Assembly (NCBI GenBank): GCA_013375455.1
Contig: JABXJT010000016.1
Location: 16,856-80,855, forward strand
DNA length: 64,000 bases
Origin: Candidatus Helarchaeota archaeon
Lineage (GTDB): Archaea; Asgardarchaeota; Lokiarchaeia; Helarchaeales; HEL-GB-A
Direction of reading: 5' to 3'
Positions 1 through 64,000 of the stretch are shown here, one piece after another (position 1 is the stretch's first letter; each line of letters opens with the position of its first letter). Under the pieces are notes generated by a model that made no database searches, had not been told where the DNA came from, and worked only from the letters and a program-made list of their open reading frames with translations. The translations under genes and the position numbers were made by a program.

Positions 1-1
1 G

Positions 2-442
2 TATAACGATTTTTTCTTGGGGGTCTTTTTCTACGTTCCCGCCTTTATTTTGAATGCGGTCTTTTTTGCACAAGCCCGGGGGATAACTAGTGGGAAAGTA
101 GGATTTGGCTTGGGCGTCCCGGGATGGGTATTGTGTCTCATTGGCATAATTTTTGAAATCCGTTTTCCCCATTTCTATACTGATGTAGTAAGCATAATAT
201 TTTACCTAATAATCACGAGTCTAATCATCTTAAGTGGAATTATCTTATTTACAAGAGTCTATAAGGCGGCTGAGTATGCTCCAGCGATTACGGAACCGAT
301 TCGCCAGCCAACAACAACTATACCATCGGTTTCTCCGGCACGTATGCCGCCAGGACCTCCATGTCCAGATTGTAGTCGTGCAACAAGACACATTGCGCAA
401 TATAATAGGTACTATTGTGATCATTGTCAGAAGTATATTTGA
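2..442 (+). CDS. Membrane protein with C-terminal zinc ribbon (5' partial)
   Basis: The reading frame is open to the left edge, so the gene begins outside the window; the TTG at 17 is probably internal. Three hydrophobic segments follow one another, the last (about residues 55-80) ending at a charged tether. A short Pro/Thr-rich linker leads to a C-terminal CPDC...CDHC pair, a typical zinc ribbon that would lie in the cytoplasm. Architecture of this kind (few membrane helices plus zinc ribbon) is common among uncharacterised archaeal proteins. No function can be assigned. The next gene is on the opposite strand and ends 72 bases downstream, so transcription converges here. Confidence 0.6.
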   Translation, partial: YNDFFLGVFFYVPAFILNAVFFAQARGITSGKVGFGLGVPGWVLCLIGIIFEIRFPHFYTDVVSIIFYLIITSLIILSGIILFTRVYKAAEYAPAITEPIRQPTTTIPSVSPARMPPGPPCPDCSRATRHIAQYNRYYCDHCQKYI

Positions 443-513
443 ATTAGAATGAACTTATCTTTTAAGCGTTATTCGGGATGTTCATCCTTCTGAATTACTT
501 CGGTTCTTGTTTA

Positions 514-960
514 TTAGCTCCCCTTTTTCTCTAATAATTTTTGCACTCGGTGCAAATGGCGTGCCACTGTTATGGTTTGGTAAGAAATTTCGTATAACTT
601 TCCCTTCTCAATGATATGATGTGAAATTTCGACTTCGGGTGCGAAATGGCGTTTGATGTCTTGTCCTAGTACGTGTAATTGATAGCAATGCGGGCTGCCA
701 TCGATGGTTAAAATGGTCATCTCTTCAATTTTTGAGTATTTAATGATATTTGCTAATTTGTACCCCACGTGATCCATGTGGAGATCTTCCAAACACGCAT
801 GAATGGGTGTCCGTCCCTCTGAAAATTTCTCGAAGATTTCGGGGTAGCGATCTGGCAAGCACGTGCCATACAAGAGCAATCGTCTTGTCTGTTGAAACCG
901 TTTATCTCCGACATTGCATTCTAATATTGCCGAATTTACTCTATTTTTATCAAAAGCCAT
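514..960 (-). CDS. Hypothetical protein, 148 aa, cysteine-containing
   Basis: A soluble 148-residue protein with a clean ATG start. I do not recognise the family. It has four cysteines spread through the chain (near residues 15, 34, 56 and 94) and several histidines, including two adjacent ones in SHH. The spacing does not match a standard ferredoxin or zinc-ribbon motif, so metal binding is only a possibility. The C-terminal third is amphipathic and basic (ARHLHRVQKLLEKK). It stands alone between a convergent neighbour on the left and the beta-helix protein on the same strand to the right, which starts more than 2 kb upstream of it. Confidence 0.55.
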   Translation of the reverse strand: MAFDKNRVNSAILECNVGDKRFQQTRRLLLYGTCLPDRYPEIFEKFSEGRTPIHACLEDLHMDHVGYKLANIIKYSKIEEMTILTIDGSPHCYQLHVLGQDIKRHFAPEVEISHHIIEKGKLYEISYQTITVARHLHRVQKLLEKKGS

Positions 961-1080
961 AACTTAACCGCCATTCCTTCTTTTCAAAGTTTAGTATCTA
1001 ATTTTTAGATAAAAAGTCGGATATAGACCTAACTATTAATGAAATTTTGAAAATTTATTTTAATAATTTACTCAAAAATC

Positions 1081-3387
1081 TTAGAAAGTAGACTTCTTAT
1101 GCCTATTCTTTCTTAATCCTATTATGCCAATTACAATAATAGAGATTATAGGTATAATGAAAACAAGCAAGAAAGGATCAATTTCTATTCTATCTTTGAT
1201 ATTGTTGTTTTCTATAATATTACCCTCACACGATGAACCTTCATAAATTCCTTGCTTATTGTTAATGAGTGTATTCCACATTATTGTGTTGTAGTTGCTA
1301 GAACTCAAACTAATTCCATAACGCCCATTTTCATTAGCAGTGTTATTAGCAATTAGGTTATTATTTGAAGATCTTAAGGAAATACCGACATAAAAATTGT
1401 TGTTAGCAACGTTGTTAGTAATTGTAGAATCATTTGAGTTAAATAATCCCATTCCATCCCAAGTATTATAATTAACTATATTGTTAATGAGAGTGTTATT
1501 ATTGGAGGAAGATATTATTATACCATACCAACTATTATAAAGAGCAACATTATCGACAATCGTATTATTACTGGAATCTCTTAAATATATTCCATAATAA
1601 TTGTCGCTAACGTGGTTGTATATGAGCGTATTATTGTGAGATTTAATTAAATCGATACCATCTCCCCATTTTTTGTTATTATTAGCATAGTTCATAGTGA
1701 GGTTATTGTGGCATGAAGAATCCAATACAATTCCATCATACTCGTTGTTTGAGGCTGTATTATTAGTGAGATTGTTTCTATCAGAAAAAAATAAATGAAA
1801 TCCATAATGGAAATTGAGATTAACAATATTATTAGCGAATTTATTGTAATTGGAGGTGTATAATGAGATACCGGCATTATTACCATTAATTATACTATTT
1901 AAAAAGGTGTTATTATTAGAATAATCTAACTTAATACCAACCTCCAAGTTGTTGGAAGCCAGTACATTAATTATTGTGTTGTTATTAGAATACAGAAGCC
2001 AAATACCAATATTACCATTTGATACATTTATTCCTGAAATTTCTGATGAGTTGCAATTTGCGAAAATCACTTGTCCTGCGTTCAATGGAACACTTATATT
2101 TTCTTGATTTGCAAAGTAATAAATCTGCCTGCCATTTATTGTATTATTTGGAGCGATTGTTTGAGAAGAAACCTCAAATTTTGATCCTGATAATACCAAC
2201 CCGCATAAATTCATTGTATTGCCAGTGAGTGTGGTATTATTAGAAAGAATTAAAGAAATGCCCTTGTTTTTATTGAAATTAAGAGTATTATTAATAAGCG
2301 AATTGTAATGGGAATAAGATAAATAAATTCCTCCTTGGCTATTATTATAAATAAAGTTATTGACAAGCGTATTATTGTGAGAATAATCTAAATAGATACC
2401 ATAATCTAAATTATTGGAGGAATTAATGTTAATTATTGTGTTATTATTTGAATATAAAAGCCAAATCCCCCTCCTCCCACCTGATACATTTAATCCAGAA
2501 ATCTTCGAGGAATTGCAATTTGCGAAAATCATTTGCCCTGCGTTTAATGGAACACTTATATTTTCTTGATTTGCAAAATAATAGATCTGATTGCTATTTA
2601 TTGTATTATTTGAAGTTATTAGATGAGACGCAACTTCAGACTTCGCACCAGACAGCTCTAATCCACAGGAAATCATTTTATTGTTAATAAGTGAGTTGTT
2701 TCCAGATGAAAGTAAAGATATACCATCAAAGCAATTATCATTAAGGGTATTATTGATAAGTGTGTTATTATTAGAAGAAGAAAAATAAATGCCATACTGA
2801 TTATCATTAACAATATTGCCAATGATTATGTTGTAATTGAATTTATATGAATAAATCCCCCAATAATTGTTGGATATGTTATTATTTTTTAACGTATTAT
2901 TATCGGAATTATAGAGATCAACACCCCAATGATTATCCTTTACGGAACTTGAGAGGATAGTTATATTATTGGAAGAAGTTAAACGGATTCCATAATGACT
3001 ATTTAAGAAAGAATTGTTAGTAAGTTTCCCGTTTGTTACATTGTATAAGTGAATTCCGCTATATGGGGTTGAAGCTGAAGTGCCAGCATTAATACAAGTG
3101 CAGTTTCTCAAAATAAAATATTTGTTAGTATTTGCAATTACGATGCAGTCACTGATTACTCCCCCATCAATTAGTTTATTTTCGATTATATAAGGGTTAT
3201 TTAAGGTACCAATTCCTGAGGATGATATAGCTTCTAGTTCGGTATTTCCATCGATATAAATTATTGGATCATTTTTATTGTTAATATTAATATCTGACTT
3301 AATGTTTGATTGAAATGAATTGAAATCTTGATTTCGTTGATTATAAATCAAAGAAAAACTTAAAATAAGGAAGAAGATAATGTTCAA
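1081..3387 (-). CDS. Secreted NosD-like parallel beta-helix repeat protein, membrane anchored
   Basis: A 768-residue surface protein. The N-terminus is a signal peptide (hydrophobic stretch FFLILSFSLI) and the C-terminus a single membrane helix (about 735-757) followed by a basic stop-transfer tail RKNRHKK. Between them are roughly 25 short repeats built around S-x-N-N-x-T-x-x-x-N, the signature of NosD/pectate-lyase right-handed beta-helix folds. Many Asn-x-Ser/Thr sequons suggest heavy N-glycosylation. Two longer modules (DNA about 2480-2690 and 2010-2220) sharing QIYYFANQENISVPLNAGQ are near copies, showing internal duplication with a period of about 470 bp. Likely a cell-surface carbohydrate-binding or structural protein; no catalytic residues are claimed. 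Confidence 0.85.
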   Translation of the reverse strand: MNIIFFLILSFSLIYNQRNQDFNSFQSNIKSDININNKNDPIIYIDGNTELEAISSSGIGTLNNPYIIENKLIDGGVISDCIVIANTNKYFILRNCTCINAGTSASTPYSGIHLYNVTNGKLTNNSFLNSHYGIRLTSSNNITILSSSVKDNHWGVDLYNSDNNTLKNNNISNNYWGIYSYKFNYNIIIGNIVNDNQYGIYFSSSNNNTLINNTLNDNCFDGISLLSSGNNSLINNKMISCGLELSGAKSEVASHLITSNNTINSNQIYYFANQENISVPLNAGQMIFANCNSSKISGLNVSGGRRGIWLLYSNNNTIININSSNNLDYGIYLDYSHNNTLVNNFIYNNSQGGIYLSYSHYNSLINNTLNFNKNKGISLILSNNTTLTGNTMNLCGLVLSGSKFEVSSQTIAPNNTINGRQIYYFANQENISVPLNAGQVIFANCNSSEISGINVSNGNIGIWLLYSNNNTIINVLASNNLEVGIKLDYSNNNTFLNSIINGNNAGISLYTSNYNKFANNIVNLNFHYGFHLFFSDRNNLTNNTASNNEYDGIVLDSSCHNNLTMNYANNNKKWGDGIDLIKSHNNTLIYNHVSDNYYGIYLRDSSNNTIVDNVALYNSWYGIIISSSNNNTLINNIVNYNTWDGMGLFNSNDSTITNNVANNNFYVGISLRSSNNNLIANNTANENGRYGISLSSSNYNTIMWNTLINNKQGIYEGSSCEGNIIENNNIKDRIEIDPFLLVFIIPIISIIVIGIIGLRKNRHKKSTF

Positions 3388-3510
3388 ACCCCCGAATTTT
3401 TTTCTCTTAAGTAAGATGCAAGTTCCTCCATTCTATTTAATAAAATAAATTAATTTTCCACAAAAGTAATAAATTATTATTATTTTTTAAACTTATTGAC
3501 GCCTAATACT

Positions 3511-3542
3511 CTTTATAAAATTTCTTGATTGGTTTTTATAAG
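3511..3542. promoter_or_regulatory. Divergent promoter region with two TATA-like boxes
   Basis: Between the leftward beta-helix gene and the rightward thiD gene are two archaeal-type TATA elements, CTTTATAAAA (3511-3520) and TTTTTATAAG (3533-3542). The second is well placed to start a transcript near 3565, giving thiD a leader of about 60 nt if the ATG at 3624 is used. The rest of the gap (3388-3623) is A+T-rich with no other recognisable element and no riboswitch fold that I could see. Confidence 0.4.
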
Positions 3543-3623
3543 AGTAAATCGTCAATTTGAGGCAGAAATCAAATAAATTTTAGAGTATTGAAGATTTACT
3601 TTATGATTTGGGTGCTTGAAGAA

Positions 3624-4415
3624 ATGAAAATTGAGAAAGTGGCACTCACGATTGCAGGATCAGATAGTAGTGCCGGTGCCGGAATTCAAGCAGACCTCAA
3701 AACATTTGCAGCCCATAAAGTATTTGGCGTATCAGTGATAACAGCCATCACTGCTCAAAACACGATGAAAGTTTCAAAGATCTTTAAAGTCCCGATTGAT
3801 ATAATTGAGGCACAGTTGGATGCTATATTAGAAGATGTCACAATTAATGCCATCAAAACGGGGATGTTGGTTTCAACAGAGAACATCGAACTGGTTGCGA
3901 GTAAATTGAAGCCTTTAAAAGCCCCATTAGTAGTAGATCCCATAATCAAAGCGGGTACAGGGCGGGAATTGATAGAAGACTCTGCAATCGATAAATTGAA
4001 AACACTTCTATTGCCCCTTGCTACAATAATTACGCCGAACATTCATGAGGCGGAGATATTATCAGGAATACAAATCAACTCTGAAGCGGATGCAATGAAA
4101 GCAGGTGAAGAATTGATTCAGATGGGCGCAAACGCAGTCCTCATCAAGGGAAGGCATTTTAAATCAAAAAAAGTCGTCGATCTTCTATTCATGAAGGATG
4201 GTACGCATTTAACAATGGATAAAAAAAGGAATAAAGAGGACCGTCACGGTTCGGGTTGCGTTCTCTCAGCATCGATTACTTCGTATTTAGCATTAGATTG
4301 GAGTCTAAACGAAGCAGTTGCTAATGCGGAAGAATACATGAATAAGATATATCCTGGCTTGTTGAAAATTGGGCATGGAACTCCGCCCATCAATCCATTT
4401 CACGAACTATTTTAG
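3624..4415 (+). CDS. thiD: Phosphomethylpyrimidine kinase (HMP/HMP-P kinase)
   Basis: Member of the ribokinase-like ThiD family, which phosphorylates hydroxymethylpyrimidine and its monophosphate in thiamine pyrophosphate synthesis. The start of the domain shows the diagnostic AGSDSSAGAGIQADLKTF. The mid-protein TITPNIHEAEIL-type segment (IITPNIHEAEILSG) and the C-terminal anion-hole motif HGSGCVLSASI, which includes the catalytic Cys, are present. At 263 residues it has the single-domain length; the C-terminal ThiN domain common in archaea is absent. I chose the ATG at 3624, which gives the standard N-terminus; an in-frame TTG at 3588 would add 12 residues. No other thiamine gene is adjacent. 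Confidence 0.93.
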   Translation: MKIEKVALTIAGSDSSAGAGIQADLKTFAAHKVFGVSVITAITAQNTMKVSKIFKVPIDIIEAQLDAILEDVTINAIKTGMLVSTENIELVASKLKPLKAPLVVDPIIKAGTGRELIEDSAIDKLKTLLLPLATIITPNIHEAEILSGIQINSEADAMKAGEELIQMGANAVLIKGRHFKSKKVVDLLFMKDGTHLTMDKKRNKEDRHGSGCVLSASITSYLALDWSLNEAVANAEEYMNKIYPGLLKIGHGTPPINPFHELF

Positions 4416-4474
4416 ATTTACAAGTGAAAACTCGAATAATGTATTTTGCATGATTAAAAAAAGAGCTATTCTAA

Positions 4475-4783
4475 CTAGAGACCCTGGACACGACCAATGG
4501 CGGTTTGTATTTCGCCTTCGTTCTTGGCGATGGGTAAATTATCCACGTAATTTGGGAGGCCTCTTAGCAATTCTTCAATGAGCAGCATCAATGCTTTTCC
4601 AGCTGGGATGTCTTTTTGTTCTACGCCACCATCTGGAAAAGTTATGGAGGCTTCTTTCCATGAACTCCCCTCAGCATCATTGGCGACAAGACAATATATG
4701 TAATCCTTCGTGTTAACTACGACTGACGCCACGCCCGGTTTCATAGCACTTTCTAAAATTCCGATCATATCTTCTTTACTCAT
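4475..4783 (-). CDS. Hypothetical protein, 102 aa
   Basis: A small soluble protein starting at an ATG. It contains no cysteine cluster or nucleotide-binding motif: the visible features are an N-terminal helix (MSKEDMIGILESAM), a beta-rich middle with a single Cys, and a C-terminal amphipathic helix rich in Leu and Glu. I do not recognise the family. It lies directly downstream of the DUF2148 ferredoxin-domain gene on the same strand (gap about 65 nt) and may be co-transcribed with it. The convergent thiD gene ends 59 bases from its stop. Confidence 0.55.
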   Translation of the reverse strand: MSKEDMIGILESAMKPGVASVVVNTKDYIYCLVANDAEGSSWKEASITFPDGGVEQKDIPAGKALMLLIEELLRGLPNYVDNLPIAKNEGEIQTAIGRVQGL

Positions 4784-4848
4784 TTTCCAAGCCTCTATTA
4801 TCTCAATTATATTAAAAATTAGAATCCGTTTGATTATTTAATTATTTT

Positions 4849-5403
4849 TTACCTATCAAAATATATGTTTTTCCCAAAAGCAGATAATGGTATCGTTATA
4901 ATCAAATCGACATCTTCCAAGAACCCTAATTCTTTAGCAGCTCTACCGGGGCGGTACATTATTCGGCAATCAACGTTATGAATTGACGCCGTTTTCACTG
5001 CGGACCCCAGCGCTATACCTAAATCCAGGTGTTTAAACGTGCAACAGGGTTTGGGATCTTGGGATTTTTTCCGAACTTCAACAAGTTCCTCACAGGTATT
5101 GAAACCACATAATCCACAATTCGCTAGATCGATGGGAATTCCTTGAACCCCTATCAGAATGAGAGCCGCGGAATCATCAATGTTTTTGGCATCCCGGTAC
5201 CAAGTATCGCCTTTCTGTGATGCATAAGAACGCATTTTTTCCGCAATCTCGGCTTTTTCTTTACCTGTTACGATTGCGGTACTGATGCTATCGAGACCTT
5301 TCGATTTAGGGGCGGTCCGTGTAGAAACTAACATCATCTTCGCTAATTCAACGATTGCTTCTTGTTCAGAATTTGATCCGTTCATTATTGGCATTTTCAA
5401 CAA
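4849..5403 (-). CDS. DUF2148 ferredoxin-domain protein
   Basis: The protein matches the archaeal/anaerobe DUF2148 family, which carries a 4Fe-4S site: CGLCGFNTCEE near residues 97-107, followed by a further Cys pair in KPCCTF. The N-terminal half has the conserved ARTAPKSKG-like segment (here TRTAPKSKGLDSI). The family is widespread in anaerobes but its biochemical role is unknown; a redox or electron-transfer accessory function is the usual guess. It heads a small leftward run with the 102-aa gene downstream and a cupin gene upstream, all likely redox-related by context. Start ATG chosen; an internal Met at position 4 is an alternative. Confidence 0.85.
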   Translation of the reverse strand: MLKMPIMNGSNSEQEAIVELAKMMLVSTRTAPKSKGLDSISTAIVTGKEKAEIAEKMRSYASQKGDTWYRDAKNIDDSAALILIGVQGIPIDLANCGLCGFNTCEELVEVRKKSQDPKPCCTFKHLDLGIALGSAVKTASIHNVDCRIMYRPGRAAKELGFLEDVDLIITIPLSAFGKNIYFDR

Positions 5404-5455
5404 CTCATTTGGGTGCTGTGGAATAAATAATTATAATCACATTTTAGAATAAAAA

Positions 5456-5902
5456 TTATTTTGGGGGTAGACAAACATATTCCCCATTTGTAACGACTGC
5501 CATTACGCCTCCGCATGTACCTGGCTTCATTTTAATTGGTTTTATGCTGTGCGTGATCCCTGCGGGAATGAACACGGCCCCAGGACTCGCTACTTCATAA
5601 GTTTCCATTTCGTCATTGTCTCCTAATGTTACTTCAACAACCACCGAGCCTTGGTCTCCTATGATGAAGTAGCATTCATTAGACCCCTCTGGATGGCGAT
5701 GACGGTCAGCCCATGAAATTGTAGGGTTTTTAGCGAGATCTTCATTCGGATGAAGGAAGAAGTAATAAGCCCACATTTTTGAACCTGGAACCCGTTTATT
5801 ACTCATTAGAATGGGATAAAAAAATTTATCTGGTTTATGATAAGGAAGCGATCGTACCGTTTTCACTCCCGAAACAACATGTTTCTCATACTTTTTACTC
5901 AT
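5456..5902 (-). CDS. Cupin-domain protein
   Basis: A 148-residue single-domain cupin. The first conserved motif is visible as HRHPEGSNECYFIIGDQG (His, His and Glu as metal ligands) and the second as PAGITHSIKP (third His). Such proteins bind a divalent metal and act as dioxygenases, isomerases or ligand sensors; the substrate cannot be told from sequence. The gene is on the same strand as, and about 50 nt upstream of, the DUF2148 gene, and divergent from the thioredoxin gene. Between the two divergent starts is a short A+T-rich promoter region. Confidence 0.8.
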   Translation of the reverse strand: MSKKYEKHVVSGVKTVRSLPYHKPDKFFYPILMSNKRVPGSKMWAYYFFLHPNEDLAKNPTISWADRHRHPEGSNECYFIIGDQGSVVVEVTLGDNDEMETYEVASPGAVFIPAGITHSIKPIKMKPGTCGGVMAVVTNGEYVCLPPK

Positions 5903-5998
5903 TTTAAACGCACCATCAATTCTTACGTTAGCTCTAAGATTTCATAAACCTATAATTGTTGCCATTAATTTTTTAATTTTTAAAAGTTATTTTATGAT

Positions 5999-6436
5999 AT
6001 GAGTAAGGGTGAGCAAGAAGTCGATGAAGAACTGGAAAGAATACGTAAAAAGAAATTACAACAGTTAAAGTATGAAGTAACCCACCCTAAAGAGGATAAA
6101 CCGAAGTTTGACACGGGGGGAAAGGTCTATTGGTTGAGCGTTCTCAATTTTTGGGAATTGGTGCGGAAATACACAAAAGTCGTGATTGAATGTTACGCGG
6201 ACTGGTGTCGTCCGTGTAAAGCACTCGAGCCCATTCTAATGAAATTAGCGAGCATGCATCGTGAAATTCTTTTTGCAAAATTAGACATCGATAAATCTGC
6301 GGTAATAGCCGATCAATTTCAAGTTCAAGGGGTCCCCACCATTTTATTCTTTAGGAATGGAAGTCTTGTTGATAGGCAATCTGGAGCCATTCCAATTAAA
6401 ACCATCGAAGCCCATATACGAAAATTTTTAGGATAA
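5999..6436 (+). CDS. Thioredoxin
   Basis: A thioredoxin-fold disulfide reductase with active site WCRPC (Cys70 and Cys73) and the cis-proline loop GVPTILFF near residue 113. Compared with a classical thioredoxin of about 105 residues it carries an N-terminal extension of about 40 residues that is highly charged (DEELERIRKKKLQQLK) and probably helical. The protein would be cytoplasmic and reduce target disulfides. Immediately after the stop codon is a second, partial copy of its own C-terminal codons (see 6442-6486). The polyferredoxin gene follows 143 bases later on the same strand. Confidence 0.9.
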   Translation: MSKGEQEVDEELERIRKKKLQQLKYEVTHPKEDKPKFDTGGKVYWLSVLNFWELVRKYTKVVIECYADWCRPCKALEPILMKLASMHREILFAKLDIDKSAVIADQFQVQGVPTILFFRNGSLVDRQSGAIPIKTIEAHIRKFLG

Positions 6437-6441
6437 CCCTC

Positions 6442-6486
6442 TCAATTAGGGAGATTGAGGCACACATTCGGAGATTTTTAAGTTAG
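6442..6486 (+). pseudogene. Duplicated thioredoxin C-terminal tail (remnant)
   Basis: Directly after the thioredoxin stop, in a different frame, the DNA encodes SIREIEAHIRRFLS followed by a stop. This closely matches the true C-terminus of the upstream gene, IKTIEAHIRKFLG. The synonymous and conservative differences indicate an old copy, not a simple repeat. It probably marks a past recombination between two thioredoxin paralogues that left an orphaned 3' end. Confidence 0.5.
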
Positions 6487-6579
6487 CGAAACAGTTATTT
6501 GATAAAGCACTATTGGCTAGTTTAATTTAGGAGAATATTTTTCTGAATGGCTTCAGGACACTGTATTAAGGTATGAGAG

Positions 6580-7914
6580 ATGACGGAGAGCGAAATAGAA
6601 ACTACGATGGATGTTCTTGATAATCAAGATATCATTCTAAAGTGGAAGAGTCCGAAGCTTGAGAAAGAATTGATTTATCTCACGAGTAAATGTACCGGCT
6701 GCGGGATTTGTCCCGCCATATGCCCCACCAAAGCAATTGAGTTAATGTCTGTCCATGAAATTGCCACTAAACTAGAATCCAGAGATGATACTCCAACAGC
6801 CCCCTACGTCGTATTTGATTTGGAAAAATGCGTGTTTTGTGGATTATGTGCAATTCTTTGTCCAGTGAAAGCAATAGAATACAAATTTAATGAGTTATCC
6901 ATCAAAAAAATGCCCGAATACCCAAAATTAGATTTTAACATAGAATTAGATGATGAGACCTGCATTCCCTGTCGGTATTGCGAATTAATATGTCCAGTAG
7001 ATGCAATTAAAGCTGAGATGCAACTTGAACGAAAAGATGATGTTGTTACTTATCCCGGAAAGAAACGCGGTGAAATTCCCAAAGACCTTTCGGGATCAAT
7101 AAAAATTGATGAAAAGAAATGTGTCTATTGCATGCTTTGTATGGATTTCTGTGATGCTGTTGAAATTGATGAGGCGGATCCCGATCCGAATCGTCCTTAT
7201 CCAGGTAAAAATTTACGAATAAATGAGAGCAAATGCGATTATTGCGAATTATGTGCAGAACTTTGCCCCACAGAGGTCTTTAAAATCACTTGTGATTCAG
7301 ATGTAAAACGAACTGTTAAAGCCCCAAAAATCGAAGGAAAGGCAATAATTGATGAGGAAAAATGCATTGCGTGTGGTTGGTGCGTTCTTTGTCCGGTCGA
7401 AGCCATAAAATTAGACAAATTTTTCGAGGGAGAAATAACACTACAAAATTTGGATAAATGTGATCCCAGCGGATGCAAGGCATGTATCAAAATTTGCCCG
7501 TCTAACGCGTGGTACCTTCCAAAAGATCCTAAAGAAAAAATTGCGGTTAATCAAGATTTGTGCATTTACTGTGGCAGTTGCGAATTATCGTGTCCCTATG
7601 AGTGCATTAAGGTTGAGCGGAAAAAAATTAGTTACGTAGGGGGAGATCTCACTCAGCCGTGGATGAAGACTTGGAAAGATGCGTTCCTATCACTCATAGG
7701 CCGAGAAATCCCTGAGAAAAAAGTTAAGTTAATACCACTAAAAATTGAAGAAATCGAAAAATTTGTTAAAGAAATACGAGAAGTTCCCATTGTCCCAGAG
7801 AAAACTAAGAAAGATTATTTGAACAAATTGACAAAGATTCGAGAACTTCTGAGTAAAGTAAAGACAAGATATTGGCTAGAAGGAAGAATTAAAAAGAAAC
7901 CTCGTTCTGATTAA
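6580..7914 (+). CDS. Polyferredoxin with eight 4Fe-4S motifs
   Basis: A 444-residue electron-transfer protein. Eight cysteine clusters can be counted: CTGCGICPAICP, CVFCGLCAILCP, CIPCRYCELICP, CVYCMLCMDFCD, CDYCELCAELCP, CIACGWCVLCP (shortened spacing), CDPSGCKACIKICP (one insertion) and CIYCGSCELSCP. The array resembles FwdF/MvhB-like polyferredoxins of methanogens, which wire formylmethanofuran dehydrogenase or hydrogenases; the partner here is not adjacent. The last 100 residues have no cysteine and are Lys/Glu-rich, probably a partner-binding tail. The start ATG at 6580 is preceded by AGAG. Its 3' end overlaps the convergent AmrS gene by four bases. Confidence 0.88.
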   Translation: MTESEIETTMDVLDNQDIILKWKSPKLEKELIYLTSKCTGCGICPAICPTKAIELMSVHEIATKLESRDDTPTAPYVVFDLEKCVFCGLCAILCPVKAIEYKFNELSIKKMPEYPKLDFNIELDDETCIPCRYCELICPVDAIKAEMQLERKDDVVTYPGKKRGEIPKDLSGSIKIDEKKCVYCMLCMDFCDAVEIDEADPDPNRPYPGKNLRINESKCDYCELCAELCPTEVFKITCDSDVKRTVKAPKIEGKAIIDEEKCIACGWCVLCPVEAIKLDKFFEGEITLQNLDKCDPSGCKACIKICPSNAWYLPKDPKEKIAVNQDLCIYCGSCELSCPYECIKVERKKISYVGGDLTQPWMKTWKDAFLSLIGREIPEKKVKLIPLKIEEIEKFVKEIREVPIVPEKTKKDYLNKLTKIRELLSKVKTRYWLEGRIKKKPRSD

Positions 7915-8969
7915 TTGGACTGGTTTTTTAGAGAAGTTACAATGGGAATGGATTCGCCGCATTGAGGGCAGGAATTTCCATCTTTTAAATTATTTTTTTC
8001 GGTTCCAAAGATGGTTCGCTCAATTAATAAGGTTTCACAATTCGGACAAAAGGTATTTTCGAGTTCATGGCCGTGTATGTTTCCAATATAGACATAGTTA
8101 AGCCCTTCCTCCCGACCAATTTTATAAGCTTTCTTTAAAGTTTTAACAGGCGTGCGATAATTTGCCAAACCTGTATCAATTGCCTTATAATCAGGATGAT
8201 ACTGATTACAATGCCAGGGAATATTCTCTCCAAGGAGTGTCTTGATTTTTTTTGCAATGCTTCTTAGGACATCCTCAGAATCGTTCTCATTTGGGATTAC
8301 TAAAGTAACAATTTCAACATGAGCACCCCTTTCTTTAGCAATTTGAAGGTTTCGCCAGACGACATCGGAATTCGCCGTGCAACGTTTTTTATAAAATGAT
8401 TGATCACCTTTAACATTAACACAGAAAGCATCACACCCGTTATTGATGAGAAGGTTGAGCGCTTCTTCGGTCATGAATAGATTCGTAACATAAGTTTGAT
8501 AATAATCTAGGGGGCGAGTTAATTTCATTACATCGATGGCATATTCAATTAGGAGCGTTGGCTCATTGAGACTGAAACTGGTACCCTGTGACTTAAATTT
8601 TTTAGCCAACTCGAGAAATCGATCAGGGGAAAGATATCTACTGGAGTGATCAATGGGAGGTGTCTTACTTATCTCCCAGTTCTGGCAAAAGGGGCAGGTG
8701 AAATTACAACCCCATGTACCCACGGTTAGTGCTTTAGTCCCAGGAAAAAAATGATAGAGGGGCTTCTTTTCTATGGGGTTATTCGATATTGAACTAATAT
8801 TTCCATAGGTTAGAGCATGTAATTTTCCGTTTAAATTTATTCTGGTCTTGCAAAATCCAACCTTTCCTTTTGAAATTTTGCAGCGACGCTCACACGTAGC
8901 GCAACGCACGGTATCAGGATCAATGTTTTCAAATAATAGTGATTCTTTCACAAAGGGGCTTTCATGCAC
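7911..8969 (-). CDS. amrS: AmmeMemoRadiSam-type radical SAM enzyme (AmrS)
   Basis: The protein shows the radical SAM motif in GCNFTCPFCQNWEIS (Cys-x3-Cys-x2-Cys), preceded by an N-terminal cysteine set (CATCERRC...GFC) and followed by a C-terminal zinc-binding pair (CPNC...CPQC). This arrangement, with the PLYHFFPGT segment, is that of AmrS, the radical SAM member of the AMMECR1-Memo-radical SAM system. The reaction is unknown in the literature as I recall it. The AMMECR1 and Memo partners are not in this window. The start codon chosen is the ATG at the end of the open frame. Length, 352 residues, is normal for the family. Confidence 0.85.
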   Translation of the reverse strand: MHESPFVKESLLFENIDPDTVRCATCERRCKISKGKVGFCKTRINLNGKLHALTYGNISSISNNPIEKKPLYHFFPGTKALTVGTWGCNFTCPFCQNWEISKTPPIDHSSRYLSPDRFLELAKKFKSQGTSFSLNEPTLLIEYAIDVMKLTRPLDYYQTYVTNLFMTEEALNLLINNGCDAFCVNVKGDQSFYKKRCTANSDVVWRNLQIAKERGAHVEIVTLVIPNENDSEDVLRSIAKKIKTLLGENIPWHCNQYHPDYKAIDTGLANYRTPVKTLKKAYKIGREEGLNYVYIGNIHGHELENTFCPNCETLLIERTIFGTEKNNLKDGNSCPQCGESIPIVTSLKNQSN

Positions 8970-9032
8970 TTTTTTTCGCCGAAAAACAATAATCTAACAG
9001 CTAAACTATGATGATTGTACTAAAAAAGAGAT

Positions 9033-9758
9033 CTATTCTATTTGGCTTAGGGACTTAAAGTGCCGAATAAGTTTTAAAACTTCCCAGATTTTAACTTGGT
9101 CCCCCTGTGTCAATAAATTACGTAAAAACCCGGCGAAATCTCCTCGCTCAACGTATTTTCGAAACTCCTCTACCTCCCAAATAATATTTTTCATTTCAGT
9201 ATTTGGAGAGGAGGAAGCCCACGTGCTTTTTGGAACCGGACGCATTTCTTCCTGCGGAGCTGCGAATGGAACTTGGTCGATTTGTTGTTGGGGTTGCTGA
9301 TAAGCTTGGGGTTGTTGGTAAGCTGGCATTGTGGGTGTAGTTGGAGGGCTAGGCATAGCCGGGGCGGCTGCCTCTGAAGGTGCCCCACCGGTAATTTGCG
9401 CAAGGGCACGCGCGACATCCATGTAAGCTACACCTGCGCCACCATCAGGCGTGACGTAGGCAAGAAGAATTCTATTTCTTTCACTCGAAGCGACAATATG
9501 ACCCTGTCCCAGAATGTTTGTAGAGACTAATCGCTCTGGAGTGCATTGTAACGTGGAATATTTAATACCTTGGACAACTACCGAGGTGGATTGCTGTCGC
9601 CAAGAGTTTAAAACCCCTATAATGTCAGAAGAAATATCCCAATTTGAGGTTTGAAAGACTACATTACCTTCTGGGGTGAGAAGGGTGGCTGCTGTTATCG
9701 TAGCGTTACCGGTCATTAAGTCGCGCATGATAAAATCAACGCTTGATGCATCGTCCAT
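9033..9758 (-). CDS. Roadblock- or profilin-like domain protein with Pro/Gln-rich linker
   Basis: The first 125 residues form an alpha/beta domain with a roadblock/longin/profilin-like pattern: a leading helix, a strand (TAATLLTPEGNVVFQT), a helix, and the strand pair GHIVASS...RILLAYVTPDGG ending in a helix (DVARALAQI). A low-complexity linker follows (about 127-165), rich in Pro, Ala and Gln with repeated AYQQPQ. The last 60 residues are helical. In Asgard archaea such folds act as partners of small GTPases or of actin. I cannot decide between roadblock and profilin by eye. ATG start with GAGG about seven bases upstream. Confidence 0.5.
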   Translation of the reverse strand: MDDASSVDFIMRDLMTGNATITAATLLTPEGNVVFQTSNWDISSDIIGVLNSWRQQSTSVVVQGIKYSTLQCTPERLVSTNILGQGHIVASSERNRILLAYVTPDGGAGVAYMDVARALAQITGGAPSEAAAPAMPSPPTTPTMPAYQQPQAYQQPQQQIDQVPFAAPQEEMRPVPKSTWASSSPNTEMKNIIWEVEEFRKYVERGDFAGFLRNLLTQGDQVKIWEVLKLIRHFKSLSQIE

Positions 9759-9905
9759 TTTTTTTCCTCAATTTTTTGGAAATTCCTTTGAATAAAAATA
9801 TCAATAATGACTTAAATTTGTTATCATTAAAGAATTGTGGGGGGAAAAAGATGATTAAAATAAAGTCAGGAAAAACGATGGGTAATTTGGGGAAGCATAT
9901 CAAAT

Positions 9906-10169
9906 TCATTTAATCATATTTTTGAACAATTCCCTTCCAGTTCGTGTCAATTCTATCCGATTCTTACTTTTTGTTATGCGCGAGGTATGAATTATTCCAG
10001 GTACTTCCAGTTGCATCAGGGTCTGGGATAATTTTGACTGAGAGAGGTCACTGTAATCCTTCTGTAATAGCCGAAGTAATTCAGAGTCTAATATAACGCC
10101 TTTATTCCGAACCAATGCATATAAGATTAAATTTTTTAGTGGTGTAGGATTCCAAACCGTGCCTTTCAT
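9906..10169 (-). CDS. Small winged-helix protein
   Basis: An 87-residue protein with the layout of a single winged-helix domain: N-terminal helix (LKNLILYALVRN), a second helix (DSELLRLLQKDY), a recognition-helix candidate (SQSKLSQTLMQLEVPG), and a beta wing (IIHTSRITKSKNRIELTRTG) before a final helix. This is the size of archaeal DNA-binding regulators, though winged helices also occur in Asgard ESCRT-II-like proteins. The gene lies between CDC48 and the roadblock-like gene on the same strand. Target and ligand cannot be inferred. Confidence 0.65.
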   Translation of the reverse strand: MKGTVWNPTPLKNLILYALVRNKGVILDSELLRLLQKDYSDLSQSKLSQTLMQLEVPGIIHTSRITKSKNRIELTRTGRELFKNMIK

Positions 10170-10331
10170 GAATTAACTAACTCCGAGATGTAGAAAATCG
10201 TTAAAAGTAAACAAAATTCTAAGAAATTTTGCTAAAATTTCTGCGATAAAAGTCAAAAAAAATAATTGAGCTTATACTTAAAAATTTGTCCATCAATTTT
10301 GAGGGGGGGATGAGATCCCCTCATTGGCTTC

Positions 10332-12578
10332 TTATCCGTAATGAGGTGATTCAATCATGGGCTTCTTCAATTTTTCCATGTGTTGTTTGTAAGCAACCTT
10401 AACTTCAGGGGGGACAGAGGGATGAATGCGCTTCAATGCTTCTTCAAAATGACGACGATAGACTTTTTTAGCCTTACGATCTTCTCTGAGAGCGAGAAGG
10501 GCAGCTTCATTACAAGCGCCTTCGATGTCGCTTCCTGCGAAATTTTTAGTTATTCTTGCAAAGTAATCTATCTCCACATCTTCAGCAAGTGGCATATCAT
10601 GCGTGTAAATTTCGAAAATCATTCGTCGGCTCTCTAAATCGGGTGCACCGACATAAATAATTCGATCAAATCGCCCGACTCGGAGAAGAGCGCGATCGAT
10701 GATATCAGGACGGTTAGTAGCGGCAATTACCACGACATCACGTAGGGCTTCGAGCCCATCCATTTCGGTTAGGAGTTGGCTTATTACCCGCGTTGTTACA
10801 TTTGAATCATGTGTCATGCCACGCATGGGCGCGATGGCATCTATTTCATCAAAAAATACGATTGCCGGTGCAGCAGTTCTTGCTTTTCGAAAGACTTCAC
10901 GAATGGCTTTTTCGGATTCCCCGACCCATTTGGAAAGCACTTCTGGGCCTTTAATTGAGATGAAATTAGCTTCACTCTCGGTAGCTATGGCGCGAGCTAA
11001 CAAGGTTTTTCCACATCCTGGTGGTCCTACTAAAAGCACGCCTTTTGGTGGAGTAATGGCTAACCTTTTAAAGCTTTTGGGATCTTTCAGGGGCCATTCT
11101 ACCGCTTCTCGCAGTTCTTGTTTGACATTTTCTAGACCACCTACATCTGACCAGTGAACATTGGGAATTTCAATTAATACTTCACGTATCGCGGATGGAT
11201 GAATTTCCTTTAATGCAGAGATGAAATCAGCCATGCGCACTTCGATTTGGTCGAGTACCTCGGGTGGAATTTCCTCTTCTTCAATATTTATTTTTGGAAG
11301 ATATCTTCGTAGTGCCTTCATTGCGGCTTCTCGACAAAGTGCAGCTACATCAGCTCCAACATAGCCGTGAGTAACTTCCGAGAGACTTCCGAGTTGAACA
11401 TTATCCGTTAAAGGCATCCCTCGAGTATGAATTTGCAGGATCTCTTTACGTCCATTTTTATCAGGGACCCCAATTTCAATTTCGCGATCAAAGCGTCCAG
11501 GCCGTCGTAGTGCTGGATCAAGAGCATTTGGTCTATTCGTTGCTCCTATTATAACTACTCTTCCACGGCCCTTTAATCCATCCATTAGAGCCAGGAGTTG
11601 GGCAACAACTCGCCGTTCGACTTCACCCGTCACTTCTTCACGTTTTGGTGCAATCGCGTCCAATTCATCAATAAAAACGATGCTGGGTGCGTGTTTCTCA
11701 GCATCATCAAAGATGGTTCGAAGTCTTTTTTCTGATTCACCATAAAATTTGCTCATAACTTCGGGTCCATTTAAAGGTTTAAAGAATGCATCAGATTCGT
11801 TCGCGACAGCTTTTACGAGGAGCGTCTTCCCACATCCTGGAGGACCGCGTAATAATACTCCTTTTGGAGGATCAATTCCTAATTTCTTAAATAATTCCGG
11901 ATGTTTTAATGGGAGCTCAACCATCTCGCGGATCCGTTGAATTTCAGACTTTAAACCCCCAATATCTTCGTAGGTAATAACGGGAATGCCGCCTGGTATC
12001 TCTTCCTTAGGATGCTCACTTACTTTTAAAATGGTTTGCTGTTTTACAACAACAATGCCTCGAGGCTTTGTTGAAATAATTTGAAATGGCACTTCACGAG
12101 CGATTCCAATCGGTATGTAAATGACATCTCCTTGAGTGAGAGGGTAGTTAAGGAGCTTTCGTTTTATGAAACTTTCAACATAGGGATCGCCCGATGTAAT
12201 GCGTACATTTGTAGGTGCAAGAAGGATTTCGCGTGCCATTTTTTCACGGGCTTTCTGAATACGGACTCGTTCCCCAATCGAAACGCCTGCATTCTTGCGA
12301 AGACGTCCATCCATGCGGATAGTGCCTAAATGCAGATCTTCACTATATGCCGGCCAGACGATTGCTGCGGTGACTCTATTTTTCCCCTTGATTTTAACAA
12401 TGTCTCCAGTTCGAATATTCAATTTTTTAAAGGTTCCGGAATCTAAACGAATAATGGATCGTCCAACGTCGCGTTGTTTGGCTTCAGCCACCTTTACTTC
12501 TACTTCAATACCTGGTTCCTCATCTTCCAAATCTATCAAATCCCATTGAAGTACTTCACAGCAATAATAAAAAGTCAA
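10332..12578 (-). CDS. cdc48: CDC48/VAT-family AAA ATPase
   Basis: Archaeal homologue of CDC48/p97 (VAT), a hexameric unfoldase acting on proteasome or membrane substrates. The N-domain double-psi barrel is seen in [18 protein letters not shown]. Two AAA modules follow: D1 with Walker [11 protein letters not shown] (about residue 246) and Walker [13 protein letters not shown], and D2 with Walker [14 protein letters not shown] (about 521) and Walker [13 protein letters not shown]. Second-region-of-homology motifs [19 protein letters not shown] and [13 protein letters not shown] are present. At 748 residues the length is typical. The start is uncertain: the frame opens at a TTG at 12578, and the residues before the N-domain are unusual, so a start some 14 codons later is possible. 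Confidence 0.96.
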
Positions 12579-12642
12579 CCACTTTTTTAGAGGTTTTTGA
12601 AAATGATTTAAAGAAATAATTCTTCAGAAGGAGAGGAGAGAG

Positions 12643-12975
12643 TCACTCTCTATCGAGCCAGAAAAATTTTTTAGGATACATTGGTCGCGTTATGCGCAAT
12701 TCTTTAATGATTTGGCGGAATGCATGGGCGATCAAAGTATTATCTTGCTGGTCTTTATATTTGTTAATGAAAAATTCAAGAATTTTGATGATATTTTCAA
12801 TATTACCCCCCGTATCGCAGATTACGACGCTTATGACTTCCCGATCCCTATCCAGATGGACTTCCAAGTCATATTTTTCCGGAGGGCGTAACATAATATC
12901 TTGAAATATTTCGGTAACATCAATACCCTCTCGTAAGATAATGTGTGCCATTGTCCCTCTCATGACAAATTTCAT
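12643..12975 (-). CDS. Hypothetical protein, 110 aa
   Basis: A short soluble protein upstream of CDC48 on the same strand with a 64-nt gap, so it may be part of the same transcript. No family is recognised. The N-terminal half is a beta-rich segment (AHIILREGIDVTEIF), the middle has a strand ending in VVICDTGGN, and the rest is helical. There are no cysteine pairs or nucleotide-binding motifs. The ATG at 12975 is the natural start; two further Met codons within the first nine residues are alternatives. Confidence 0.55.
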   Translation of the reverse strand: MKFVMRGTMAHIILREGIDVTEIFQDIMLRPPEKYDLEVHLDRDREVISVVICDTGGNIENIIKILEFFINKYKDQQDNTLIAHAFRQIIKELRITRPMYPKKFFWLDRE

Positions 12976-13141
12976 GTTCTTTACCCATTATCATTTCTTC
13001 AATTTTTCTTCATTAACATTTAGAAAACCGCGCTATTTAGGTTTTCGTTTTTTTGTCACCCTCAACAATAAGATAAATTTTGGTGTATCTTCATTGAAAG
13101 TAATAGTAAAACATAATTAGAAATTATGGGATTGAAGCTGA

Positions 13142-14362
13142 TTGACTAAAGAAATCCGGACCGACGTAGCCTGCATTGGAGGAGGACCTGCCTCCGCGTT
13201 TGCCGCGATGGAAATTTTAAAATCAGGAAAATTTTCCGTGGAAATTTTTGAGGAACATGAAGAAATAGGGGTGCCCGTAAATTGTGCAGGCTTAATAAGC
13301 GTGAGCGGGTTCAAAAAATTAAAAATTAAGGTGCCAAAAGACAGCATTCAACATAAAGTGAAAGGCTCAATTTTTTATTCGCCAGCGGGACACCGGTTTG
13401 AGGTAAGTAGGAAAAAAGTTCAAGCTTACGTTATTGATAGAGCGAAGTTCGACAAATTTTTGATCTCTAAGGTTGAGGAAATGGATGGAAAAGTTCATCT
13501 AGATGCAAAAGTAACTTCGATACTCAAAAAAGATAAGCAAGCCATTGGTTTAATGGTGAATGAACATAATAATCAGGTAAAAGTGAAATCCAAGATTATA
13601 ATAGATGGTGAAGGGGTGAGAACAAAATTTATACAGGAAATGAGGTTAAAGCCCACGTACCGGGGTTCTTTGGTGCCTGTATTACAGTATGATTTAAAAA
13701 ATGTAGATGTAAATGAGGAATTCGTTCAAATTTATCTAGGAAGGAGGATTGCACCTGGATTTTTTGGGTACATAATTCCTATTTCGGATAATGAGGCCAG
13801 GGTCGCTGTCGGAAGTAAATTTGGTAAACCTGCGGATTATTTAAGATATTTTATTTTTAAACACCCCATCGCCTCATCTAAATTGAAAAATGGGACTATA
13901 TACAAGAAGGGGGGAGGATTTGTTCATCTGGGAGGACCCATTAAAAAGACCTATGCAGCAGGTTTTATGGGCGTGGGAGATTCGGTAGGGCAAGTTAAAG
14001 CCACAACGGGGGGTGGAGTTGTATTTGGGGGTTTGTGCGCTAAAGTTGCAGGGAAAATCGCCTTAGAAGCAATCGAGAGAGATGAATTTTCCGAAAAAAG
14101 TCTGAAAAAATATCAAACAGAATGGCAAAAATTATATTTAAGAGAATTAAGACTCATGAGACTACTTAGATCCATCTTAGATTCCGTGCCAGACAAATTT
14201 CTTGATGCAGTGTTTTTATCGATTTCTAGACAAGGAATCCCAGAATTAATTGAAGAGATCGGCGATATGGACATGCAAGGAGCATTAATTAAAAGGGTAT
14301 TATTAAGTCCAAGAATTTTAAATATTGGACTATCAGTCCTATCTGGGATTTTTCTGCATTAA
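13142..14362 (+). CDS. Geranylgeranyl reductase family FAD-dependent oxidoreductase
   Basis: The N-terminus is a Rossmann FAD-binding fold (CIGGGPASAFAAMEIL), followed by the family's NCAGLISVSGFKKL segment and a second FAD contact, GVGDSVGQVKATTGGG. This matches archaeal geranylgeranyl reductases, which saturate the isoprenoid chains of membrane lipids using FAD. The protein of 406 residues is full length. The open frame starts at a TTG at 13142; a nearby ATG at 13126 is in another frame. It is the first gene of a rightward group containing the zinc-ribbon protein and aEF-1-beta. Paralogues with other substrates exist, so the exact reaction is an inference. Confidence 0.85.
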   Translation: MTKEIRTDVACIGGGPASAFAAMEILKSGKFSVEIFEEHEEIGVPVNCAGLISVSGFKKLKIKVPKDSIQHKVKGSIFYSPAGHRFEVSRKKVQAYVIDRAKFDKFLISKVEEMDGKVHLDAKVTSILKKDKQAIGLMVNEHNNQVKVKSKIIIDGEGVRTKFIQEMRLKPTYRGSLVPVLQYDLKNVDVNEEFVQIYLGRRIAPGFFGYIIPISDNEARVAVGSKFGKPADYLRYFIFKHPIASSKLKNGTIYKKGGGFVHLGGPIKKTYAAGFMGVGDSVGQVKATTGGGVVFGGLCAKVAGKIALEAIERDEFSEKSLKKYQTEWQKLYLRELRLMRLLRSILDSVPDKFLDAVFLSISRQGIPELIEEIGDMDMQGALIKRVLLSPRILNIGLSVLSGIFLH

Positions 14363-14475
14363 AATTTCAAAGCCGAATGGAAAATTTTAAAATAACGTCA
14401 AGTATTAAGTGATCAAAATCTGAAAAATAATGCGAGAAATTATCCAGAGGTCAAATTTTCTAGAGGTCAAAAATT

Positions 14476-14649
14476 TTGTCAATTGAAACGCCCGTCTGTG
14501 CAAGTTGCGGAAGAATCATGGTTCCAAGAGAATTTGCTGTACGATTTTCTTGTCCTAACTGTAGCAATACAACGATCTGGCGCTGTGAACGATGTCGACA
14601 GTTTTCACGCCCCTATAAGTGTTCTAAATGCGATTTCGAAGGTCCGTGA
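14476..14649 (+). CDS. Small zinc-ribbon RNA-binding protein (HVO_2753-like)
   Basis: A 57-residue protein below usual ORF cut-offs. It has four CxxC-type knuckles: CASC, CPNC, CERC and CSKC, giving two zinc ribbons, and basic residues in between. This is the archaeal zinc-finger protein that commonly sits directly upstream of aEF-1-beta, as here (27 nt gap). The TTG start at 14476 is supported by AGAGGTC about eight bases upstream. The pairing with an elongation factor suggests a role near the ribosome or RNA; in haloarchaea the family has been linked to regulation of cell surface and growth, which cannot be shown here. Confidence 0.82.
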
Positions 14650-14676
14650 TGCTAAAAAATAAAAGGAGGAAAAACG

Positions 14677-14943
14677 ATGGCAGATGTAGTTGTTCAACTG
14701 AAAGTTCTCCCTGTGGGGATAGAAGTTGATTTAAATAGGTTGCAAGATCAAATAAAAGATGTTCTTCCAGGAAATGCTAGAGTTTATAAAATAATAGAAG
14801 AACCAATCGCTTATGGACTCAAATGTCTCAAGGTGACAGTTATAATCCCTGATGCAGAAGGTGGAACAGACCCTGTAGAGAAAGCAATTTCATCAATCAA
14901 CGAAGTTAGCCGTGTTGAAGTAGAACTCGTATCGCGGATGTAA
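14677..14943 (+). CDS. ef1B: Elongation factor 1-beta (guanine exchange factor for aEF-1-alpha)
   Basis: An 88-residue protein with the full archaeal aEF-1-beta length. It has the ferredoxin-like pattern: VVVQLKVLPVGIEVDL, the loop IEEPIAYGLKCLKV and the C-terminal strand VEVELVSRM. It recharges aEF-1-alpha with GTP during translation. A strong ribosome binding site, AGGAGG, lies six to eight bases before the ATG. It follows the zinc-ribbon gene, with which it is almost certainly co-transcribed. RFC large ends 15 bases beyond the stop on the opposite strand. Confidence 0.96.
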   Translation: MADVVVQLKVLPVGIEVDLNRLQDQIKDVLPGNARVYKIIEEPIAYGLKCLKVTVIIPDAEGGTDPVEKAISSINEVSRVEVELVSRM

Positions 14944-14957
14944 GGTTTAGTAATTTT

Positions 14958-16220
14958 TTATTTCCAGAAGCTTTTAATGAACTGGTCTTCTTTTTTATCA
15001 AAATTAAAATAAGCACCAATTCTTTTTGCCATTTCAGGATTATGTTGGTATATCATGCTAAGAAAGGGTAAATATTCAGCAACTGCTTTAGAGATGCCGA
15101 TTTGAAGCTTATTTCTTATTTTGGCACCAATCGATGCCATATCACCTCGTCTGAGTTTGCTTAGATTTTGAAAGAAAAATCGGGGAAAGATAGAATAATA
15201 ATTCACAAAATGATAGGGAGATTTTGTTCGTGCTAGAGAAACACCTGCAGATAATTCTAATGAAAAATATGGAAAAAGTTTCCAAATACTTTTTTCAGCT
15301 TTACGTTGGATGCGTCCCCAAATAATATCAGCATTCGATAAAGCTCGATAAGCAGCGGCAATCTCTTCAGGTTCGTGCATGTGTTCTGGAATTAGTTCAT
15401 TGATTCGTTGCATGAGTAAGCCAAAGTCACGGGTGCTTAAATCAACTTGCCAGAGAATTTTTTGAATTGTTCGAACATTTTGTTCTTTGAAAATGACTCT
15501 AAGTGCCTCAAACAACGTTTTTTCTTCATCGCGGATTTGATGGAGATTCTCTAGGTCGTCTATTGAAAGAGAACTCTTACCTTCCGCCACGCTCTGTAAA
15601 TCATTTATGGCAGCTCTCAAGTCGCCCTTTGCATTTTCACTTATTTGCATCAATACTCTGTCATCATGCTCGATATTCTCCTGTTTGCAGATTTTTTTCA
15701 AGGTTTTTGAAATCGTATTTTTCTGAATTGATTTAAATTTAACTTGCTGAACGTTCCGTTTCAATGTGGAAAATTTTTGGTCAGAAAGATCGTTTGCAGT
15801 TAATATAATAGGATTTCGTGTATCTTTAATTATTTTAATAAGTGCTCCAATACCGCCACGATCTTGCATCCCGCTTATTCCATCGACTTCGTCTACTAAA
15901 ATTATAGTCCCTAAATTACCTTTAATGGATTTTTTCATTGCAGCAGTTCCGACAATACGTTTTATTTTTGCTTGATTCCTAACATCGCTTGCATTTATTT
16001 CAAATAGATCAAAATTATATTTAGTAGCTAGGACATACACTGCTGCCGTTTTTCCTGTTCCAGGGGGCCCCACAAGAACAATTGCTTTGTCTTTTGAGGT
16101 TTTTCTTCGATAACTAGCAAGAAATTCGTTGATCCTTTTTACAGCAGAAGGATTTCCAACAATCTCTCCTTCCTTTTCAGGGAAATACTTTTGGGTCCAG
16201 ATTTCAGATTGAGTTGCCAT
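14958..16220 (-). CDS. rfcL: Replication factor C large subunit
   Basis: Clamp-loader large subunit. The N-terminal AAA domain has Walker A VGPPGTGKTAAVY and Walker B TIILVDEVDGIS, with the RFC box IWTQKYFP at the start. After the AAA and lid regions comes the RFC-L specific C-terminal collar. The final residues contain a Phe-rich tail (DQFIKSFWK) that could contact the PCNA clamp in the manner of a PIP box. I chose the ATG at 16220, which is preceded by GAGG at a good distance; the frame opens five codons earlier at a TTG. It lies 16 bases after the stop of the RFC small subunit gene, so the pair forms one operon. Confidence 0.94.
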   Translation of the reverse strand: MATQSEIWTQKYFPEKEGEIVGNPSAVKRINEFLASYRRKTSKDKAIVLVGPPGTGKTAAVYVLATKYNFDLFEINASDVRNQAKIKRIVGTAAMKKSIKGNLGTIILVDEVDGISGMQDRGGIGALIKIIKDTRNPIILTANDLSDQKFSTLKRNVQQVKFKSIQKNTISKTLKKICKQENIEHDDRVLMQISENAKGDLRAAINDLQSVAEGKSSLSIDDLENLHQIRDEEKTLFEALRVIFKEQNVRTIQKILWQVDLSTRDFGLLMQRINELIPEHMHEPEEIAAAYRALSNADIIWGRIQRKAEKSIWKLFPYFSLELSAGVSLARTKSPYHFVNYYSIFPRFFFQNLSKLRRGDMASIGAKIRNKLQIGISKAVAEYLPFLSMIYQHNPEMAKRIGAYFNFDKKEDQFIKSFWK

Positions 16221-16236
16221 AAGATCATTCCTCAAA

Positions 16237-17312
16237 TTAATTGAGATTTAATATACCTAATTGAGCTAAAAAGGCGCTTAAATGGATCTCTTCATTTGCT
16301 CCTTGTTGAATCCGCAATTCATATTCTCCAAGTAAATCAAATAAGTGAATCTTCCATTCCTCGGGAATGGGTAATTTTATTATTGCTTGACGCATGTGAT
16401 CAGTTATTTGATTCCCAATTAATCCGTATTTAACGAATAATTCACGAAGTTTGTCTCTAGCCGCAGTGAATTCTTTACTTAAGGCGAGAGCAATCGTTTC
16501 TTTCACTTTAAAATCTATATATTGCTTTGTTACTTTATGAACCGAATCTGCGTCGACTTCTTGCCCTTCATAAACTGAAGATACGGCTTGAAGCAGATTT
16601 ATGCTCCGAATCATATTATTTTGCCCCAAATAGATAATTGATGATAGTGCCGCGTCGTTTATTGCAATTTTTTCTGCCGACACAATATACCGGAGGATAG
16701 CGGCCGCGTTTTCCTTGGATAAGGGATTGAAATGTAAAATAACAAATCTTGATCGAATTGGGTCGATTATTTTGGAAAGATTTTCACATACGAGACAAAA
16801 TCGACAGGTACGCGTGCTTTTCTCCAGAGTTCGACGTAGGGCTTGTTGGATGTTCATAGTTAAATTATCAGCATCTTTGATAATAAGGACGCGGAAAGGG
16901 ACTTCAGATAATGACCGCATCATGGGATAGTTACGAAAGATACTTTTAAATATGTAATTGAGTCCAGGAGTTCCCGAATTCTTGCGCTTATATTCCTGTT
17001 CAGCAAGATCATACCATTTTCGCTTAAATTTCATTAAATAATCTTTCGAATCATTAGCATTGATTTCTTCAACATTCAAATAAAATGATTCCTGAAATAT
17101 GTCATGTAATAAACTTAATATCGTGGAGGTCCTGCCTTTAGGCGAGGAATTTTCAATTACTCTGTACCTGGGGGACCAACCAACAATAAATGGGGTAAAT
17201 TCCTCTTCTTAGTAAAAGCTTTTAATTGTGGTAACTTATCATCCATCCCAATTAGATTCCGCAACGTCATTGGGCGATATTTTTCTGTCCATATTTCACT
17301 CTCTCTAAGCAT
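16237..17312 (-). CDS. rfcS: Replication factor C small subunit, degenerate ATPase site, interrupted by a 26-nt BHB intron
   Basis: Read straight through, the frame from the ATG at 17312 stops after 51 codons inside Walker A (…VGPPGTE, stop). The remainder of the protein, from the segment after Walker A to the C-terminus, continues in a different frame from 17137. Removing bases 17138-17163 joins the two (149 nt + 901 nt) into 349 codons, the normal RFC-S length, giving GPPGTGRTSTIL. The removed bases fold as a canonical bulge-helix-bulge (see separate entry). The protein has the RFC box IWTEKYRP, then Walker B VLIIKDADNLT and SRF in place of the SRC motif (about 179-181). Lys-to-Arg in Walker A and DE-to-KD in Walker B suggest a non-hydrolysing paralogue. 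Sequencing error or pseudogene is the alternative. Confidence 0.85.
17138..17163 (-). other. Predicted BHB (archaeal-type) mRNA intron within rfcS
   Basis: On the minus strand the junctions fold as a hBHBh' motif. The central 4-bp helix is AGGT with GCCT (one T-G wobble). The two 3-nt bulges are ACA and AAA. The intron helix is GAG-T-AATT with AATT-C-CTC and loop GAA. The outer exon helix is CC/GG, extended by GGTCC/GGACC across a small internal loop. Cleavage after the second base of each bulge removes exactly 26 bases, which restores the reading frame with a phase-2 junction in a Thr codon. This is what archaeal tRNA-splicing endonuclease recognises. Confidence 0.8.
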
Positions 17313-17524
17313 CTATTAACACCGCCACTACAATAATTTTTTATAATGGAATAAAATAAAAACAAAACAATGAAGTTTCCATATACTTTAATCAATTAAA
17401 CACTGATAGTCTTTAAAAATTGCGATTATAGATGAACCCGACCTGAAAATTGTTCTCCATCGATTTTCAGAAAGCTTTTCGAGAGTCCGTAGAGAACAAT
17501 TCACATTAGGAGGCAGAACCTGAA

Positions 17525-18523
17525 ATGAGTGAAGCTAGGAAGAACAAGTTTGAGATCGAAGCAGCCTGGATGGGGTTCATAGGTTCTCTTGTTCCTATAT
17601 TCGTCTCATTTATCATGGGAGTATCATATTTATCCATTCTTACCAATTTTCCGGGAACTCGTGAGGAATATAATAATTATTTTGGAGTTGATTTCGGAAT
17701 AGACATTGTAAATTGGTTGACGAAAGCTCTGCCTTTGATTTATTGGAGCATTTTTGCTGTTGGGGTAATAGGACTTGTTTTTTCATTATATCGCACAAAT
17801 ATGGGAATTCGTCTGTCTGGTATTATTCTATTTTTAACTTCAATTATAAGTATTTGTTGCCTTGTTGCTGCTCTCTCGATTCTATCCGCTCAGCAAGGAG
17901 AAATTGAGCGGTATATCGGAAAATATAATGGGGGTAGCGAACAAGATCTTTTTACATACGGCATCCAGATTCCACATTCTCTTTTCTGGCCTGCTGTTGG
18001 CCTTTCTTGTCTCTGGTTGATTGGGTCATTCCTGATGTTAAGTGCAGCACCGATGAATGAAGCGAAATATCGCACCCGTCGAATGAAAATTCTTGCCAAA
18101 GCTGATACTGCGGAGCGAGCTGGAAGACCAAGGGAGGCTATAGACTTATATTTCTACGCAGGCAATATTTCAATGAAACTTCGAGAAGAAGATAAAGCCT
18201 CCGAATATTATGCGAAATCTCGAGAGATTCGTGAAGTTGCAATTCAGGCCGTGTTAGAAGCAGAAGAGAAGCGAAAGCGTGAGGAATTGGCAGCTCGTAG
18301 GGGAAGGTTAGAGGAGCAGCGGCGGGAGATTCTAATGCGTGCAGATGATGCTGAAGAGAAAGAAGATTGGGCACGTGCAGCAGTTATATATAAAGAAGCT
18401 GCATCCTTATCCGTAGATTTAGGTGAAAAGAAACTAGCAGCGCAATTCACTGCAAAATCTAAAGAACTCCAGAAGAGAGCAAAGAAAGCTCGGAAGGAGA
18501 GAAAAGAGCCCCCTCCAGAATAA
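17525..18523 (+). CDS. Four-helix membrane protein with cytoplasmic TPR-like coiled-coil tail
   Basis: The N-terminal 180 residues contain four hydrophobic segments (about 17-38, 70-92, 98-120 and 148-170). The remainder is soluble, highly charged and helical, with two TPR-like hairpins: ILAKADTAERAGRPREAIDL and the later ILMRADDAEEKEDWARAAVI, joined by a Glu/Arg-rich coiled coil. This pattern of membrane anchor plus TPR-like tail suggests a scaffold that assembles other proteins at the membrane. No catalytic motif is seen and no family name is certain. The start ATG follows AGGAGG, a strong ribosome binding site. It is transcribed alone, divergent from the RFC operon. Confidence 0.7.
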   Translation: MSEARKNKFEIEAAWMGFIGSLVPIFVSFIMGVSYLSILTNFPGTREEYNNYFGVDFGIDIVNWLTKALPLIYWSIFAVGVIGLVFSLYRTNMGIRLSGIILFLTSIISICCLVAALSILSAQQGEIERYIGKYNGGSEQDLFTYGIQIPHSLFWPAVGLSCLWLIGSFLMLSAAPMNEAKYRTRRMKILAKADTAERAGRPREAIDLYFYAGNISMKLREEDKASEYYAKSREIREVAIQAVLEAEEKRKREELAARRGRLEEQRREILMRADDAEEKEDWARAAVIYKEAASLSVDLGEKKLAAQFTAKSKELQKRAKKARKERKEPPPE

Positions 18524-18573
18524 TTTCTATATTCTAATTTTTTTGGTATTTTTTTAAATGTTCAATTTAAATA

Positions 18574-19923
18574 CTAATAATTTAATGGAGAGGTCTTCAT
18601 AAATTCACGGAGAAGGATGGTTGCATAGCACCCTTTGTTGAGAGAAAAATTAAATTCAACATAATAATCCTGAGAGTCCTTTGATGGTTTTTCTAGTGAC
18701 ACGGAGAAATCCTTTGGTTTGAAGAGAATTGGACGATAAGTAACCTTAAGGTGTAATTTTTTGTTTGAAGATGTGTTAAAAAGAGATAAATCAATTTTTT
18801 CTTCATTGAATAACCGAGTAATGTAATCAGCTAGGGGATGGCGAGAGAAATTCAAGTCATAACCAAAAAGTGGAGCCATTATAAGGGCTTTTCCCTTAGA
18901 AATCGCCTCCTTTAAAGAACTAATATTATTAGATTTAACTTCATAAATAACTCTCGTCGGGAGAGAGTATTGATCTAAAATGGCAACAAAATCTCCTTCA
19001 AGAGGTTGATCTAGGGAGAGGTTAGCTGCAATTCGCGCATTTAATAAATTGTTGAATAAATAGGATTGATAAGCATGAATAAACAGGAGGAAAAAACGAA
19101 AGGGAAATATTTTCTTGAAAATTTTTTCGAATTTAAAATCCTTATTCTTGAGGTAGTGTATGATTTTATTCTCATAAAAATGTGATTTTGGAAAAATTAG
19201 ATTGCAATGAGGCCAAGAATCCTTTAAAGTGGTTCTAATCTCTTGAATTTCCTTATCTTCTTGTGGGAAAACTTCCGTTAAATAGATTTTGAGTGCAGTT
19301 TCGAAATCGTCAGAAAGCAAGGCGCGACCCATTCTATGCGAAATAGGGCGGAGAGCACCAAATCGCTGCGGACCATAATAATTGGGAAGTTGGGAAGTGA
19401 GAATTTGATGTGCAACATTTTTAATATTCTTTTGAATTTCATCAATAGATCCACTAATTTGACGCAGGATGATTTCGAAATGGTTCCCGTTGAGACCTCC
19501 TAATTTAATATGCTTCCCAGGTTGAATTCGATTTAAATACATTCCTTTCTTATGAAAGTTTATTAGATTTTGTATGTCACCGCCTGAAATGGAGATTTGT
19601 TGAACTGTGATAGCTCGCTTATCCTTCAACCCGGCAAATCCTATGTTTTTGAAGGGGATCTGAAGGTAAGCGGCAAGTTGGTGGATTAATGCCATTGTTT
19701 CGAGGTTATGCTTTTCGAGAATTAAAGTATATGTGTAATGATTTCTTGGCAGATTGGCTAAATTTAGATCAGTTTTATCAAGCTTCTTTAATACATTTCC
19801 ATCAGGAGCTATCTCTTCGACAATAAAATCTTCGATTTTTGTTCGTAGTTTTCCTCCAATTCCGGGAATATGGGTTAAAAAAGTTTTAATCCCAATTTCC
19901 TTTTCAATGCGGTGAGCTTCCAT
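18574..19923 (-). CDS. truD: tRNA pseudouridine(13) synthase
   Basis: TruD-family enzyme converting U13 (in archaea often other sites as well) of tRNA to pseudouridine. The catalytic aspartate lies in FAGLKDKRAITVQ near residue 101, and the neighbouring NHYTYTLILEKHN and the FGALRPISHRMG segments are hallmarks of the family. The insertion domain and C-terminal NKGCYATILLREFMK are complete, so the 449-residue protein is full length. It is followed in transcription by no close gene; the CBS-domain gene upstream on the same strand is 32 bases away and may share the transcript. Confidence 0.93.
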   Translation of the reverse strand: MEAHRIEKEIGIKTFLTHIPGIGGKLRTKIEDFIVEEIAPDGNVLKKLDKTDLNLANLPRNHYTYTLILEKHNLETMALIHQLAAYLQIPFKNIGFAGLKDKRAITVQQISISGGDIQNLINFHKKGMYLNRIQPGKHIKLGGLNGNHFEIILRQISGSIDEIQKNIKNVAHQILTSQLPNYYGPQRFGALRPISHRMGRALLSDDFETALKIYLTEVFPQEDKEIQEIRTTLKDSWPHCNLIFPKSHFYENKIIHYLKNKDFKFEKIFKKIFPFRFFLLFIHAYQSYLFNNLLNARIAANLSLDQPLEGDFVAILDQYSLPTRVIYEVKSNNISSLKEAISKGKALIMAPLFGYDLNFSRHPLADYITRLFNEEKIDLSLFNTSSNKKLHLKVTYRPILFKPKDFSVSLEKPSKDSQDYYVEFNFSLNKGCYATILLREFMKTSPLNY

Positions 19924-19955
19924 TCGAAACTCATTCCAAGTACCCTTGTTTTCAA

Positions 19956-20366
19956 TTAAATCTTCGGGTCTGAGGAAATTGTCTGATAGACCGCTTTGAG
20001 AATGGAGTCTGGCTCAATTATCCCAACTAATTTCCCGTTATCGATCACGGGTAATCGTTCAATGCGATGACTTAACATTAACCCGAGTAATTCTTTAATT
20101 GAAACATCAGGTGAAACGGTAATAGGATTTTTCGTCATTAAATTCTCAACGGTCATGCCAGCTATGCTTGTACGAAATCTCGATAGCATCATATCACGCT
20201 GTGTCACAATGCCGACCAATTTATCGGTTTCATATTGCAAAATAGGAACGCCTCCGAGTGATTTTCGCACCATCAGAAGGTCAACGGCAGCCACTTTTTC
20301 ATCCGGGCGCACGGACGTGATTTTGGTTTTCATAAGATCCCGTGCTTTTAAGTCAGACATAGACAT
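19956..20366 (-). CDS. Two-CBS-domain protein
   Basis: A 136-residue protein made of a single Bateman pair. Each CBS repeat is recognisable: VRPDEKVAAVDLLM...GGVPILQYETDKLVGIVTQRD and VSPDVSIKELLGLML...ERLPVIDNGKLVGIIEPDS. Such stand-alone pairs bind adenine nucleotides (AMP, ATP, SAM) and act as energy sensors through unknown partners. The N-terminal DLKARDLMKTKI is typical. Located just upstream of truD on the same strand and divergent from pth2. Confidence 0.9.
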   Translation of the reverse strand: MSMSDLKARDLMKTKITSVRPDEKVAAVDLLMVRKSLGGVPILQYETDKLVGIVTQRDMMLSRFRTSIAGMTVENLMTKNPITVSPDVSIKELLGLMLSHRIERLPVIDNGKLVGIIEPDSILKAVYQTISSDPKI

Positions 20367-20460
20367 TTTTCATTCTCCCAACTTTCATTATTCGTTAATA
20401 ATAACTTTTTATAATAAATATAGTTTTTTTATTTGAGTGAATTTTTTGAGTGGTTATTCT

Positions 20461-20823
20461 ATGTTTAAATTCAAGCAAGTTTTAGTCATTCGCAAGGATT
20501 TAGGAATGACATGTGGTAAAATATCGGCACAGGTAGCTCATGCCGCAGTATCACTTTATGAGCAGGCAAAGAAAACGCGGAAATTCAAAAAATGGTTGAA
20601 TAAATGGATTAACGAAGGCCAAAAGAAAGTCGTCGTTAAAGCCTCCGGTGAAAATGAATTGATCAATCTTTATGAGAAGGCGAAGAGGCTTGATCTGCCC
20701 GTAATACTAATTCAGGATAGGGGGTTAACAGAAATTCCACCCGGAACGACTACCACCTTGGGAATAGGCCCCGCTCCAGAGGCAGAAATTGACAAAGTTA
20801 CAAAGAATTTACCATTATTGTAA
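20461..20823 (+). CDS. pth2: Peptidyl-tRNA hydrolase, archaeal/eukaryotic type
   Basis: Pth2 releases tRNA from prematurely dropped peptidyl-tRNAs. The family signature is intact: KQVLVIRKDLGMTCGKISAQ at the N-terminus with the catalytic Lys/His region AQVAHAAVSLYE, then KVVVKASGENEL, and the C-terminal GTTTTLGIGPAPEAEID. At 120 residues the length is exact. I chose the ATG at 20461, the usual Pth2 start; the frame itself opens 24 bases earlier at an ATG. Single-gene transcription seems likely because the next gene runs in the opposite direction. Confidence 0.95.
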   Translation: MFKFKQVLVIRKDLGMTCGKISAQVAHAAVSLYEQAKKTRKFKKWLNKWINEGQKKVVVKASGENELINLYEKAKRLDLPVILIQDRGLTEIPPGTTTTLGIGPAPEAEIDKVTKNLPLL

Positions 20824-20862
20824 AAACAGATGATGAAAATTTTTCATGATTGGAACAGGATT

Positions 20863-21366
20863 TTATTCAAAAGCAATACGAATGCGCTCGTTTGTTAAGA
20901 GATAGATTATTTCTTCAATTACTTCAGGCTCTGCAGGAAGGCGATCGCCCCATTTTAACCGAGCCTTCGATTCGACCTCACCCGTCGGAAGATAAATTTT
21001 ATTCATTCCGAGCAACGTGGCCGGTACTATAAGATCTTCTATGGTTTTTTTAAGGTCAGAAATTCTTTCGATGATCCGAATATTTTTCCCTAATTTTTCT
21101 TGAAATAATTTAATGAGCTTGCCACGTGGTCCAATAAACGATGAAATTTCGCCCTTCCCAACAAGAACGATTAGAACATCTCCAACCTCAATTGTTTTGT
21201 AAAAATTAGCATTCTTTAACGCAGAGAAACGCCCCTCTAATTCCATTAAATAGTTAGCGAGATTTATGTCTAGCTGCGTGATTTCGCCTTCATCTAATTT
21301 CGTTTGACACGAGTTACACAAGACAGCCGTTTTCGCACAGATCTTGCATATTGGCATTGTACGCAT
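20863..21366 (-). CDS. KH-domain protein with N-terminal zinc finger (NusA-like)
   Basis: The N-terminus has a CKIC...CNSC zinc knuckle (residues 7-19). The middle has a strand-rich segment (GDVLIVLVGKG), then the GPRG loop of a type-II KH domain (ISSFIGPRGKLIKLFQEKLG). This is the archaeal family often labelled NusA-like, proposed to bind RNA in translation or transcription. The C-terminal third (about 50 residues) has KARLKWGDRLPAEPEVIEEI. A start three codons later (MPICKIC) would also be reasonable. The gene converges with pth2. Confidence 0.8.
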   Translation of the reverse strand: MRTMPICKICAKTAVLCNSCQTKLDEGEITQLDINLANYLMELEGRFSALKNANFYKTIEVGDVLIVLVGKGEISSFIGPRGKLIKLFQEKLGKNIRIIERISDLKKTIEDLIVPATLLGMNKIYLPTGEVESKARLKWGDRLPAEPEVIEEIIYLLTNERIRIAFE

Positions 21367-21575
21367 TGGGACACCATTCTATCCGAGATTAACTCGCCTT
21401 TTTATGGAGGAGACTATCCAAAGTCTCATTAGCTTCTCGAAAATAGGTTTAGTTCCTTAGAGCAAATAATTAATGTCTTTTATTAATTATAAAAAGGACA
21501 CCTATTACAAAACTGATTTTAATTCAAAAAAGTTTTTCTTTAATCTTTTTTAGAGTATTTTAAAAAGATTCATGA

Positions 21576-22106
21576 TTGGGAGTATTGAAGAAAATGGAAC
21601 TTCCTGAAAGAAAAAGTCATACCCTTGTAAGAGCGATGTTGTCATTTAATGAGAATTTGACTGAATTAATGACAAAACATAAATCAATTTCAGATGAAAT
21701 ATTAGATTTGACCTCTAGCTTATTAGAGTCTGATCAAGAAAAAATAGAGATAGCTCAAGCGTTGGAGGATCTTGAGTATGACATGGAAAACAATATTTTA
21801 TTAAATTTGGAGATGGGATTTGAAACTTTAGAGGGATTTGAAATCAATTTGATTGAGATTGATTCATATCTCCCAATCATTAAAGATGAACAAGAATTGC
21901 TAAAAGATTTAAAATTATCGGCGAAGAACCTCGTGAAAACCATTTCAATGACGGATGATACTCTCCATAAGCAAGAACAAAATAATTTAACCTATCTTCA
22001 TGAGTCTTATAAGAAACTAAGGGATAAAACTCAAAATAATTTAAATGAGATTTCGGAAATATTGACGAAACAGATTCAGAAAGTTAAAAAGATGGAAAAT
22101 ATTTAA
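21576..22106 (+). CDS. Hypothetical coiled-coil protein, 176 aa
   Basis: Nearly the whole sequence is predicted helical by its pattern: Glu, Lys, Leu and Ile in heptad-like spacing with no Gly or Pro in long stretches, and no membrane segment. No family is recognised. Length and composition suggest an antiparallel helical bundle. The frame opens at a TTG (21576), with an ATG six codons later (21594). It is convergent with the downstream GTPase-zinc ribbon gene (21 bp between stops). A TATA-like stretch ATTAATTATAAAAAGG lies about 80 bases upstream. Confidence 0.55.
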   Translation: MGVLKKMELPERKSHTLVRAMLSFNENLTELMTKHKSISDEILDLTSSLLESDQEKIEIAQALEDLEYDMENNILLNLEMGFETLEGFEINLIEIDSYLPIIKDEQELLKDLKLSAKNLVKTISMTDDTLHKQEQNNLTYLHESYKKLRDKTQNNLNEISEILTKQIQKVKKMENI

Positions 22107-22126
22107 CAAGATTTATTTTAAAATTC

Positions 22127-23014
22127 TTAACGTTCCCCAGAAAGATAATTCCCGCATTTTGGACAGCGGATGTTTCCAACTCTTGAGACCCGATAGCGCT
22201 GATTACAATATGCACAGTACATGTATACTGCAGCTTCTTGGGTCGCTTTACTTTCCTGCTGTCTTAACATTTGAATTATGAGTTGTGTCTGCTCTTCGAT
22301 CCACTTTTTCCCTTCTTGATATTCTATCTCTTTTGCATAATAATAGGCTTCTTTTAATAGCTTGAGCGCTTCCTCATAATTGGCTTTATTTATGTATCCA
22401 TATGCTTGCTCCGCCAAGGCCATGTATTTCTCGATGTATTGTTTATGTTTTTGGGCTTCCGGGTCAATTTCTTCTTGCACAACCTGGCCTTCTTCTATCA
22501 TTACAAGCGTGGATGATAATTTTTCAAAGATAGTATTTACACTTAGACCAGATTTTGCAGAAGATTCAAAATAGGGAAGTTTTTGGTTAGCCGCAATTTT
22601 TTCTATTTCAGAATGGGCAACTTCGCGGTCAGGGAGGTCTGATTTATTACCTACTAAAATTACAGGTATTGATACGCAGTTATTTGAGACTTCAGTGAAC
22701 CATCGGCTTAGATTTTCATAACTTTTCCGACTAGTCAAATCAAAAACGATGAGTCCACCAACGGCACCCTTGTAATATAAAGGTCTGACGTAGGAGAAAC
22801 GTTCTTGCCCGCCCGTGTCCCAAATTTGAAGTTTAACATTCCGTGTCTCCCCATTGATGGGTACCTTTATGGTTTTAATTGAAAAATCGACGCCGATCGT
22901 CATTTTATAGTCGTCTCTAAATACACCTTCGGCAAAACGAACTGTCAGCGCGGTCTTGCCAACGCCTCCGTCGCCCACGACAACTATTTTGAATAGATAA
23001 TCGAATTCGCTCAA
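22127..23014 (-). CDS. Ras/Rab-like small GTPase fused to helical hairpin and zinc ribbon
   Basis: Residues 1-175 are a complete Ras-superfamily G domain: G1 GDGGVGKT (14-21), G2 Thr in MTIGVDF (39), G3 WDTGGQERF (65-73), G4 NKSD and G5 SAK. Unlike Rab, G3 has a Gly in place of Ala (DTGGQ), as in Arf-type and many archaeal GTPases. A helical region (about 190-258) follows, then a C-terminal zinc ribbon CAYC...CPKC (267-287). There is no CAAX-type cysteine for lipidation. The G domain is most similar to eukaryotic Rab and is typical of Asgard genomes, whereas the zinc ribbon tail could bind RNA, DNA or protein. Confidence 0.88.
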   Translation of the reverse strand: MSEFDYLFKIVVVGDGGVGKTALTVRFAEGVFRDDYKMTIGVDFSIKTIKVPINGETRNVKLQIWDTGGQERFSYVRPLYYKGAVGGLIVFDLTSRKSYENLSRWFTEVSNNCVSIPVILVGNKSDLPDREVAHSEIEKIAANQKLPYFESSAKSGLSVNTIFEKLSSTLVMIEEGQVVQEEIDPEAQKHKQYIEKYMALAEQAYGYINKANYEEALKLLKEAYYYAKEIEYQEGKKWIEEQTQLIIQMLRQQESKATQEAAVYMYCAYCNQRYRVSRVGNIRCPKCGNYLSGER

Positions 23015-23233
23015 GTTCTATCCCAAATTGTAGTAAGATTACAGTCTTTATTGAATTGTCAAGGATACTTTATAAATTATATTTTAAATGAAATAATTTT
23101 TCCCTATAAAATTTTGCTTTCTGAAAAATGAAAGTAATTCTTAGGTGTGTAGAATTTGTTTCTTTTATAGGTAAGTATTTAGTTCTAAATGCTTAGAAAT
23201 CTTGTTGAGTGAAACATTTCGGATTGTGCAGCG

Positions 23234-25495
23234 ATGGACTTTTTTCAGCATCCATTATTAAAGCAAAATGCTCTTGAAAGGAGGTTATATCAAGAAACAA
23301 TTCTGGGCACCTGTAATAACATAAATAGTCTGATAATTCTCCCTACAGGATTAGGAAAGACCATAATTGCCCTATTGATTGCAGTAAGTCGATTAAATAA
23401 ATATTCAAATTCAAAAATAATTTTCTGTGCACCCACAAAACCGTTAGTGTCGCAACATTACCATACCTTCAAATCAGTACTCGTGTCTGATGAGGGGCTT
23501 GAAATGCTTACGGGTTCAATCGCACCAGAAAAGAGAGGAGCGCTCTTTACAGATGCAAAGATATTATTTTACACTCCTCAAACGCTCCAAAATGATATTA
23601 TCACTGGGATAGCAAAGCTAGCCGATGTGAGTTTGATAATTTTTGATGAAGCACATAGGGCGGTAGGTGAATATGCATACAACTTTATTGCGGATCAATA
23701 CGTGAAAACAGCAAATCACCCGCTCATCCTGGGAATGACGGCATCTCCGGGTGCGACAAGAGAGAAAATTGATGCAGTATTGGAAAATTTATTTATTAAA
23801 AATATTGAAATTCGCACTGAAAAAAGTCCTGATGTGATTAATTACGTGCAACCAATTGAGATGAAGTGGCAGAGAATTGAATTACCGTTGGAATTTCGTG
23901 AGATTAAGCAATTAATAGAAAGCAAGTATAAGGACATCCTCAAATATCTTAAAACCTATAATTATCTCGATTCCTATGATATCTCAAGAGTGACGAAACA
24001 AAATCTTTTATCTGCCCAAACGAGAATCCGGAAGGCATTAACTGCATCAAGTAGTCCAACAGCGGACGATTATGAATTAGTGGCTAATGCCGCGATGGCC
24101 ATTCGCTTTTCTTATATGCTAGAACTCTTAGGAACGCAGGGCTTAAATTCGTTATTATCATACCTGGAAAAGATTATAAAGACGGCTTCCGGGAAAAGGT
24201 CCTCACGCGTGCTTAGAGAATTAGTACAGTCACCTTTTTTTATTGAATTAAAAAATAAAGTAAGTTTGTTGTTGGAAAAGGGGATGGATCACCCAAAATA
24301 TGGAGCACTTCAAAAATATTTGCAAAATCAATTTAAGAAGAATAAAACTTCGCGAGTAATAGTATTCACGCAATATAGGGTCACGGCTCAGCTAGTGACT
24401 GATAAATTAGAAGAGATTGGTGATCTGAAACCAATTCGATTCGTTGGACAGCAATCTAAACCAGGCGATAAAGGACTAGGGCAAAAGCGTCAATTAGAAA
24501 TTTTAGAACAGTTTAAAGAGGGGATATATAATGTTTTAGTGGCAACCTCAGTTGCCGAAGAAGGATTAGACATAGCTGAATGCGACCTTGTCATTTTTTA
24601 TGATGTGGTACCCAGCGAAATTCGATACGTGCAGAGAAAAGGGCGAACGGGACGAAAACGGCCAGGGGAGGTATTTATTTTGATGGCACGCGGAACAAGA
24701 GATGAGGGATATTATTGGGCAGCTCAGCGCAAGCAACGAGAAATGTACCGGATTTTAAATGACTTACAGGAATTGGCACGCAAGAAATATCGGCGCATTG
24801 ACAGTGGCCAAACTCAAATTGAGAAATTTGTTCCAAAGAAAAAAGTGGATTTTGAAATAATAGTTGACCACCGAGAATCTTCATCCTCTTTAGTAAAAGA
24901 TTTAGTAACGGAGGGCTTCAAAATAAAACTTGCACAATTGCCTGTAGCTGATTACCGTTTAGGAACTCGGGTTTTAATTGAAAGAAAGACGTGCCAAGAT
25001 TTTTCTAAATCTATAATTGATGGGCGCCTCTTCAAAGAAATTAAAGAATTAAAGCAAAATAGCACGCATTCGTTGCTGCTAATTGAAGGAGAGGATTTAT
25101 ATACTGTGAGTACATTGAAACCGGAAGCTATTCGTGCAGCATGTGTGAGTATTATGCTGGATTTTAACATTCCAATAATATTTACGAAAGATGGAAAAGA
25201 ATCAGCGAGGTTTTTCAGAACTATAGCAAGAAGAGAGATGGAAAAAGAAAAGGGAAAGAAAGTCGTTCCAACGAGATTTGAAAAAGCGCCACAAAAAACT
25301 TCTGAGATTCAAGAATTTGTAGTTGCAGGTCTTCCAGGTATTGATACCATCCGCGCGAGAAAATTGTTGCATAAATTGAAGACCATTGAAAATGTTTTCA
25401 CTGCCGAAGAAGAAGAATTGCAAGATGTTGAGGGGATCGGAAAAAAATTGGCGGAGCGAATACGAAAAATTATCGGTGCGAAGTATAAACCGTGA
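23234..25495 (+). CDS. hef: Hef-type fusion of SF2 helicase and XPF-family nuclease
   Basis: Archaeal Hef processes stalled replication forks and is related to FANCM/XPF. The N-terminal helicase has PTGLGKT (37-43), DEAH (138-141), and the C-terminal RecA lobe motif QRKGRTGRKRPG. The C-terminal part is an ERCC4-type nuclease: VDHRES (about 542) and the catalytic IERKTCQDF (about 581), then two helix-hairpin-helix elements (VAGLPGID... and VEGIGKKLAERI). All motifs look intact. It stands alone on the forward strand, following an A+T-rich promoter region. Confidence 0.95.
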   Translation: MDFFQHPLLKQNALERRLYQETILGTCNNINSLIILPTGLGKTIIALLIAVSRLNKYSNSKIIFCAPTKPLVSQHYHTFKSVLVSDEGLEMLTGSIAPEKRGALFTDAKILFYTPQTLQNDIITGIAKLADVSLIIFDEAHRAVGEYAYNFIADQYVKTANHPLILGMTASPGATREKIDAVLENLFIKNIEIRTEKSPDVINYVQPIEMKWQRIELPLEFREIKQLIESKYKDILKYLKTYNYLDSYDISRVTKQNLLSAQTRIRKALTASSSPTADDYELVANAAMAIRFSYMLELLGTQGLNSLLSYLEKIIKTASGKRSSRVLRELVQSPFFIELKNKVSLLLEKGMDHPKYGALQKYLQNQFKKNKTSRVIVFTQYRVTAQLVTDKLEEIGDLKPIRFVGQQSKPGDKGLGQKRQLEILEQFKEGIYNVLVATSVAEEGLDIAECDLVIFYDVVPSEIRYVQRKGRTGRKRPGEVFILMARGTRDEGYYWAAQRKQREMYRILNDLQELARKKYRRIDSGQTQIEKFVPKKKVDFEIIVDHRESSSSLVKDLVTEGFKIKLAQLPVADYRLGTRVLIERKTCQDFSKSIIDGRLFKEIKELKQNSTHSLLLIEGEDLYTVSTLKPEAIRAACVSIMLDFNIPIIFTKDGKESARFFRTIARREMEKEKGKKVVPTRFEKAPQKTSEIQEFVVAGLPGIDTIRARKLLHKLKTIENVFTAEEEELQDVEGIGKKLAERIRKIIGAKYKP

Positions 25496-25618
25496 CTTTT
25501 ATATCTGATCATCCTTCAAACCCGTGGCAGTCAAATAAGATTACTTTTAAAAGCAATCCTTTATAACTCTAAAGAGAACAGGTTAATTTTACTTCAAGAA
25601 ATAGAAAGTTGGTTTTCA

Positions 25619-25888
25619 GTGCCGAAATCTAAGAAAAAAGCAAAAAAAGAGGAGCCCCAGGTTTGTTCTATTTGTGAGAGGGAGCTCTCCTCGGAAGAAT
25701 TCTGTAAATACCACGAACATGCATATCAAAATTTAATGGAAAACTATGAAGATTGGCAGGAAGCTTATGGAGAATTAACTTTCTTAGAATATTTACAAAA
25801 GATAATTGAGAATCCGGCAACAGGAGTTTGGGCTAAAGACGTAGCAGAAGTGTTATTAAAACAAGAAGATTCAAAAAAAGGAAAATAA
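25619..25888 (+). CDS. Small zinc-finger protein, 89 aa
   Basis: The N-terminus is very basic (SKKKAKKE). It is followed by CSICERELSSEEFCKYHEHA, a CxxC-x9-C-x2-H-like set that could hold a zinc ion. The rest is helical (LTFLEYLQKIIENP). Starts at a GTG at 25619; no ATG is available. It follows hef by about 120 bases and could be in the same transcript. Small proteins with this layout are common in Asgard and other archaea; the function is unknown. Confidence 0.6.
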   Translation: MPKSKKKAKKEEPQVCSICERELSSEEFCKYHEHAYQNLMENYEDWQEAYGELTFLEYLQKIIENPATGVWAKDVAEVLLKQEDSKKGK

Positions 25889-25909
25889 GGAATGCAGAAT
25901 CGATTTTTT

Positions 25910-27049
25910 TTAGAGTAAATCGACAATCAAGCTATGGATGTCGGTTAGGCCCACGTTCTCGATTCCTTCAATACCGTTTGATAAATTATCGAAGCATGCA
26001 GGACAAGCTGTGATGATCTCTTCAGCTTCATTATCGATATAGACTTTGACCACGTTTCTTGATATAGTTGTTGCAACATCAGGGAAAGTTACTTTGCATA
26101 AACCGCCGCCACCACAACAATAGGCATCTGCCTTTTCACGTTCGAGTTCAATTAGCTCTAACCCTGGAATGGCTTGAAGAATCGTTCGAGGGGCTTCATA
26201 AACGCCGCTATGTCGCGCTAAATCGCAGGGATCTTGAAACACAACTTTCTTCTTATGTTCTTTATCTATCGTTAGTTTACCTTCTTTAATGAGGTCCGCA
26301 ATTATTTCAGTAGAGTGGAGAACTTCAAACGGTAATTCTTTGTCAAGTTTCTTGTACTCTTCTTTCCACGCGAGATAACACCCAGGACATATTGCTACAA
26401 TTTTCTTAACTCCTAATTCCTTCATTTTCTCGATATTATGCTTCATGATTTCCTCGACTTTCTCATTTTTAATACCCATTAGGAAATAAGGAGCGCCACA
26501 ACACCATTCGTCTTCGCCCAACACCGTGAAATCCACTCCCGCTTTCTCAAATATTAGAACCAAAGACTCTGGGATGTTATAAAGTGATCCTTTAAAGGAT
26601 TCTTGGCATCCAACGAAGAGCGCGATCTCTGCTTCTTTTTTAATTTTATCCTTAATTTTATCTTCAATATCTTCGGTCCAGCTCATCCTATCCTCGTTTT
26701 CTAGCATGAAGATGTTTTTATTTTCCATGATACTGTCTAGCAACTTGGTGATCGCTTCTGGGCCTCCACCTTGCTCGATGATATATTGTCTCGTGGCCTT
26801 AATTGTTTCGAGAACCTTTGCACCAGATGGACACGTGTTCTCACAAAGACCACAAAGTACACACGAGAAAAAAGCTTCAATAGTCTTTTTGGTTATCCCC
26901 ATCTTATTCAAGTAAAGTTCCCCGGCTAGAGTGACTTTTACTCTTGGAGAAAGCGATTCTAGGAGATTTGTTCGAAAAACCGTGCATTGCTGTCGGCATG
27001 TCCCGCAGACATTGCAGAGATAATAGTATTTGATCATATCTTTGCTCAT
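25910..27049 (-). CDS. GlcF/HdrD-like iron-sulfur subunit (CCG domains)
   Basis: Two N-terminal 4Fe-4S motifs (CNVCGTCRQQC and CVLCGLCENTCPSG) are followed by two CCG domains, shown by EWCCGAPYFLMG and DAYCCGGGGLCK with CPGC and CPAC partners. This is the electron-transfer subunit that works with an FAD oxidase such as GlcD or a D-lactate dehydrogenase. It overlaps the FAD-oxidase gene upstream by four bases, so translation is coupled. The pair would oxidise a 2-hydroxyacid (lactate or glycolate) and pass electrons onward, possibly to the quinone pool, to heterodisulfide or to ferredoxin; the acceptor is not identifiable. Confidence 0.85.
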   Translation of the reverse strand: MSKDMIKYYYLCNVCGTCRQQCTVFRTNLLESLSPRVKVTLAGELYLNKMGITKKTIEAFFSCVLCGLCENTCPSGAKVLETIKATRQYIIEQGGGPEAITKLLDSIMENKNIFMLENEDRMSWTEDIEDKIKDKIKKEAEIALFVGCQESFKGSLYNIPESLVLIFEKAGVDFTVLGEDEWCCGAPYFLMGIKNEKVEEIMKHNIEKMKELGVKKIVAICPGCYLAWKEEYKKLDKELPFEVLHSTEIIADLIKEGKLTIDKEHKKKVVFQDPCDLARHSGVYEAPRTILQAIPGLELIELEREKADAYCCGGGGLCKVTFPDVATTISRNVVKVYIDNEAEEIITACPACFDNLSNGIEGIENVGLTDIHSLIVDLL

Positions 27050-28563
27050 CTTGTCTCACCCAATCCTTCAAAGTTTACTATTGATGGAATTTCTCCCACG
27101 CCCATTTTAGACGGGTTCATTATGTTATTGGGATCCAAGGTTTGCTTGATCTTCTTCATGACGTCCATCGTGGCTGTTCCGTACTCTTTCTCGAGAAAGT
27201 GCTGCTTCCAAAGCCCAACTCCGTGCTCGGCCGTAATCGTACCACCTAACGAATAAACCACGTCCAGGATTTTCTCTTGGTATTCTTTGATTTTGGCCAA
27301 ATTCTCTTCCGTTACATTTTGGGCAGAAATGAGATGTACATTTCCATCAAAAATATGTCCCATTGTTATAGGTATTACGCTGTATTCTTGAGAGATGGCT
27401 TTAGCTTTTTTAAGAAAATCAATGATTTTCGAAGGAGGAACTGCAATATCCAGGACTGCTGGAATGAACATCCTGGGGATTGATGGGGGATCCATAGTAC
27501 GTGCAATCCCAGGGCCAGCGTAATGACGTGCATCCCATAAGTGTTTTTGATCGAAGGATTCTTCCATCACGCGTACTTTAGGTATTTTTTCACCAAAAAT
27601 TTCAGCGTTATTCATGGCTTCCTGAACCTTCTGGAGATCTTCTTTATATTGTGAGCCAATAAGCCGAATTAAAATAGTACCCTCCCGTTTAGGCACCTTG
27701 ATTTTTTTCTTCAGTATTCCTTGCTTAAACCGAAACTTCAAATTTGCGTTCATCCCTTCAATCGTCATTGGATCTACATACTCCAGCAGGGCTAAATCAA
27801 CATCTAAATCGCGAATGACTTCTATAGCCTTATACGCATCGTCAATATTCATAAAGGCGACTACGAGCGAGACCTCATTCTTGGGCAACTTTTGAATTTT
27901 CAAATAAATTTCCGTATAAATCCCAAGCGTGCCCTCAGACCCTACGAATAATGAGGTCAGATCATAACCCGCCACCGATTTCTCGTTCCTTTTATGCCCC
28001 GTGTGGATTACGCTCCCATCCGCCAACACGATCTCTAATCCACGCACGTAATCACGGGTGGTCCCAAATCGGAAACTCGAAGCCCCACTCGCATTATTCC
28101 CAACCATCCCCCCAATCATACATGCAAACGCACTCCCCGGCTCGGCTGGAAAAAAATAGCCATCCTTGGCCAAGGTTTCCTGGAGATACCAGAATTCAAC
28201 CCCGGGTTCTACAGCAACGTATTCCTCTTCGAGGTTAATTTCTAGAATCTTATTCATGTGCCTTCCAAAATCCATCATTATCGTGTTTTCCTTGATGGGG
28301 AGCACTTGTCCACCTAAGGAGGTGTTGGCAGCACGCGGAATGATGGGAATTTTATTCACATTTGCGAATTTTACGATTTGAATAATTTCGTCCTTATTCT
28401 TAGGAGTGACTAGAAATCCTGCGTTAAAGTTAATATCCTTGTAAAGCGCTTCGAGACCCTTCGCAATCCAATCACCTGTAGCAACTAAATCAGCTTCATC
28501 GATAGACACATCATCATCTCCGCAAATTTCAACTAATTTTTCGTAGATCTCTTCTTTATCCAT
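27046..28563 (-). CDS. glcD: FAD-linked 2-hydroxyacid oxidase (GlcD/D-lactate dehydrogenase-like)
   Basis: The N-terminal half is the PCMH-type FAD-binding domain (PIIPRAANTSLGGQVLPIKE and the PGSAFACMIGGMVGNNASG segment). The C-terminal half is the cap domain with HIFDGNVHLI and TAEHGVGLWK, typical of GlcD and FAD-dependent D-lactate dehydrogenases. I chose the ATG at 28563, preceded by GGTGAT; the open frame starts four codons earlier. It forms an operon with the CCG-type iron-sulfur subunit. The choice between lactate and glycolate as substrate cannot be made from sequence. Confidence 0.88.
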   Translation of the reverse strand: MDKEEIYEKLVEICGDDDVSIDEADLVATGDWIAKGLEALYKDINFNAGFLVTPKNKDEIIQIVKFANVNKIPIIPRAANTSLGGQVLPIKENTIMMDFGRHMNKILEINLEEEYVAVEPGVEFWYLQETLAKDGYFFPAEPGSAFACMIGGMVGNNASGASSFRFGTTRDYVRGLEIVLADGSVIHTGHKRNEKSVAGYDLTSLFVGSEGTLGIYTEIYLKIQKLPKNEVSLVVAFMNIDDAYKAIEVIRDLDVDLALLEYVDPMTIEGMNANLKFRFKQGILKKKIKVPKREGTILIRLIGSQYKEDLQKVQEAMNNAEIFGEKIPKVRVMEESFDQKHLWDARHYAGPGIARTMDPPSIPRMFIPAVLDIAVPPSKIIDFLKKAKAISQEYSVIPITMGHIFDGNVHLISAQNVTEENLAKIKEYQEKILDVVYSLGGTITAEHGVGLWKQHFLEKEYGTATMDVMKKIKQTLDPNNIMNPSKMGVGEIPSIVNFEGLGETR

Positions 28564-28784
28564 AAAAATCACCAAAATTCCGTTTTATTTAGAATGACAT
28601 GTTTTGTTAGTTAATCTTTTCATAATAAAAATAAGAATTTTTATTATTTTTATATCCCTTTTTCAACATTTTTGTGTTAAAAATGTATTCACTGCACATA
28701 TTTCGCGTAAGGGGCTTAGATTATAATCCACTTATTAATAATCATCACTTTAAACAGACATTTATAGCCAGTCAACTTTATATG

Positions 28785-30016
28785 AGACGCACTCATTCTA
28801 ACAATTAATGCGGCTCACCGAACGGATGCAACTTAGGAAATCTGTAGCATTGTCCTCCCTCTGCCATAGGGGGAAGAATCTCTATAACGCGGCTAATTAT
28901 GCGGTTCGCCAACGTTTCTTTAGGGAGCAGAAATGGCTTCGCTACTATGACTTGAATCGGCTGTTGAAGCAAGACCCCACGTATCGCGCGTTGCCCATCC
29001 AGACCTCCCAACAAATTCTCCGCTTAATAGACAGGAATTGGAAGTCCTTTTTTCGAGCCATTAAGGATTGGCAAGACCATCCTAAAAAATACTGTGGCAA
29101 ACCGCGGATACCACGCTACAAACCGAAAAAAGGGGAATCTATTGTCGTCTTTACGAATCAGCAATGTCGTATAAAAGATGGATTCCTTCATTTCCCAAAA
29201 AAAGAATTGCCTCCTCTAAAAATTCGGATGACGGGGTCGTTTCAGCAGGTACGAATTCTCCCCCGAGGCAATCATTACGTCGTGGAAATTATTTACAAGT
29301 GCCAACCGATCCACTTAGATTTAGCCAAAAGCCGCATCCTAATGATTGATTTAGGTCTAACTAACCTCGTAACTGCCGTAAATAACGCAGGGTTGCCCCC
29401 GTTCGTTATTAAAGGCGGGTTGGTCAAGTCCATCAATCAATTTTACAACAAGGAGCGGGCGCATCTCTCCGCATTAAAGGACAAGCAAGGATTAAAGGGG
29501 CAAACCAAACGACTGATGCGCTTGACATTGAAGCGGAATAATAAGATCCGGGATTACTTCCATAAAACCTCGCGGACAATCATCGGGTATTGCGTCGACA
29601 ATGAATTGGGAACGATTGTCGTCGGGTATAATGCCGGGTGGAAACAACACATCAATATTGGGAGGCGGAATAACCAAAACTTCGTGACCGTGCCGTTTCA
29701 TCAATTGATACAGCAGATTCAATACAAGGCAAAACTCGTGGGCATTGAAGTCATCTTGGAAGAGGAAGGGCACACTTCTAAATGCAGTTTCTTAGATCAG
29801 GAACCAATTGAACATCATGATATGTACATGGGGCGAAGAATCAACCGTGGGTTATTTCAAGCGAGTGATGGCACGCTCATCAATGCGGACGTGAACGGTG
29901 GCTATAATATTGGACGAAAAGCAGTCCCAAATGCTTTTAGGGCGGATGGGATAGAGGGTGTTGGGTTACACCCGTATTCTATAGCAATTTGACATTGAAT
30001 TAAATGAAATGCGTCT
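28785..30016 (+). mobile_element. IS200/IS605-family element with TnpB only
   Basis: The element consists of a tnpB gene flanked by imperfect inverted motifs: AGACGCACTCATT at 28785-28797 and, on the other side, AATGAAATGCGTCT at 30003-30016, which is the reverse complement of nearly the same sequence. No TnpA-like gene is present, so it is non-autonomous or relies on a TnpA elsewhere. Its base composition is richer in G+C than the surroundings, consistent with recent arrival. The true ends may extend a few bases further than the motifs. Confidence 0.55.
28808..29992 (+). CDS. tnpB: TnpB-family RNA-guided endonuclease (OrfB)
   Basis: The protein has the three RuvC acidic residues: Asp in LMIDLGLTNL, Glu in VILEEEGHTSKCSF, and Asp in INADVNGGYNIGRK. 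The zinc-finger part is the single-Cys variant (KCSFLD...RRINRGLFQ) seen in many archaeal TnpBs. The N-terminal helical region (LYNAANYAVRQRFF) is intact, and at 394 residues the protein is full length, so it may be active. TnpB enzymes cut DNA beside a target-adjacent motif using an omega RNA read from the 3' end of the element, which would be expected near 29.8-30.0 kb; its fold was not worked out. Confidence 0.9.
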   Translation: MRLTERMQLRKSVALSSLCHRGKNLYNAANYAVRQRFFREQKWLRYYDLNRLLKQDPTYRALPIQTSQQILRLIDRNWKSFFRAIKDWQDHPKKYCGKPRIPRYKPKKGESIVVFTNQQCRIKDGFLHFPKKELPPLKIRMTGSFQQVRILPRGNHYVVEIIYKCQPIHLDLAKSRILMIDLGLTNLVTAVNNAGLPPFVIKGGLVKSINQFYNKERAHLSALKDKQGLKGQTKRLMRLTLKRNNKIRDYFHKTSRTIIGYCVDNELGTIVVGYNAGWKQHINIGRRNNQNFVTVPFHQLIQQIQYKAKLVGIEVILEEEGHTSKCSFLDQEPIEHHDMYMGRRINRGLFQASDGTLINADVNGGYNIGRKAVPNAFRADGIEGVGLHPYSIAI

Positions 30017-30138
30017 TAACTGACGGATTTTAATAACTTCTCAATATCATGAAAGCTTATCTGGATAATCGTAAAATTTATCAACTGGTGTTGAGAATTA
30101 GATAGTAGATACCCACTTATTTTAAGGTGTTTTAGGAA

Positions 30139-30309
30139 TTGGTAAGCGCGAAAGAAAACGCGGATATCGACAACCTCTTGAACGATTTAATGAAACCTCA
30201 GCCAATTTCGGTAAAAGCACCTCCTGAATGCTATCAAGATGGCAAGACCTACAGAAAATCTCGTTTTGACTGTTTAGATTGTGATTTTTTCGATTCATGT
30301 AATGTATAA
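30139..30309 (+). CDS. Small cysteine-rich protein, 56 aa
   Basis: A short coding frame starting at TTG (30139) with AAGGTG nine bases upstream. The predicted protein has a helical N-terminus (ADIDNLLNDLMK), a Pro-containing linker and a C-terminal cluster of four cysteines ending in FDCLDCDFFDSCNV. The composition and codon use look coding; an overlapping frame on the other strand is a shadow. Function unknown; a single zinc or iron-sulfur site is possible. It sits between the TnpB element and the GTPase array. Confidence 0.5.
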   Translation: MVSAKENADIDNLLNDLMKPQPISVKAPPECYQDGKTYRKSRFDCLDCDFFDSCNV

Positions 30310-30457
30310 TCATCATGAGCGAATTTCTTTTTATTCAATTTTAGTATTTCATGCCTTTTATTATATTAAAAGTAGATAATTCACTCTATATTTTATGGGG
30401 AACTATAAAGCTTATTGGCGAATTCATTTAAAGCGAGATTGAAAGATCTTTATTATT

Positions 30458-30991
30458 TTAGGTGCCTCTAGTAGTACGCCTTTCATAGGTTTTTATGGCT
30501 AATTTGATAAATGCCTCTTCTACCCCTTCTCCACTCTTAGCTGAGGTCTCAAAAAAATCTTCAGCCCCAATTTCTGAGCAGTATTTCGAACCTTCTTCCT
30601 TGGAAACTTGACGATCCTGCTCAAGGTCTAATTTATTTCCAATAACAATGAAAGGAATATTTCCCGCGAATTCAATCAAGTCCTTTTTCCAGAGATTGAT
30701 GTTCTTAAAAGAATTTAGATCGGGTATCTCATACACTATAAATGCAGTATGCGCACCATCAGCGTATTTTTTCCGTAAATCCCTAAATCGCTCTTGCCCC
30801 CCGATATCAAAAATCAGTAAGGAGATTATGACATCCTCATAAGCAATTTGCTTCTCATAAACATTGTACCCAATCGTGGACATATAGGAATCTTCGAATT
30901 TATCATTAACGAACCGTTCAACTAAACTGGTCTTGCCAACCGCAATGTCTCCAAAGAGAACCATTTTGTAGCGAAAGACTTTTTGAGCCAT
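30458..30991 (-). CDS. Rab/Ras-like small GTPase A (array member)
   Basis: Complete G domain of about 177 residues: G1 GDIAVGKTS, G2 STIGYN, G3 FDIGGQERF (the DIGGQ form of Arf/G-alpha type), G4 GNKLDLE and G5 ETSAKSG. There is no C-terminal cysteine or myristoylation Gly, so membrane association would need a partner. Start is the ATG 18 bases inside the open frame (30991), preceded by GGGGTGG. The N-terminal half is nearly identical to the array GTPase at 35238, while the C-terminal half (WKKDLIEFAG, GNKLDLEQDRQV) resembles the GTPase at 42223, so the gene appears to be a mosaic. It lies 3' of the giant membrane-protein gene. Confidence 0.93.
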   Translation of the reverse strand: MAQKVFRYKMVLFGDIAVGKTSLVERFVNDKFEDSYMSTIGYNVYEKQIAYEDVIISLLIFDIGGQERFRDLRKKYADGAHTAFIVYEIPDLNSFKNINLWKKDLIEFAGNIPFIVIGNKLDLEQDRQVSKEEGSKYCSEIGAEDFFETSAKSGEGVEEAFIKLAIKTYERRTTRGT

Positions 30992-31059
30992 TTTTGCCAC
31001 CCCTTTCACGAGGTTTGAATTTCAAAAACAATTGATGCAATGAATCTTTTAAATTTATC

Positions 31060-34000
31060 TCAGTACTTACTGTTTAGTTTAGTTTCTTCTTTCTTTTTGT
31101 TTTTAGATTTCGAGGTATCAGTGGGAATGGGTTGAAAAATGCCGAGTTGCCATAACCTATAAATGTCCCCGACAATCTTTAATTTTGATTCCAGTTGAGC
31201 AGAAACTGCCGTGGATAATAACTTGGCAAGATGAAAATGCCCTTGATCTTCCTCGAAACCCATTCCAAGAGCAATTAATGCGGATTCAGTTTTTGCCAAC
31301 TTCGGAATTTGATTTAGATTAGACATGTAGACTCTTTGGGGCAGGACCAAATCCACTTCGAGATGCCTTTTGATCATATTATTAGCATTCGGTTGAAATA
31401 TATTTATTTCACCCTTAAAATCCGTTAAGTTCTTCCGATACGTGTCTTCGAACTCTTTAAGGAAATTGGAAATATTTTTTCTCGTATATTTTGAGATTTT
31501 CTTTTCCGATAACAGCGTATAATTGGTCAATTCACCAGTAATCCAGAAAATCTCCAAGTTTTCGTAGGCTAATTCCCACCCTCCATCTACGGCTGGTTTG
31601 TCCGTTTTTATGATTCCCCCTTTAAATGAAGAAATAGCATTTAAAAACCCTGCGATTAATACTGGATTGATCTCTGAAGAGCTTACGGGATATTCAACGA
31701 TTGGCACGCCATTCTGTTGAAAAATTAACATCATATATACCATATTATGAACGTCTTCGAATTTTGAAGCGATTTCTTCCAATCTTTTAAGCTCTCGCCG
31801 CTTCCTAGGCCGTTTAACTCTAAATTCATAGAGAACCACTCCGGCTACTACTATAGCCAGTATGCTTCCCCAAATTGGGGAAGTTCTTTCAATAAGAGTG
31901 AGGATCGAAATAACGTTTATTTCAATGGGTCCAGTACTAGTAGCGTTAATATAACTCAAACCTTCATCATATTTGACAGTAATTTCGACTTTACTTATCC
32001 CAGATGGTATTTTCAAGGAAATGGATGCCTTTCCTTCTATATTTGTCCCTGAAACTTTTGTTTCACTTGCTGATTCATCATAAACGAACGAAAAAGTAAT
32101 AATCTTATTTTCTGCAGGTGTTCCATTGATTTTCAAAGTAGCGGTTATCTCTAGATTTTCTCCTTGCATTATTTCGGCGGGTAGAGGGCTAAGGGTTAGC
32201 GTACTATTTAATTTAATAATTGGGATGACCGAGCTGGTAATAGTGATATTTTGATTTTCGGCAGTTCCAGGATATTCTATTATTATCTGAGTGGAGTTCA
32301 TTTGTGCAAGAGCTTCACCCGTGATTTCTGCAATCCCAGAGGAGTTTGTGATTTGGTATGAGGGGTCTTCGAGCGCTCCAGGTTGGAAAATAAATTTAAT
32401 ATTTAGGATTGCATTTGAAATGGGGGTTCCATTGAGATGCGTCAATCTTGCATATAATTGGAAGTTGGTTCCTGCCAGGAAATATTCAGGTTCCGCTAAA
32501 ATTATGAGATTTACTTCATTCCGCGGGATAATATACAGTGAAATATTAGTGATTGCAAATTCGTGTTCTGATGAGAAGGCAGAGATGGTTATATTATATG
32601 ATTGCCCTTCATTAACTCCTAAAGCTGACAGATCTAATAGTATTTGATAAATTCCAATTGTAGGGGCGAGCAATGTCATATTTTGGCACAAATTTCCAAC
32701 GCAAATAGTGCAATTTCCACTCAATGCATCTACAGTAAAAATTGGTTGATTATTATAGGTATCTCGAAATATAATTTGAATAAGTAGGGATTCCTGCAAG
32801 TACCCAGAATATGATGGTTGTAAGGGCTCGATTCGCGTTGGAAGTTTCCTAATAGGGACTATAATAAAGAGTTCCGCAGCAATAAAACCAATTTGCTGGA
32901 TTGTGATCCTTAACGTGTGATTAGTTCCTGAGTGAAATCCAGTTACGTCAATAGTGATATTATAATAGCCAAAAAAGGCAGGAATCCAACCAATCGGAGG
33001 TCCCTCACCAAGCCAAGAACCTGATATTATCCCATTTTTTAAAGGGTCAAGAGTTTGATTATCATAGTAAAAGATGGTTACCCTCACGGTAGAATTATGG
33101 TAGGGGGCTGGATTTGCCAAGGCATGAGTTTGATTAATAAAATCTAAACCCACACAATTAGGAGCAGTGATACTTATATTGGAGAGCATGCCTCCAACAG
33201 TCACGCTGATATCTGAAATTTCGCTTGAAAGATAGAGAGGTTTTGATAAATTAACAGAAAAATAATGTGCACCTCCAATTACTCCAAATGTTGAAATTTC
33301 AATCCTATATGTCCCATTTAAATAGTCATCAGCTATTTGGAAGGGTGCTGGCCAAGTGTTGCCGTCAGAACTATTTTTTACTAATAAATCGGCATCAATA
33401 AGAGGCTCCCCTGTATAATCATTGGAATAATTTACGAATACGAAAATGGAATCCCCCGAGTCTACGATGCTAGTATGTGATTTGTAAGTTACGTTGGTTG
33501 GAATGTTATTGATAGTTAGAGATGATGTTCCTATCCCCGCAGATGTTCCATTGTACCAAGCAACCTGTAATGATGCAGACGTAAATGATCCTGTTGAAGT
33601 ATTAGTAGGTGTCCATGAAGGATAGAATTTTATTGTTTTATTGGTGGTGATTGCCTCCCCAAGTGTATCGTTATAATTTGCTGCTAGAGGAAAAATGGTT
33701 AGATTGGCATCACCTGTTGTTAAAATATCAGTAAAATTTCCATAAATTTCGATCGTGTCAGTGCTATTTATTTCTGAAACGGTGATTCCCGACCGCTTTG
33801 CATAAACACCCTCAAGATAATTCGTATCGTTACACTGGATCGTCCATGTTCCATTTTCAGCGTCGGAGATTGATACGAAGATTCTTTTCGAACCATCACT
33901 AGTTGAGTTCCACAGACTGTGTGGACTAGATTCTTTCCACACGTTTATTGCCATTTTCCACGCTGGAAGGGAAAAATTCAATCGTTTTTCAAATGAATTT

Positions 34001-35088
34001 GCAAGAAAAGTTGCATCATAGGAGGCATTCCAAATGATTGCACTGGAATCCAGTCCTTCAAAAGTGGTTGTAACGACGTGGCTGTTTGTTTGACTATATG
34101 AAATAATATATTCAACTGAAAAATAAGCAGAAGAATTTGCAGAGAATTGAAAGTTTAACGTGGTATTAGAAAATTCGAAGGTTGAAGTCCAACTCCCATC
34201 AGCCCGGGTTGTATCGATTACAGAGGAGCCATTAATTTTTAAATCGACATCTGATGGGGTTCTAGAGTTATTCCTCAAACCTACCCTTAATGTGAAGTCC
34301 CAGGGTTGTACAAGCCAAGCTGGCCCTTCGAACTCCACAGCGATTCCATTATCATCTCCAGGACCGTCGTTTTCATAAACCCATCTAAGATTGCCTTGGA
34401 ACCCTTGTTCCTTAGAACCGTTAATTACGATGAAAAAGGCATTAGCATAGGTATTTTGCGCATCTAATTTTACAGGAGACGCAAAACTAAAGTCATCCCA
34501 TCCAGCTGATGGTGGTTTGCCATAAGTTTCATTATAAAGCAGAAAATCGGGGACGGGAAAACCACTTTCCTGTGTTGCGTTAAAAACACTTACATTGACA
34601 CCCGTGCTTTTCCATACAGTTTCCCAGTAAACTGAGACATTATACAGCAAGGCCGTCGAAATTATGTTAAAGCTCATCCCAAAATCTTGTTCAACAGTAT
34701 CTGCCCAGTTGGATTCAATTACGTCTTCTTCAACTACCAGAATATCCGTTTCTTTAAGGACTTCGGTGACGGTGATGTTTGAGTATTTAGCTACCCATGA
34801 AGTAGGAATTGGAACATTGAAACTTGAGTTTGAAGTCAGAAGACCTACAGTTCCGCTTTGATTACAAATCAATGTAACGTTGGCAGGCAGACCTTGACCC
34901 GTGATTTTTCCATCGGTTGATGTGAGTCCCGTGTTTTTTTGAAGAATTGGTTCTCCGGAGTTCGGTTGACGCTCAATTATTGTTGTAGCATTAGCATTAT
35001 TATTGTTTTGATAAAAAGCAAATCCAGCTCCAAGAACAGGCACTAAAAGAAGAAAGAGAAGAAAAAGAACTCTTGTATTTCTTCGCAT
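31060..35088 (-). CDS. Giant surface membrane protein with longin-like cytoplasmic domain (copy 1)
   Basis: A 1342-residue type I membrane protein. Signal peptide at residues 1-25 (LFLLFLLLVPVLGAGF). The extracellular part of about 1040 residues is beta-rich, with many N-glycosylation sequons and Ig-like/invasin-like repeats (pattern GTPISNAILNIKF... and GTPAENKIITFSF). A single membrane helix lies at about 1066-1089 (WGSILAIVVAGVVLYEF) followed by a very basic stretch RVKRPRKRRELKR. The cytoplasmic tail of about 250 residues starts with a longin/roadblock-like fold: strand MVYMMLIFQQNGVPIVEY, helix NPVLIAGFLNAISSF, then WELAYENLEIFWITGEL. It is flanked on both sides by small GTPase genes, which suggests GTPase recruitment or exchange at the membrane. 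The longin assignment is inference from pattern. Confidence 0.8.
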   Translation of the reverse strand: MRRNTRVLFLLFLLLVPVLGAGFAFYQNNNNANATTIIERQPNSGEPILQKNTGLTSTDGKITGQGLPANVTLICNQSGTVGLLTSNSSFNVPIPTSWVAKYSNITVTEVLKETDILVVEEDVIESNWADTVEQDFGMSFNIISTALLYNVSVYWETVWKSTGVNVSVFNATQESGFPVPDFLLYNETYGKPPSAGWDDFSFASPVKLDAQNTYANAFFIVINGSKEQGFQGNLRWVYENDGPGDDNGIAVEFEGPAWLVQPWDFTLRVGLRNNSRTPSDVDLKINGSSVIDTTRADGSWTSTFEFSNTTLNFQFSANSSAYFSVEYIISYSQTNSHVVTTTFEGLDSSAIIWNASYDATFLANSFEKRLNFSLPAWKMAINVWKESSPHSLWNSTSDGSKRIFVSISDAENGTWTIQCNDTNYLEGVYAKRSGITVSEINSTDTIEIYGNFTDILTTGDANLTIFPLAANYNDTLGEAITTNKTIKFYPSWTPTNTSTGSFTSASLQVAWYNGTSAGIGTSSLTINNIPTNVTYKSHTSIVDSGDSIFVFVNYSNDYTGEPLIDADLLVKNSSDGNTWPAPFQIADDYLNGTYRIEISTFGVIGGAHYFSVNLSKPLYLSSEISDISVTVGGMLSNISITAPNCVGLDFINQTHALANPAPYHNSTVRVTIFYYDNQTLDPLKNGIISGSWLGEGPPIGWIPAFFGYYNITIDVTGFHSGTNHTLRITIQQIGFIAAELFIIVPIRKLPTRIEPLQPSYSGYLQESLLIQIIFRDTYNNQPIFTVDALSGNCTICVGNLCQNMTLLAPTIGIYQILLDLSALGVNEGQSYNITISAFSSEHEFAITNISLYIIPRNEVNLIILAEPEYFLAGTNFQLYARLTHLNGTPISNAILNIKFIFQPGALEDPSYQITNSSGIAEITGEALAQMNSTQIIIEYPGTAENQNITITSSVIPIIKLNSTLTLSPLPAEIMQGENLEITATLKINGTPAENKIITFSFVYDESASETKVSGTNIEGKASISLKIPSGISKVEITVKYDEGLSYINATSTGPIEINVISILTLIERTSPIWGSILAIVVAGVVLYEFRVKRPRKRRELKRLEEIASKFEDVHNMVYMMLIFQQNGVPIVEYPVSSSEINPVLIAGFLNAISSFKGGIIKTDKPAVDGGWELAYENLEIFWITGELTNYTLLSEKKISKYTRKNISNFLKEFEDTYRKNLTDFKGEINIFQPNANNMIKRHLEVDLVLPQRVYMSNLNQIPKLAKTESALIALGMGFEEDQGHFHLAKLLSTAVSAQLESKLKIVGDIYRLWQLGIFQPIPTDTSKSKNKKKEETKLNSKY

Positions 35089-35237
35089 TTTGATGTTTCC
35101 CTTTATATTAAATCTCGCGTGTTTCCTATTTCCAATTAATGAATTACATTACCGTCTTATTATATTAAATTTCATGTGATACAATTGAGGCGTTTGATTA
35201 AATTGAGAGTTGTATTTCAACTTTGAAGTTCAAAAAG

Positions 35238-35762
35238 TTAAGGATGATGAATTTTATAAGTTTTAATAGCCAATTGAACGAACGCATCCTCCACGCCGTC
35301 GCCGGTCTTCGCGGAGGTTTCGAAAAAATCCACAGCCCCTATTGAAGAACTATATTTCTTGGCAGCATCTTTGTCAACCGCGCGTTGATCTTCGAGATCT
35401 GCTTTATTGCCAATGATAATAAATGGAATATTCCCAGAAAACGCTGATAAATCGTTTATCCATTGGGCAAGGTTGTAAAACGATTCAATGTTTGTCATGT
35501 CATACACGAGAAAGGCAGTGGACGCACCATCTGCGTATTTTTTTCTCAAATCTCTGAATCGTTCCTGCCCTCCAATGTCAAAAATCATTAAGGATATTAC
35601 GACATTCTCATAGGCAATTTGCTTCTCGTACACGTTATATCCTATCGTGCTCATGTAGGAATCTTCGAATTTATCGTTAATGAACCGTTCAACTAAACTG
35701 GTCTTGCCAACCGCAGTGTCTCCAAAAAGAACCATTTTGTAGCGAAAGACTTTTTGTGCCAT
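35238..35762 (-). CDS. Rab/Ras-like small GTPase B (array member)
   Basis: Complete G domain with G1 GDTAVGKTS, G2 STIGYN, G3 FDIGGQERF, G4 NKADLED and G5 ETSAKTG. It ends in YKIHHP, with no lipidation signal. Start ATG at 35762. It is the closest relative of the GTPase at 39989 through most of its length and shares nearly the whole N-terminal half with the one at 30458. Lies between the two giant membrane-protein genes and is probably co-transcribed with them. Confidence 0.93.
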   Translation of the reverse strand: MAQKVFRYKMVLFGDTAVGKTSLVERFINDKFEDSYMSTIGYNVYEKQIAYENVVISLMIFDIGGQERFRDLRKKYADGASTAFLVYDMTNIESFYNLAQWINDLSAFSGNIPFIIIGNKADLEDQRAVDKDAAKKYSSSIGAVDFFETSAKTGDGVEDAFVQLAIKTYKIHHP

Positions 35763-35830
35763 TTTTTCCACCCCTCAGACGAGGTTTGAATTTCAAAAAT
35801 AATTCTTGCAATGAATTTTTTAAATTTATC

Positions 35831-38800
35831 TCAGTACTTACTGTTTAGTTTAGTTTCTTCTTTCTTTTTGTTTTTAGATTTCGAGGTATCAGTAGTAATG
35901 GGTTGAAAAATGCCGAGTTGCCATAACTCATGAATATCCCCGACAAGCTTTAATTTTGATTCCAGTTGAGCGGAAACTGCGGTGGATAATAACTTGGCAA
36001 GGTGAAAATGCCCTTGATCTTCCTCGAAACCCATTCCAAGAGCAATTAATGCGGATTTAGTTTTTGACATCTTCGGAATTTGATCCAGATTTGATATATA
36101 GACTCTTTGGGGCAGGACCAAATCCACTTCGAGATGTTTTTTGATCATGTTATTAGCATTAGGTTGGAAGATTTTTATATCGCCCAAAAATTGCGTTAAT
36201 TCCTTCCGATATGTGTCTTCGAATTCTTTAAGGAAATTTGAAATATTTTTTCTCGTATATGTTGAGATTTTCTTTTTCGATAACAGCGCATAATTGGTCA
36301 ATTCACCAGTAATCCAGAAGATCTCCAAGTTTTCGTAGGCTAATTCCCACCCTCTATCTTCGGCTGGTTTTTCCGTTTTTATGATTCCCTCCTTAAATGA
36401 AGAAATAGCATTTAAAAACCCTGCGATTAATACTGGATTGATCTCTGCAGTGCTTACGGGATATTCAAGTAATGGCACGCCAGTCTCTTGAAAGATTAAC
36501 ATGATGTAAACCATGTTATGAACGTCATCGAATTTTGAAGCGATCTCTTCCAATCTTTTAAGCTCTCGCCGTCTTTTTGGTCTTCGGTACTTAAATTGAT
36601 AAAAAGCTGCACCTATAACCACGCCCACTACAGCACTCCCCCAATAGGGCGAGTATCTTGCAATGAGAGTCAATATTGTAATAACTTCTAATTCAGCTGT
36701 GATGCTCGTGCTGTTTTTTATGTAACTAATTGGTCCCTCATAAGAAGCAGTGACCTTAATTTCACCAATTCCTGAGGGGACGTTGAGAGTGACAGTTGCT
36801 TTTCCATCCGAGTTGGTTTCCGCCACTTTTTCGGTGATTAAATTTGTTCCATCCGTAAAAGTGAATGTGACTATTTGGTCAGCTGCAGGGGTTCCATTGA
36901 TTCGCAACGTAGCTGTGACTTCTAAATCTTCACCCACTAATATATCGCCAGGGAGGGGGCTCAAGATTAGAGAACTATTTAAAATGATTATTGGAATGGA
37001 TGAACTTGTAAGCGTGGTATTTTGATTACCCGTGCTTCCCGAATATTCTATGATGATTTGGATGGAGTCCATTGATGGGTTGGTGTCTCCGATTATTTCG
37101 GCAATCCCGGATGAATTCGTGATTAGGTTAACGGGGGTGGTTTCGAACGGACCTGGTTGAAAGCGAAATCTCGTATTGAGAATGGCGTCGGAAATAGGCG
37201 TTCCATTCACATAAGTCAATTCCGCATATACTTTGAATTGCATTCCCGCAAAGAAATATGCCGGTATGGTCAAACAAGTTAAAGTCACTGCATTTCTTGG
37301 AATGATATAGAGTGATACGTTCACCATGGCAAGTTCATGTTCTGATGAAAAAGCATATAGGGTAATGGTATAGGTCTGTCCCTCTTCGACTCCCAATAGG
37401 GATAAATCTAACACGTATTGATAAATTCCTACTAATGGAATGAGCAATGACATATTGTCGTAAAAACTTCCTATTTGAATCGTACAATTTCCACCTAATT
37501 GATAGACTGACGGGATAGATTCGTCATGGTGAGTGTCCTGAAAAATTGCGGAAATTACGAGGGTGTCCTGAAGATAACCTGCATAATTCGGTTCCAACGA
37601 TTGGATGCTGGTTGGAAGTTTTCTTGTTGGAACGATGATATACAGGGTTGCAGGGTCATAACCAGCTTGTTGAATCGAAACCCTTAGTGTGTGGTTTGTC
37701 CCCGCTTGAAATCCGGTGACATCAATTGTAATATTATAATAACCGAAAAAAGCCGGTACCCATCCTACTGCAGGACCTCCACCAACCCAGGTAGCGGTTA
37801 TGATTCCGCTGCTCAAGGCTTCAAGCGTCAAGTTACTGAAATAATAAATCCTTACTTTAACGCTTGAATTGTGGTATGGTGCCGGATTTGTAATAGCGTA
37901 TGATTTATTTAGAGAATCCAATCCGATGCAGTTTGGAGCAGTGATGCTTATATTAGAAGCACCTCCTACCACTCCAATCGTAAAGCTGAGGTTAGCATAT
38001 TCACTCGATTGATGGAGAGGTTTTGAGAGGTTGATTGAGAGAAGATACGATCCTGAGGTCAGGCCCAACGTCGATATCGCGATTTGATACGTCCCATTCA
38101 AATAATCATTGGAGATTTGGAAAGGAGCAGGCCAGATTGTATTGGAAGTGCTGTTTTTGATTAATAAATTAGCCCCTATCAGCCCCTCTCCCGTGTAAAC
38201 ATTTGAAAAATTGACATATGCGTAAATAGACTCTCCTGATTGAACATTACTAGTGTGAGATTTATAGGTGATATTCGTAGGGATGTAATTTACGGTTAAG
38301 ATCGTAGTGTTAATGCCCGCCGCTGTACCATTGAACCATATTACCTGCAAACGCGCAGCTGGGTAAGAACTCAGGGCGGTATCATTTAATCTCCACTCAG
38401 GAGTAAATTTTATGCTTCTATTATTCGTTATAGCTTCCCCTACAGTATCATTATAATATGCTTCTAGTGGAAATACAGTTAAATTCGCATCTCCGCTAGT
38501 AAGGATGTTAGTAAAGTTACTAAAAACCTCGATAGTATCAGTCCCATTCACCTCAGAGACTAGGATACCACTACGTTTTATATAAACACTTTCGACATAA
38601 TTAGTATCATTGCATTGGATTGTCCATGATGCGTTCGCTGCGTCGTTAATGTGGACTTGCCTAGATGACCCAAGGAGACTTGAATTCCAATCTGCGTGTA
38701 AAGTTTGGTTTTTCCAAACATTAATTATTGACTTCCAGGCGGGAATTTCAAAAATTAATTGGTTATTAAGCGAACCTGCCAAGAATGAGGCGCCATAGGT

Positions 38801-39892
38801 CGCATTCCAAAAAATGATGGGATCCGTATCATATCCAGTAAAATAAGTATAAACGCCATAGTTAGAGGTTAATTCATGAGTCATAGACCATTCTACTAAA
38901 AAAGTGGCGGATTCATTCGCAGAAAAGACAAATGTTATTGACCCACTATGATTGTTATAAACAGATGTGGAAAGCCACTCGCCATCATTATAGTTTTTAT
39001 CGGTTACTAGAGTACCATTGATTTTCAAGCCAATTTCAGAAGGAGATTTTGACACATTAATCAATCCCACTTTTAAAGTGAAATCCCAATCCTTAAGGAC
39101 CCAGGTAGAGCTTAAATATTGATAAGCAGCACCATCATCTACTTCTCCACTATCCGTTTCATAACCCCAATTAAAACCAGCTGGACCTCCCCCAAGTGTG
39201 CTAGTAAGAACAACAAAAAATGCATTCCCATAAGTATTTGAAGGATTCAATTCCACAGGTGATGAAAAAGTAAAATTATACCATTTACTGATATGATCTT
39301 CATATGGTATATCGCCTCCTGATTCCGAATAATATTCAGAATATAATTCTGAATCAGGAGCTGGTTGCGAAGCCTGTAATGTTGCATTATAAACCTGCAC
39401 CGTTATATCTTCAAGTCTATCGATATCTTGTACATACATAGAAAAATTTGTTATTTTCGTAGAAGCGCTCACATTAAATTGCATTCCAAATGTTTTGTCT
39501 CCTATATCTATTCTATCTCCTGTACTGTTATCCTCTATTATGACAATATCGGTATCTCGAATGATATTGATAATAGTAATATTAGAAAAAACAACCGACC
39601 ATGGAATGGGAACGGAAACTTCAAGACTTGCACTTGAATTTTTAGGAATAGGACCTCCGGTTTTATTACAAATCAACGTAGCGTTAGAGGGAAGCCCAGT
39701 GCCAATTATTTTTCCATCGGTTGATGTGATGTCTGTATTTTTTTGAAGAATTAGTCCTCCAGAGTCCGGTTGACGCTCAATTGTTGTTGTAGCATGATTA
39801 TTACTGGTTTTTTGACAAAAAGCAAATCCAGCTCCAAGAAGCGGTACTAAAAGAAGAAAGAGAAGAAAGAGAACTCTTGTATTTCTTCGCAT
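35831..39892 (-). CDS. Giant surface membrane protein with longin-like cytoplasmic domain (copy 2)
   Basis: A 1353-residue paralogue of the gene at 31060 with the same order of parts: signal peptide (LFLLFLLLVPLLGAGF), long extracellular beta-rich region with many Asn-x-Ser/Thr sequons, one membrane helix (WGSAVVGVVIGAAFYQF) and a basic juxtamembrane run followed by the longin-like tail (MVYIMLIFQETGVPLLEY...NPVLIAGFLNAISSF). The tails of the two copies are almost identical, the extracellular parts are not, so the inner domain is conserved while the outer one varies. This is the pattern expected of receptors with different ligands but one shared internal output. Confidence 0.8.
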   Translation of the reverse strand: MRRNTRVLFLLFLLLVPLLGAGFAFCQKTSNNHATTTIERQPDSGGLILQKNTDITSTDGKIIGTGLPSNATLICNKTGGPIPKNSSASLEVSVPIPWSVVFSNITIINIIRDTDIVIIEDNSTGDRIDIGDKTFGMQFNVSASTKITNFSMYVQDIDRLEDITVQVYNATLQASQPAPDSELYSEYYSESGGDIPYEDHISKWYNFTFSSPVELNPSNTYGNAFFVVLTSTLGGGPAGFNWGYETDSGEVDDGAAYQYLSSTWVLKDWDFTLKVGLINVSKSPSEIGLKINGTLVTDKNYNDGEWLSTSVYNNHSGSITFVFSANESATFLVEWSMTHELTSNYGVYTYFTGYDTDPIIFWNATYGASFLAGSLNNQLIFEIPAWKSIINVWKNQTLHADWNSSLLGSSRQVHINDAANASWTIQCNDTNYVESVYIKRSGILVSEVNGTDTIEVFSNFTNILTSGDANLTVFPLEAYYNDTVGEAITNNRSIKFTPEWRLNDTALSSYPAARLQVIWFNGTAAGINTTILTVNYIPTNITYKSHTSNVQSGESIYAYVNFSNVYTGEGLIGANLLIKNSTSNTIWPAPFQISNDYLNGTYQIAISTLGLTSGSYLLSINLSKPLHQSSEYANLSFTIGVVGGASNISITAPNCIGLDSLNKSYAITNPAPYHNSSVKVRIYYFSNLTLEALSSGIITATWVGGGPAVGWVPAFFGYYNITIDVTGFQAGTNHTLRVSIQQAGYDPATLYIIVPTRKLPTSIQSLEPNYAGYLQDTLVISAIFQDTHHDESIPSVYQLGGNCTIQIGSFYDNMSLLIPLVGIYQYVLDLSLLGVEEGQTYTITLYAFSSEHELAMVNVSLYIIPRNAVTLTCLTIPAYFFAGMQFKVYAELTYVNGTPISDAILNTRFRFQPGPFETTPVNLITNSSGIAEIIGDTNPSMDSIQIIIEYSGSTGNQNTTLTSSSIPIIILNSSLILSPLPGDILVGEDLEVTATLRINGTPAADQIVTFTFTDGTNLITEKVAETNSDGKATVTLNVPSGIGEIKVTASYEGPISYIKNSTSITAELEVITILTLIARYSPYWGSAVVGVVIGAAFYQFKYRRPKRRRELKRLEEIASKFDDVHNMVYIMLIFQETGVPLLEYPVSTAEINPVLIAGFLNAISSFKEGIIKTEKPAEDRGWELAYENLEIFWITGELTNYALLSKKKISTYTRKNISNFLKEFEDTYRKELTQFLGDIKIFQPNANNMIKKHLEVDLVLPQRVYISNLDQIPKMSKTKSALIALGMGFEEDQGHFHLAKLLSTAVSAQLESKLKLVGDIHELWQLGIFQPITTDTSKSKNKKKEETKLNSKY

Positions 39893-39988
39893 TTTGATGT
39901 TTTCCTCTATATTAATTTCGCGTGTTTCCCATTTCCAATTAATGAATTACAGGACCAATTCTTATTTATTAAATTTCACATGATAAAG

Positions 39989-40513
39989 TTAAGGATAATA
40001 TACTTTATAAGTTTTAATAGCCAATTGAACGAACGCATCCTCCACGCCATCGCCGGTCTTAGCAGAGGTTTCGAAAAAATCCACAGCCCCTACCGAAGAG
40101 CTATAATTCTTGGCAGCATCTTTGTCAACTTCGTGTTGATCTTCGAGATCTGCTTTATTCCCAATGATGATGAATGGAATATTCCCAGAAAACTCTTGTA
40201 AATCGTTTAGCCATTGGGTAAGGTTGTTAAACGAATCAATGTTCGTGATATCATACACGAGAAAGGCAGTGGCTGCACCTTCTGCGTATTTTTTTCTCAA
40301 ATCTCTGAATCGTTCCTGCCCTCCAATGTCAAAAATCATTAAGGATATTTCCACATCTGCATAAGCGATGTGTTTCTCGTATACGTTATATCCTATTGTA
40401 CTAATATAGGTATCTTCGAATTTATCATTAATGAAACGTTCGACAAGGCTCGTCTTTCCCACGCCTGCGTCCCCAAAAAGAATCATCTTGTACCGAAGTA
40501 ACTTTTCAGCCAT
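39989..40513 (-). CDS. Rab/Ras-like small GTPase C (array member)
   Basis: G domain with G1 GDAGVGKTS, G2 STIGYN, G3 FDIGGQERF, G4 NKADLED and G5 ETSAKTG; C-terminus YKVYYP. Start ATG at 40513 (the frame opens eight codons earlier). First gene of the leftward array, starting about 160 bases from the divergent CCG-type iron-sulfur gene. It has GVGK in G1 where GTPases A and B have AVGK. No lipid-anchor motif. Likely partner of the adjacent giant membrane protein. Confidence 0.93.
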   Translation of the reverse strand: MAEKLLRYKMILFGDAGVGKTSLVERFINDKFEDTYISTIGYNVYEKHIAYADVEISLMIFDIGGQERFRDLRKKYAEGAATAFLVYDITNIDSFNNLTQWLNDLQEFSGNIPFIIIGNKADLEDQHEVDKDAAKNYSSSVGAVDFFETSAKTGDGVEDAFVQLAIKTYKVYYP

Positions 40514-40677
40514 TTTACCAACCTTTCCACGGTTCAATTAATTTTAAAATCAATTAAAATGATATTTATGCCTTCTTGTTGTAAGGAATTTAAATGTAGT
40601 TGTTTTCTTTCATATATGATGATAACGTTTAATGGAATGAAATAATGGGCGTGGTTGATTAGCAGAGGTGGTTGGCA

Positions 40678-42132
40678 ATGTCGAAAGTGGAGAAGAAATT
40701 ACGCTTGATTGTTCCAGCCTTGAAGAATGCGGTCAAAGAATGCACGGCGTGTGGAGCTTGTCTTCAAAACTGTTATTTGAACAAATATAGTCCTAAGCTT
40801 GCCAAGAAAATCATGAGTTCAATTAGAGAATACGTCTTTTCAGATTTTAAACGAAGTCTTCCCGGATTAGCAAAAACGGTAATTTGGAGATGCTGCACGG
40901 ATGAATCTTGTCATTCCTTCTGTCCAAAGGGAATCAGTAAATCGATTTTAATGATAGGGCTCCGGTTTGTTTTGTTACAAAAAGGAGAAGCGCCTTTTCT
41001 GATTCAACTGATAGAGAGTTCAATGAGGAGAAGTTTCCAAAAAGACCCGGAATTTCGATTACAACGAGCTGCAATGAGAATCATTGGACCACTGATGTAT
41101 CCAAGTAAATGGCTTAAAGAGAGAAGTAGAAAAGAGGTTACTGAACGAATACAGAGAGCGAAAAATCCTCAATTTGATAGAATTAAGAAGGGAGCTACTT
41201 TATTCATGCCTGGGTGTGGGCATACTTATGGAATGCCCCACTCAATTGAGCTCACGATGCGCATTCTGGACAAGGCGGGCGTGGATTATGCAACAATTGG
41301 AACGCCTGAATTCTGTTGTGGAGGAGTATTTGCTGTTGCAGGATTTTTAAAAGGTTCCTTATTAATAGGAGAGCGAACAGGAAAAGCTCTCAAAAAATTA
41401 AAGCCAGGAAAAGTAATTACAGCTTGCCCTGGGTGTTTTTCGGCTTATACTAATAAAGAGATTCCTACAGGAGTGGGAACGAAAACCTTCAAATTCCCTT
41501 TGAGTGAAATTCTTGAAGAGGCCGGAATAGAAGTCCTACACCTCTCTGAATTCCTCTTCCAACTTATTAAAAGTAGAAAAATCAAATTCGAGCGTAGAAT
41601 AACACGCCCCATTGCAGTTTTAAATTCTTGTTCTACTGGAGGACGTGCTAAGACCTTGGGAAAGGGAGATGTATCTCAATTCCAGCATGAAATTTTAAAA
41701 AGCATACCAGGCGTCGAATATCGGGAGTTACCCCTTTTGAAGGAGACAGCCCGCTGTTGTGGAATAACGGTAAAATTGACGGAAAAAGTGGCATCTCCTT
41801 TCTCGTTGTTAAATCCGGATCTTGCATTTAATTCTCAGAGGGAAGTTATTAATGATGCTTTATCTCAAGAAATTCGAGATGTGACAACCATCTGTGGAGG
41901 ATGTGCGATGATGTATGGGGATGGGCTAAAACAGATGGGAAATCCCGTGAAATTCTGGGATATGCAAGAATTGTTAGCTCATGCAATGGGAATTAATGTT
42001 CATCCACGGCAAACAGATGAAATATTCAATTGGATGAAGTTGAGCCCACCCTATTTTAAAATTGGAATGTTATCTGCGATTCCCCGACTCATTGAAACCG
42101 CAGCTACAGCGGTAAAATATATTTTGAGTTAA
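40678..42132 (+). CDS. Iron-sulfur oxidoreductase with CCG domains
   Basis: The N-terminus has a 4Fe-4S motif CTACGACLQNC and a second partial Cys set (CCTDESCHSFCPKG). Two CCG-type domains follow: EFCCGGVFAVAG with CPGC, and ARCCGITVKL with CGGC. It belongs to the HdrD/GlcF/LutA-like group that transfers electrons or reduces disulfides, but no FAD subunit is adjacent, so its partner is unknown. At 484 residues it is longer than the GlcF-like protein at 25910, and the two are only distantly alike. Start ATG at 40678 with GAGGTGG upstream. It interrupts the GTPase array on the opposite strand. Confidence 0.82.
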   Translation: MSKVEKKLRLIVPALKNAVKECTACGACLQNCYLNKYSPKLAKKIMSSIREYVFSDFKRSLPGLAKTVIWRCCTDESCHSFCPKGISKSILMIGLRFVLLQKGEAPFLIQLIESSMRRSFQKDPEFRLQRAAMRIIGPLMYPSKWLKERSRKEVTERIQRAKNPQFDRIKKGATLFMPGCGHTYGMPHSIELTMRILDKAGVDYATIGTPEFCCGGVFAVAGFLKGSLLIGERTGKALKKLKPGKVITACPGCFSAYTNKEIPTGVGTKTFKFPLSEILEEAGIEVLHLSEFLFQLIKSRKIKFERRITRPIAVLNSCSTGGRAKTLGKGDVSQFQHEILKSIPGVEYRELPLLKETARCCGITVKLTEKVASPFSLLNPDLAFNSQREVINDALSQEIRDVTTICGGCAMMYGDGLKQMGNPVKFWDMQELLAHAMGINVHPRQTDEIFNWMKLSPPYFKIGMLSAIPRLIETAATAVKYILS

Positions 42133-42222
42133 AAAATAGTTGTGTTAACTGACTTTCGTCAGAGAGTAAATCAATCGCCTTTAATTTTGGTTATTTTCCC
42201 ATTTTCTTGTATTTTTGAAAAT

Positions 42223-42753
42223 TCATTTAAAACGGGAATCATAAGTCTTCATGGCCAATAGGTTAAAGGCATCTTCAACACCTATTCCAGTTTTAGCAGA
42301 AGTCTCGAAAAAACCTAAAGCACCGAGTTCAGAATAAATTCTGGTTGCCTCTTCTGTAGGAACTTGGCGTTCAGCTTCCAGATCTATTTTATTTCCAATG
42401 ATGATGAAAGGAACATCCCCAGCAAACTCAATTAAATCTTGTTTCCAATCATAAATACTGGCAAATGATGATCGATTCGTGATATCATACATTATAAATG
42501 CAATGTCTGCGCCTTCAGCATATTTCTTTCTAAGGTCTCTGAATTTTTCTTGTCCTCCAATATCGTAAATCATTAAGGAGATAGTTTTATTATTATGAGC
42601 CATTTGTTTTTCATAGACATTGTACCCCAATGTACTAATATACGTCTCATCAAATCTATCATTGATAAACCGTTCTACTAACGAAGTCTTTCCAACTCCT
42701 TTAGATCCAAAAAGAACCATTTTAAACCGAATTATTATATCATCTGAATCCAT
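42223..42753 (-). CDS. Rab/Ras-like small GTPase D
   Basis: A 176-residue G domain: G1 GSKGVGKTS, G2 STLGYN, G3 YDIGGQEKF, G4 NKIDLE and G5 ETSAKTG. It is the most divergent of the four clustered GTPases yet shares the VYEKQ and DLRKKYAEGA segments with them. There is no lipidation signal. Its C-terminal half resembles that of the GTPase at 30458. The gene converges with the iron-sulfur gene (stops about 90 bases apart) and starts from an ATG. The upstream gap (42754-42860) is A+T-rich without other features. Confidence 0.93.
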   Translation of the reverse strand: MDSDDIIIRFKMVLFGSKGVGKTSLVERFINDRFDETYISTLGYNVYEKQMAHNNKTISLMIYDIGGQEKFRDLRKKYAEGADIAFIMYDITNRSSFASIYDWKQDLIEFAGDVPFIIIGNKIDLEAERQVPTEEATRIYSELGALGFFETSAKTGIGVEDAFNLLAMKTYDSRFK

Positions 42754-42860
42754 TGATTACACCCCGAAACAATGAATAATCGAGATCCAACAATTAAAAA
42801 ATTTGTGAATCTACTTAAATATCTACTTATAATCTTCTTATAATCGGGTGAAAAAAAGAG

Positions 42861-43457
42861 TTAAGAAAGGAGATATTTCTCAATCAACGAGATGATGAGG
42901 CGCCGGAGCTCGCGTCGGAAAACCGGGCGGATTAAGCGGAGAGTATCGACTAGTTCTGCAATGATGGCATCCGCAATGATGTTAATTTCGATTGGTTCTC
43001 CCAGGGCAACTTGGCGGATGTAATGTTCATTGACGTGGCTTCTCGTAACAGATGACGAGAGCGTATAGATGATGCCTGAAGAATCTATGTAATATGGACG
43101 GGAATGAGTATCATAGACCTTAACAAATTGGAGTTCCGAAGTGATTCTAGTTACGTACCAGTTGATGGATGAGGTTTTTATTTGAAATCGTTTTGCGAAT
43201 TCATACCTAGATGCGGGATTCGGGTGTGAAAAGGGATGTCTGCTAGCGATGTATAGGGCAGCAATATAGAGAACATTTCGTTCCCTGGGCCAAGAAGACC
43301 CTAGTTTGATGAGGTATCGAATAATGATATCGACTGCATAAAAGGCATATGATCGTTTAACGCCATGATCCTTGTAGAATTTATAGGCCTCCCGGACATA
43401 AGTTTGGATGTAATCATTTTTTAAAGCAATAGGAAGATTAAAATATTCTTGGATCAT
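42861..43457 (-). CDS. Cyclin-fold (TFB-like) protein, 198 aa
   Basis: The central part resembles one cyclin repeat of transcription factor B: a helix ending in IIRYLIKLGSS, then RNVLYIAALYIASR and the helix-turn-helix-like FAKRFQIKTSSINWYVTRI. No zinc ribbon or B-finger is present, and only one repeat is clear, so it is not a full TFB. Such proteins may be regulators of transcription initiation or standalone cyclin-fold proteins. The C-terminal 60 residues are helical and very basic (RRELRRLIISL). Confidence in the fold is moderate. Confidence 0.55.
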   Translation of the reverse strand: MIQEYFNLPIALKNDYIQTYVREAYKFYKDHGVKRSYAFYAVDIIIRYLIKLGSSWPRERNVLYIAALYIASRHPFSHPNPASRYEFAKRFQIKTSSINWYVTRITSELQFVKVYDTHSRPYYIDSSGIIYTLSSSVTRSHVNEHYIRQVALGEPIEINIIADAIIAELVDTLRLIRPVFRRELRRLIISLIEKYLLS

Positions 43458-43693
43458 TATTTATACACCAATTATTGATTATTTTGCTTTTCCATAGGAA
43501 ATAACCTTTAACTTTCCCGACAATATTCAATAATATTCTGATATATAACCATATGTCACGTAGATCTTTCCAGAATTACACATTTCCAAAAATCTACAAT
43601 TTGGTAAATTCCAAAACACTTAAATAGATATTTTAGTAATTCTCTAAATCAGAAAAAGGGTAAACTTTTTTTTCCCTAATTTTAACACCGAGG

Positions 43694-43990
43694 ATGATGA
43701 CATCGGATACTAAAAACACATATCTCTGGGCAAAGCATTTCCCTGAGAAACTGTATCATATACTTGCTTTTCTCTCGAGGAAAGGAAATGAAGCACAATT
43801 AAGTGAAATTAAGGAAGAATTCAAGGAACAAATTAGTAAGCCGGTAATCAATGATATTATTTTTGACCTTAAAATGCAAGAATTTGTAGAAGAGAAACCC
43901 ATGAAGGATCGAAGGAAAAAATTAATCAAACTGACAGAAAATGGCGCGATGTTGAAACAAAAACTCGCGGAACTTGCTGATATAATGTAA
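43694..43990 (+). CDS. Winged-helix regulator, 98 aa
   Basis: A single winged-helix domain: LYHILAFLSRKG, a second helix (AQLSEIKEEFK), recognition-helix candidate (SKPVINDIIFDLKMQ) and the wing EEKPMKDRRKKLIKLTENG. The PadR/MarR-like last strand and the size fit archaeal transcription factors. The ATG at 43694 follows GAGG. The upstream gap (43458-43693, 236 bases) carries A+T-rich promoter-like DNA and nothing else that I recognise. The next gene, the retropepsin-like protein, is on the same strand 136 bases downstream. Confidence 0.75.
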   Translation: MMTSDTKNTYLWAKHFPEKLYHILAFLSRKGNEAQLSEIKEEFKEQISKPVINDIIFDLKMQEFVEEKPMKDRRKKLIKLTENGAMLKQKLAELADIM

Positions 43991-44126
43991 AATTAACTTA
44001 TAAACGCCTTATTAGTCTTTTCAACTTCTCAATAGAGGGCTGTCCATTGAAAAATATAGTTCTATTCGTCAAGCTATTAAATAGTTTTTTAAAAGAAGCT
44101 TGCTTAATAAAGAATAGGTGGTACTT

Positions 44127-44522
44127 ATGGGGCGAATTATAAGGACAATTAAAATTAAAAAAGACCCAGAGGGTCCTGGCAAAGAAGTAACTGCGATCTT
44201 TGATACGGGAGCTGAACGTAGTTACGTGAAGCGAAGCAAACTCCCTGATGATGTCACTTGCCAGCCCATCGCGGGGTTTACCAGTGGGCTAGGTGGCAAG
44301 GATCATCAAATTCAAGAACGGTGTATTTTAAATGCTGAAATTGAGAAACTTCCATTCGACATCAGTGCCCATCCTATAGAAAATATCGGAATTATTGATG
44401 GAGAAGACATAGATGTGATAGTTGGTGCAACTACTATGGAAGAGTGGGATATCAGACCATTGCCAAAAAAGAAAGAGCTGGACCTTACTGGATTAAAAAA
44501 GCGGGAATTTACCGAACTCTGA
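44127..44522 (+). CDS. Retropepsin-like aspartic protease-fold protein
   Basis: A 131-residue protein with the catalytic-type motif AIFDTGAERSYV and the second conserved segment IDVIVGATTMEEWDI, typical of single-domain retropepsin-like proteins such as those found in archaea, which act as dimers. The substrate is unknown. I chose the ATG at 44127 preceded by GGTGG six bases upstream; the GTG at 44118 opens the frame. The gene is forward and followed by a short coding-like frame (44539-44667). Confidence 0.8.
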   Translation: MGRIIRTIKIKKDPEGPGKEVTAIFDTGAERSYVKRSKLPDDVTCQPIAGFTSGLGGKDHQIQERCILNAEIEKLPFDISAHPIENIGIIDGEDIDVIVGATTMEEWDIRPLPKKKELDLTGLKKREFTEL

Positions 44523-44538
44523 ATAATTAATCGTATAA

Positions 44539-44667
44539 ATTATATACCCATTTGCTGTACAAGAATTGCTAGAAAACGTATCCTCAGTTGGCGATCCTGA
44601 TTTGGAAGCAGAATTTGAACCATTGTTGCGTATAATCGACGATATTCTCGAAAATCCACCATCCTGA
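44539..44667 (+). pseudogene. Short coding-like frame after the retropepsin gene
   Basis: The frame reads YPFAVQELLENVSSVGDP followed by a Glu/Leu-rich helix ending in ENPPS and a stop. Its composition is protein-like (acidic, amphipathic), but there is no ATG or clear ribosome binding site; the only start candidate is a TTG at 44566. It might be a degraded C-terminal extension of the retropepsin gene or a separate micro-ORF. The surrounding gap 44523-44801 otherwise shows only A+T-rich DNA leading to the Lrp gene. Confidence 0.25.
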
Positions 44668-44801
44668 ATTTTTTCTTGATAGGTTTTTATCAAAAATAGT
44701 TCATAAAATTATCAAATGTTCCCTAGAGAAGTCAAGGAGATCCCATCCTGTTTTATAATAATCCACGAATAAAGTTATAACACAGGTTGGCGTGATGGGT
44801 T

Positions 44802-45317
44802 ATGGCGAAAGCGGTTGCATATGGCAATAAAAAGTTGGATTTTTTTATGAATGGGTGTGAATCTGATGAGTATCATCCAGATGAGATAGATCGTCGGATC
44901 ATTCGATATTTATCGGTTGATGGACGAGCTAGCTATACTCAAATTGCCGAGTCACTTGGAGTTACTCCTGCTACTGTTAGGAATCGGCTAAACAGATTAA
45001 TAGATTCTAAAATTATCAAGAATTTCAAACCAATAGTTGACAGGAAATTGTACAATCTAGACATTTCAGCGTTTTTAATGGTTAATCTCGAATCCACGAA
45101 ACTGACTGAGGGAGTGGTTACCCAATTACAGGAGTTTTCAGAAATCTCACAAATATCTATATTGGCCAGCAATCCAAACATTGTATGCACTGCTTTTGCA
45201 CAAAATATGGACTTATTTTCGATATTTCTCGCAAGACTCACACTGATTGACGGGATAAAGGAAGTAAAGGCAAATTTTATAATTAAGTCTATTTCTCCAG
45301 GCTGTTTGATGCAATAA
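44802..45317 (+). CDS. Lrp/AsnC-family transcriptional regulator
   Basis: The N-terminal helix-turn-helix is clear: IDRRIIRYLSVDGRASYTQI with SLGVTPATVRNRLNRL. The C-terminal RAM (ligand-binding) half follows, including SIFLARLTLIDGIKEV. At 171 residues it is the usual length. Lrp proteins in archaea sense amino acids and act as global or local regulators. Start ATG at 44802, with an A+T-rich promoter region upstream. The gap downstream (45318-45603) has no gene that I could find on either strand. Confidence 0.9.
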   Translation: MAKAVAYGNKKLDFFMNGCESDEYHPDEIDRRIIRYLSVDGRASYTQIAESLGVTPATVRNRLNRLIDSKIIKNFKPIVDRKLYNLDISAFLMVNLESTKLTEGVVTQLQEFSEISQISILASNPNIVCTAFAQNMDLFSIFLARLTLIDGIKEVKANFIIKSISPGCLMQ

Positions 45318-45603
45318 GGGTTCTCTCTTTTTGCAATTTCCTAATTGTTAGGTTTTAATTTTAGTTGAAAGACGTTAAAAGGGAAATTGGTCAGAAGGTT
45401 TCCGGAAAGTTTTCCTACTTTTTTAATTTCAATTAGATCGCATTAACTTTTAATGGAAGCGATTTATTAATAATCACGTATTATCAAGGTTAAAGAATTC
45501 AATTTGCGATAAAAGTGAATTAGTTTAGAGAGAAACCCCCTAGAATCTGATTAAGATTTGAGTTAATTAATCATTAATACTTCAGAATATCAATTTAACC
45601 TGG

Positions 45604-47031
45604 ATGCGAAGCATGAAAATACGAGCTAAAATTCGGATGGGAGAACTCCCTCTTGAGGAAGAACTCCAGAAGAAGATGGCAGAGGGCTATCACGATTGGA
45701 AGGAAAAGATCCTTAAGAAAGCGAGAGGTGTTAAGGATCTAAAAGAGCTCCGCGAGTTAATGTATTCACTGGGAGACGATTTTGATTGGGTTGAATCTAC
45801 GGGGCGCTGGCTTGGAGAAGCGAAACCTTATGAGATTATCTGCGTGAATATTAGGGTGCCAGGGTTAGAAAGACTGAAAAATAGAAAAAGAACAGAACGT
45901 TATACATTATATGGAATATTATCTTTCAGTAAGGCAATGATTCATTCCTATGATCATTTAGGAGATCTAGAACGTGTTATTATAGAAAAGAGAGATAACC
46001 ATTTTTATGCTTGGTCCACGGTTGGACATGGATATGTCGAAAAATGGCCTGAATATTTCCCAAACATTAGCTCTGTAGAAGAATTTTATAAAAACGTTCA
46101 TTGTGTCTTCGAGCGTGGAGACCACTCACTTGTTTTAGAATACCCCAATCCAACTTTCTCAATTCTTCATAAATATTTTAAAAACCGATTAAGGGTGCCG
46201 CATATTGCAAAAATGGTCCGAGATTGTTACACCGCGCACGCCCTTGGTGTTGAATTTGAAGAGCTGGAAGTTCCAGTCATCACGCATGAAGATTTAGAAA
46301 AGAAATTAGAAATTGATTGGTATGGATTTGCAGAGGCAGTACTTGAACTGGACGAATTGATTCAAATAGCTTATCGTAATTTGAATTTTTTCCAAAAAAT
46401 TAAGCAACTTTTTCGAGAAAAAGATGACCCGTATCACTACTTGGATTGTTTAAAAACGGTCATATGGAGCATCGCCCCGAAATACCAAGAAAAGTATCTA
46501 CGCGGGTTAAGAAAAAAGATGAAAGAAGCATATGATCAAGACCGCATTGACATTGATTTCTGGGATCCTATCACTAAGGTGCTGAATAAGGTTTCAGAAC
46601 TCATCGAACAAACGCATTTTATTCAATGGCAGAGTTTCCTAGATCCGAAGCGCTATTCAAAGAAAATTGGAATAAGAAAAATTGAAGGCCTCTCGAATGT
46701 GGCGATTGAGGCAGTTGCAACAGGATTAGCCAAAATTTTACTGAAAAGTTTGGATGATATCGCGTATCCCGAGAAATATCCTCAAAAAGAACAACTCAAA
46801 CTCGTGGGGTTCGTCTCAGGCGGACATGTCTATCGGCTCCTCCGTTCAATGAATATGCTCCTAGAAAAGAAATTCAAATTCATAGCACCAAAAATGGAAG
46901 GTCTTCGAAAGCGGTTCGATCAGTTTATGGCTTCAAGAAAAGTGAAGGCGGCAGGAGAAGAAGAGGAACAAGAGATTTTAGAGGCTGAAAGAGAGAAAAA
47001 AATGAAAGCACTTGAAGAAGCTTCTAGTTAA
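45604..47031 (+). CDS. Hypothetical protein, 475 aa
   Basis: A long soluble protein with no recognised family. The N-terminal third is charged and helical; the middle contains aromatic-rich segments (HFYAWSTVGHGYVEKWPEYF) and long helical parts with paired Lys/Glu; the end has a Glu/Arg/Lys coiled-coil-like stretch after SRKVKAAGEEEEQ. No membrane segment, metal or nucleotide motif is seen. Two ATGs open it (45604, 45613). It ends four bases into the stop of the convergent apgM gene. Confidence 0.5.
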   Translation: MRSMKIRAKIRMGELPLEEELQKKMAEGYHDWKEKILKKARGVKDLKELRELMYSLGDDFDWVESTGRWLGEAKPYEIICVNIRVPGLERLKNRKRTERYTLYGILSFSKAMIHSYDHLGDLERVIIEKRDNHFYAWSTVGHGYVEKWPEYFPNISSVEEFYKNVHCVFERGDHSLVLEYPNPTFSILHKYFKNRLRVPHIAKMVRDCYTAHALGVEFEELEVPVITHEDLEKKLEIDWYGFAEAVLELDELIQIAYRNLNFFQKIKQLFREKDDPYHYLDCLKTVIWSIAPKYQEKYLRGLRKKMKEAYDQDRIDIDFWDPITKVLNKVSELIEQTHFIQWQSFLDPKRYSKKIGIRKIEGLSNVAIEAVATGLAKILLKSLDDIAYPEKYPQKEQLKLVGFVSGGHVYRLLRSMNMLLEKKFKFIAPKMEGLRKRFDQFMASRKVKAAGEEEEQEILEAEREKKMKALEEASS

Positions 47032-48263
47032 GCGCCAAACTTTTTTGCTTTATCAATTAAATCCATAAGAATTGGCATTACATCCAATCCTCGAATGCGT
47101 CCAAGTCCTCCATAGGCACAAGATCGTTCGGAAAAAGATAAAACATCATCAGATAAAACACCACCTCCTGCCATTACGATTGGAACCGGGTCGGCAGTAT
47201 GGTCGCGCACGCTTACTGGATCGGCGTGATCCGCAGTAAGAGTAATGATTATTTCTTCTGGATTCGTTTTATCCAGTAATAATTTTACCATCGCATCGAT
47301 TTTTTCGATCATCATTACTTTTTGCTGGTAATTCCCGTCGTGTGAGGCACTATCCGTTCCTTTTACATGAATGAAGATGAGATCATTCGAATCCAAATTC
47401 CGTAATGCTGCGTTACCTTTCGCAAGGGTGTCGGTGTGAACCGTTCCCGTGGCCCCTGGAACATCTATTGAACTCATCCCAACGACTCTTGCAACGCCGC
47501 GATAGAGTGGAGCCCCACAAATACATACGGCACGTATATGATATTTTTCATTTAATGTTTGTAGTTCAGGCACTATTCCAGCACCGCGGAGCAATACCGC
47601 ATTGGCAGGTAGAAGGTTTTTCTGGCGTCTGTCATCGTTTAAGGAGCTATCTCCCAGTAATTTCTTCGAAGTCTGATAAAATTCATTTAAAATCTCGGAT
47701 GTTCGGAGCGCTTCAGGAGTATCATCCAAAGGCCGACAAGCTGGAGCCTTTACGTTCACGATATCCGGATCCATATCTGAAACAATGTGTGAGAGATTTG
47801 GTCCTTGAAGTTTTAGGACACAACGGTGCTCGACCGTGTGAACGAAGGTGGTTTTCACATCTGGGGCGCATTTAAGAGATAAATTCTGCAAAAGGTCTGC
47901 GAACTGGTCTCCTCCTGGAATATTTCGCCCTGCTCTTCGGTCTAGAATGACATCATCTGAATCAACGGTCGCTAAATTTGCACGTAATGCGATTTCACCA
48001 AGATTGACTTCAATTCCGGCACCAATGGCCTCAAAAGGCCCACGTCCCTTGTAATAGATGTAGGGATCATAACCAAAAATGGCAAGATGGGCAGTATCAC
48101 TTCCAGGTCGAATACCGGGACCAATCGTATCCATTATTCCACACATGCCATCTGTTGCTAATTGATCGAGTGCGGGAGTATTTGCAGATTCGAGGGGGGT
48201 TTTCGGATATTTTTTTGAAGGACGATCCCCCATTCCATCACATATAATAAGAATGCATTTCAA
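47028..48263 (-). CDS. apgM: 2,3-bisphosphoglycerate-independent phosphoglycerate mutase, archaeal type
   Basis: The ApgM family interconverts 3- and 2-phosphoglycerate in lower glycolysis. The start, CILIICDGMGDRP, includes the first metal ligand Asp, and the TPALDQLATDGMCGIMDTIG and SDTAHLAIFGYDPYIYYKGRGP segments (with the active-site Ser/His region) are diagnostic. The later TADHADPVSVRDHTADPVP motif supplies further metal ligands. The protein of 411 residues is complete. It begins at an ATG and lies about 60 bases downstream of the fae-hps gene, so the two central-carbon genes are probably co-transcribed. Confidence 0.95.
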   Translation of the reverse strand: MKCILIICDGMGDRPSKKYPKTPLESANTPALDQLATDGMCGIMDTIGPGIRPGSDTAHLAIFGYDPYIYYKGRGPFEAIGAGIEVNLGEIALRANLATVDSDDVILDRRAGRNIPGGDQFADLLQNLSLKCAPDVKTTFVHTVEHRCVLKLQGPNLSHIVSDMDPDIVNVKAPACRPLDDTPEALRTSEILNEFYQTSKKLLGDSSLNDDRRQKNLLPANAVLLRGAGIVPELQTLNEKYHIRAVCICGAPLYRGVARVVGMSSIDVPGATGTVHTDTLAKGNAALRNLDSNDLIFIHVKGTDSASHDGNYQQKVMMIEKIDAMVKLLLDKTNPEEIIITLTADHADPVSVRDHTADPVPIVMAGGGVLSDDVLSFSERSCAYGGLGRIRGLDVMPILMDLIDKAKKFGA

Positions 48264-48324
48264 TTTGAACCACCTATTAGAAATAAGAAAAACTAGATGA
48301 GAAAGAATTTAAAAAAAAGGAGAT

Positions 48325-49521
48325 TTATTCTTCGTGAACTCTGAAGAGGTCAATATCACTCCAATATTGTTTTTCTTCGAATATTTTTAGAAATTCACGA
48401 GTGGATCGCTCGATGTCTTTCGATTGAGTTATATAGCGACCCACTATAATGATATCTGCACCGCTCTTTAAGGCATCAATCGTGGTCTGAGGACGAATCC
48501 CACCAGCAACTGCAACTAATTTGACCCCCACTTCTTTTACTTCCTTTATTAAATCCCAGCGTGGCTTCGCTGTAGCCTCCGTATCGATAGCACGATGAAT
48601 TATAACCAAATTAGGCAATTGTTTTAATTGCTTCAATTTCTCAATTGGTTGCTCCACGTCCATCATGTCGACAAACGAGTAAACTCCAACGCGGTCTGCC
48701 TCATAAATGAATTTATCTAGCGTCTGGATGGAAGCGAGACCCGAGGCCACTACCGCATCAGCCGTTTCTTCAAACGCCAAATCAACTTCCACTTTCCCGA
48801 CATCTAACGTCTTTAAATCAGCGATAATGAAGGCGCTTTTTGCAATATTTCGGAGTTCGCCAATTAATTGGGTGCCGTAATGTTTGAGTAACGGTGTTCC
48901 AACTTCCAAGATGATTCGATCACTTTTTGGCACTTCTTTGATGATTTTTTCGGTTCGTTCCTTGCTGGGTACATCCAAGGCAATTTGGAGGTATGGAGGC
49001 CGCCAAAGGCGGGGGACTCTAAAGCCAAGGATAGGATGTTTCGCTCGGTCCTTATCGTATAAGATCTTGTCATAGGGTGGATAATTTGAGAGTGCCCGTT
49101 TAAGGGCTAATTTCGTTGCAGAATAGTTGTATGAATAAATTCTACGATCATTCTTGGCTCCAGGATGGACAAATACGCTTACAATAATCAGCCAGTCGTC
49201 CAGCTTACCCTGCGGAATAATCCCTTCCTCTGCGGCATCTGCAATAGCTTTAGCCACCGCGTATTGAGCGGATCCGAAAATTTTAGCAATCTGGGTACCA
49301 CTCTGAACTGTAACCTTAGGAACAACAAGCGTCCAAGGCTTACATGGAAGGTTAGGGCGAATTACGGCAAGGAGGGGAGTGTGCCCTTTACTGAGTTGTG
49401 AGAGAGCATTTGCAAAGGCAAGCCCAACATTTCCCTTTTTATCGCCTATAATTAAATCAACATGCGCCAATTCAGGTTCTCTTCCGAGTAACGCCTCACC
49501 AATTGCATACAAATTAAACAC
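48325..49521 (-). CDS. fae-hps: Bifunctional formaldehyde-activating enzyme/3-hexulose-6-phosphate synthase
   Basis: Residues 1-160 are the Fae domain: IGEALLGREPELAHVDLIIG contains the catalytic His, and IAKIFGSAQYAVAKAIADAA is conserved. Residues 170-398 are the Hps domain, an OMP decarboxylase-like barrel with LQIALDVPS, IIADLKTLDVG and VAVAGGIRPQT. Archaeal fusions of this kind supply ribulose-5-phosphate for nucleotide synthesis through the reverse ribulose-monophosphate route and release formaldehyde, which Fae condenses with tetrahydromethanopterin. Start is a GTG at 49521. The enzyme and the adjacent apgM point to a sugar-phosphate network without the oxidative pentose phosphate pathway. 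Confidence 0.95.
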   Translation of the reverse strand: MFNLYAIGEALLGREPELAHVDLIIGDKKGNVGLAFANALSQLSKGHTPLLAVIRPNLPCKPWTLVVPKVTVQSGTQIAKIFGSAQYAVAKAIADAAEEGIIPQGKLDDWLIIVSVFVHPGAKNDRRIYSYNYSATKLALKRALSNYPPYDKILYDKDRAKHPILGFRVPRLWRPPYLQIALDVPSKERTEKIIKEVPKSDRIILEVGTPLLKHYGTQLIGELRNIAKSAFIIADLKTLDVGKVEVDLAFEETADAVVASGLASIQTLDKFIYEADRVGVYSFVDMMDVEQPIEKLKQLKQLPNLVIIHRAIDTEATAKPRWDLIKEVKEVGVKLVAVAGGIRPQTTIDALKSGADIIIVGRYITQSKDIERSTREFLKIFEEKQYWSDIDLFRVHEE

Positions 49522-49749
49522 CTAAACCTCTTTATCATTTCACATCTAAAAAGTTCATGAATTTTATTCCTATCAACATGTTAATCTAATTTCTTTTTAA
49601 ATAAAAACATTACTTCCAATTCCCAGTTCCGACAAAAATATATCCTAGTGAAAATGTGCATCAGCGGTCAGTTAAAAGACATTGAAAAATCTCGTCATAT
49701 CAATTTCAATTGAGAATGAAGATATTAAAGCATCTTTTTTTGATGATGT

Positions 49750-50322
49750 TTAAATTTCATCTTTCACGACTAAACGATAAATGATCGTTACTCCTGCAGT
49801 ATCGCTTTTCCTCGTAATTTTAATAATATCTCCTAGTTCTGCGCCGATAACTCGCGTAACGGGATCCGATTTGAGAATTCCCGGTAGGGCACCCTGTGGA
49901 ACTTTTAATTGTGCCAATAAGTTCTCTTTTTCATCCTCAGAGAGAATTTCATGTTTCGGGACGAATTCATGCTCGAGAATATCCATTAAAACTAAATCTG
50001 CAGGAATATATTCAATGTTTTTATCCTTTAGTTCATTTAATGCGCTTCGAGTGACCTTTCCAGTTCCGATAAAAATTCGCTGTTTGACTTTCTTTTTTTC
50101 GAACTTTTTGGTGAGATCTCGGATGTAGGCAACTCCGGTGGTTTCATTTATTATGGTATAATGGATAATTACTGGCTGCCCTTGGGCATTCTTAAAATAT
50201 AGAAAAGCAATCTTGTTTTCTTCACTTTTCTTCTTGTCGGTATCTTCAGTATAACCGCGGTTTTTCATTAGGATTCTAGTTTTTTCCACTAATGGAGGAG
50301 TTTTGGACTTTGGGTTTCCCAT
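49750..50322 (-). CDS. rpoH: RNA polymerase subunit H/Rpb5 with eukaryote-like N-terminal domain
   Basis: The C-terminal 80 residues are the classical archaeal RpoH: LEHEFVPKHEILSEDEKENL, GILKSDPVTRVIG and GDIIKITRKSDTAGVTIIYR. Ahead of it is an extra 110 residues matching the layout of the eukaryotic Rpb5 N-terminal (jaw) domain: a helix with MKNRGY, a strand IAFLYFKNAQGQPVIIHY, then GVAYIRDLTKKFEKKKVKQR, IFIGTG and VTRSALNEL. Archaeal RpoH normally lacks this, being about 80 residues. It lies in the DNA clamp/jaw region of the polymerase. Start ATG at 50322. The RNA polymerase large-subunit genes are not in the window. Confidence 0.9.
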   Translation of the reverse strand: MGNPKSKTPPLVEKTRILMKNRGYTEDTDKKKSEENKIAFLYFKNAQGQPVIIHYTIINETTGVAYIRDLTKKFEKKKVKQRIFIGTGKVTRSALNELKDKNIEYIPADLVLMDILEHEFVPKHEILSEDEKENLLAQLKVPQGALPGILKSDPVTRVIGAELGDIIKITRKSDTAGVTIIYRLVVKDEI

Positions 50323-50427
50323 TCTTACAACACCATTCTAAAAAAACTCAAAAATAGATTTGTTCTTGGAATCTTTGAATTTCAAAATAAACCCAATGAT
50401 ATAAATTTTTCTAGATAAGTTAAGAGG

Positions 50428-50512
50428 TGCACGGGAAGGGATTCGAACCCTCGCAGGTCTACACCACAGGAGCCTCAGTCCTGCTCCTTTGACCAGACTC
50501 GGACACCCGTGC
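50428..50512 (-). tRNA. tRNA-Leu (anticodon GAG)
   Basis: An 85-nt class II tRNA. Acceptor stem GCACGGG/CCCGTGC, anticodon stem CAGGA/TCCTG with loop CTGAGGC giving anticodon GAG, a long variable arm, and T arm GAGGG-TTCGAAT-CCCTT. Discriminator base is A; CCA is not fully encoded. No intron. Reads Leu codons CUC and CUU. It lies 56 bases downstream of the tRNA-Thr gene on the same strand. Confidence 0.95.
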
Positions 50513-50568
50513 TTTTTTCTAATTATTCATCTGGGTTGGAATTTTACTCTTAAATTCCTATAAGGTTA

Positions 50569-50671
50569 AGCCCCTGACGGGATTTGAACCCGCGATTTGT
50601 CCATAACCAATCGATTTGATCATGTCCAACAGCTTACGAGGCTGCCGCTCTACCAGCTGAGCTACAGAGGC
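50569..50671 (-). tRNA. tRNA-Thr (anticodon CGT) with a 30-nt intron in the variable loop
   Basis: Acceptor GCCTCTG/CAGGGGC, D arm GCTC...GAGC, anticodon arm GCAGC-CTCGTAA-GCTGT giving anticodon CGT, T arm GCGGG-TTCAAAT-CCCGT and discriminator T, as usual for archaeal tRNA-Thr. The anticodon arm is intact, so the extra 30 bases lie after position 46. Removing 50596-50625 leaves the standard five-base variable loop TGGTC. CCA is not encoded. Confidence 0.93.
50596..50625 (-). other. Non-canonical BHB intron of tRNA-Thr(CGT), position 46/47
   Basis: The junction folds as a bulge-helix-bulge: central helix TGTT with GACA (one T-G wobble), bulges GGA and AAT, and an eight-base intron helix CATGATCA with TGGTTATG (loop AATCGAT). 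Cleavage after the second base of each bulge removes 30 nt. The outer exon helix is weak, as in the relaxed form of the motif. Confidence 0.82.
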
Positions 50672-50762
50672 GCAGTTGAATTTATTAACCTGTAAAGGTT
50701 TATTAAAGTTTATCATAGATTTAATCAAAAGTTTTTTGCAAGTATCAGGTCAGTGGTTGAGT

Positions 50763-51410
50763 ATGAGTGACGAGTTATTGAAAAATTTAGAGAAGGCGAT
50801 TGTTGAATTTGATACGGATACGGCAGAGTCCCTAATCAAGCAAGCAATCAAAGAAGAATATGCGCCAGATGCCATATTAAAGGCATTAGGAAATGCCTTG
50901 AATAAGGTAGGAGAATTATATGATATGCATGAGTACTTTTTATCCGAGCTCATGTTATGTGGAGATACGGCTAAAAGCGCGATCGAGATTTTAAAACCAT
51001 ATATAGCCGAAACTGAAACGAAACTTTTGGGTACTATTGTTTTTGGCACCGTGAAAGGGGACATACACGATATCGGGAAAACCATCGTGTCCTCGTTTAT
51101 GATTGGTGCAGGCTTTATGGTTCATGACATTGGTATAGAAGTGAGCGCGGCTCAATTCGTAAGTGCCGTTAAGAAATATAAGCCAGATATTCTAGCTATA
51201 TCCGCACTATTAAGTACTACTCGGGAATATATGAGAGATGTTATGAGCGCCATGAAGAGAGCAAATCTACGAGATATTCTCAAGATTATCGTGGGAGGAC
51301 GCCCTGTAACTCCAAAATTTGCCAAAGAAATCGGAGCAGACGCAACTGCGACTAATCCAATGGAAGCCGTTGAAATCTGTAAGAAATGGATGGCAGAAAA
51401 GCAAGGGTAA
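50763..51410 (+). CDS. Corrinoid (B12-binding) protein of methyltransferase type
   Basis: A 215-residue two-domain protein: an N-terminal helical cap (about 1-85) and a Rossmann-like B12-binding domain with GTVKGDIHDIGKTIV (the D-x-H-x2-G motif that supplies the lower-axial His) and the GGRPVTPKFAKEIGAD segment. It resembles MtbC/MttC-type corrinoid proteins that pass methyl groups from a substrate-specific methyltransferase to a pterin or CoM. No methyltransferase or reactivase gene is next to it. The true start is the ATG at 50763, since the longer frame runs into the tRNA-Thr promoter. Confidence 0.9.
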   Translation: MSDELLKNLEKAIVEFDTDTAESLIKQAIKEEYAPDAILKALGNALNKVGELYDMHEYFLSELMLCGDTAKSAIEILKPYIAETETKLLGTIVFGTVKGDIHDIGKTIVSSFMIGAGFMVHDIGIEVSAAQFVSAVKKYKPDILAISALLSTTREYMRDVMSAMKRANLRDILKIIVGGRPVTPKFAKEIGADATATNPMEAVEICKKWMAEKQG

Positions 51411-51494
51411 TTATGAGAGCTATATTAATATTTTACAAGTCTTTGTATATCAAGACGACATAAGATATGTATTGGCTTCCTAAAAAAAACTGAT

Positions 51495-51600
51495 GGGCTC
51501 GTAGCTCAGCTAGGCAGAGCGTCGGACATTCGGAAATAATTCTGGATGGGTGAAGCTCTTAACCCGATGGTCGCGGGTTCAATTCCCGTCGAGCCCGCCA
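51495..51600 (+). tRNA. tRNA-Lys (anticodon CTT) with a 29-nt intron in the anticodon stem
   Basis: Acceptor GGGCTCG/CGAGCCC, discriminator G and an encoded CCA (51598-51600). D arm GCTC...GAGC, T arm GCGGG-TTCAATT-CCCGT. The genomic anticodon region makes no stem until 51526-51554 is removed; then TCGGG-CTCTTAA-CCCGA forms, with anticodon CTT. Followed by a T-run (51601-51606) that could end transcription. A TATA-like TTTGTATATC lies about 40 bases upstream. Confidence 0.94.
51526..51554 (+). other. Non-canonical BHB intron of tRNA-Lys(CTT), position 30/31
   Basis: The bulge-helix-bulge is clear: exon helix AGAG/CTCT, central helix CGTC/GGTG (two wobbles), bulges GGA and AAG, intron helix CATTC/GGATG with a further GAA/TTC hairpin inside the loop. 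Cutting after the second base of each bulge removes 29 nt and restores the anticodon stem. Confidence 0.85.
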
Positions 51601-51654
51601 TTTTTTATTAGGGTGCTTCAAGACTTTGTTAAATTCATTCGATAGGTTGCGAGA

Positions 51655-52110
51655 ATGACGAGAGTGGTAGCATTTGGTACATTTGACCTCCTCCATTATG
51701 GACACGTTAAGATGTTAGAGAAGGCCAAAGAATTAGGGGGGGGTGATGCAGAACTCATTGTCGTGATATCACGGGATGAGAGTGCTCTAAAAGTGAAGGG
51801 GGACCCTCCCATTTTCCCATCAGAACAACGTTTGAAACTTATAAAAGCTCTGAAAGTTGTTGATGATGCAGTTCTAGGCTATAAAGGGGATACTTGGAAA
51901 GATCGAATTCAGATTATTGTAGATTTAAAGCCCAATGTAATTGCATTAGGTTATGATCAACCCGTTAGTATTGATGCATTGCAAGATGAACTTAATAAGC
52001 GAGGGATGAAGAGCAAAATCGTGCGACTTAAAAAGTATGGGGAGGCCTCGTTTAATAGTTCTTCGAAGATCGTTCAAAAAATCTTTGAACGATTCAATGA
52101 TTCCCATTAA
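51655..52110 (+). CDS. ribL: FAD synthetase (archaeal RibL)
   Basis: A 151-residue nucleotidyltransferase with the family start VVAFGTFDLLHYGHVKML (HxGH motif) and the later SSSKIVQKI element. RibL converts FMN and ATP to FAD in archaea. With the CTP-dependent riboflavin kinase gene at 60827, the window carries both late steps of flavin synthesis, though about 9 kb apart. Start ATG at 51655. Other cytidylyltransferase-family substrates (glycerol-3-phosphate) are possible but the length and spacing fit RibL. Confidence 0.88.
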   Translation: MTRVVAFGTFDLLHYGHVKMLEKAKELGGGDAELIVVISRDESALKVKGDPPIFPSEQRLKLIKALKVVDDAVLGYKGDTWKDRIQIIVDLKPNVIALGYDQPVSIDALQDELNKRGMKSKIVRLKKYGEASFNSSSKIVQKIFERFNDSH

Positions 52111-52213
52111 TAATTAACGCTATTGCGTGCACTTGAAGTTAACTTTTATAGGAGTTGGATCATTTTGGTCTTAACTACTTAATTTTGCTTCTAAAAAAAG
52201 AAGGGTTTTAGTT

Positions 52214-53017
52214 TTACATTACCCAGGTGGTAATGTCGCTGCAGGGATCTCTGGGATCTTCCCGTGCGTCTTTTATTGCTAGGAAATCATGTGGCGTGCG
52301 TTTATAAAATTCACGCTCTCTGAATATGATGGGAGTTTCATCCGGCCCGATTTTCACGAAACAAGGACAATCTTGTTTTAATTCTGGTTTAGAATTCAGG
52401 TCGCGAGGATTTTTTAAAAGCCCAAATCCGTATGTACACTGAATCTCTTTCTTACAAATGCCTACACGAAACTCGTGTCCACAGGTAATTGCTTGGGCAA
52501 ATGTTTCATCCTCACATTTGACGACTCGAAAATTGCAGGTCTCGCATTCCAGTCCTTTTAGTAATTCGGTGGGGCGGTTTTTTAGGATTTCAATCGTCAA
52601 TTTTTTTGAAAGGTTCTTCAGCACCGCAAGAAGCACGGGGCGGCAAAACATATAAGCGCAATTCCAGATATAGGGAACTTCCTTAAATTGTTCATCTTGC
52701 AGGAATTCTTGCCTCATTTTATCAAAGGGACATCGACCGAGGACCAAAACGTCGTCTTTAATGGAACACTCGATATCCAATGATGAATTAATGGTGAATT
52801 CTAGGAGAGAGATTCCTTGTTCAAGTGATTCGGTTTCTGGTTTTAAATAGGTAATAAGAAGTCGTCCCACGTCGTTAAAAATCATATTCATGAGTGATTG
52901 CGTGCTCATAAGTGCTTGCCACATTCCAACCGTTGATCGTTTTGTAAGGATGTCCCATTTCACTGATGAATTTAAGATTTTCTTGACTATTTTTAAATGG
53001 ATTAATTCAAAGCCCAT
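52214..53017 (-). CDS. Hypothetical cysteine-containing protein, 267 aa
   Basis: A soluble protein with no recognised fold. The N-terminal two-thirds is helical and hydrophobic-patterned; the C-terminal third has a cysteine set (LECETCNFRVVKCED, TCGHEF, GICKKEIQC, QDCPC) that could bind a metal. It follows the nitroreductase gene on the same strand, with three bases between stop and start, so the two are certainly translated from one message, suggesting related redox work. Function not assigned. Confidence 0.6.
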   Translation of the reverse strand: MGFELIHLKIVKKILNSSVKWDILTKRSTVGMWQALMSTQSLMNMIFNDVGRLLITYLKPETESLEQGISLLEFTINSSLDIECSIKDDVLVLGRCPFDKMRQEFLQDEQFKEVPYIWNCAYMFCRPVLLAVLKNLSKKLTIEILKNRPTELLKGLECETCNFRVVKCEDETFAQAITCGHEFRVGICKKEIQCTYGFGLLKNPRDLNSKPELKQDCPCFVKIGPDETPIIFREREFYKRTPHDFLAIKDAREDPRDPCSDITTWVM

Positions 53018-53020
53018 TTT

Positions 53021-53794
53021 TCATACCTCCTTAAAATTTTCCCATGAATTACCTAGTTCATTATGCCAAGCTTTTTTCGAGGGAGGAGCACGATCAGGAC
53101 CACGAGATCTTGGAAATAAGGGCCAGGCCAGTGATATGAATCCTATTATAGAGAATTCAGGGTATTGTATGTTGCACATCTCTGCAACTTTTGATTCAGC
53201 GGCTGGGCTCGACATCGGGAAGTTAAAGTAACATGATCCAACTCCTAACGCATGTGCCATAAGCATCATATTTTGAGCCGCCATAAATGTACACCCCATT
53301 GCCATCCGGTTTGCCAACTGTTGTGCTGTAATAGGCACTATATCCGTGAAATGTTTCGCACCGACGAGACCTGAACGGCTAGCAATTACCACAATGATGG
53401 ATTTCTCGATATACTCCATTAACCATCCAGTGCCCATAAGGGCAGTAGATAATCCAATTGCCGCCGGTTTTTTCATATAACCGAATCGCCAAGTTGCAAC
53501 CTCTTTCCACGTTATCTGACCTCCTCCGAACATGTATTTGCAGAAAATCTGCCCCAACCGTCCAATTGCCTTTCGCTTTTCTAGATCCGTAACGACCACG
53601 AACTCCCATGGTTGATAATTTTCTGGAGAGGGGGCTTGGCAGCCAGCGTCTATTATCTGTTCAAGAATTTCTTTCGGGACTGGTTTCTCTTCATATGAGT
53701 ACACCCATCGCATTGCACGCCTGTTCTTGATAATATCCCACACATTCTCAGCATATTTCCTCTTTTCTGGTTCAAGTTGCTCAAAAACACTCAT
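53021..53794 (-). CDS. Nitroreductase-family flavoprotein
   Basis: The N-terminus shows the family's FMN site, NRRAMRWVYSYEEKPVP, and the AGCQAPSPENYQPWEFVVV segment; the late region has AQNMMLMAHALGVGSCY. Members reduce nitro groups, flavins, quinones or iodinated tyrosine using NAD(P)H, or act in cofactor synthesis. The C-terminal 20 residues are an unusual Arg/Ser/Pro-rich tail (RSRGPDRAPPSKKAW). Start ATG at 53794; a GTG three codons before is possible. Operon with the downstream 267-aa gene. Confidence 0.85.
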   Translation of the reverse strand: MSVFEQLEPEKRKYAENVWDIIKNRRAMRWVYSYEEKPVPKEILEQIIDAGCQAPSPENYQPWEFVVVTDLEKRKAIGRLGQIFCKYMFGGGQITWKEVATWRFGYMKKPAAIGLSTALMGTGWLMEYIEKSIIVVIASRSGLVGAKHFTDIVPITAQQLANRMAMGCTFMAAQNMMLMAHALGVGSCYFNFPMSSPAAESKVAEMCNIQYPEFSIIGFISLAWPLFPRSRGPDRAPPSKKAWHNELGNSWENFKEV

Positions 53795-53941
53795 ATTAAT
53801 CACGCTTCTATTTATAGTCCTTTAAAACTGAGATTTATTAAATATTTATTTACCATAAAGTTAGTTTAATCTTGTTAATTACGGTATTTAAAAAGTCAAT
53901 TAAATTTTTATAAGATTTTTAAATCAATAATTAGTCTTCTA

Positions 53942-56434
53942 TTGGGTGTATTTAATTTGATTAATAACAATTTTGAAGTGAAAAGTGAAGACATTAGAGC
54001 ACTTGAAAAAATAATTGATCAAATAAAGAACTTTTCCGATAAAAATTTGATTAGCAAAAAGAAAATCAATTTTGAAAGGATTAGATCAATGCTTAAAAAG
54101 ATGTATCCAAAAATTAAATCAAGAGATGAACGATTTCAAAAGATTTTAAGAAAGTTAAAATCAATTATAAAGCGAGAAATTTATCCTCAAATTTTTTTCA
54201 TTGTTGGTGGTCATGGAGGAATTATTATTGACGGTATTGGGTTCTGTGAATTTGATTCCCCAAAATTTGCATTAGATCGCTTATTAGATAAAATGAGATT
54301 AGCAATTGAAACTGGTATGCCCTACAATATTGAAGTTGCAATGTGCTGTTTAGAATGGTTAAATGATAATCATCCTGAACTAATCGAAGAATTTAAGCGA
54401 GTATTTAATCTCGGGCGTTTTGAAGTTATAAATAGTACTTATTCACAACCTTATAGTTTGCTCATAGGTCCAGAATCAAATGTTAAACAATTTGAATATG
54501 GAATGAAGGTTTTAGAACAATTAGGATTGAACTGCAAGATTTATTGGGCTTCAGAAAGTTCACTTCATCCCCAAATTCCACAACTGTTAAAAGGGTTTAA
54601 TATTAAATATGGTTCTTTAAGGACAAGGTTGTTGGGATTATCCCCCAGTACGCCCTCAAGTCATATTAAATGGGTTGGATTGGATAAAACATCGATAGAA
54701 ACTATAACAGATCAAGCTGGTGTCTTCAATGGTGAATATTGGCATGGAACTTTCTTTCAAGAATTTCCCACGTTATTATTTCAAGCGGTGGCACGTCCAT
54801 TCCTGAATCATATAGTGTATTCTTCGATTGATGATTTCATAAATCTGCTTCCCTATCAGGAAGAGATTTGGAGGGTTTCCCGATTTGCAAGGATTTTCGG
54901 CGAATTCATTCAGTGTTCAGAATTTTTTAAATTAACAGAAATAGATGGTGATTTTCAATTCAATCGAGATGATTTTTACTTGGGAGATTATATATTTCTT
55001 GTAGGTGATTTATTCTTAAATAATAAGAAGTGTGAAAATATTTTAATTTCTGCGGAGATTTTGAATTGTATATTAGGGAAGTTTGATAAAGAGTCCAGAG
55101 ACTCCTTCTTTCAAGATTTATGGAAAAAATTGTTGCTCACGCAGGCCCATGATAGTTATGCGGTCCCTTTTATCATGCCAGGAGATTATTCTGCGCAGCA
55201 ATTGAAGGAGGAAGAGTATAAAAAAATGGGTCTATCAGCAGAGAAAGTGGCAATCTCAGAATTAAGTATTAAAATTCAGAAGGAAATTCAGGCGAGTTGC
55301 TCTCGCTTTATAAATGAGAGTTTAGATCTCTTAATTAAACACCTAGGAAATAGTTCAAGTAAGAATCAAGATACAATTAATTTCTTGGCTTTCAATCCTA
55401 CGCCGATTCCAAGACGAGATATTGTTTCAATTCCAGTAAAGTTGGGAGATATTTCGGAATTGAGCCTTGTTGGAAACGGTGAACCTATAAATTTCCACTA
55501 CCAAGATGAAGTTATGAAATTTATTCCTGAAATCCCACCCTTAGGCTATGCAATCTATTCGTTGAAAAACCAGAAGGCGAATGAATCCGTAGTAGCGGGA
55601 AATTTCTTGTATGATATCAAAATAACGAAGGATTCTAAGAGAATTGAAATAGAATTCGATGAAAAAAAGGTATGTGAATTAAAATTTCAGTCCGCATCCG
55701 ATTATCAGCTTCAAATTGATAATCATAAAAAAAATTTTGTTGAAGAAAAGTATTTAATTCTCGGAAAAATAAAGAATAAAACCTTTAAACTTGAGATTAG
55801 CCAGTATTCTGGAGTAAATCGACTAGAGTTCATTCTTGAATCAAATTCATTGAAAGAAATAGTTCTAGTGCCCACATTTAAAATTTCTAAATCGTTTATA
55901 AATTATCCATTTGGGATTGAGGAAACTAAGAGAACGAAAATCCAAACATTGGACTTTCTCTGGTTGCTGGGAGACCCTGAGGGCATTATTTTTTTGACAA
56001 AAAATAGCCAAAGGTTCCTGATCGATCGAGAAACCTTTACAATCCGCAATTTAATTACCCCAAGCGGTGTATTTGAGTTTGCTATCGCAATGACGAACGA
56101 AAAAAAGGTGGGTTCGATGCACAACCCTCTAACTTCGTTTAAAATGAAACTTTTAGGGGTTAAAATTAATCAAAATTTTAATTTTTCGAGGAAAAGTGGG
56201 TCCTTTCTTGAGATCTCAGCTCCAGTTCTACTCGTTAATATGTGGAGACGAAATAATCACTCATACTTACGAGTTTTTAACTCAAGTAATTGTGACCAAA
56301 AATTAGAATTTAATAGTCCCTTGATTAAAAATGACATGAAAGTACTTGATTTCAATTATACCGAAATGCGATCTATTAAAAATTCTAAATTTGAAATCGG
56401 ACCTTGGAAGATTTTAACCCTAAAAATTTGTTAA
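53942..56434 (+). CDS. Glycoside hydrolase-like protein of the GH38/GH57 type
   Basis: An 830-residue protein with the layout of GH38 alpha-mannosidases and GH57 enzymes: an (alpha/beta)7-type catalytic part (about 75-460) and a long beta-sandwich C-terminal part (FLAFNPTPIPRRDIV...). The segment YWASESSLHPQIPQLLKGF aligns with the GH38 nucleophile region, but the expected Asp is Ser; a Glu (about residue 203) takes a position like the GH57 nucleophile. The GH38 first metal motif (H-x-D) is not clear (GGHGGIIIDG). The HD motif TQAHDSY is present. Substrate is unknown. Start TTG at 53942 is uncertain. Confidence 0.7.
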   Translation: MGVFNLINNNFEVKSEDIRALEKIIDQIKNFSDKNLISKKKINFERIRSMLKKMYPKIKSRDERFQKILRKLKSIIKREIYPQIFFIVGGHGGIIIDGIGFCEFDSPKFALDRLLDKMRLAIETGMPYNIEVAMCCLEWLNDNHPELIEEFKRVFNLGRFEVINSTYSQPYSLLIGPESNVKQFEYGMKVLEQLGLNCKIYWASESSLHPQIPQLLKGFNIKYGSLRTRLLGLSPSTPSSHIKWVGLDKTSIETITDQAGVFNGEYWHGTFFQEFPTLLFQAVARPFLNHIVYSSIDDFINLLPYQEEIWRVSRFARIFGEFIQCSEFFKLTEIDGDFQFNRDDFYLGDYIFLVGDLFLNNKKCENILISAEILNCILGKFDKESRDSFFQDLWKKLLLTQAHDSYAVPFIMPGDYSAQQLKEEEYKKMGLSAEKVAISELSIKIQKEIQASCSRFINESLDLLIKHLGNSSSKNQDTINFLAFNPTPIPRRDIVSIPVKLGDISELSLVGNGEPINFHYQDEVMKFIPEIPPLGYAIYSLKNQKANESVVAGNFLYDIKITKDSKRIEIEFDEKKVCELKFQSASDYQLQIDNHKKNFVEEKYLILGKIKNKTFKLEISQYSGVNRLEFILESNSLKEIVLVPTFKISKSFINYPFGIEETKRTKIQTLDFLWLLGDPEGIIFLTKNSQRFLIDRETFTIRNLITPSGVFEFAIAMTNEKKVGSMHNPLTSFKMKLLGVKINQNFNFSRKSGSFLEISAPVLLVNMWRRNNHSYLRVFNSSNCDQKLEFNSPLIKNDMKVLDFNYTEMRSIKNSKFEIGPWKILTLKIC

Positions 56435-56476
56435 ACCATCATTTTATGAAAGAATTGAAAAGAATGGGTGGATGTT

Positions 56477-58036
56477 ATGGTCAAATTTGATTGGAGACAA
56501 ATTCAAGCTGAAGCCGAGGAAGATTACGAAAAGGCATGGTTAGAAACGAGGAATCTATTGAAAATGACCGGTCGTATCTTTCAACCGAAAAAAGGTGGTA
56601 AGTCGCATCCTGTATTTGACTTTATAACGAAATCAAGGCAAGTACTTCTCAATTTGGGGTATGAAGAAGTAATGGTGCCTGTTATCGTGGATGAATCAGC
56701 CGTGTATAAAGAGTATGGTCCAGAAGCACCGCTGATTTTAGATAGAATTTTTTATTTAGCTGGATTACCACGCCCAGATATCGGTTTAGGAAAAAAGAAA
56801 ATAGACCAGATTCGAGACATTATCCCGGATTTTCAAAAGTTTAAGGAATTTCAAAATATCTTTAGGCGCTATAAAAAGAACGAGATAGAATCAGATGATC
56901 TTGTCGAAGTCATCGTCACTGAATTAGATATTCGTGAAGAGCAAGCAACAGAAATACTAACCAGTATCTTTCCAGAACTTCAGAATCTCACGCCAAAGCC
57001 TACAAAACAGACATTGCGTTCGCACTTTACTGCCTTATGGTTTTTGATTTTAGCAGAACTTCAGTACCAGCAACCCTTACCGATCCAGTTATTTTCGATT
57101 GGAGAAAAGTTTCGGAGAGAACAGAAGCTGGATGCTACTCACTTGTATAACTCCTATACTATTTCCACGGTCATCATGGCAGAAGACTTCACCTTAGATG
57201 ATGGGAAACACATGGCCACCCGAATATTAAATGAATTAGGATTTCAAGACGTTAAGTTTGAGATTAAAAAAGCAACTGCCAAATATTACGCACCGCAAAC
57301 CGAATTTGAAGTATTTTTCAAGCATCCGAACCTGAAACAATGGATTGAAATTGGTGATGGTGGTTTCTATTCTCCGGTCCCTTTAGCCAACTTTGAGATC
57401 GAGTATCCCGTGTTTAATATTGGGTTTGGTGTCGAACGGTTCGTGATGGTTCAACAAGGCTATGATGACATTCGGGCATTGGCTTATCCTTATTTTTATA
57501 CACAAGCTCAACTGACAGATACCGAGATAGCAGAGAAAATTGCTTATGGATATCAACCAACATCAGATTTAGGAAAAGAAATAGCGGAACGCGTGATCGA
57601 CGTTGCGATAAAGAATAAAGATAAACCTTCGCCATTAAAGCTAACAGCATTTTCTAAAGAAGTTAAGGGTAAAATGGTAGAAGTATGTATCTGGGAGACG
57701 GACCCGGGCGTGAAATTATTGGGACCTGCGACTTTAAATGAGATATGGGTATCTGATGGTAATATATTGGGGATGAAAAAAGGAGAAAAAATAGAAGGAA
57801 TTAAAACAGATATTACATATCTTTCCGCACTTGCAGCGCTTGTTGGGCATCGAGCCGAAAATCTAGTAAAAACTCGAGATAAAGAACGAGATATCATCCG
57901 AGTTAAAATTGCGAAGTATCCATCTGATGTAAATATTAAAATTGATCCTGTAATTAGGAGATTTATTACGTCTAATAATAAGAAAATTGATATTCGAGGA
58001 CCTGTATTCGTGGGTGTGACTATTCTTTTGAAGTGA
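56477..58036 (+). CDS. sepS: O-phosphoserine-tRNA(Cys) ligase
   Basis: Class II aminoacyl-tRNA synthetase of the SepRS family, which charges tRNA-Cys with O-phosphoserine in the indirect route to cysteine. Diagnostic parts are GKSHPVFDFITKSRQVLL, the IVDESAVYKEYGPEA and YLAGLPRPDIGLG segments and the class II motif 2 region LFSIGEKFRREQ; motif 3 is FGVERFVM. At 519 residues the length is right. I chose the ATG at 56477 with GGGTGGA upstream. The SepCysS partner is not in the window; the downstream SufS-like gene is a different protein. Confidence 0.93.
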   Translation: MVKFDWRQIQAEAEEDYEKAWLETRNLLKMTGRIFQPKKGGKSHPVFDFITKSRQVLLNLGYEEVMVPVIVDESAVYKEYGPEAPLILDRIFYLAGLPRPDIGLGKKKIDQIRDIIPDFQKFKEFQNIFRRYKKNEIESDDLVEVIVTELDIREEQATEILTSIFPELQNLTPKPTKQTLRSHFTALWFLILAELQYQQPLPIQLFSIGEKFRREQKLDATHLYNSYTISTVIMAEDFTLDDGKHMATRILNELGFQDVKFEIKKATAKYYAPQTEFEVFFKHPNLKQWIEIGDGGFYSPVPLANFEIEYPVFNIGFGVERFVMVQQGYDDIRALAYPYFYTQAQLTDTEIAEKIAYGYQPTSDLGKEIAERVIDVAIKNKDKPSPLKLTAFSKEVKGKMVEVCIWETDPGVKLLGPATLNEIWVSDGNILGMKKGEKIEGIKTDITYLSALAALVGHRAENLVKTRDKERDIIRVKIAKYPSDVNIKIDPVIRRFITSNNKKIDIRGPVFVGVTILLK

Positions 58037-58058
58037 GAAAGAAGAGGTTTGGAGGAGA

Positions 58059-58763
58059 ATGGCAGGAATAACGCTTGATCTTTGGATGATACTTCCTAAA
58101 ACAATTGAAATAATCGTCTTTTTATGTTGTGCTTTAATTATTTATCAAAAGAAGAAGGACTACATTTTAAACAAGACATATAGCATCGCTCTTTGTGGCT
58201 GGAGTATATATGTAATATTGGATGCGTTATTATTTCCAATCGCACATTTGGAATCAACTGCACCCCCTCTGATCGCTAATATTTTGAGAGACATAGCAAT
58301 TTGTGCAGGCGGTATTTTAGCATTTGGATTTCTATATGCAAGTATTATTATTCGATATGGCGAGGCCTTAGCAAAAGAAATACGAACGGTAATTTTAATG
58401 GTTGCAGGTTATTTAGCATTGGTAATACCCACAGTCATTACTGATGCGATCATAAAGGAAGCGGGCAATGTTCACACTGACTTTAATATTAGCAACGGAA
58501 TTACCATCCTTGCTCAAATTATCATTTATTTTATAGCCGTATATCAATTAATCGTTAATTATAGAGTAATTCAAGATGAAAAGATAAAAAAACGAATCCT
58601 ATATTTCATTTTTGGGGCATTATTGATTGCTCTTGGTATAATATTCTTCATTATTGTTGGAGTAACCGCTTCGGAATTCGATTTCATAACAGGGCCTATT
58701 GGACATTTTATATGGATTTTAGCCCCGGTCTTCATTCTATTGGGAGTTAGAAAAATAGAATAA
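58059..58763 (+). CDS. Multi-pass (about seven helices) membrane protein
   Basis: Seven hydrophobic segments can be counted along the 234 residues, each about 20 long (for example IIVFLCCALIIYQ, GGILAFGFLYASIII, ILYFIFGALLIALGIIF and HFIWILAPVFILLGV). Loops are short and there is no large extramembrane domain. It is reminiscent of the 7TM sensor or histidine-kinase N-terminal modules, but no kinase is attached. The start ATG is 22 bases after the SepRS stop and follows GGAGGAG, so it belongs to the sepS operon. Confidence 0.65.
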   Translation: MAGITLDLWMILPKTIEIIVFLCCALIIYQKKKDYILNKTYSIALCGWSIYVILDALLFPIAHLESTAPPLIANILRDIAICAGGILAFGFLYASIIIRYGEALAKEIRTVILMVAGYLALVIPTVITDAIIKEAGNVHTDFNISNGITILAQIIIYFIAVYQLIVNYRVIQDEKIKKRILYFIFGALLIALGIIFFIIVGVTASEFDFITGPIGHFIWILAPVFILLGVRKIE

Positions 58764-58808
58764 AATAAACCAAATCAGATACTAAGAAAAAATTTAGGTG
58801 AAATTACC

Positions 58809-60011
58809 TTGGATTTCAAAACAATTAGAAATGATTTTCCTGTCCTTTCAAATCAAAATATTATTTATTTTGATTCTGCTACATCCTCATTGCTACCTAC
58901 CCGCGTCATCGAAGAGATTAGAAAATTCTACGAGACAAATGGAACCGTTGTAAAACGAGGCGCGTATAAATTAACGATCGAATCTACCGAGCAATATGAA
59001 AAGGCGAGGATAAAGGTAGCAGAGTTTTTCAATGCATCACCAGCAGAAATAGTTTTCGTTCCCAATGAAAGCTATGGCATCAGTTCGCTCCTCTATTCAT
59101 TGCCTTGGGAGAAAAATGACCGTGTAATAACTTCATATCTAGAACATCACTCCAATTATCTCCCGCTGCTCTATCTCGCATCTCGTTTTAGCATTGAACT
59201 TGACCATATTGCACATAACTCAGATGGGAAAATTAATCCTGACGCTCTCTCACCATTAATTAAGCCTGAAACAAAATTAGTTTCTCTTACATATAGTCCG
59301 CTTCTTTTTGGGACAATCAATCCAATAAGACCGATTGTAAAAATTGCCCATGATAAGGATGTTCGTGTCCTTGTAGATGGCACGCGCATTGCGGGTCATT
59401 CACCCATCGACCTCAAATCTTTGGGCTGTGATTATTTCGTTTGTCACGGAAACATCGGATTGCTCGGACCAATGGGCGTAGGGATCCTATATATCAACCA
59501 GGACGCTCAAGAAGGTTTGAATCCCTTAATCCTTGGGAGTGGTACTGTCGCGAAAGTAACAGTAGAGAATTATAAGCTGATGGATTTTCCCAGTAAATTT
59601 GAGCCCGGAAATCCGAATGTAGCCGATGTTGTTGGATTAGGGGGCGCCATCAATTATTTAAATGGCATTGGACTATCAAATATTCGAACTCACGAAGTTA
59701 AATTGATCAATTTGATGATAAACCGATTAACCGAAATCGAAAAGATAACCTTATATGGTCCAACTGATTCTTCAGAGAAAAATGGAATTATAAGTTTTAA
59801 TATCGAGGAGTTGAATGCTCATGATACGGCAATGTATCTTGATGAGGTTGCCAATATCGCCGTGCGGTCTGGTCAGCTTTGTTGCCATCCTATGTTAGAC
59901 CAATTCAACATTTCAGGAGTAGTTCAAGCATCCTTACACCTATACAACTCTAAAGAAGAAGTGACTCAATTCCTTGATGTTGTTGAGACTATAGTTAAAG
60001 AGTTAGCTTGA
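58809..60011 (+). CDS. SufS-like cysteine desulfurase lacking the PLP lysine
   Basis: A full-length (400 aa) fold-type I PLP protein of the SufS/NifS class: YFDSATSSLLPTRVIEEI, YNFVPNESYGISSLL-like segment (VFVPNESYGISS), VDGTRIAGHSPID and the C-terminal RSGQLCCHPMLD, which carries the catalytic Cys. The site where SufS has SGHK before the GPTGIG loop reads CHGNIGLLGPMGVG, so Gly occupies the lysine position. A desulfurase of this kind could not form the internal aldimine; the Archaeoglobus IscS precedent also lacks this lysine. It could serve as scaffold or bind PLP weakly. TTG start with AGGTGA upstream. Confidence 0.75.
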   Translation: MDFKTIRNDFPVLSNQNIIYFDSATSSLLPTRVIEEIRKFYETNGTVVKRGAYKLTIESTEQYEKARIKVAEFFNASPAEIVFVPNESYGISSLLYSLPWEKNDRVITSYLEHHSNYLPLLYLASRFSIELDHIAHNSDGKINPDALSPLIKPETKLVSLTYSPLLFGTINPIRPIVKIAHDKDVRVLVDGTRIAGHSPIDLKSLGCDYFVCHGNIGLLGPMGVGILYINQDAQEGLNPLILGSGTVAKVTVENYKLMDFPSKFEPGNPNVADVVGLGGAINYLNGIGLSNIRTHEVKLINLMINRLTEIEKITLYGPTDSSEKNGIISFNIEELNAHDTAMYLDEVANIAVRSGQLCCHPMLDQFNISGVVQASLHLYNSKEEVTQFLDVVETIVKELA

Positions 60012-60012
60012 G

Positions 60013-60711
60013 ATGGATCGAGAACAATTTCTTCGACTTGCGGCAAATCCTAATGCCGATTTGAACAATTTGCGATTCATCCAACAAGAAATCGCCCAAA
60101 TGGTCATTCTTAAAGATGACTTTATAAAGCCAATTAAATATCTCGGAGGAGTCGATTCTGCATATATCGATGATACCGTGATTACCGCTTGTGTCATATT
60201 AAAGTGGCCAGATTTAGAACTTATCGAGCAAAAATTCGTGGTTTCAGAGGCAAAATTTCCTTATATCAGTACTTTTTTTGCTTTTCGAGAGGGAGCATCC
60301 ATTCTTGAAGTTCTTTCCCACGTTAAAATGATGCCGACGATTCTAATGATTGACAGTCAGGGTATCGCACATCCGACATTTGCGGGATGTGCCTCCCACA
60401 TCGGAGTTATTGCTAATCTACCAACGATTGGGGTAGCAAAAAATGTCTTATGTGGGGAATGGGAATCCGAACCAATTAAAGTGGGAGATTGGGTCTCTAT
60501 TAATTTCCAAACTCGGCAAGTTGGAGCATATTTTTTAAGTCAAGAGAGAAATAAGCCAATTATTATTTCACCAGGCCATCGTATAACTTTAAAAACCGCG
60601 GTAAACATTGTCAAGAAAAGTCTAAAAAAGCATAAAATGCCCATACCACTTCATCTAGCACATCAGTTAGCCAATGAAGAAAAGAGTAAATTAAAGAATG
60701 CCAATTTATAA
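60013..60711 (+). CDS. nfi: Endonuclease V
   Basis: EndoV cuts near deoxyinosine or inosine in nucleic acids. The active-site motifs are present: KYLGGVDSAYID (Asp), FFAFREGASIL (Glu) and ILMIDSQGIAHP (second Asp), then FAGCASHIGVIANLPTIGVAK, which is standard. At 232 residues it is full length. It starts one base after the SufS-like gene stop, so the two genes are tightly coupled. Confidence 0.93.
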   Translation: MDREQFLRLAANPNADLNNLRFIQQEIAQMVILKDDFIKPIKYLGGVDSAYIDDTVITACVILKWPDLELIEQKFVVSEAKFPYISTFFAFREGASILEVLSHVKMMPTILMIDSQGIAHPTFAGCASHIGVIANLPTIGVAKNVLCGEWESEPIKVGDWVSINFQTRQVGAYFLSQERNKPIIISPGHRITLKTAVNIVKKSLKKHKMPIPLHLAHQLANEEKSKLKNANL

Positions 60712-60826
60712 ACTAATTAATTTTTTCCAGTTTTACTGGAACTCCATCGAGTAACACCATTCCTGCGAAGATTTTTATATACTATTCTACTTTCTTTTCA
60801 TGATTTCCCAAAAAGGACGAGGTCGC

Positions 60827-61510
60827 ATGGCTGAACTTTGGTTTAGTTTATTCACGCTTGCGAATCTGGGGGCACATGAAATCATTGAAATTTCGTCAAT
60901 CGAATTTGCAGAAAAAATAGGAGCATCCCAACAAACGGCTTCACGAAGGTTAAAAGATTTGGAGAAAAAAGGGCTGGTTACTAGGATGATTTCTCATAAA
61001 GGCCAGTCCATTCGCATTACTAAACCAGGAATTGAAATGCTTCATAAAATATACCTACTATTAGATAATATGTTTAGCCAAAAACCTCAGAAATTAAAAG
61101 TTGAGGGGGAAATTTTTTCCGGAATGGGAGAAGGAGCTTATTACGTAATGCAACAAGGATATGCAGACCAATTTAAAGATAAATTAGGGTTTGATCCCTA
61201 TCCTGGAACTTTAAACATAAAATTATCAAAACAACCAGATTTACAGATTCGCAGGGTTCTTGAATCGGATTCATATCCAGGCATTGAAATTGCAGGCTTT
61301 AAAGATAAGCAGCGAACGTATGGGCCTGTAAAATGTTTTTTAGTGAAAGTAAATGAGTCCGTACAGGGAGCCATACTTTTAATTAAGCGAACGCATTATC
61401 GGGATAATGTCCTCGAAATAATATCTCCTGAATTTCTTCGAGAGAAGCTAAAATTAAAAGATGGAGATCAAATTGGAGTGACAGTCGAGTTACTCAATAA
61501 TAACTCCTAA
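60827..61510 (+). CDS. ribK: CTP-dependent riboflavin kinase with N-terminal winged helix
   Basis: The C-terminal 130 residues are the archaeal RibK domain, with FSGMGEGAYYVMQQGYADQF, FDPYPGTLNIKL and ILLIKRTHYRDNVLEII. It makes FMN from riboflavin and CTP. The N-terminal 85 residues are a winged-helix DNA-binding domain (SIEFAEKIGASQQTASRRLKDLEKKGLV), the known RibK-regulator fusion. I chose the ATG at 60827 with GAGGTC upstream. The last 21 bases overlap the convergent gene at 61490. Confidence 0.93.
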   Translation: MAELWFSLFTLANLGAHEIIEISSIEFAEKIGASQQTASRRLKDLEKKGLVTRMISHKGQSIRITKPGIEMLHKIYLLLDNMFSQKPQKLKVEGEIFSGMGEGAYYVMQQGYADQFKDKLGFDPYPGTLNIKLSKQPDLQIRRVLESDSYPGIEIAGFKDKQRTYGPVKCFLVKVNESVQGAILLIKRTHYRDNVLEIISPEFLREKLKLKDGDQIGVTVELLNNNS

Positions 61511-61957
61511 CTGGCTTAAAGTGTCTTCAAATTGCTTCAAGAATTCTTCCACGACGGGCTTAGTCCATTTAGAAGGGACTTTACAAATCAATTTTCGCAG
61601 GTATTTTTTAATAATAATTTGAATAGCCTCAGGATCTGAATCTTCCGGGATGGAATCTTTCATTTGACGTCCAACACGACGTATTAGAGCTTCTACTTCG
61701 TTCATGTTTAAGTCGATTTCCGTGCAATCGATAATTATGTTAAACCACTTAAATTCTTCTAAGGTGTCCTTAAGGAGAAAGCTTAGTTTCATTTTAACTA
61801 AATTAGTTGCGTAGAGAAGAATTTCTTTTGTAATATCCAGTGAATATTTCTTTCCGAATTCGTCTTGCATTATGCCGATTTCAGTTTCTAGGTTTTGTTC
61901 CAATGCTTCCAATAGATTGACGATATCGCTATATTCTCTTGTAACCTTTAATTCCAT
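61490..61957 (-). CDS. Hypothetical helical protein, 155 aa
   Basis: A highly charged protein made mainly of helices, without membrane segments. It has scattered Cys (IIDCTEIDLN, KLICKVPSKW), but no motif. No family is recognised. Start ATG at 61957 with a GTGAGTGA stretch just upstream. The stop overlaps the 3' end of the riboflavin kinase gene on the other strand by 21 bases, which marks an overlapping convergent pair. Confidence 0.5.
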   Translation of the reverse strand: MELKVTREYSDIVNLLEALEQNLETEIGIMQDEFGKKYSLDITKEILLYATNLVKMKLSFLLKDTLEEFKWFNIIIDCTEIDLNMNEVEALIRRVGRQMKDSIPEDSDPEAIQIIIKKYLRKLICKVPSKWTKPVVEEFLKQFEDTLSQLGVIIE

Positions 61958-62043
61958 TGTTATCACTCACTTATAAATCTAAAAAGGGTCATATGGAGTA
62001 ATTATAAATAATTTCACTAAAAAGCTATAAAAGTGTGATGTAA

Positions 62044-62565
62044 TTGAAAACAGAGGAGAATATCGTTCCCATTCATGCAAACTCCTTTTTTAGCATATCA
62101 CGCGATGGAGAATTTCACCAATTACTCCAATATGACTATTATGACCCAGAGGAATATTATTTAAACTTGGAACGGGAGGATTTCTTGAAAGAAATAAGAA
62201 AATTATGGTTAAACATGCAGGGATTCTTGGAAGATGAAACGAATAAAGTGAACGGGTCAATGGTTTATCCAAAGGTTGAATTTTGCGATATTCAGCATCG
62301 GGGTAGGTCAAAACATCCATTTATCATATGGATTATTACATTTAAAGGGGATTTTCGAGAGGGAATTAACAATTATGAAACTAAGACGGACGAAGAAGCG
62401 TTAGAATATAATTGTTATGTGACTTGGCAATTTCCAGTTAATACCAAGATTACGAAAGTGGATACGAAATTATATTATGATATTTTTGGAAATCGAATCG
62501 TGTTTTGGGGAGACAAAGACATGAAGATTGGAGGGTTTGAACGGATTCAATTTGAACTCCTTTGA
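62044..62565 (+). CDS. Hypothetical protein, 173 aa
   Basis: A soluble protein with a strongly aromatic middle (HPFIIWIITFKGDFREG and YNCYVTWQFPVNT) and an acidic N-terminus. No family or motif is recognised. The open frame begins at a TTG at 62044 because no ATG exists in the first part. It is transcribed alone; the next 170 bases hold only promoter-like DNA leading to the micro-membrane gene. Confidence 0.5.
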   Translation: MKTEENIVPIHANSFFSISRDGEFHQLLQYDYYDPEEYYLNLEREDFLKEIRKLWLNMQGFLEDETNKVNGSMVYPKVEFCDIQHRGRSKHPFIIWIITFKGDFREGINNYETKTDEEALEYNCYVTWQFPVNTKITKVDTKLYYDIFGNRIVFWGDKDMKIGGFERIQFELL

Positions 62566-62645
62566 TCTGAAGAGAGGGTGATTAACATATTTAAATCAAA
62601 ATAGATGAAAAGAAAATTGAGTATTTCACGTCAATATGGAAAAAT

Positions 62646-62655
62646 TTTTATAAAC
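62646..62655 (+). promoter_or_regulatory. TATA-box element upstream of the small membrane gene and the por operon
   Basis: TTTTTATAAA within an A+T-rich run, preceded by an A-rich stretch resembling a BRE. A start about 25 bases downstream would give a leader of roughly 60 nt before the micro-protein at 62739. Best TATA candidate in the 62566-62738 gap. Confidence 0.5.
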
Positions 62656-62738
62656 TCTTTTTCTTAAGAAATCTAAGTTCAACACACCAAACTACAGGTA
62701 AAATATCGCGCTAGACAACGATTTATGAGATATAGTAT

Positions 62739-62846
62739 ATGAAGACCTTTAATCAGAACGTGGTAATCGAAAAAAAGCATAGTTCTATAAGCGCACTTCT
62801 TGTACTTTTAGTCGTTGTCATCATCCTTGTTATTATCATTGTATAA
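62739..62846 (+). CDS. Single-pass micro-membrane protein, 35 aa
   Basis: A short reading frame starting at ATG 62739: a polar N-terminus (MKTFNQNVVIEKKHSS) followed by one 20-residue hydrophobic helix (SALLVLLVVVIILVIIIV). No ribosome binding site is obvious, but there is a TATA box upstream, and the following hairpin marks a transcript boundary. Function unknown; it may modulate a membrane enzyme. Confidence 0.5.
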   Translation: MKTFNQNVVIEKKHSSISALLVLLVVVIILVIIIV

Positions 62847-62880
62847 AGCCCCTGTAATGTTCGTAAATGTTACGGGGGCT
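62847..62880 (+). terminator. GC-rich hairpin between the micro-membrane gene and the por genes
   Basis: AGCCCCTGTAA pairs with TTACGGGGGCT, an 11-bp stem (one wobble) around a 12-base loop, directly after the stop codon at 62846. The stem is far more G+C-rich than its surroundings. It may be a transcript end or an attenuating or RNA-stabilising element before porG, whose ATG is 90 bases on. Confidence 0.5.
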
Positions 62881-62969
62881 GAGAAAAAACCTGAATTTTT
62901 AAGAAAGCTCTTGTAACATTTATGACGTTGAGGGATTGTGCTAAAGAACGAAAGAGTTGGAGATTAAAA

Positions 62970-63536
62970 ATGGCAAAAGATAAGAAATTGATTGAAATAA
63001 GATGGCACGGTCGAGGTGGTCAAGGAACTATCACGGCGGCGAACTTATTAGCGAAAGCAGCCTTTAAACAAGGTTATAAAGGCGTGCAATCTATCCCTTG
63101 GATTGGCGCAGAGCGGAGAGGAGCTCCGATTAAAGCATTCACACGCCTATCGAAAGAAGAAGTTCGACTTCATTCTCAGATATATGAACCAGATATTGTT
63201 ATTTTAATGGACCATACCTTGTTTTATGTTTATAAAGGAATGGTTACTGCAGGCTTGAAAGACGGTAGCATTCTTCTCGTGAATTCCCCGAAGGAGATTA
63301 AACCTGACAATGGATATCAAGTTAAATTTATTGACGCTACGGGAATATCAATTAAGATCGGATTAGAGGTCGCAGGAACGCCGGTTATTAATGCCCCAAT
63401 GTTAGGAGCGTTCGCAAAAATAACAGGTATTCTGGATTTTGAAACTGTTGCGCAGAGTATTAGGGAAGAGTGGCCCGGAAAGTGGGCGGATAAAAATGTT
63501 GAAGCAGCTAAAGCGGCCTACGAAACCATCAAATAG
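62970..63536 (+). CDS. porG: 2-oxoacid:ferredoxin oxidoreductase, gamma subunit
   Basis: First gene of the por-type operon. The start of the domain, IEIRWHGRGGQGTITAANLLAKAAF, is diagnostic for the gamma subunit of pyruvate/2-oxoacid:ferredoxin oxidoreductases. GAERRGAPIKAFTRL and the late VINAPMLGAFAKITG follow. It acts with alpha, beta and delta subunits in the reversible oxidation of a 2-oxoacid to acyl-CoA. The ATG at 62970 with GGAG upstream is chosen; the frame opens 48 bases earlier at an ATG. Confidence 0.93.
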   Translation: MAKDKKLIEIRWHGRGGQGTITAANLLAKAAFKQGYKGVQSIPWIGAERRGAPIKAFTRLSKEEVRLHSQIYEPDIVILMDHTLFYVYKGMVTAGLKDGSILLVNSPKEIKPDNGYQVKFIDATGISIKIGLEVAGTPVINAPMLGAFAKITGILDFETVAQSIREEWPGKWADKNVEAAKAAYETIK

Positions 63537-63557
63537 ATATGTAAGGAGAAAAAGAAA

Positions 63558-63893
63558 ATGGCTAAGAAAAAATATTGGAAATGGAAAGAAATTGAAACCC
63601 ACAAATGCATTGATGATCTCCCCCCAGTACCGCTTTCTTTACCGAATTATGGGAGTATAGGCGCAACTGGTGATTGGAGAACATTTGTACCAATAATCGA
63701 TAAGGAAAAATGTAATCAATGTTATATATGTTGGATGTATTGTCCAGAGGCAGTTATTGATATCGATGAAGAAGGGTATCCTGTAATCGATCTAGATTAT
63801 TGTAAAGGTTGTTTGATTTGCGTTTATGAGTGTCCGAAGAAAGCGATTGAGCAAGTTCGAGAGGAGAAAAAAGTACTTGAAGGAGAGAAATAA
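63558..63893 (+). CDS. porD: 2-oxoacid:ferredoxin oxidoreductase, delta (ferredoxin) subunit
   Basis: A 111-residue 8Fe ferredoxin with motifs CNQCYICWMYCPEA and CKGCLICVYECPKKA and an N-terminal extension (GSIGATGDWRTFVPIID) characteristic of POR delta subunits. It relays electrons to the external ferredoxin. It lies 21 bases after porG and three bases before porA. Gene order gamma-delta-alpha(-beta) is the usual archaeal arrangement. A GGAG-type site precedes the ATG. Confidence 0.94.
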   Translation: MAKKKYWKWKEIETHKCIDDLPPVPLSLPNYGSIGATGDWRTFVPIIDKEKCNQCYICWMYCPEAVIDIDEEGYPVIDLDYCKGCLICVYECPKKAIEQVREEKKVLEGEK

Positions 63894-63895
63894 GA

Positions 63896-64000
63896 ATGAC
63901 ACAACAAAAGCTAGTAGTAGAGGAAGCAGATCGTATAATTTCAGGAAATGCCGCATGTGCTTGGGCCGCACGGTATGCAAGAGTTAATGTTATTTCAGCT
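63896..64000 (+). CDS. porA: 2-oxoacid:ferredoxin oxidoreductase, alpha subunit (3' partial)
   Basis: The frame begins at ATG 63896 and runs to the window edge. The 35 residues seen include SGNAACAWAARYARVNVISA, the standard start of the alpha subunit of POR, where the substrate-binding domain begins. GGAGAG before the ATG is its ribosome binding site. Only the N-terminus is available, so identity rests on this motif and on the operon order. Confidence 0.85.
   Translation, partial: MTQQKLVVEEADRIISGNAACAWAARYARVNVISA

What the first reader, a model, noticed from the sequence alone, without database searches (positions are those of the whole stretch)
17138..17163. BHB intron inside the Walker A codons of an RFC small subunit gene (protein-coding archaeal intron)
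The rfcS gene is broken by 26 bases that introduce an in-frame stop inside GPPGTG-R-T. The same bases fold into a near-canonical bulge-helix-bulge: four-pair central helix AGGT/GCCT, two three-base bulges, an internal helix and an exon helix. Cutting at the standard sites restores a 349-residue protein without losing or gaining a base. Established knowledge: protein-coding BHB introns are rare in archaea (best known in cbf5 of Crenarchaeota). Two non-canonical tRNA introns in the same window (50596-50625, 51526-51554) fit the same splicing enzyme.
Basis: partly seen in the sequence, partly recalled or inferred. Interest (0 to 1): 0.93.

Follow-up and report, generated by a model that had tools for sequence, protein, structure and literature searches.

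The report
Spliced messenger RNA in Asgard archaea
A replication gene of Helarchaeota (Asgard archaea) is cut in two by a tiny 25-27-base insert with the shape that archaea use to splice transfer RNA, which suggests that these relatives of eukaryotes also splice some messenger RNAs.

Summary
A 26-base insert (17138-17163, minus strand) breaks an RFC small-subunit gene inside its Walker A codons; removing it at standard bulge-helix-bulge (BHB) sites gives a 349-residue protein. Relatives settle what it is. Hel_GB_A (Helarchaeota, Asgard) has 25 other bases at the same codon, genome G002 (38% protein identity) 27; both form canonical BHBs with compensatory pair changes. The lengths leave all three remainders mod 3, so only excision repairs all three. 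Fourteen short database proteins end just after GPPGT; seven share contig lengths with exon-2 proteins. Intact copies suggest losses. EndA and RtcB occur in all four genomes held of Hel_GB_A's order. Hel_GB_A has a second interrupted gene, a radical SAM enzyme with a 28-base BHB intron. Passages I saw name cbf5 of Crenarchaeota as the only confirmed pre-mRNA case. Caveats: no RNA evidence; folding stability is ordinary (z -1.2 to -1.75; G002 untested); this RFC-S is probably a second paralog. New member of a known kind, in a new phylum and new genes.

The parts
17164..17312 (-). exon 1 of the RFC small-subunit gene (149 bases, from ATG; ends GGT AC inside Walker A)
   Evidence: substitution pattern; 14 homologous truncated proteins
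17138..17163 (-). 26-base BHB intron with in-frame TAA stop near its 5' end
   Evidence: same position in L001 and L051
16237..17137 (-). exon 2 of the RFC small-subunit gene (901 bases including stop); the ORF listed by the ORF listing starts only at a TTG at 17079
17166..17169 (-). BHB central helix, 5' strand AGGT (exon 1)
   Evidence: L001 has GGGT/GCCC and L051 GGGA/TCCT
17140..17143 (-). BHB central helix, 3' strand GCCT (intron)
17163..17165 (-). 5' bulge AC|A, predicted 5' splice site between 17164 and 17163
17137..17139 (-). 3' bulge AA|A, predicted 3' splice site between 17138 and 17137
17160..17162 (-). inner helix 5' strand GAG
   Evidence: 20 C minimum; 37 C centroid; not in the 37 C minimum
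17144..17146 (-). inner helix 3' strand CTC
   Evidence: 20 C minimum; 37 C centroid; not in the 37 C minimum
14958..16235 (-). RFC large subunit gene directly downstream on the same strand; co-transcription is an inference
   Evidence: NF003229 above its cut-off (351.9 against 280 bits)
50596..50625 (-). 30-base non-canonical BHB intron of tRNA-Thr(CGT), a likely substrate of the same enzyme
51526..51554 (+). 29-base non-canonical BHB intron of tRNA-Lys(CTT)

Best explanation
It is a protein-coding archaeal BHB intron. The rfcS pre-mRNA folds so that the last codons of exon 1 pair with the 3' end of the intron; the tRNA splicing endonuclease EndA cuts after the second base of each three-base bulge, the 26 bases are released, and a ligase (RtcB or a relative) joins the exons, restoring the P-loop GPPGTGRT and a 349-residue RFC small subunit. 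Shown by sequence: the interruption, the BHB geometry, exact repair, conservation of position with covarying helices and changing length, intact copies in other lineages, EndA and RtcB genes in related genomes. Inferred: that the RNA is cut and joined in the cell, which ligase acts, and that the early stop keeps unspliced message from giving more than a 51-residue peptide.
For: Exact repair. Same codon interrupted in Hel_GB_A by 25 bases and in G002 by 27, both with canonical BHB; central pairs A-U, G-C, G-U at one position and U-G, U-G, A-U at another; inner helices differ (GAG/CUC, GAUAU/AUAUC, UGAAA/UUUCA). Shuffled-intron controls: 75, 59 and 70 of 100000. Lengths 26, 25, 27 need different frame shifts, so only excision works for all three. 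In 14 of 14 exon-1 hits the protein ends 1 to 7 residues after GPPGT, in 11 of 14 as GPPGTE; P0007, P0012 and P0015 begin with 2 to 5 residues that fit the intron's 3' end and read on into G-R/K-T. dN/dS of exon 1 about 0.1, of the next 20 codons about 0.08 (dS 2.4 there is saturated). EndA family in 4 of 4 and RtcB in 4 of 4 genomes of the order; two EndA paralogs, one with and one without the histidine I recall as catalytic, in 3 of 4. tRNA introns of the same kind in the window. Second interrupted gene in Hel_GB_A.
Against: No RNA data. Folding energies are ordinary (z -1.21 and -1.60 for rfcS of window and Hel_GB_A, -1.75 for the radical SAM case; G002 not tested this way). In the window the 37 C minimum-energy fold is not the canonical one. 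The window's whole genome is not held, so EndA and RtcB of this very organism were not seen; in G001 only the EndA paralog without the histidine was found. P0002-P0006 and P0021 lack the interruption, so the intron is not needed for the gene. Only three intron DNA sequences were read; the rest is judged from protein ends.
Confidence: 0.93

Rival explanations
1. Gene decay: the copy is a pseudogene and a second RFC-S does the work.
For: Hel_GB_A has a second, intact RFC-S.
Against: dN/dS about 0.1 in exon 1 and 0.08 just after the junction; no other frame break in 349 codons; same codon broken by different bases in relatives.
Confidence: 0.02
2. Sequencing or assembly error.
For: Only one DNA contig of this organism was read here.
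Against: The cluster of the exon-2 protein P0001 has 2 members on 2 contigs (clustered at 90% identity, one may be the window's own contig); the break recurs with different bases in other genomes.
Confidence: 0.01
3. Translational bypass or programmed frameshift: the ribosome skips the 25-27 bases.
For: A hairpin sits in the gap, as in known bypass elements (recalled).
Against: Gap lengths 25, 26, 27 need three different shifts; the codons flanking the gap do not match as take-off and landing codons (ACA against AAA in the window, ACA against AAT in L001; read directly); the BHB geometry on the junction would be unexplained.
Confidence: 0.02
4. Split gene: two polypeptides (51 and about 280 residues) that assemble.
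For: Databases carry them as two proteins.
Against: The split would lie inside the P-loop; of the 20 codons from the junction up to and including the listed start codon 15 are identical in amino acid to Hel_GB_A with changes mostly at third positions, so they seem to be translated; unbroken homologs exist.
Confidence: 0.02

Closest known systems
cbf5 pre-mRNA introns of Desulfurococcales and Sulfolobales (Crenarchaeota)
   Same: BHB at the exon-intron border, cut between second and third bulge residues, frame restored, lineage-specific loss (PMC2738675, passages including parts of the abstract seen)
   Different: Other gene and phylum; the passage calls the cbf5 structures, two species excepted, unconventional BHBs, whereas the rfcS ones are near-canonical; no cDNA evidence here
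[quoted passage not shown]
   Same: mRNA cut by the splicing endonuclease at BHB sites (PMC7714728, passages seen)
   Different: Lies outside the reading frame; not a coding intron
Non-canonical tRNA introns of Atabeyarchaeia and Freyarchaeia (Asgard)
   Same: Asgard hosts with many introns at non-canonical tRNA positions (PMC11291895, passages seen)
   Different: tRNA; the passages seen mention no protein-coding intron
Predicted intron-like indels in rudivirus SIRV1 genes
   Same: Putative introns in other protein-coding genes had been predicted (PMC2738675, passage; cited paper Peng 2004 seen only as a reference)
   Different: Virus genes; short indels (content recalled)

Membership tests
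Archaeal BHB pre-mRNA introns | Insert breaks a reading frame that is intact in homologs | tested here: met
Archaeal BHB pre-mRNA introns | BHB with two 3-base bulges and 4-bp central helix exactly at the border | tested here: met
   the 37 C minimum-energy fold of the window is slipped
Archaeal BHB pre-mRNA introns | Cut after second base of each bulge restores the protein | tested here: met
Archaeal BHB pre-mRNA introns | Structure conserved by compensatory change | tested here: met
   three DNA sequences only; compared by eye and by pairing score, no covariation statistics run
Archaeal BHB pre-mRNA introns | EndA and a 3'-phosphate RNA ligase in the organism | tested here: inconclusive
   family hits in 4 of 4 related genomes; the window's genome is not held
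Archaeal BHB pre-mRNA introns | Spliced mRNA seen | not testable with these tools
   no RNA data in reach
RFC small subunit | Hit to a curated model above its cut-off | tested here: inconclusive
   exon 2 alone: best hit NF001679 at 219.5 bits, under its cut-off of 303; best PDB sequence hits are RFCS 1iqp and 2chq; the spliced protein was not scanned

The most novel reading that the evidence does not exclude
Helarchaeota splice a small class of messenger RNAs, not just one: EndA-spliced, 25-28-base coding introns recur in unrelated genes (clamp loader, radical SAM enzyme), the rfcS one is old in the lineage, and an early in-frame stop (most exon-1 products end GPPGTE) silences unspliced message, so that splicing could act as a switch on a clamp-loader subunit.
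Probability: 0.5. Interest if true: 0.9.

Novelty: new member of a known kind. Interest (0 to 1): 0.83.

Why it matters
It would be the first coding BHB intron outside Crenarchaeota with comparative support that my searches turned up; it lies in the archaeal group held to be nearest to eukaryotes (recalled), and it hits the catalytic loop of a replication protein. It shows how gene calling can split such genes silently into two database proteins, and it makes archaeal mRNA splicing testable in Asgard metatranscriptomes. Presence, absence and length change at one codon give a natural experiment on how such introns arise and vanish.

Tried and rejected
Exon-2 protein alone as query in genome contigs found no relative; an alignment query found 44 loci, of which 1 (L001) is titled Helarchaeota. 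A scan of viral contigs with that archaeal alignment found none. Other interrupted genes in the window: a lax ORF-joining screen gave 76 joins, 25 listed. Of the three longest joins, Pfam (10 ORFs) shows one (48369) to be two different genes; for the other two (53028, 58027) one partner had no Pfam match, so they are judged gene borders only by position.

Wider screen of 1,548,868 bases (window 64,000; G001 1,196,164 of about 3.8 Mb; G002 288,704). The filters miss the window's own intron, because the exon-2 frame stays open upstream through it (24 codons). A revised filter, tuned after seeing the known introns (AA in the 3' bulge, 45 bases or less), gave 13 of 379 joins, with the four introns described here at ranks 1, 3, 4 and 8. 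The other nine I judged by eye as out-of-frame joins or gene borders; they were not tested by homology, L095:1312 (rank 2) included. Sets shown (23 joins; 11 joins) held nothing that I found convincing, also by eye. A coding-score filter was too strict and a fold filter too harsh; both were dropped. A second intron position near residue 122, suggested by the short proteins P0022-P0025, was not needed: start choice or contig ends can explain it. Fold stability as an argument was dropped (z above -2).

Full report
What is there. On the minus strand an ATG frame at 17312 encodes MLRESEIWTEKYRPM...LLVGPPGT and meets TAA one codon (GAG) later; the rest of the protein, GRTSTILSLLHD..., continues in another frame after 26 extra bases. 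Removing 17138-17163 gives 1050 bases without inner stop, 349 residues. The RFC large-subunit ORF as listed starts two bases past the end of the rfcS stop codon. The exon-2 part is RFC-S-like: its best curated hit is under the cut-off, but only exon 2 was scanned.

Whose it is. Of the 25 best-matching proteins the named ones are from Helarchaeota or Promethearchaeota (Asgard archaea); no genome is held for the window. The named relative reached as DNA is Hel_GB_A (L001, in G001).

The structure. Written 5' to 3': CC. AGGT. AC|A. GAG...CTC. GCCT. AA|A. GG, that is outer helix, four-pair central helix, three-base bulges and inner helix, the cuts falling after the second base of each bulge. In Hel_GB_A: CCC. 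GGGT. AC|A. GATAT...ATATC. GCCC. AA|T. GGG, 25 bases. In G002, whose protein is 38% identical to the window's: TCC. GGGA. AT|T. TGAAA...TTTCA. TCCT. AA|A. GGA, 27 bases. Two central pairs change on both sides and stay paired; the inner helices differ. With the intron letters shuffled and the exons fixed, 75, 59 and 70 of 100000 trials place a canonical BHB on the junction. The unconstrained minimum-energy fold at 37 C is canonical for G002, has the outer helix slipped by one C for Hel_GB_A, and has both outer and inner helix slipped for the window, where the centroid and the 20 C fold have the canonical inner helix. Total stability is not exceptional: 27, 14 and 9 of 200 shuffles fold as well for window, Hel_GB_A and the radical SAM case.

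Why excision. The lengths 26, 25 and 27 leave remainders 2, 1 and 0; in G002 the insert keeps the frame but carries TGA. No single frameshift or read-through event can serve all three, and removal serves each. Exon 1 between window and Hel_GB_A has dN 0.127 and dS 1.286, and the 20 codons from the junction up to and including the listed start codon of exon 2 have 0.191 and 2.414, the latter saturated; both look like translated sequence.

How widespread. Of the 25 best-matching proteins (P0001-P0025, 59% identity or more; 120 of 565 hits were listed), 6 run through the Walker A unbroken (P0002-P0006, P0021), 3 begin with a few residues that fit the intron's 3' end and read on into G-R/K-T (P0007, P0012, P0015), and 16 start further down. 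Starting further down alone proves little: P0020 and P0024 do so although they group with intact genes. The decisive search was for exon 1: 14 of 14 hits are 51-57 residues long and end 1 to 7 residues after GPPGT, 11 of them as GPPGTE. That search can only return proteins of about 28-89 residues, so it selects broken genes, and the stop codons themselves are not visible. Seven of the 14, Hel_GB_A among them, share the listed longest-contig length with an exon-2 protein (2581, 2004, 20972, 39579, 5851, 17653, 130048), and one such pair carries the locus names ACTSQI_08320 and ACTSQI_08325. Of the four genomes held of Hel_GB_A's order, two have the intron (G001, G002) and two have unbroken homologs at 40 and 37% identity (G003, G004). 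In the tree the intact close relatives form one clade, plus P0021, a partial protein that sits beside Hel_GB_A (87/84), so two losses are the simplest reading; the base of the group is unresolved and G002 is a long branch, so repeated gain and the depth of the gain are open. The other genomes of the class (83 searched, 79 with a match) were not read one by one at the Walker A.

The machinery. EndA (PF01974) is found in 4 of 4 and RtcB (PF01139) in 4 of 4 of these genomes. In G002-G004 there are two EndA paralogs, one with the tyrosine, histidine and lysine that I recall as the catalytic set, one without the histidine; in G001 only the latter was found, perhaps because the assembly is incomplete. 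This would fit a heteromeric enzyme of broad specificity, by recalled analogy with Crenarchaeota. The window carries two tRNA genes with BHB introns at unusual positions.

A second gene. A screen for BHBs that join two frames pointed to a site in Hel_GB_A: L115:10955-10982 (-), 28 bases, GCAC. AA|A. GAATTGAAA...TTTCAATTC. GTGC. AA|T, splitting a gene at PSGT^IFFESC (rank 1). Database names of its homologs are radical SAM protein or pyruvate formate lyase-activating protein; curated models hit only weakly, under their cut-offs. Eleven homologs with 74-80% identity (P0121-P0131) cover its full length; seven of them were aligned, and all seven read PSGTIFFESC without gap. P0132, listed on a contig of 21007 bases (the Hel_GB_A contig has 23359), begins within what is intron here. 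Its outer helix is weak (two pairs) and absent from the minimum-energy fold.

What is known. In passages I saw, PMC7714728 says that only the cbf5 mRNA of Crenarchaeota had been reported with an additional BHB intron; PMC4810243 says archaeal pre-mRNA introns are confined to those Cbf5 genes; PMC2738675 (2009) says splicing was confirmed for no gene but cbf5 although introns in other genes had been predicted. Listings for protein-coding BHB introns (29 of 29 papers listed; 20 of 28), Asgard with intron terms (13 of 13), Helarchaeota with intron (3 of 3), RFC with BHB (15 of 89), cbf5 and pre-mRNA intron (15 of 158) and Asgard with tRNA intron (15 of 116) showed no title or abstract start on a protein-coding BHB intron in Asgard archaea; I looked inside seven papers, in passages only. 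Subscription papers and preprints are not in that library.

Verdict. A conserved coding intron (0.93), unproved at RNA level; a new member of a known kind in a new phylum and new genes, with signs of a small class.

Noticed in passing
L115:10955-10982 (Hel_GB_A, G001:C108): 28-base BHB intron in a radical SAM (PflA-like by database names) gene, 9-bp inner helix; 11 homologs at 74-80% identity are full length.
   Followed up: yes
window 50569-50671 (-) and 51495-51597 (+): tRNA-Thr(CGT) and tRNA-Lys(CTT) with 30- and 29-base introns at non-canonical positions; ARAGORN on the window did not list the Lys gene.
   Followed up: yes
L076-L082: EndA in G002-G004 comes as two paralogs, one without the histidine recalled as catalytic, like heteromeric splicing endonucleases.
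   Followed up: partly
P0241-P0254: 11 of 14 exon-1 proteins end exactly GPPGTE: the start of the intron seems conserved, perhaps for the helix, perhaps as a translation guard.
   Followed up: partly
L095:1312 (+, G002): 27-base BHB-like site with AA|T 3' bulge joining two frames of 66 and 70 codons; frames look non-coding by eye.
   Followed up: no
window 31060-35088 and 35831-39892 (-): Two large neighbouring ORFs of 1342 and 1353 residues, not identified.
   Followed up: no
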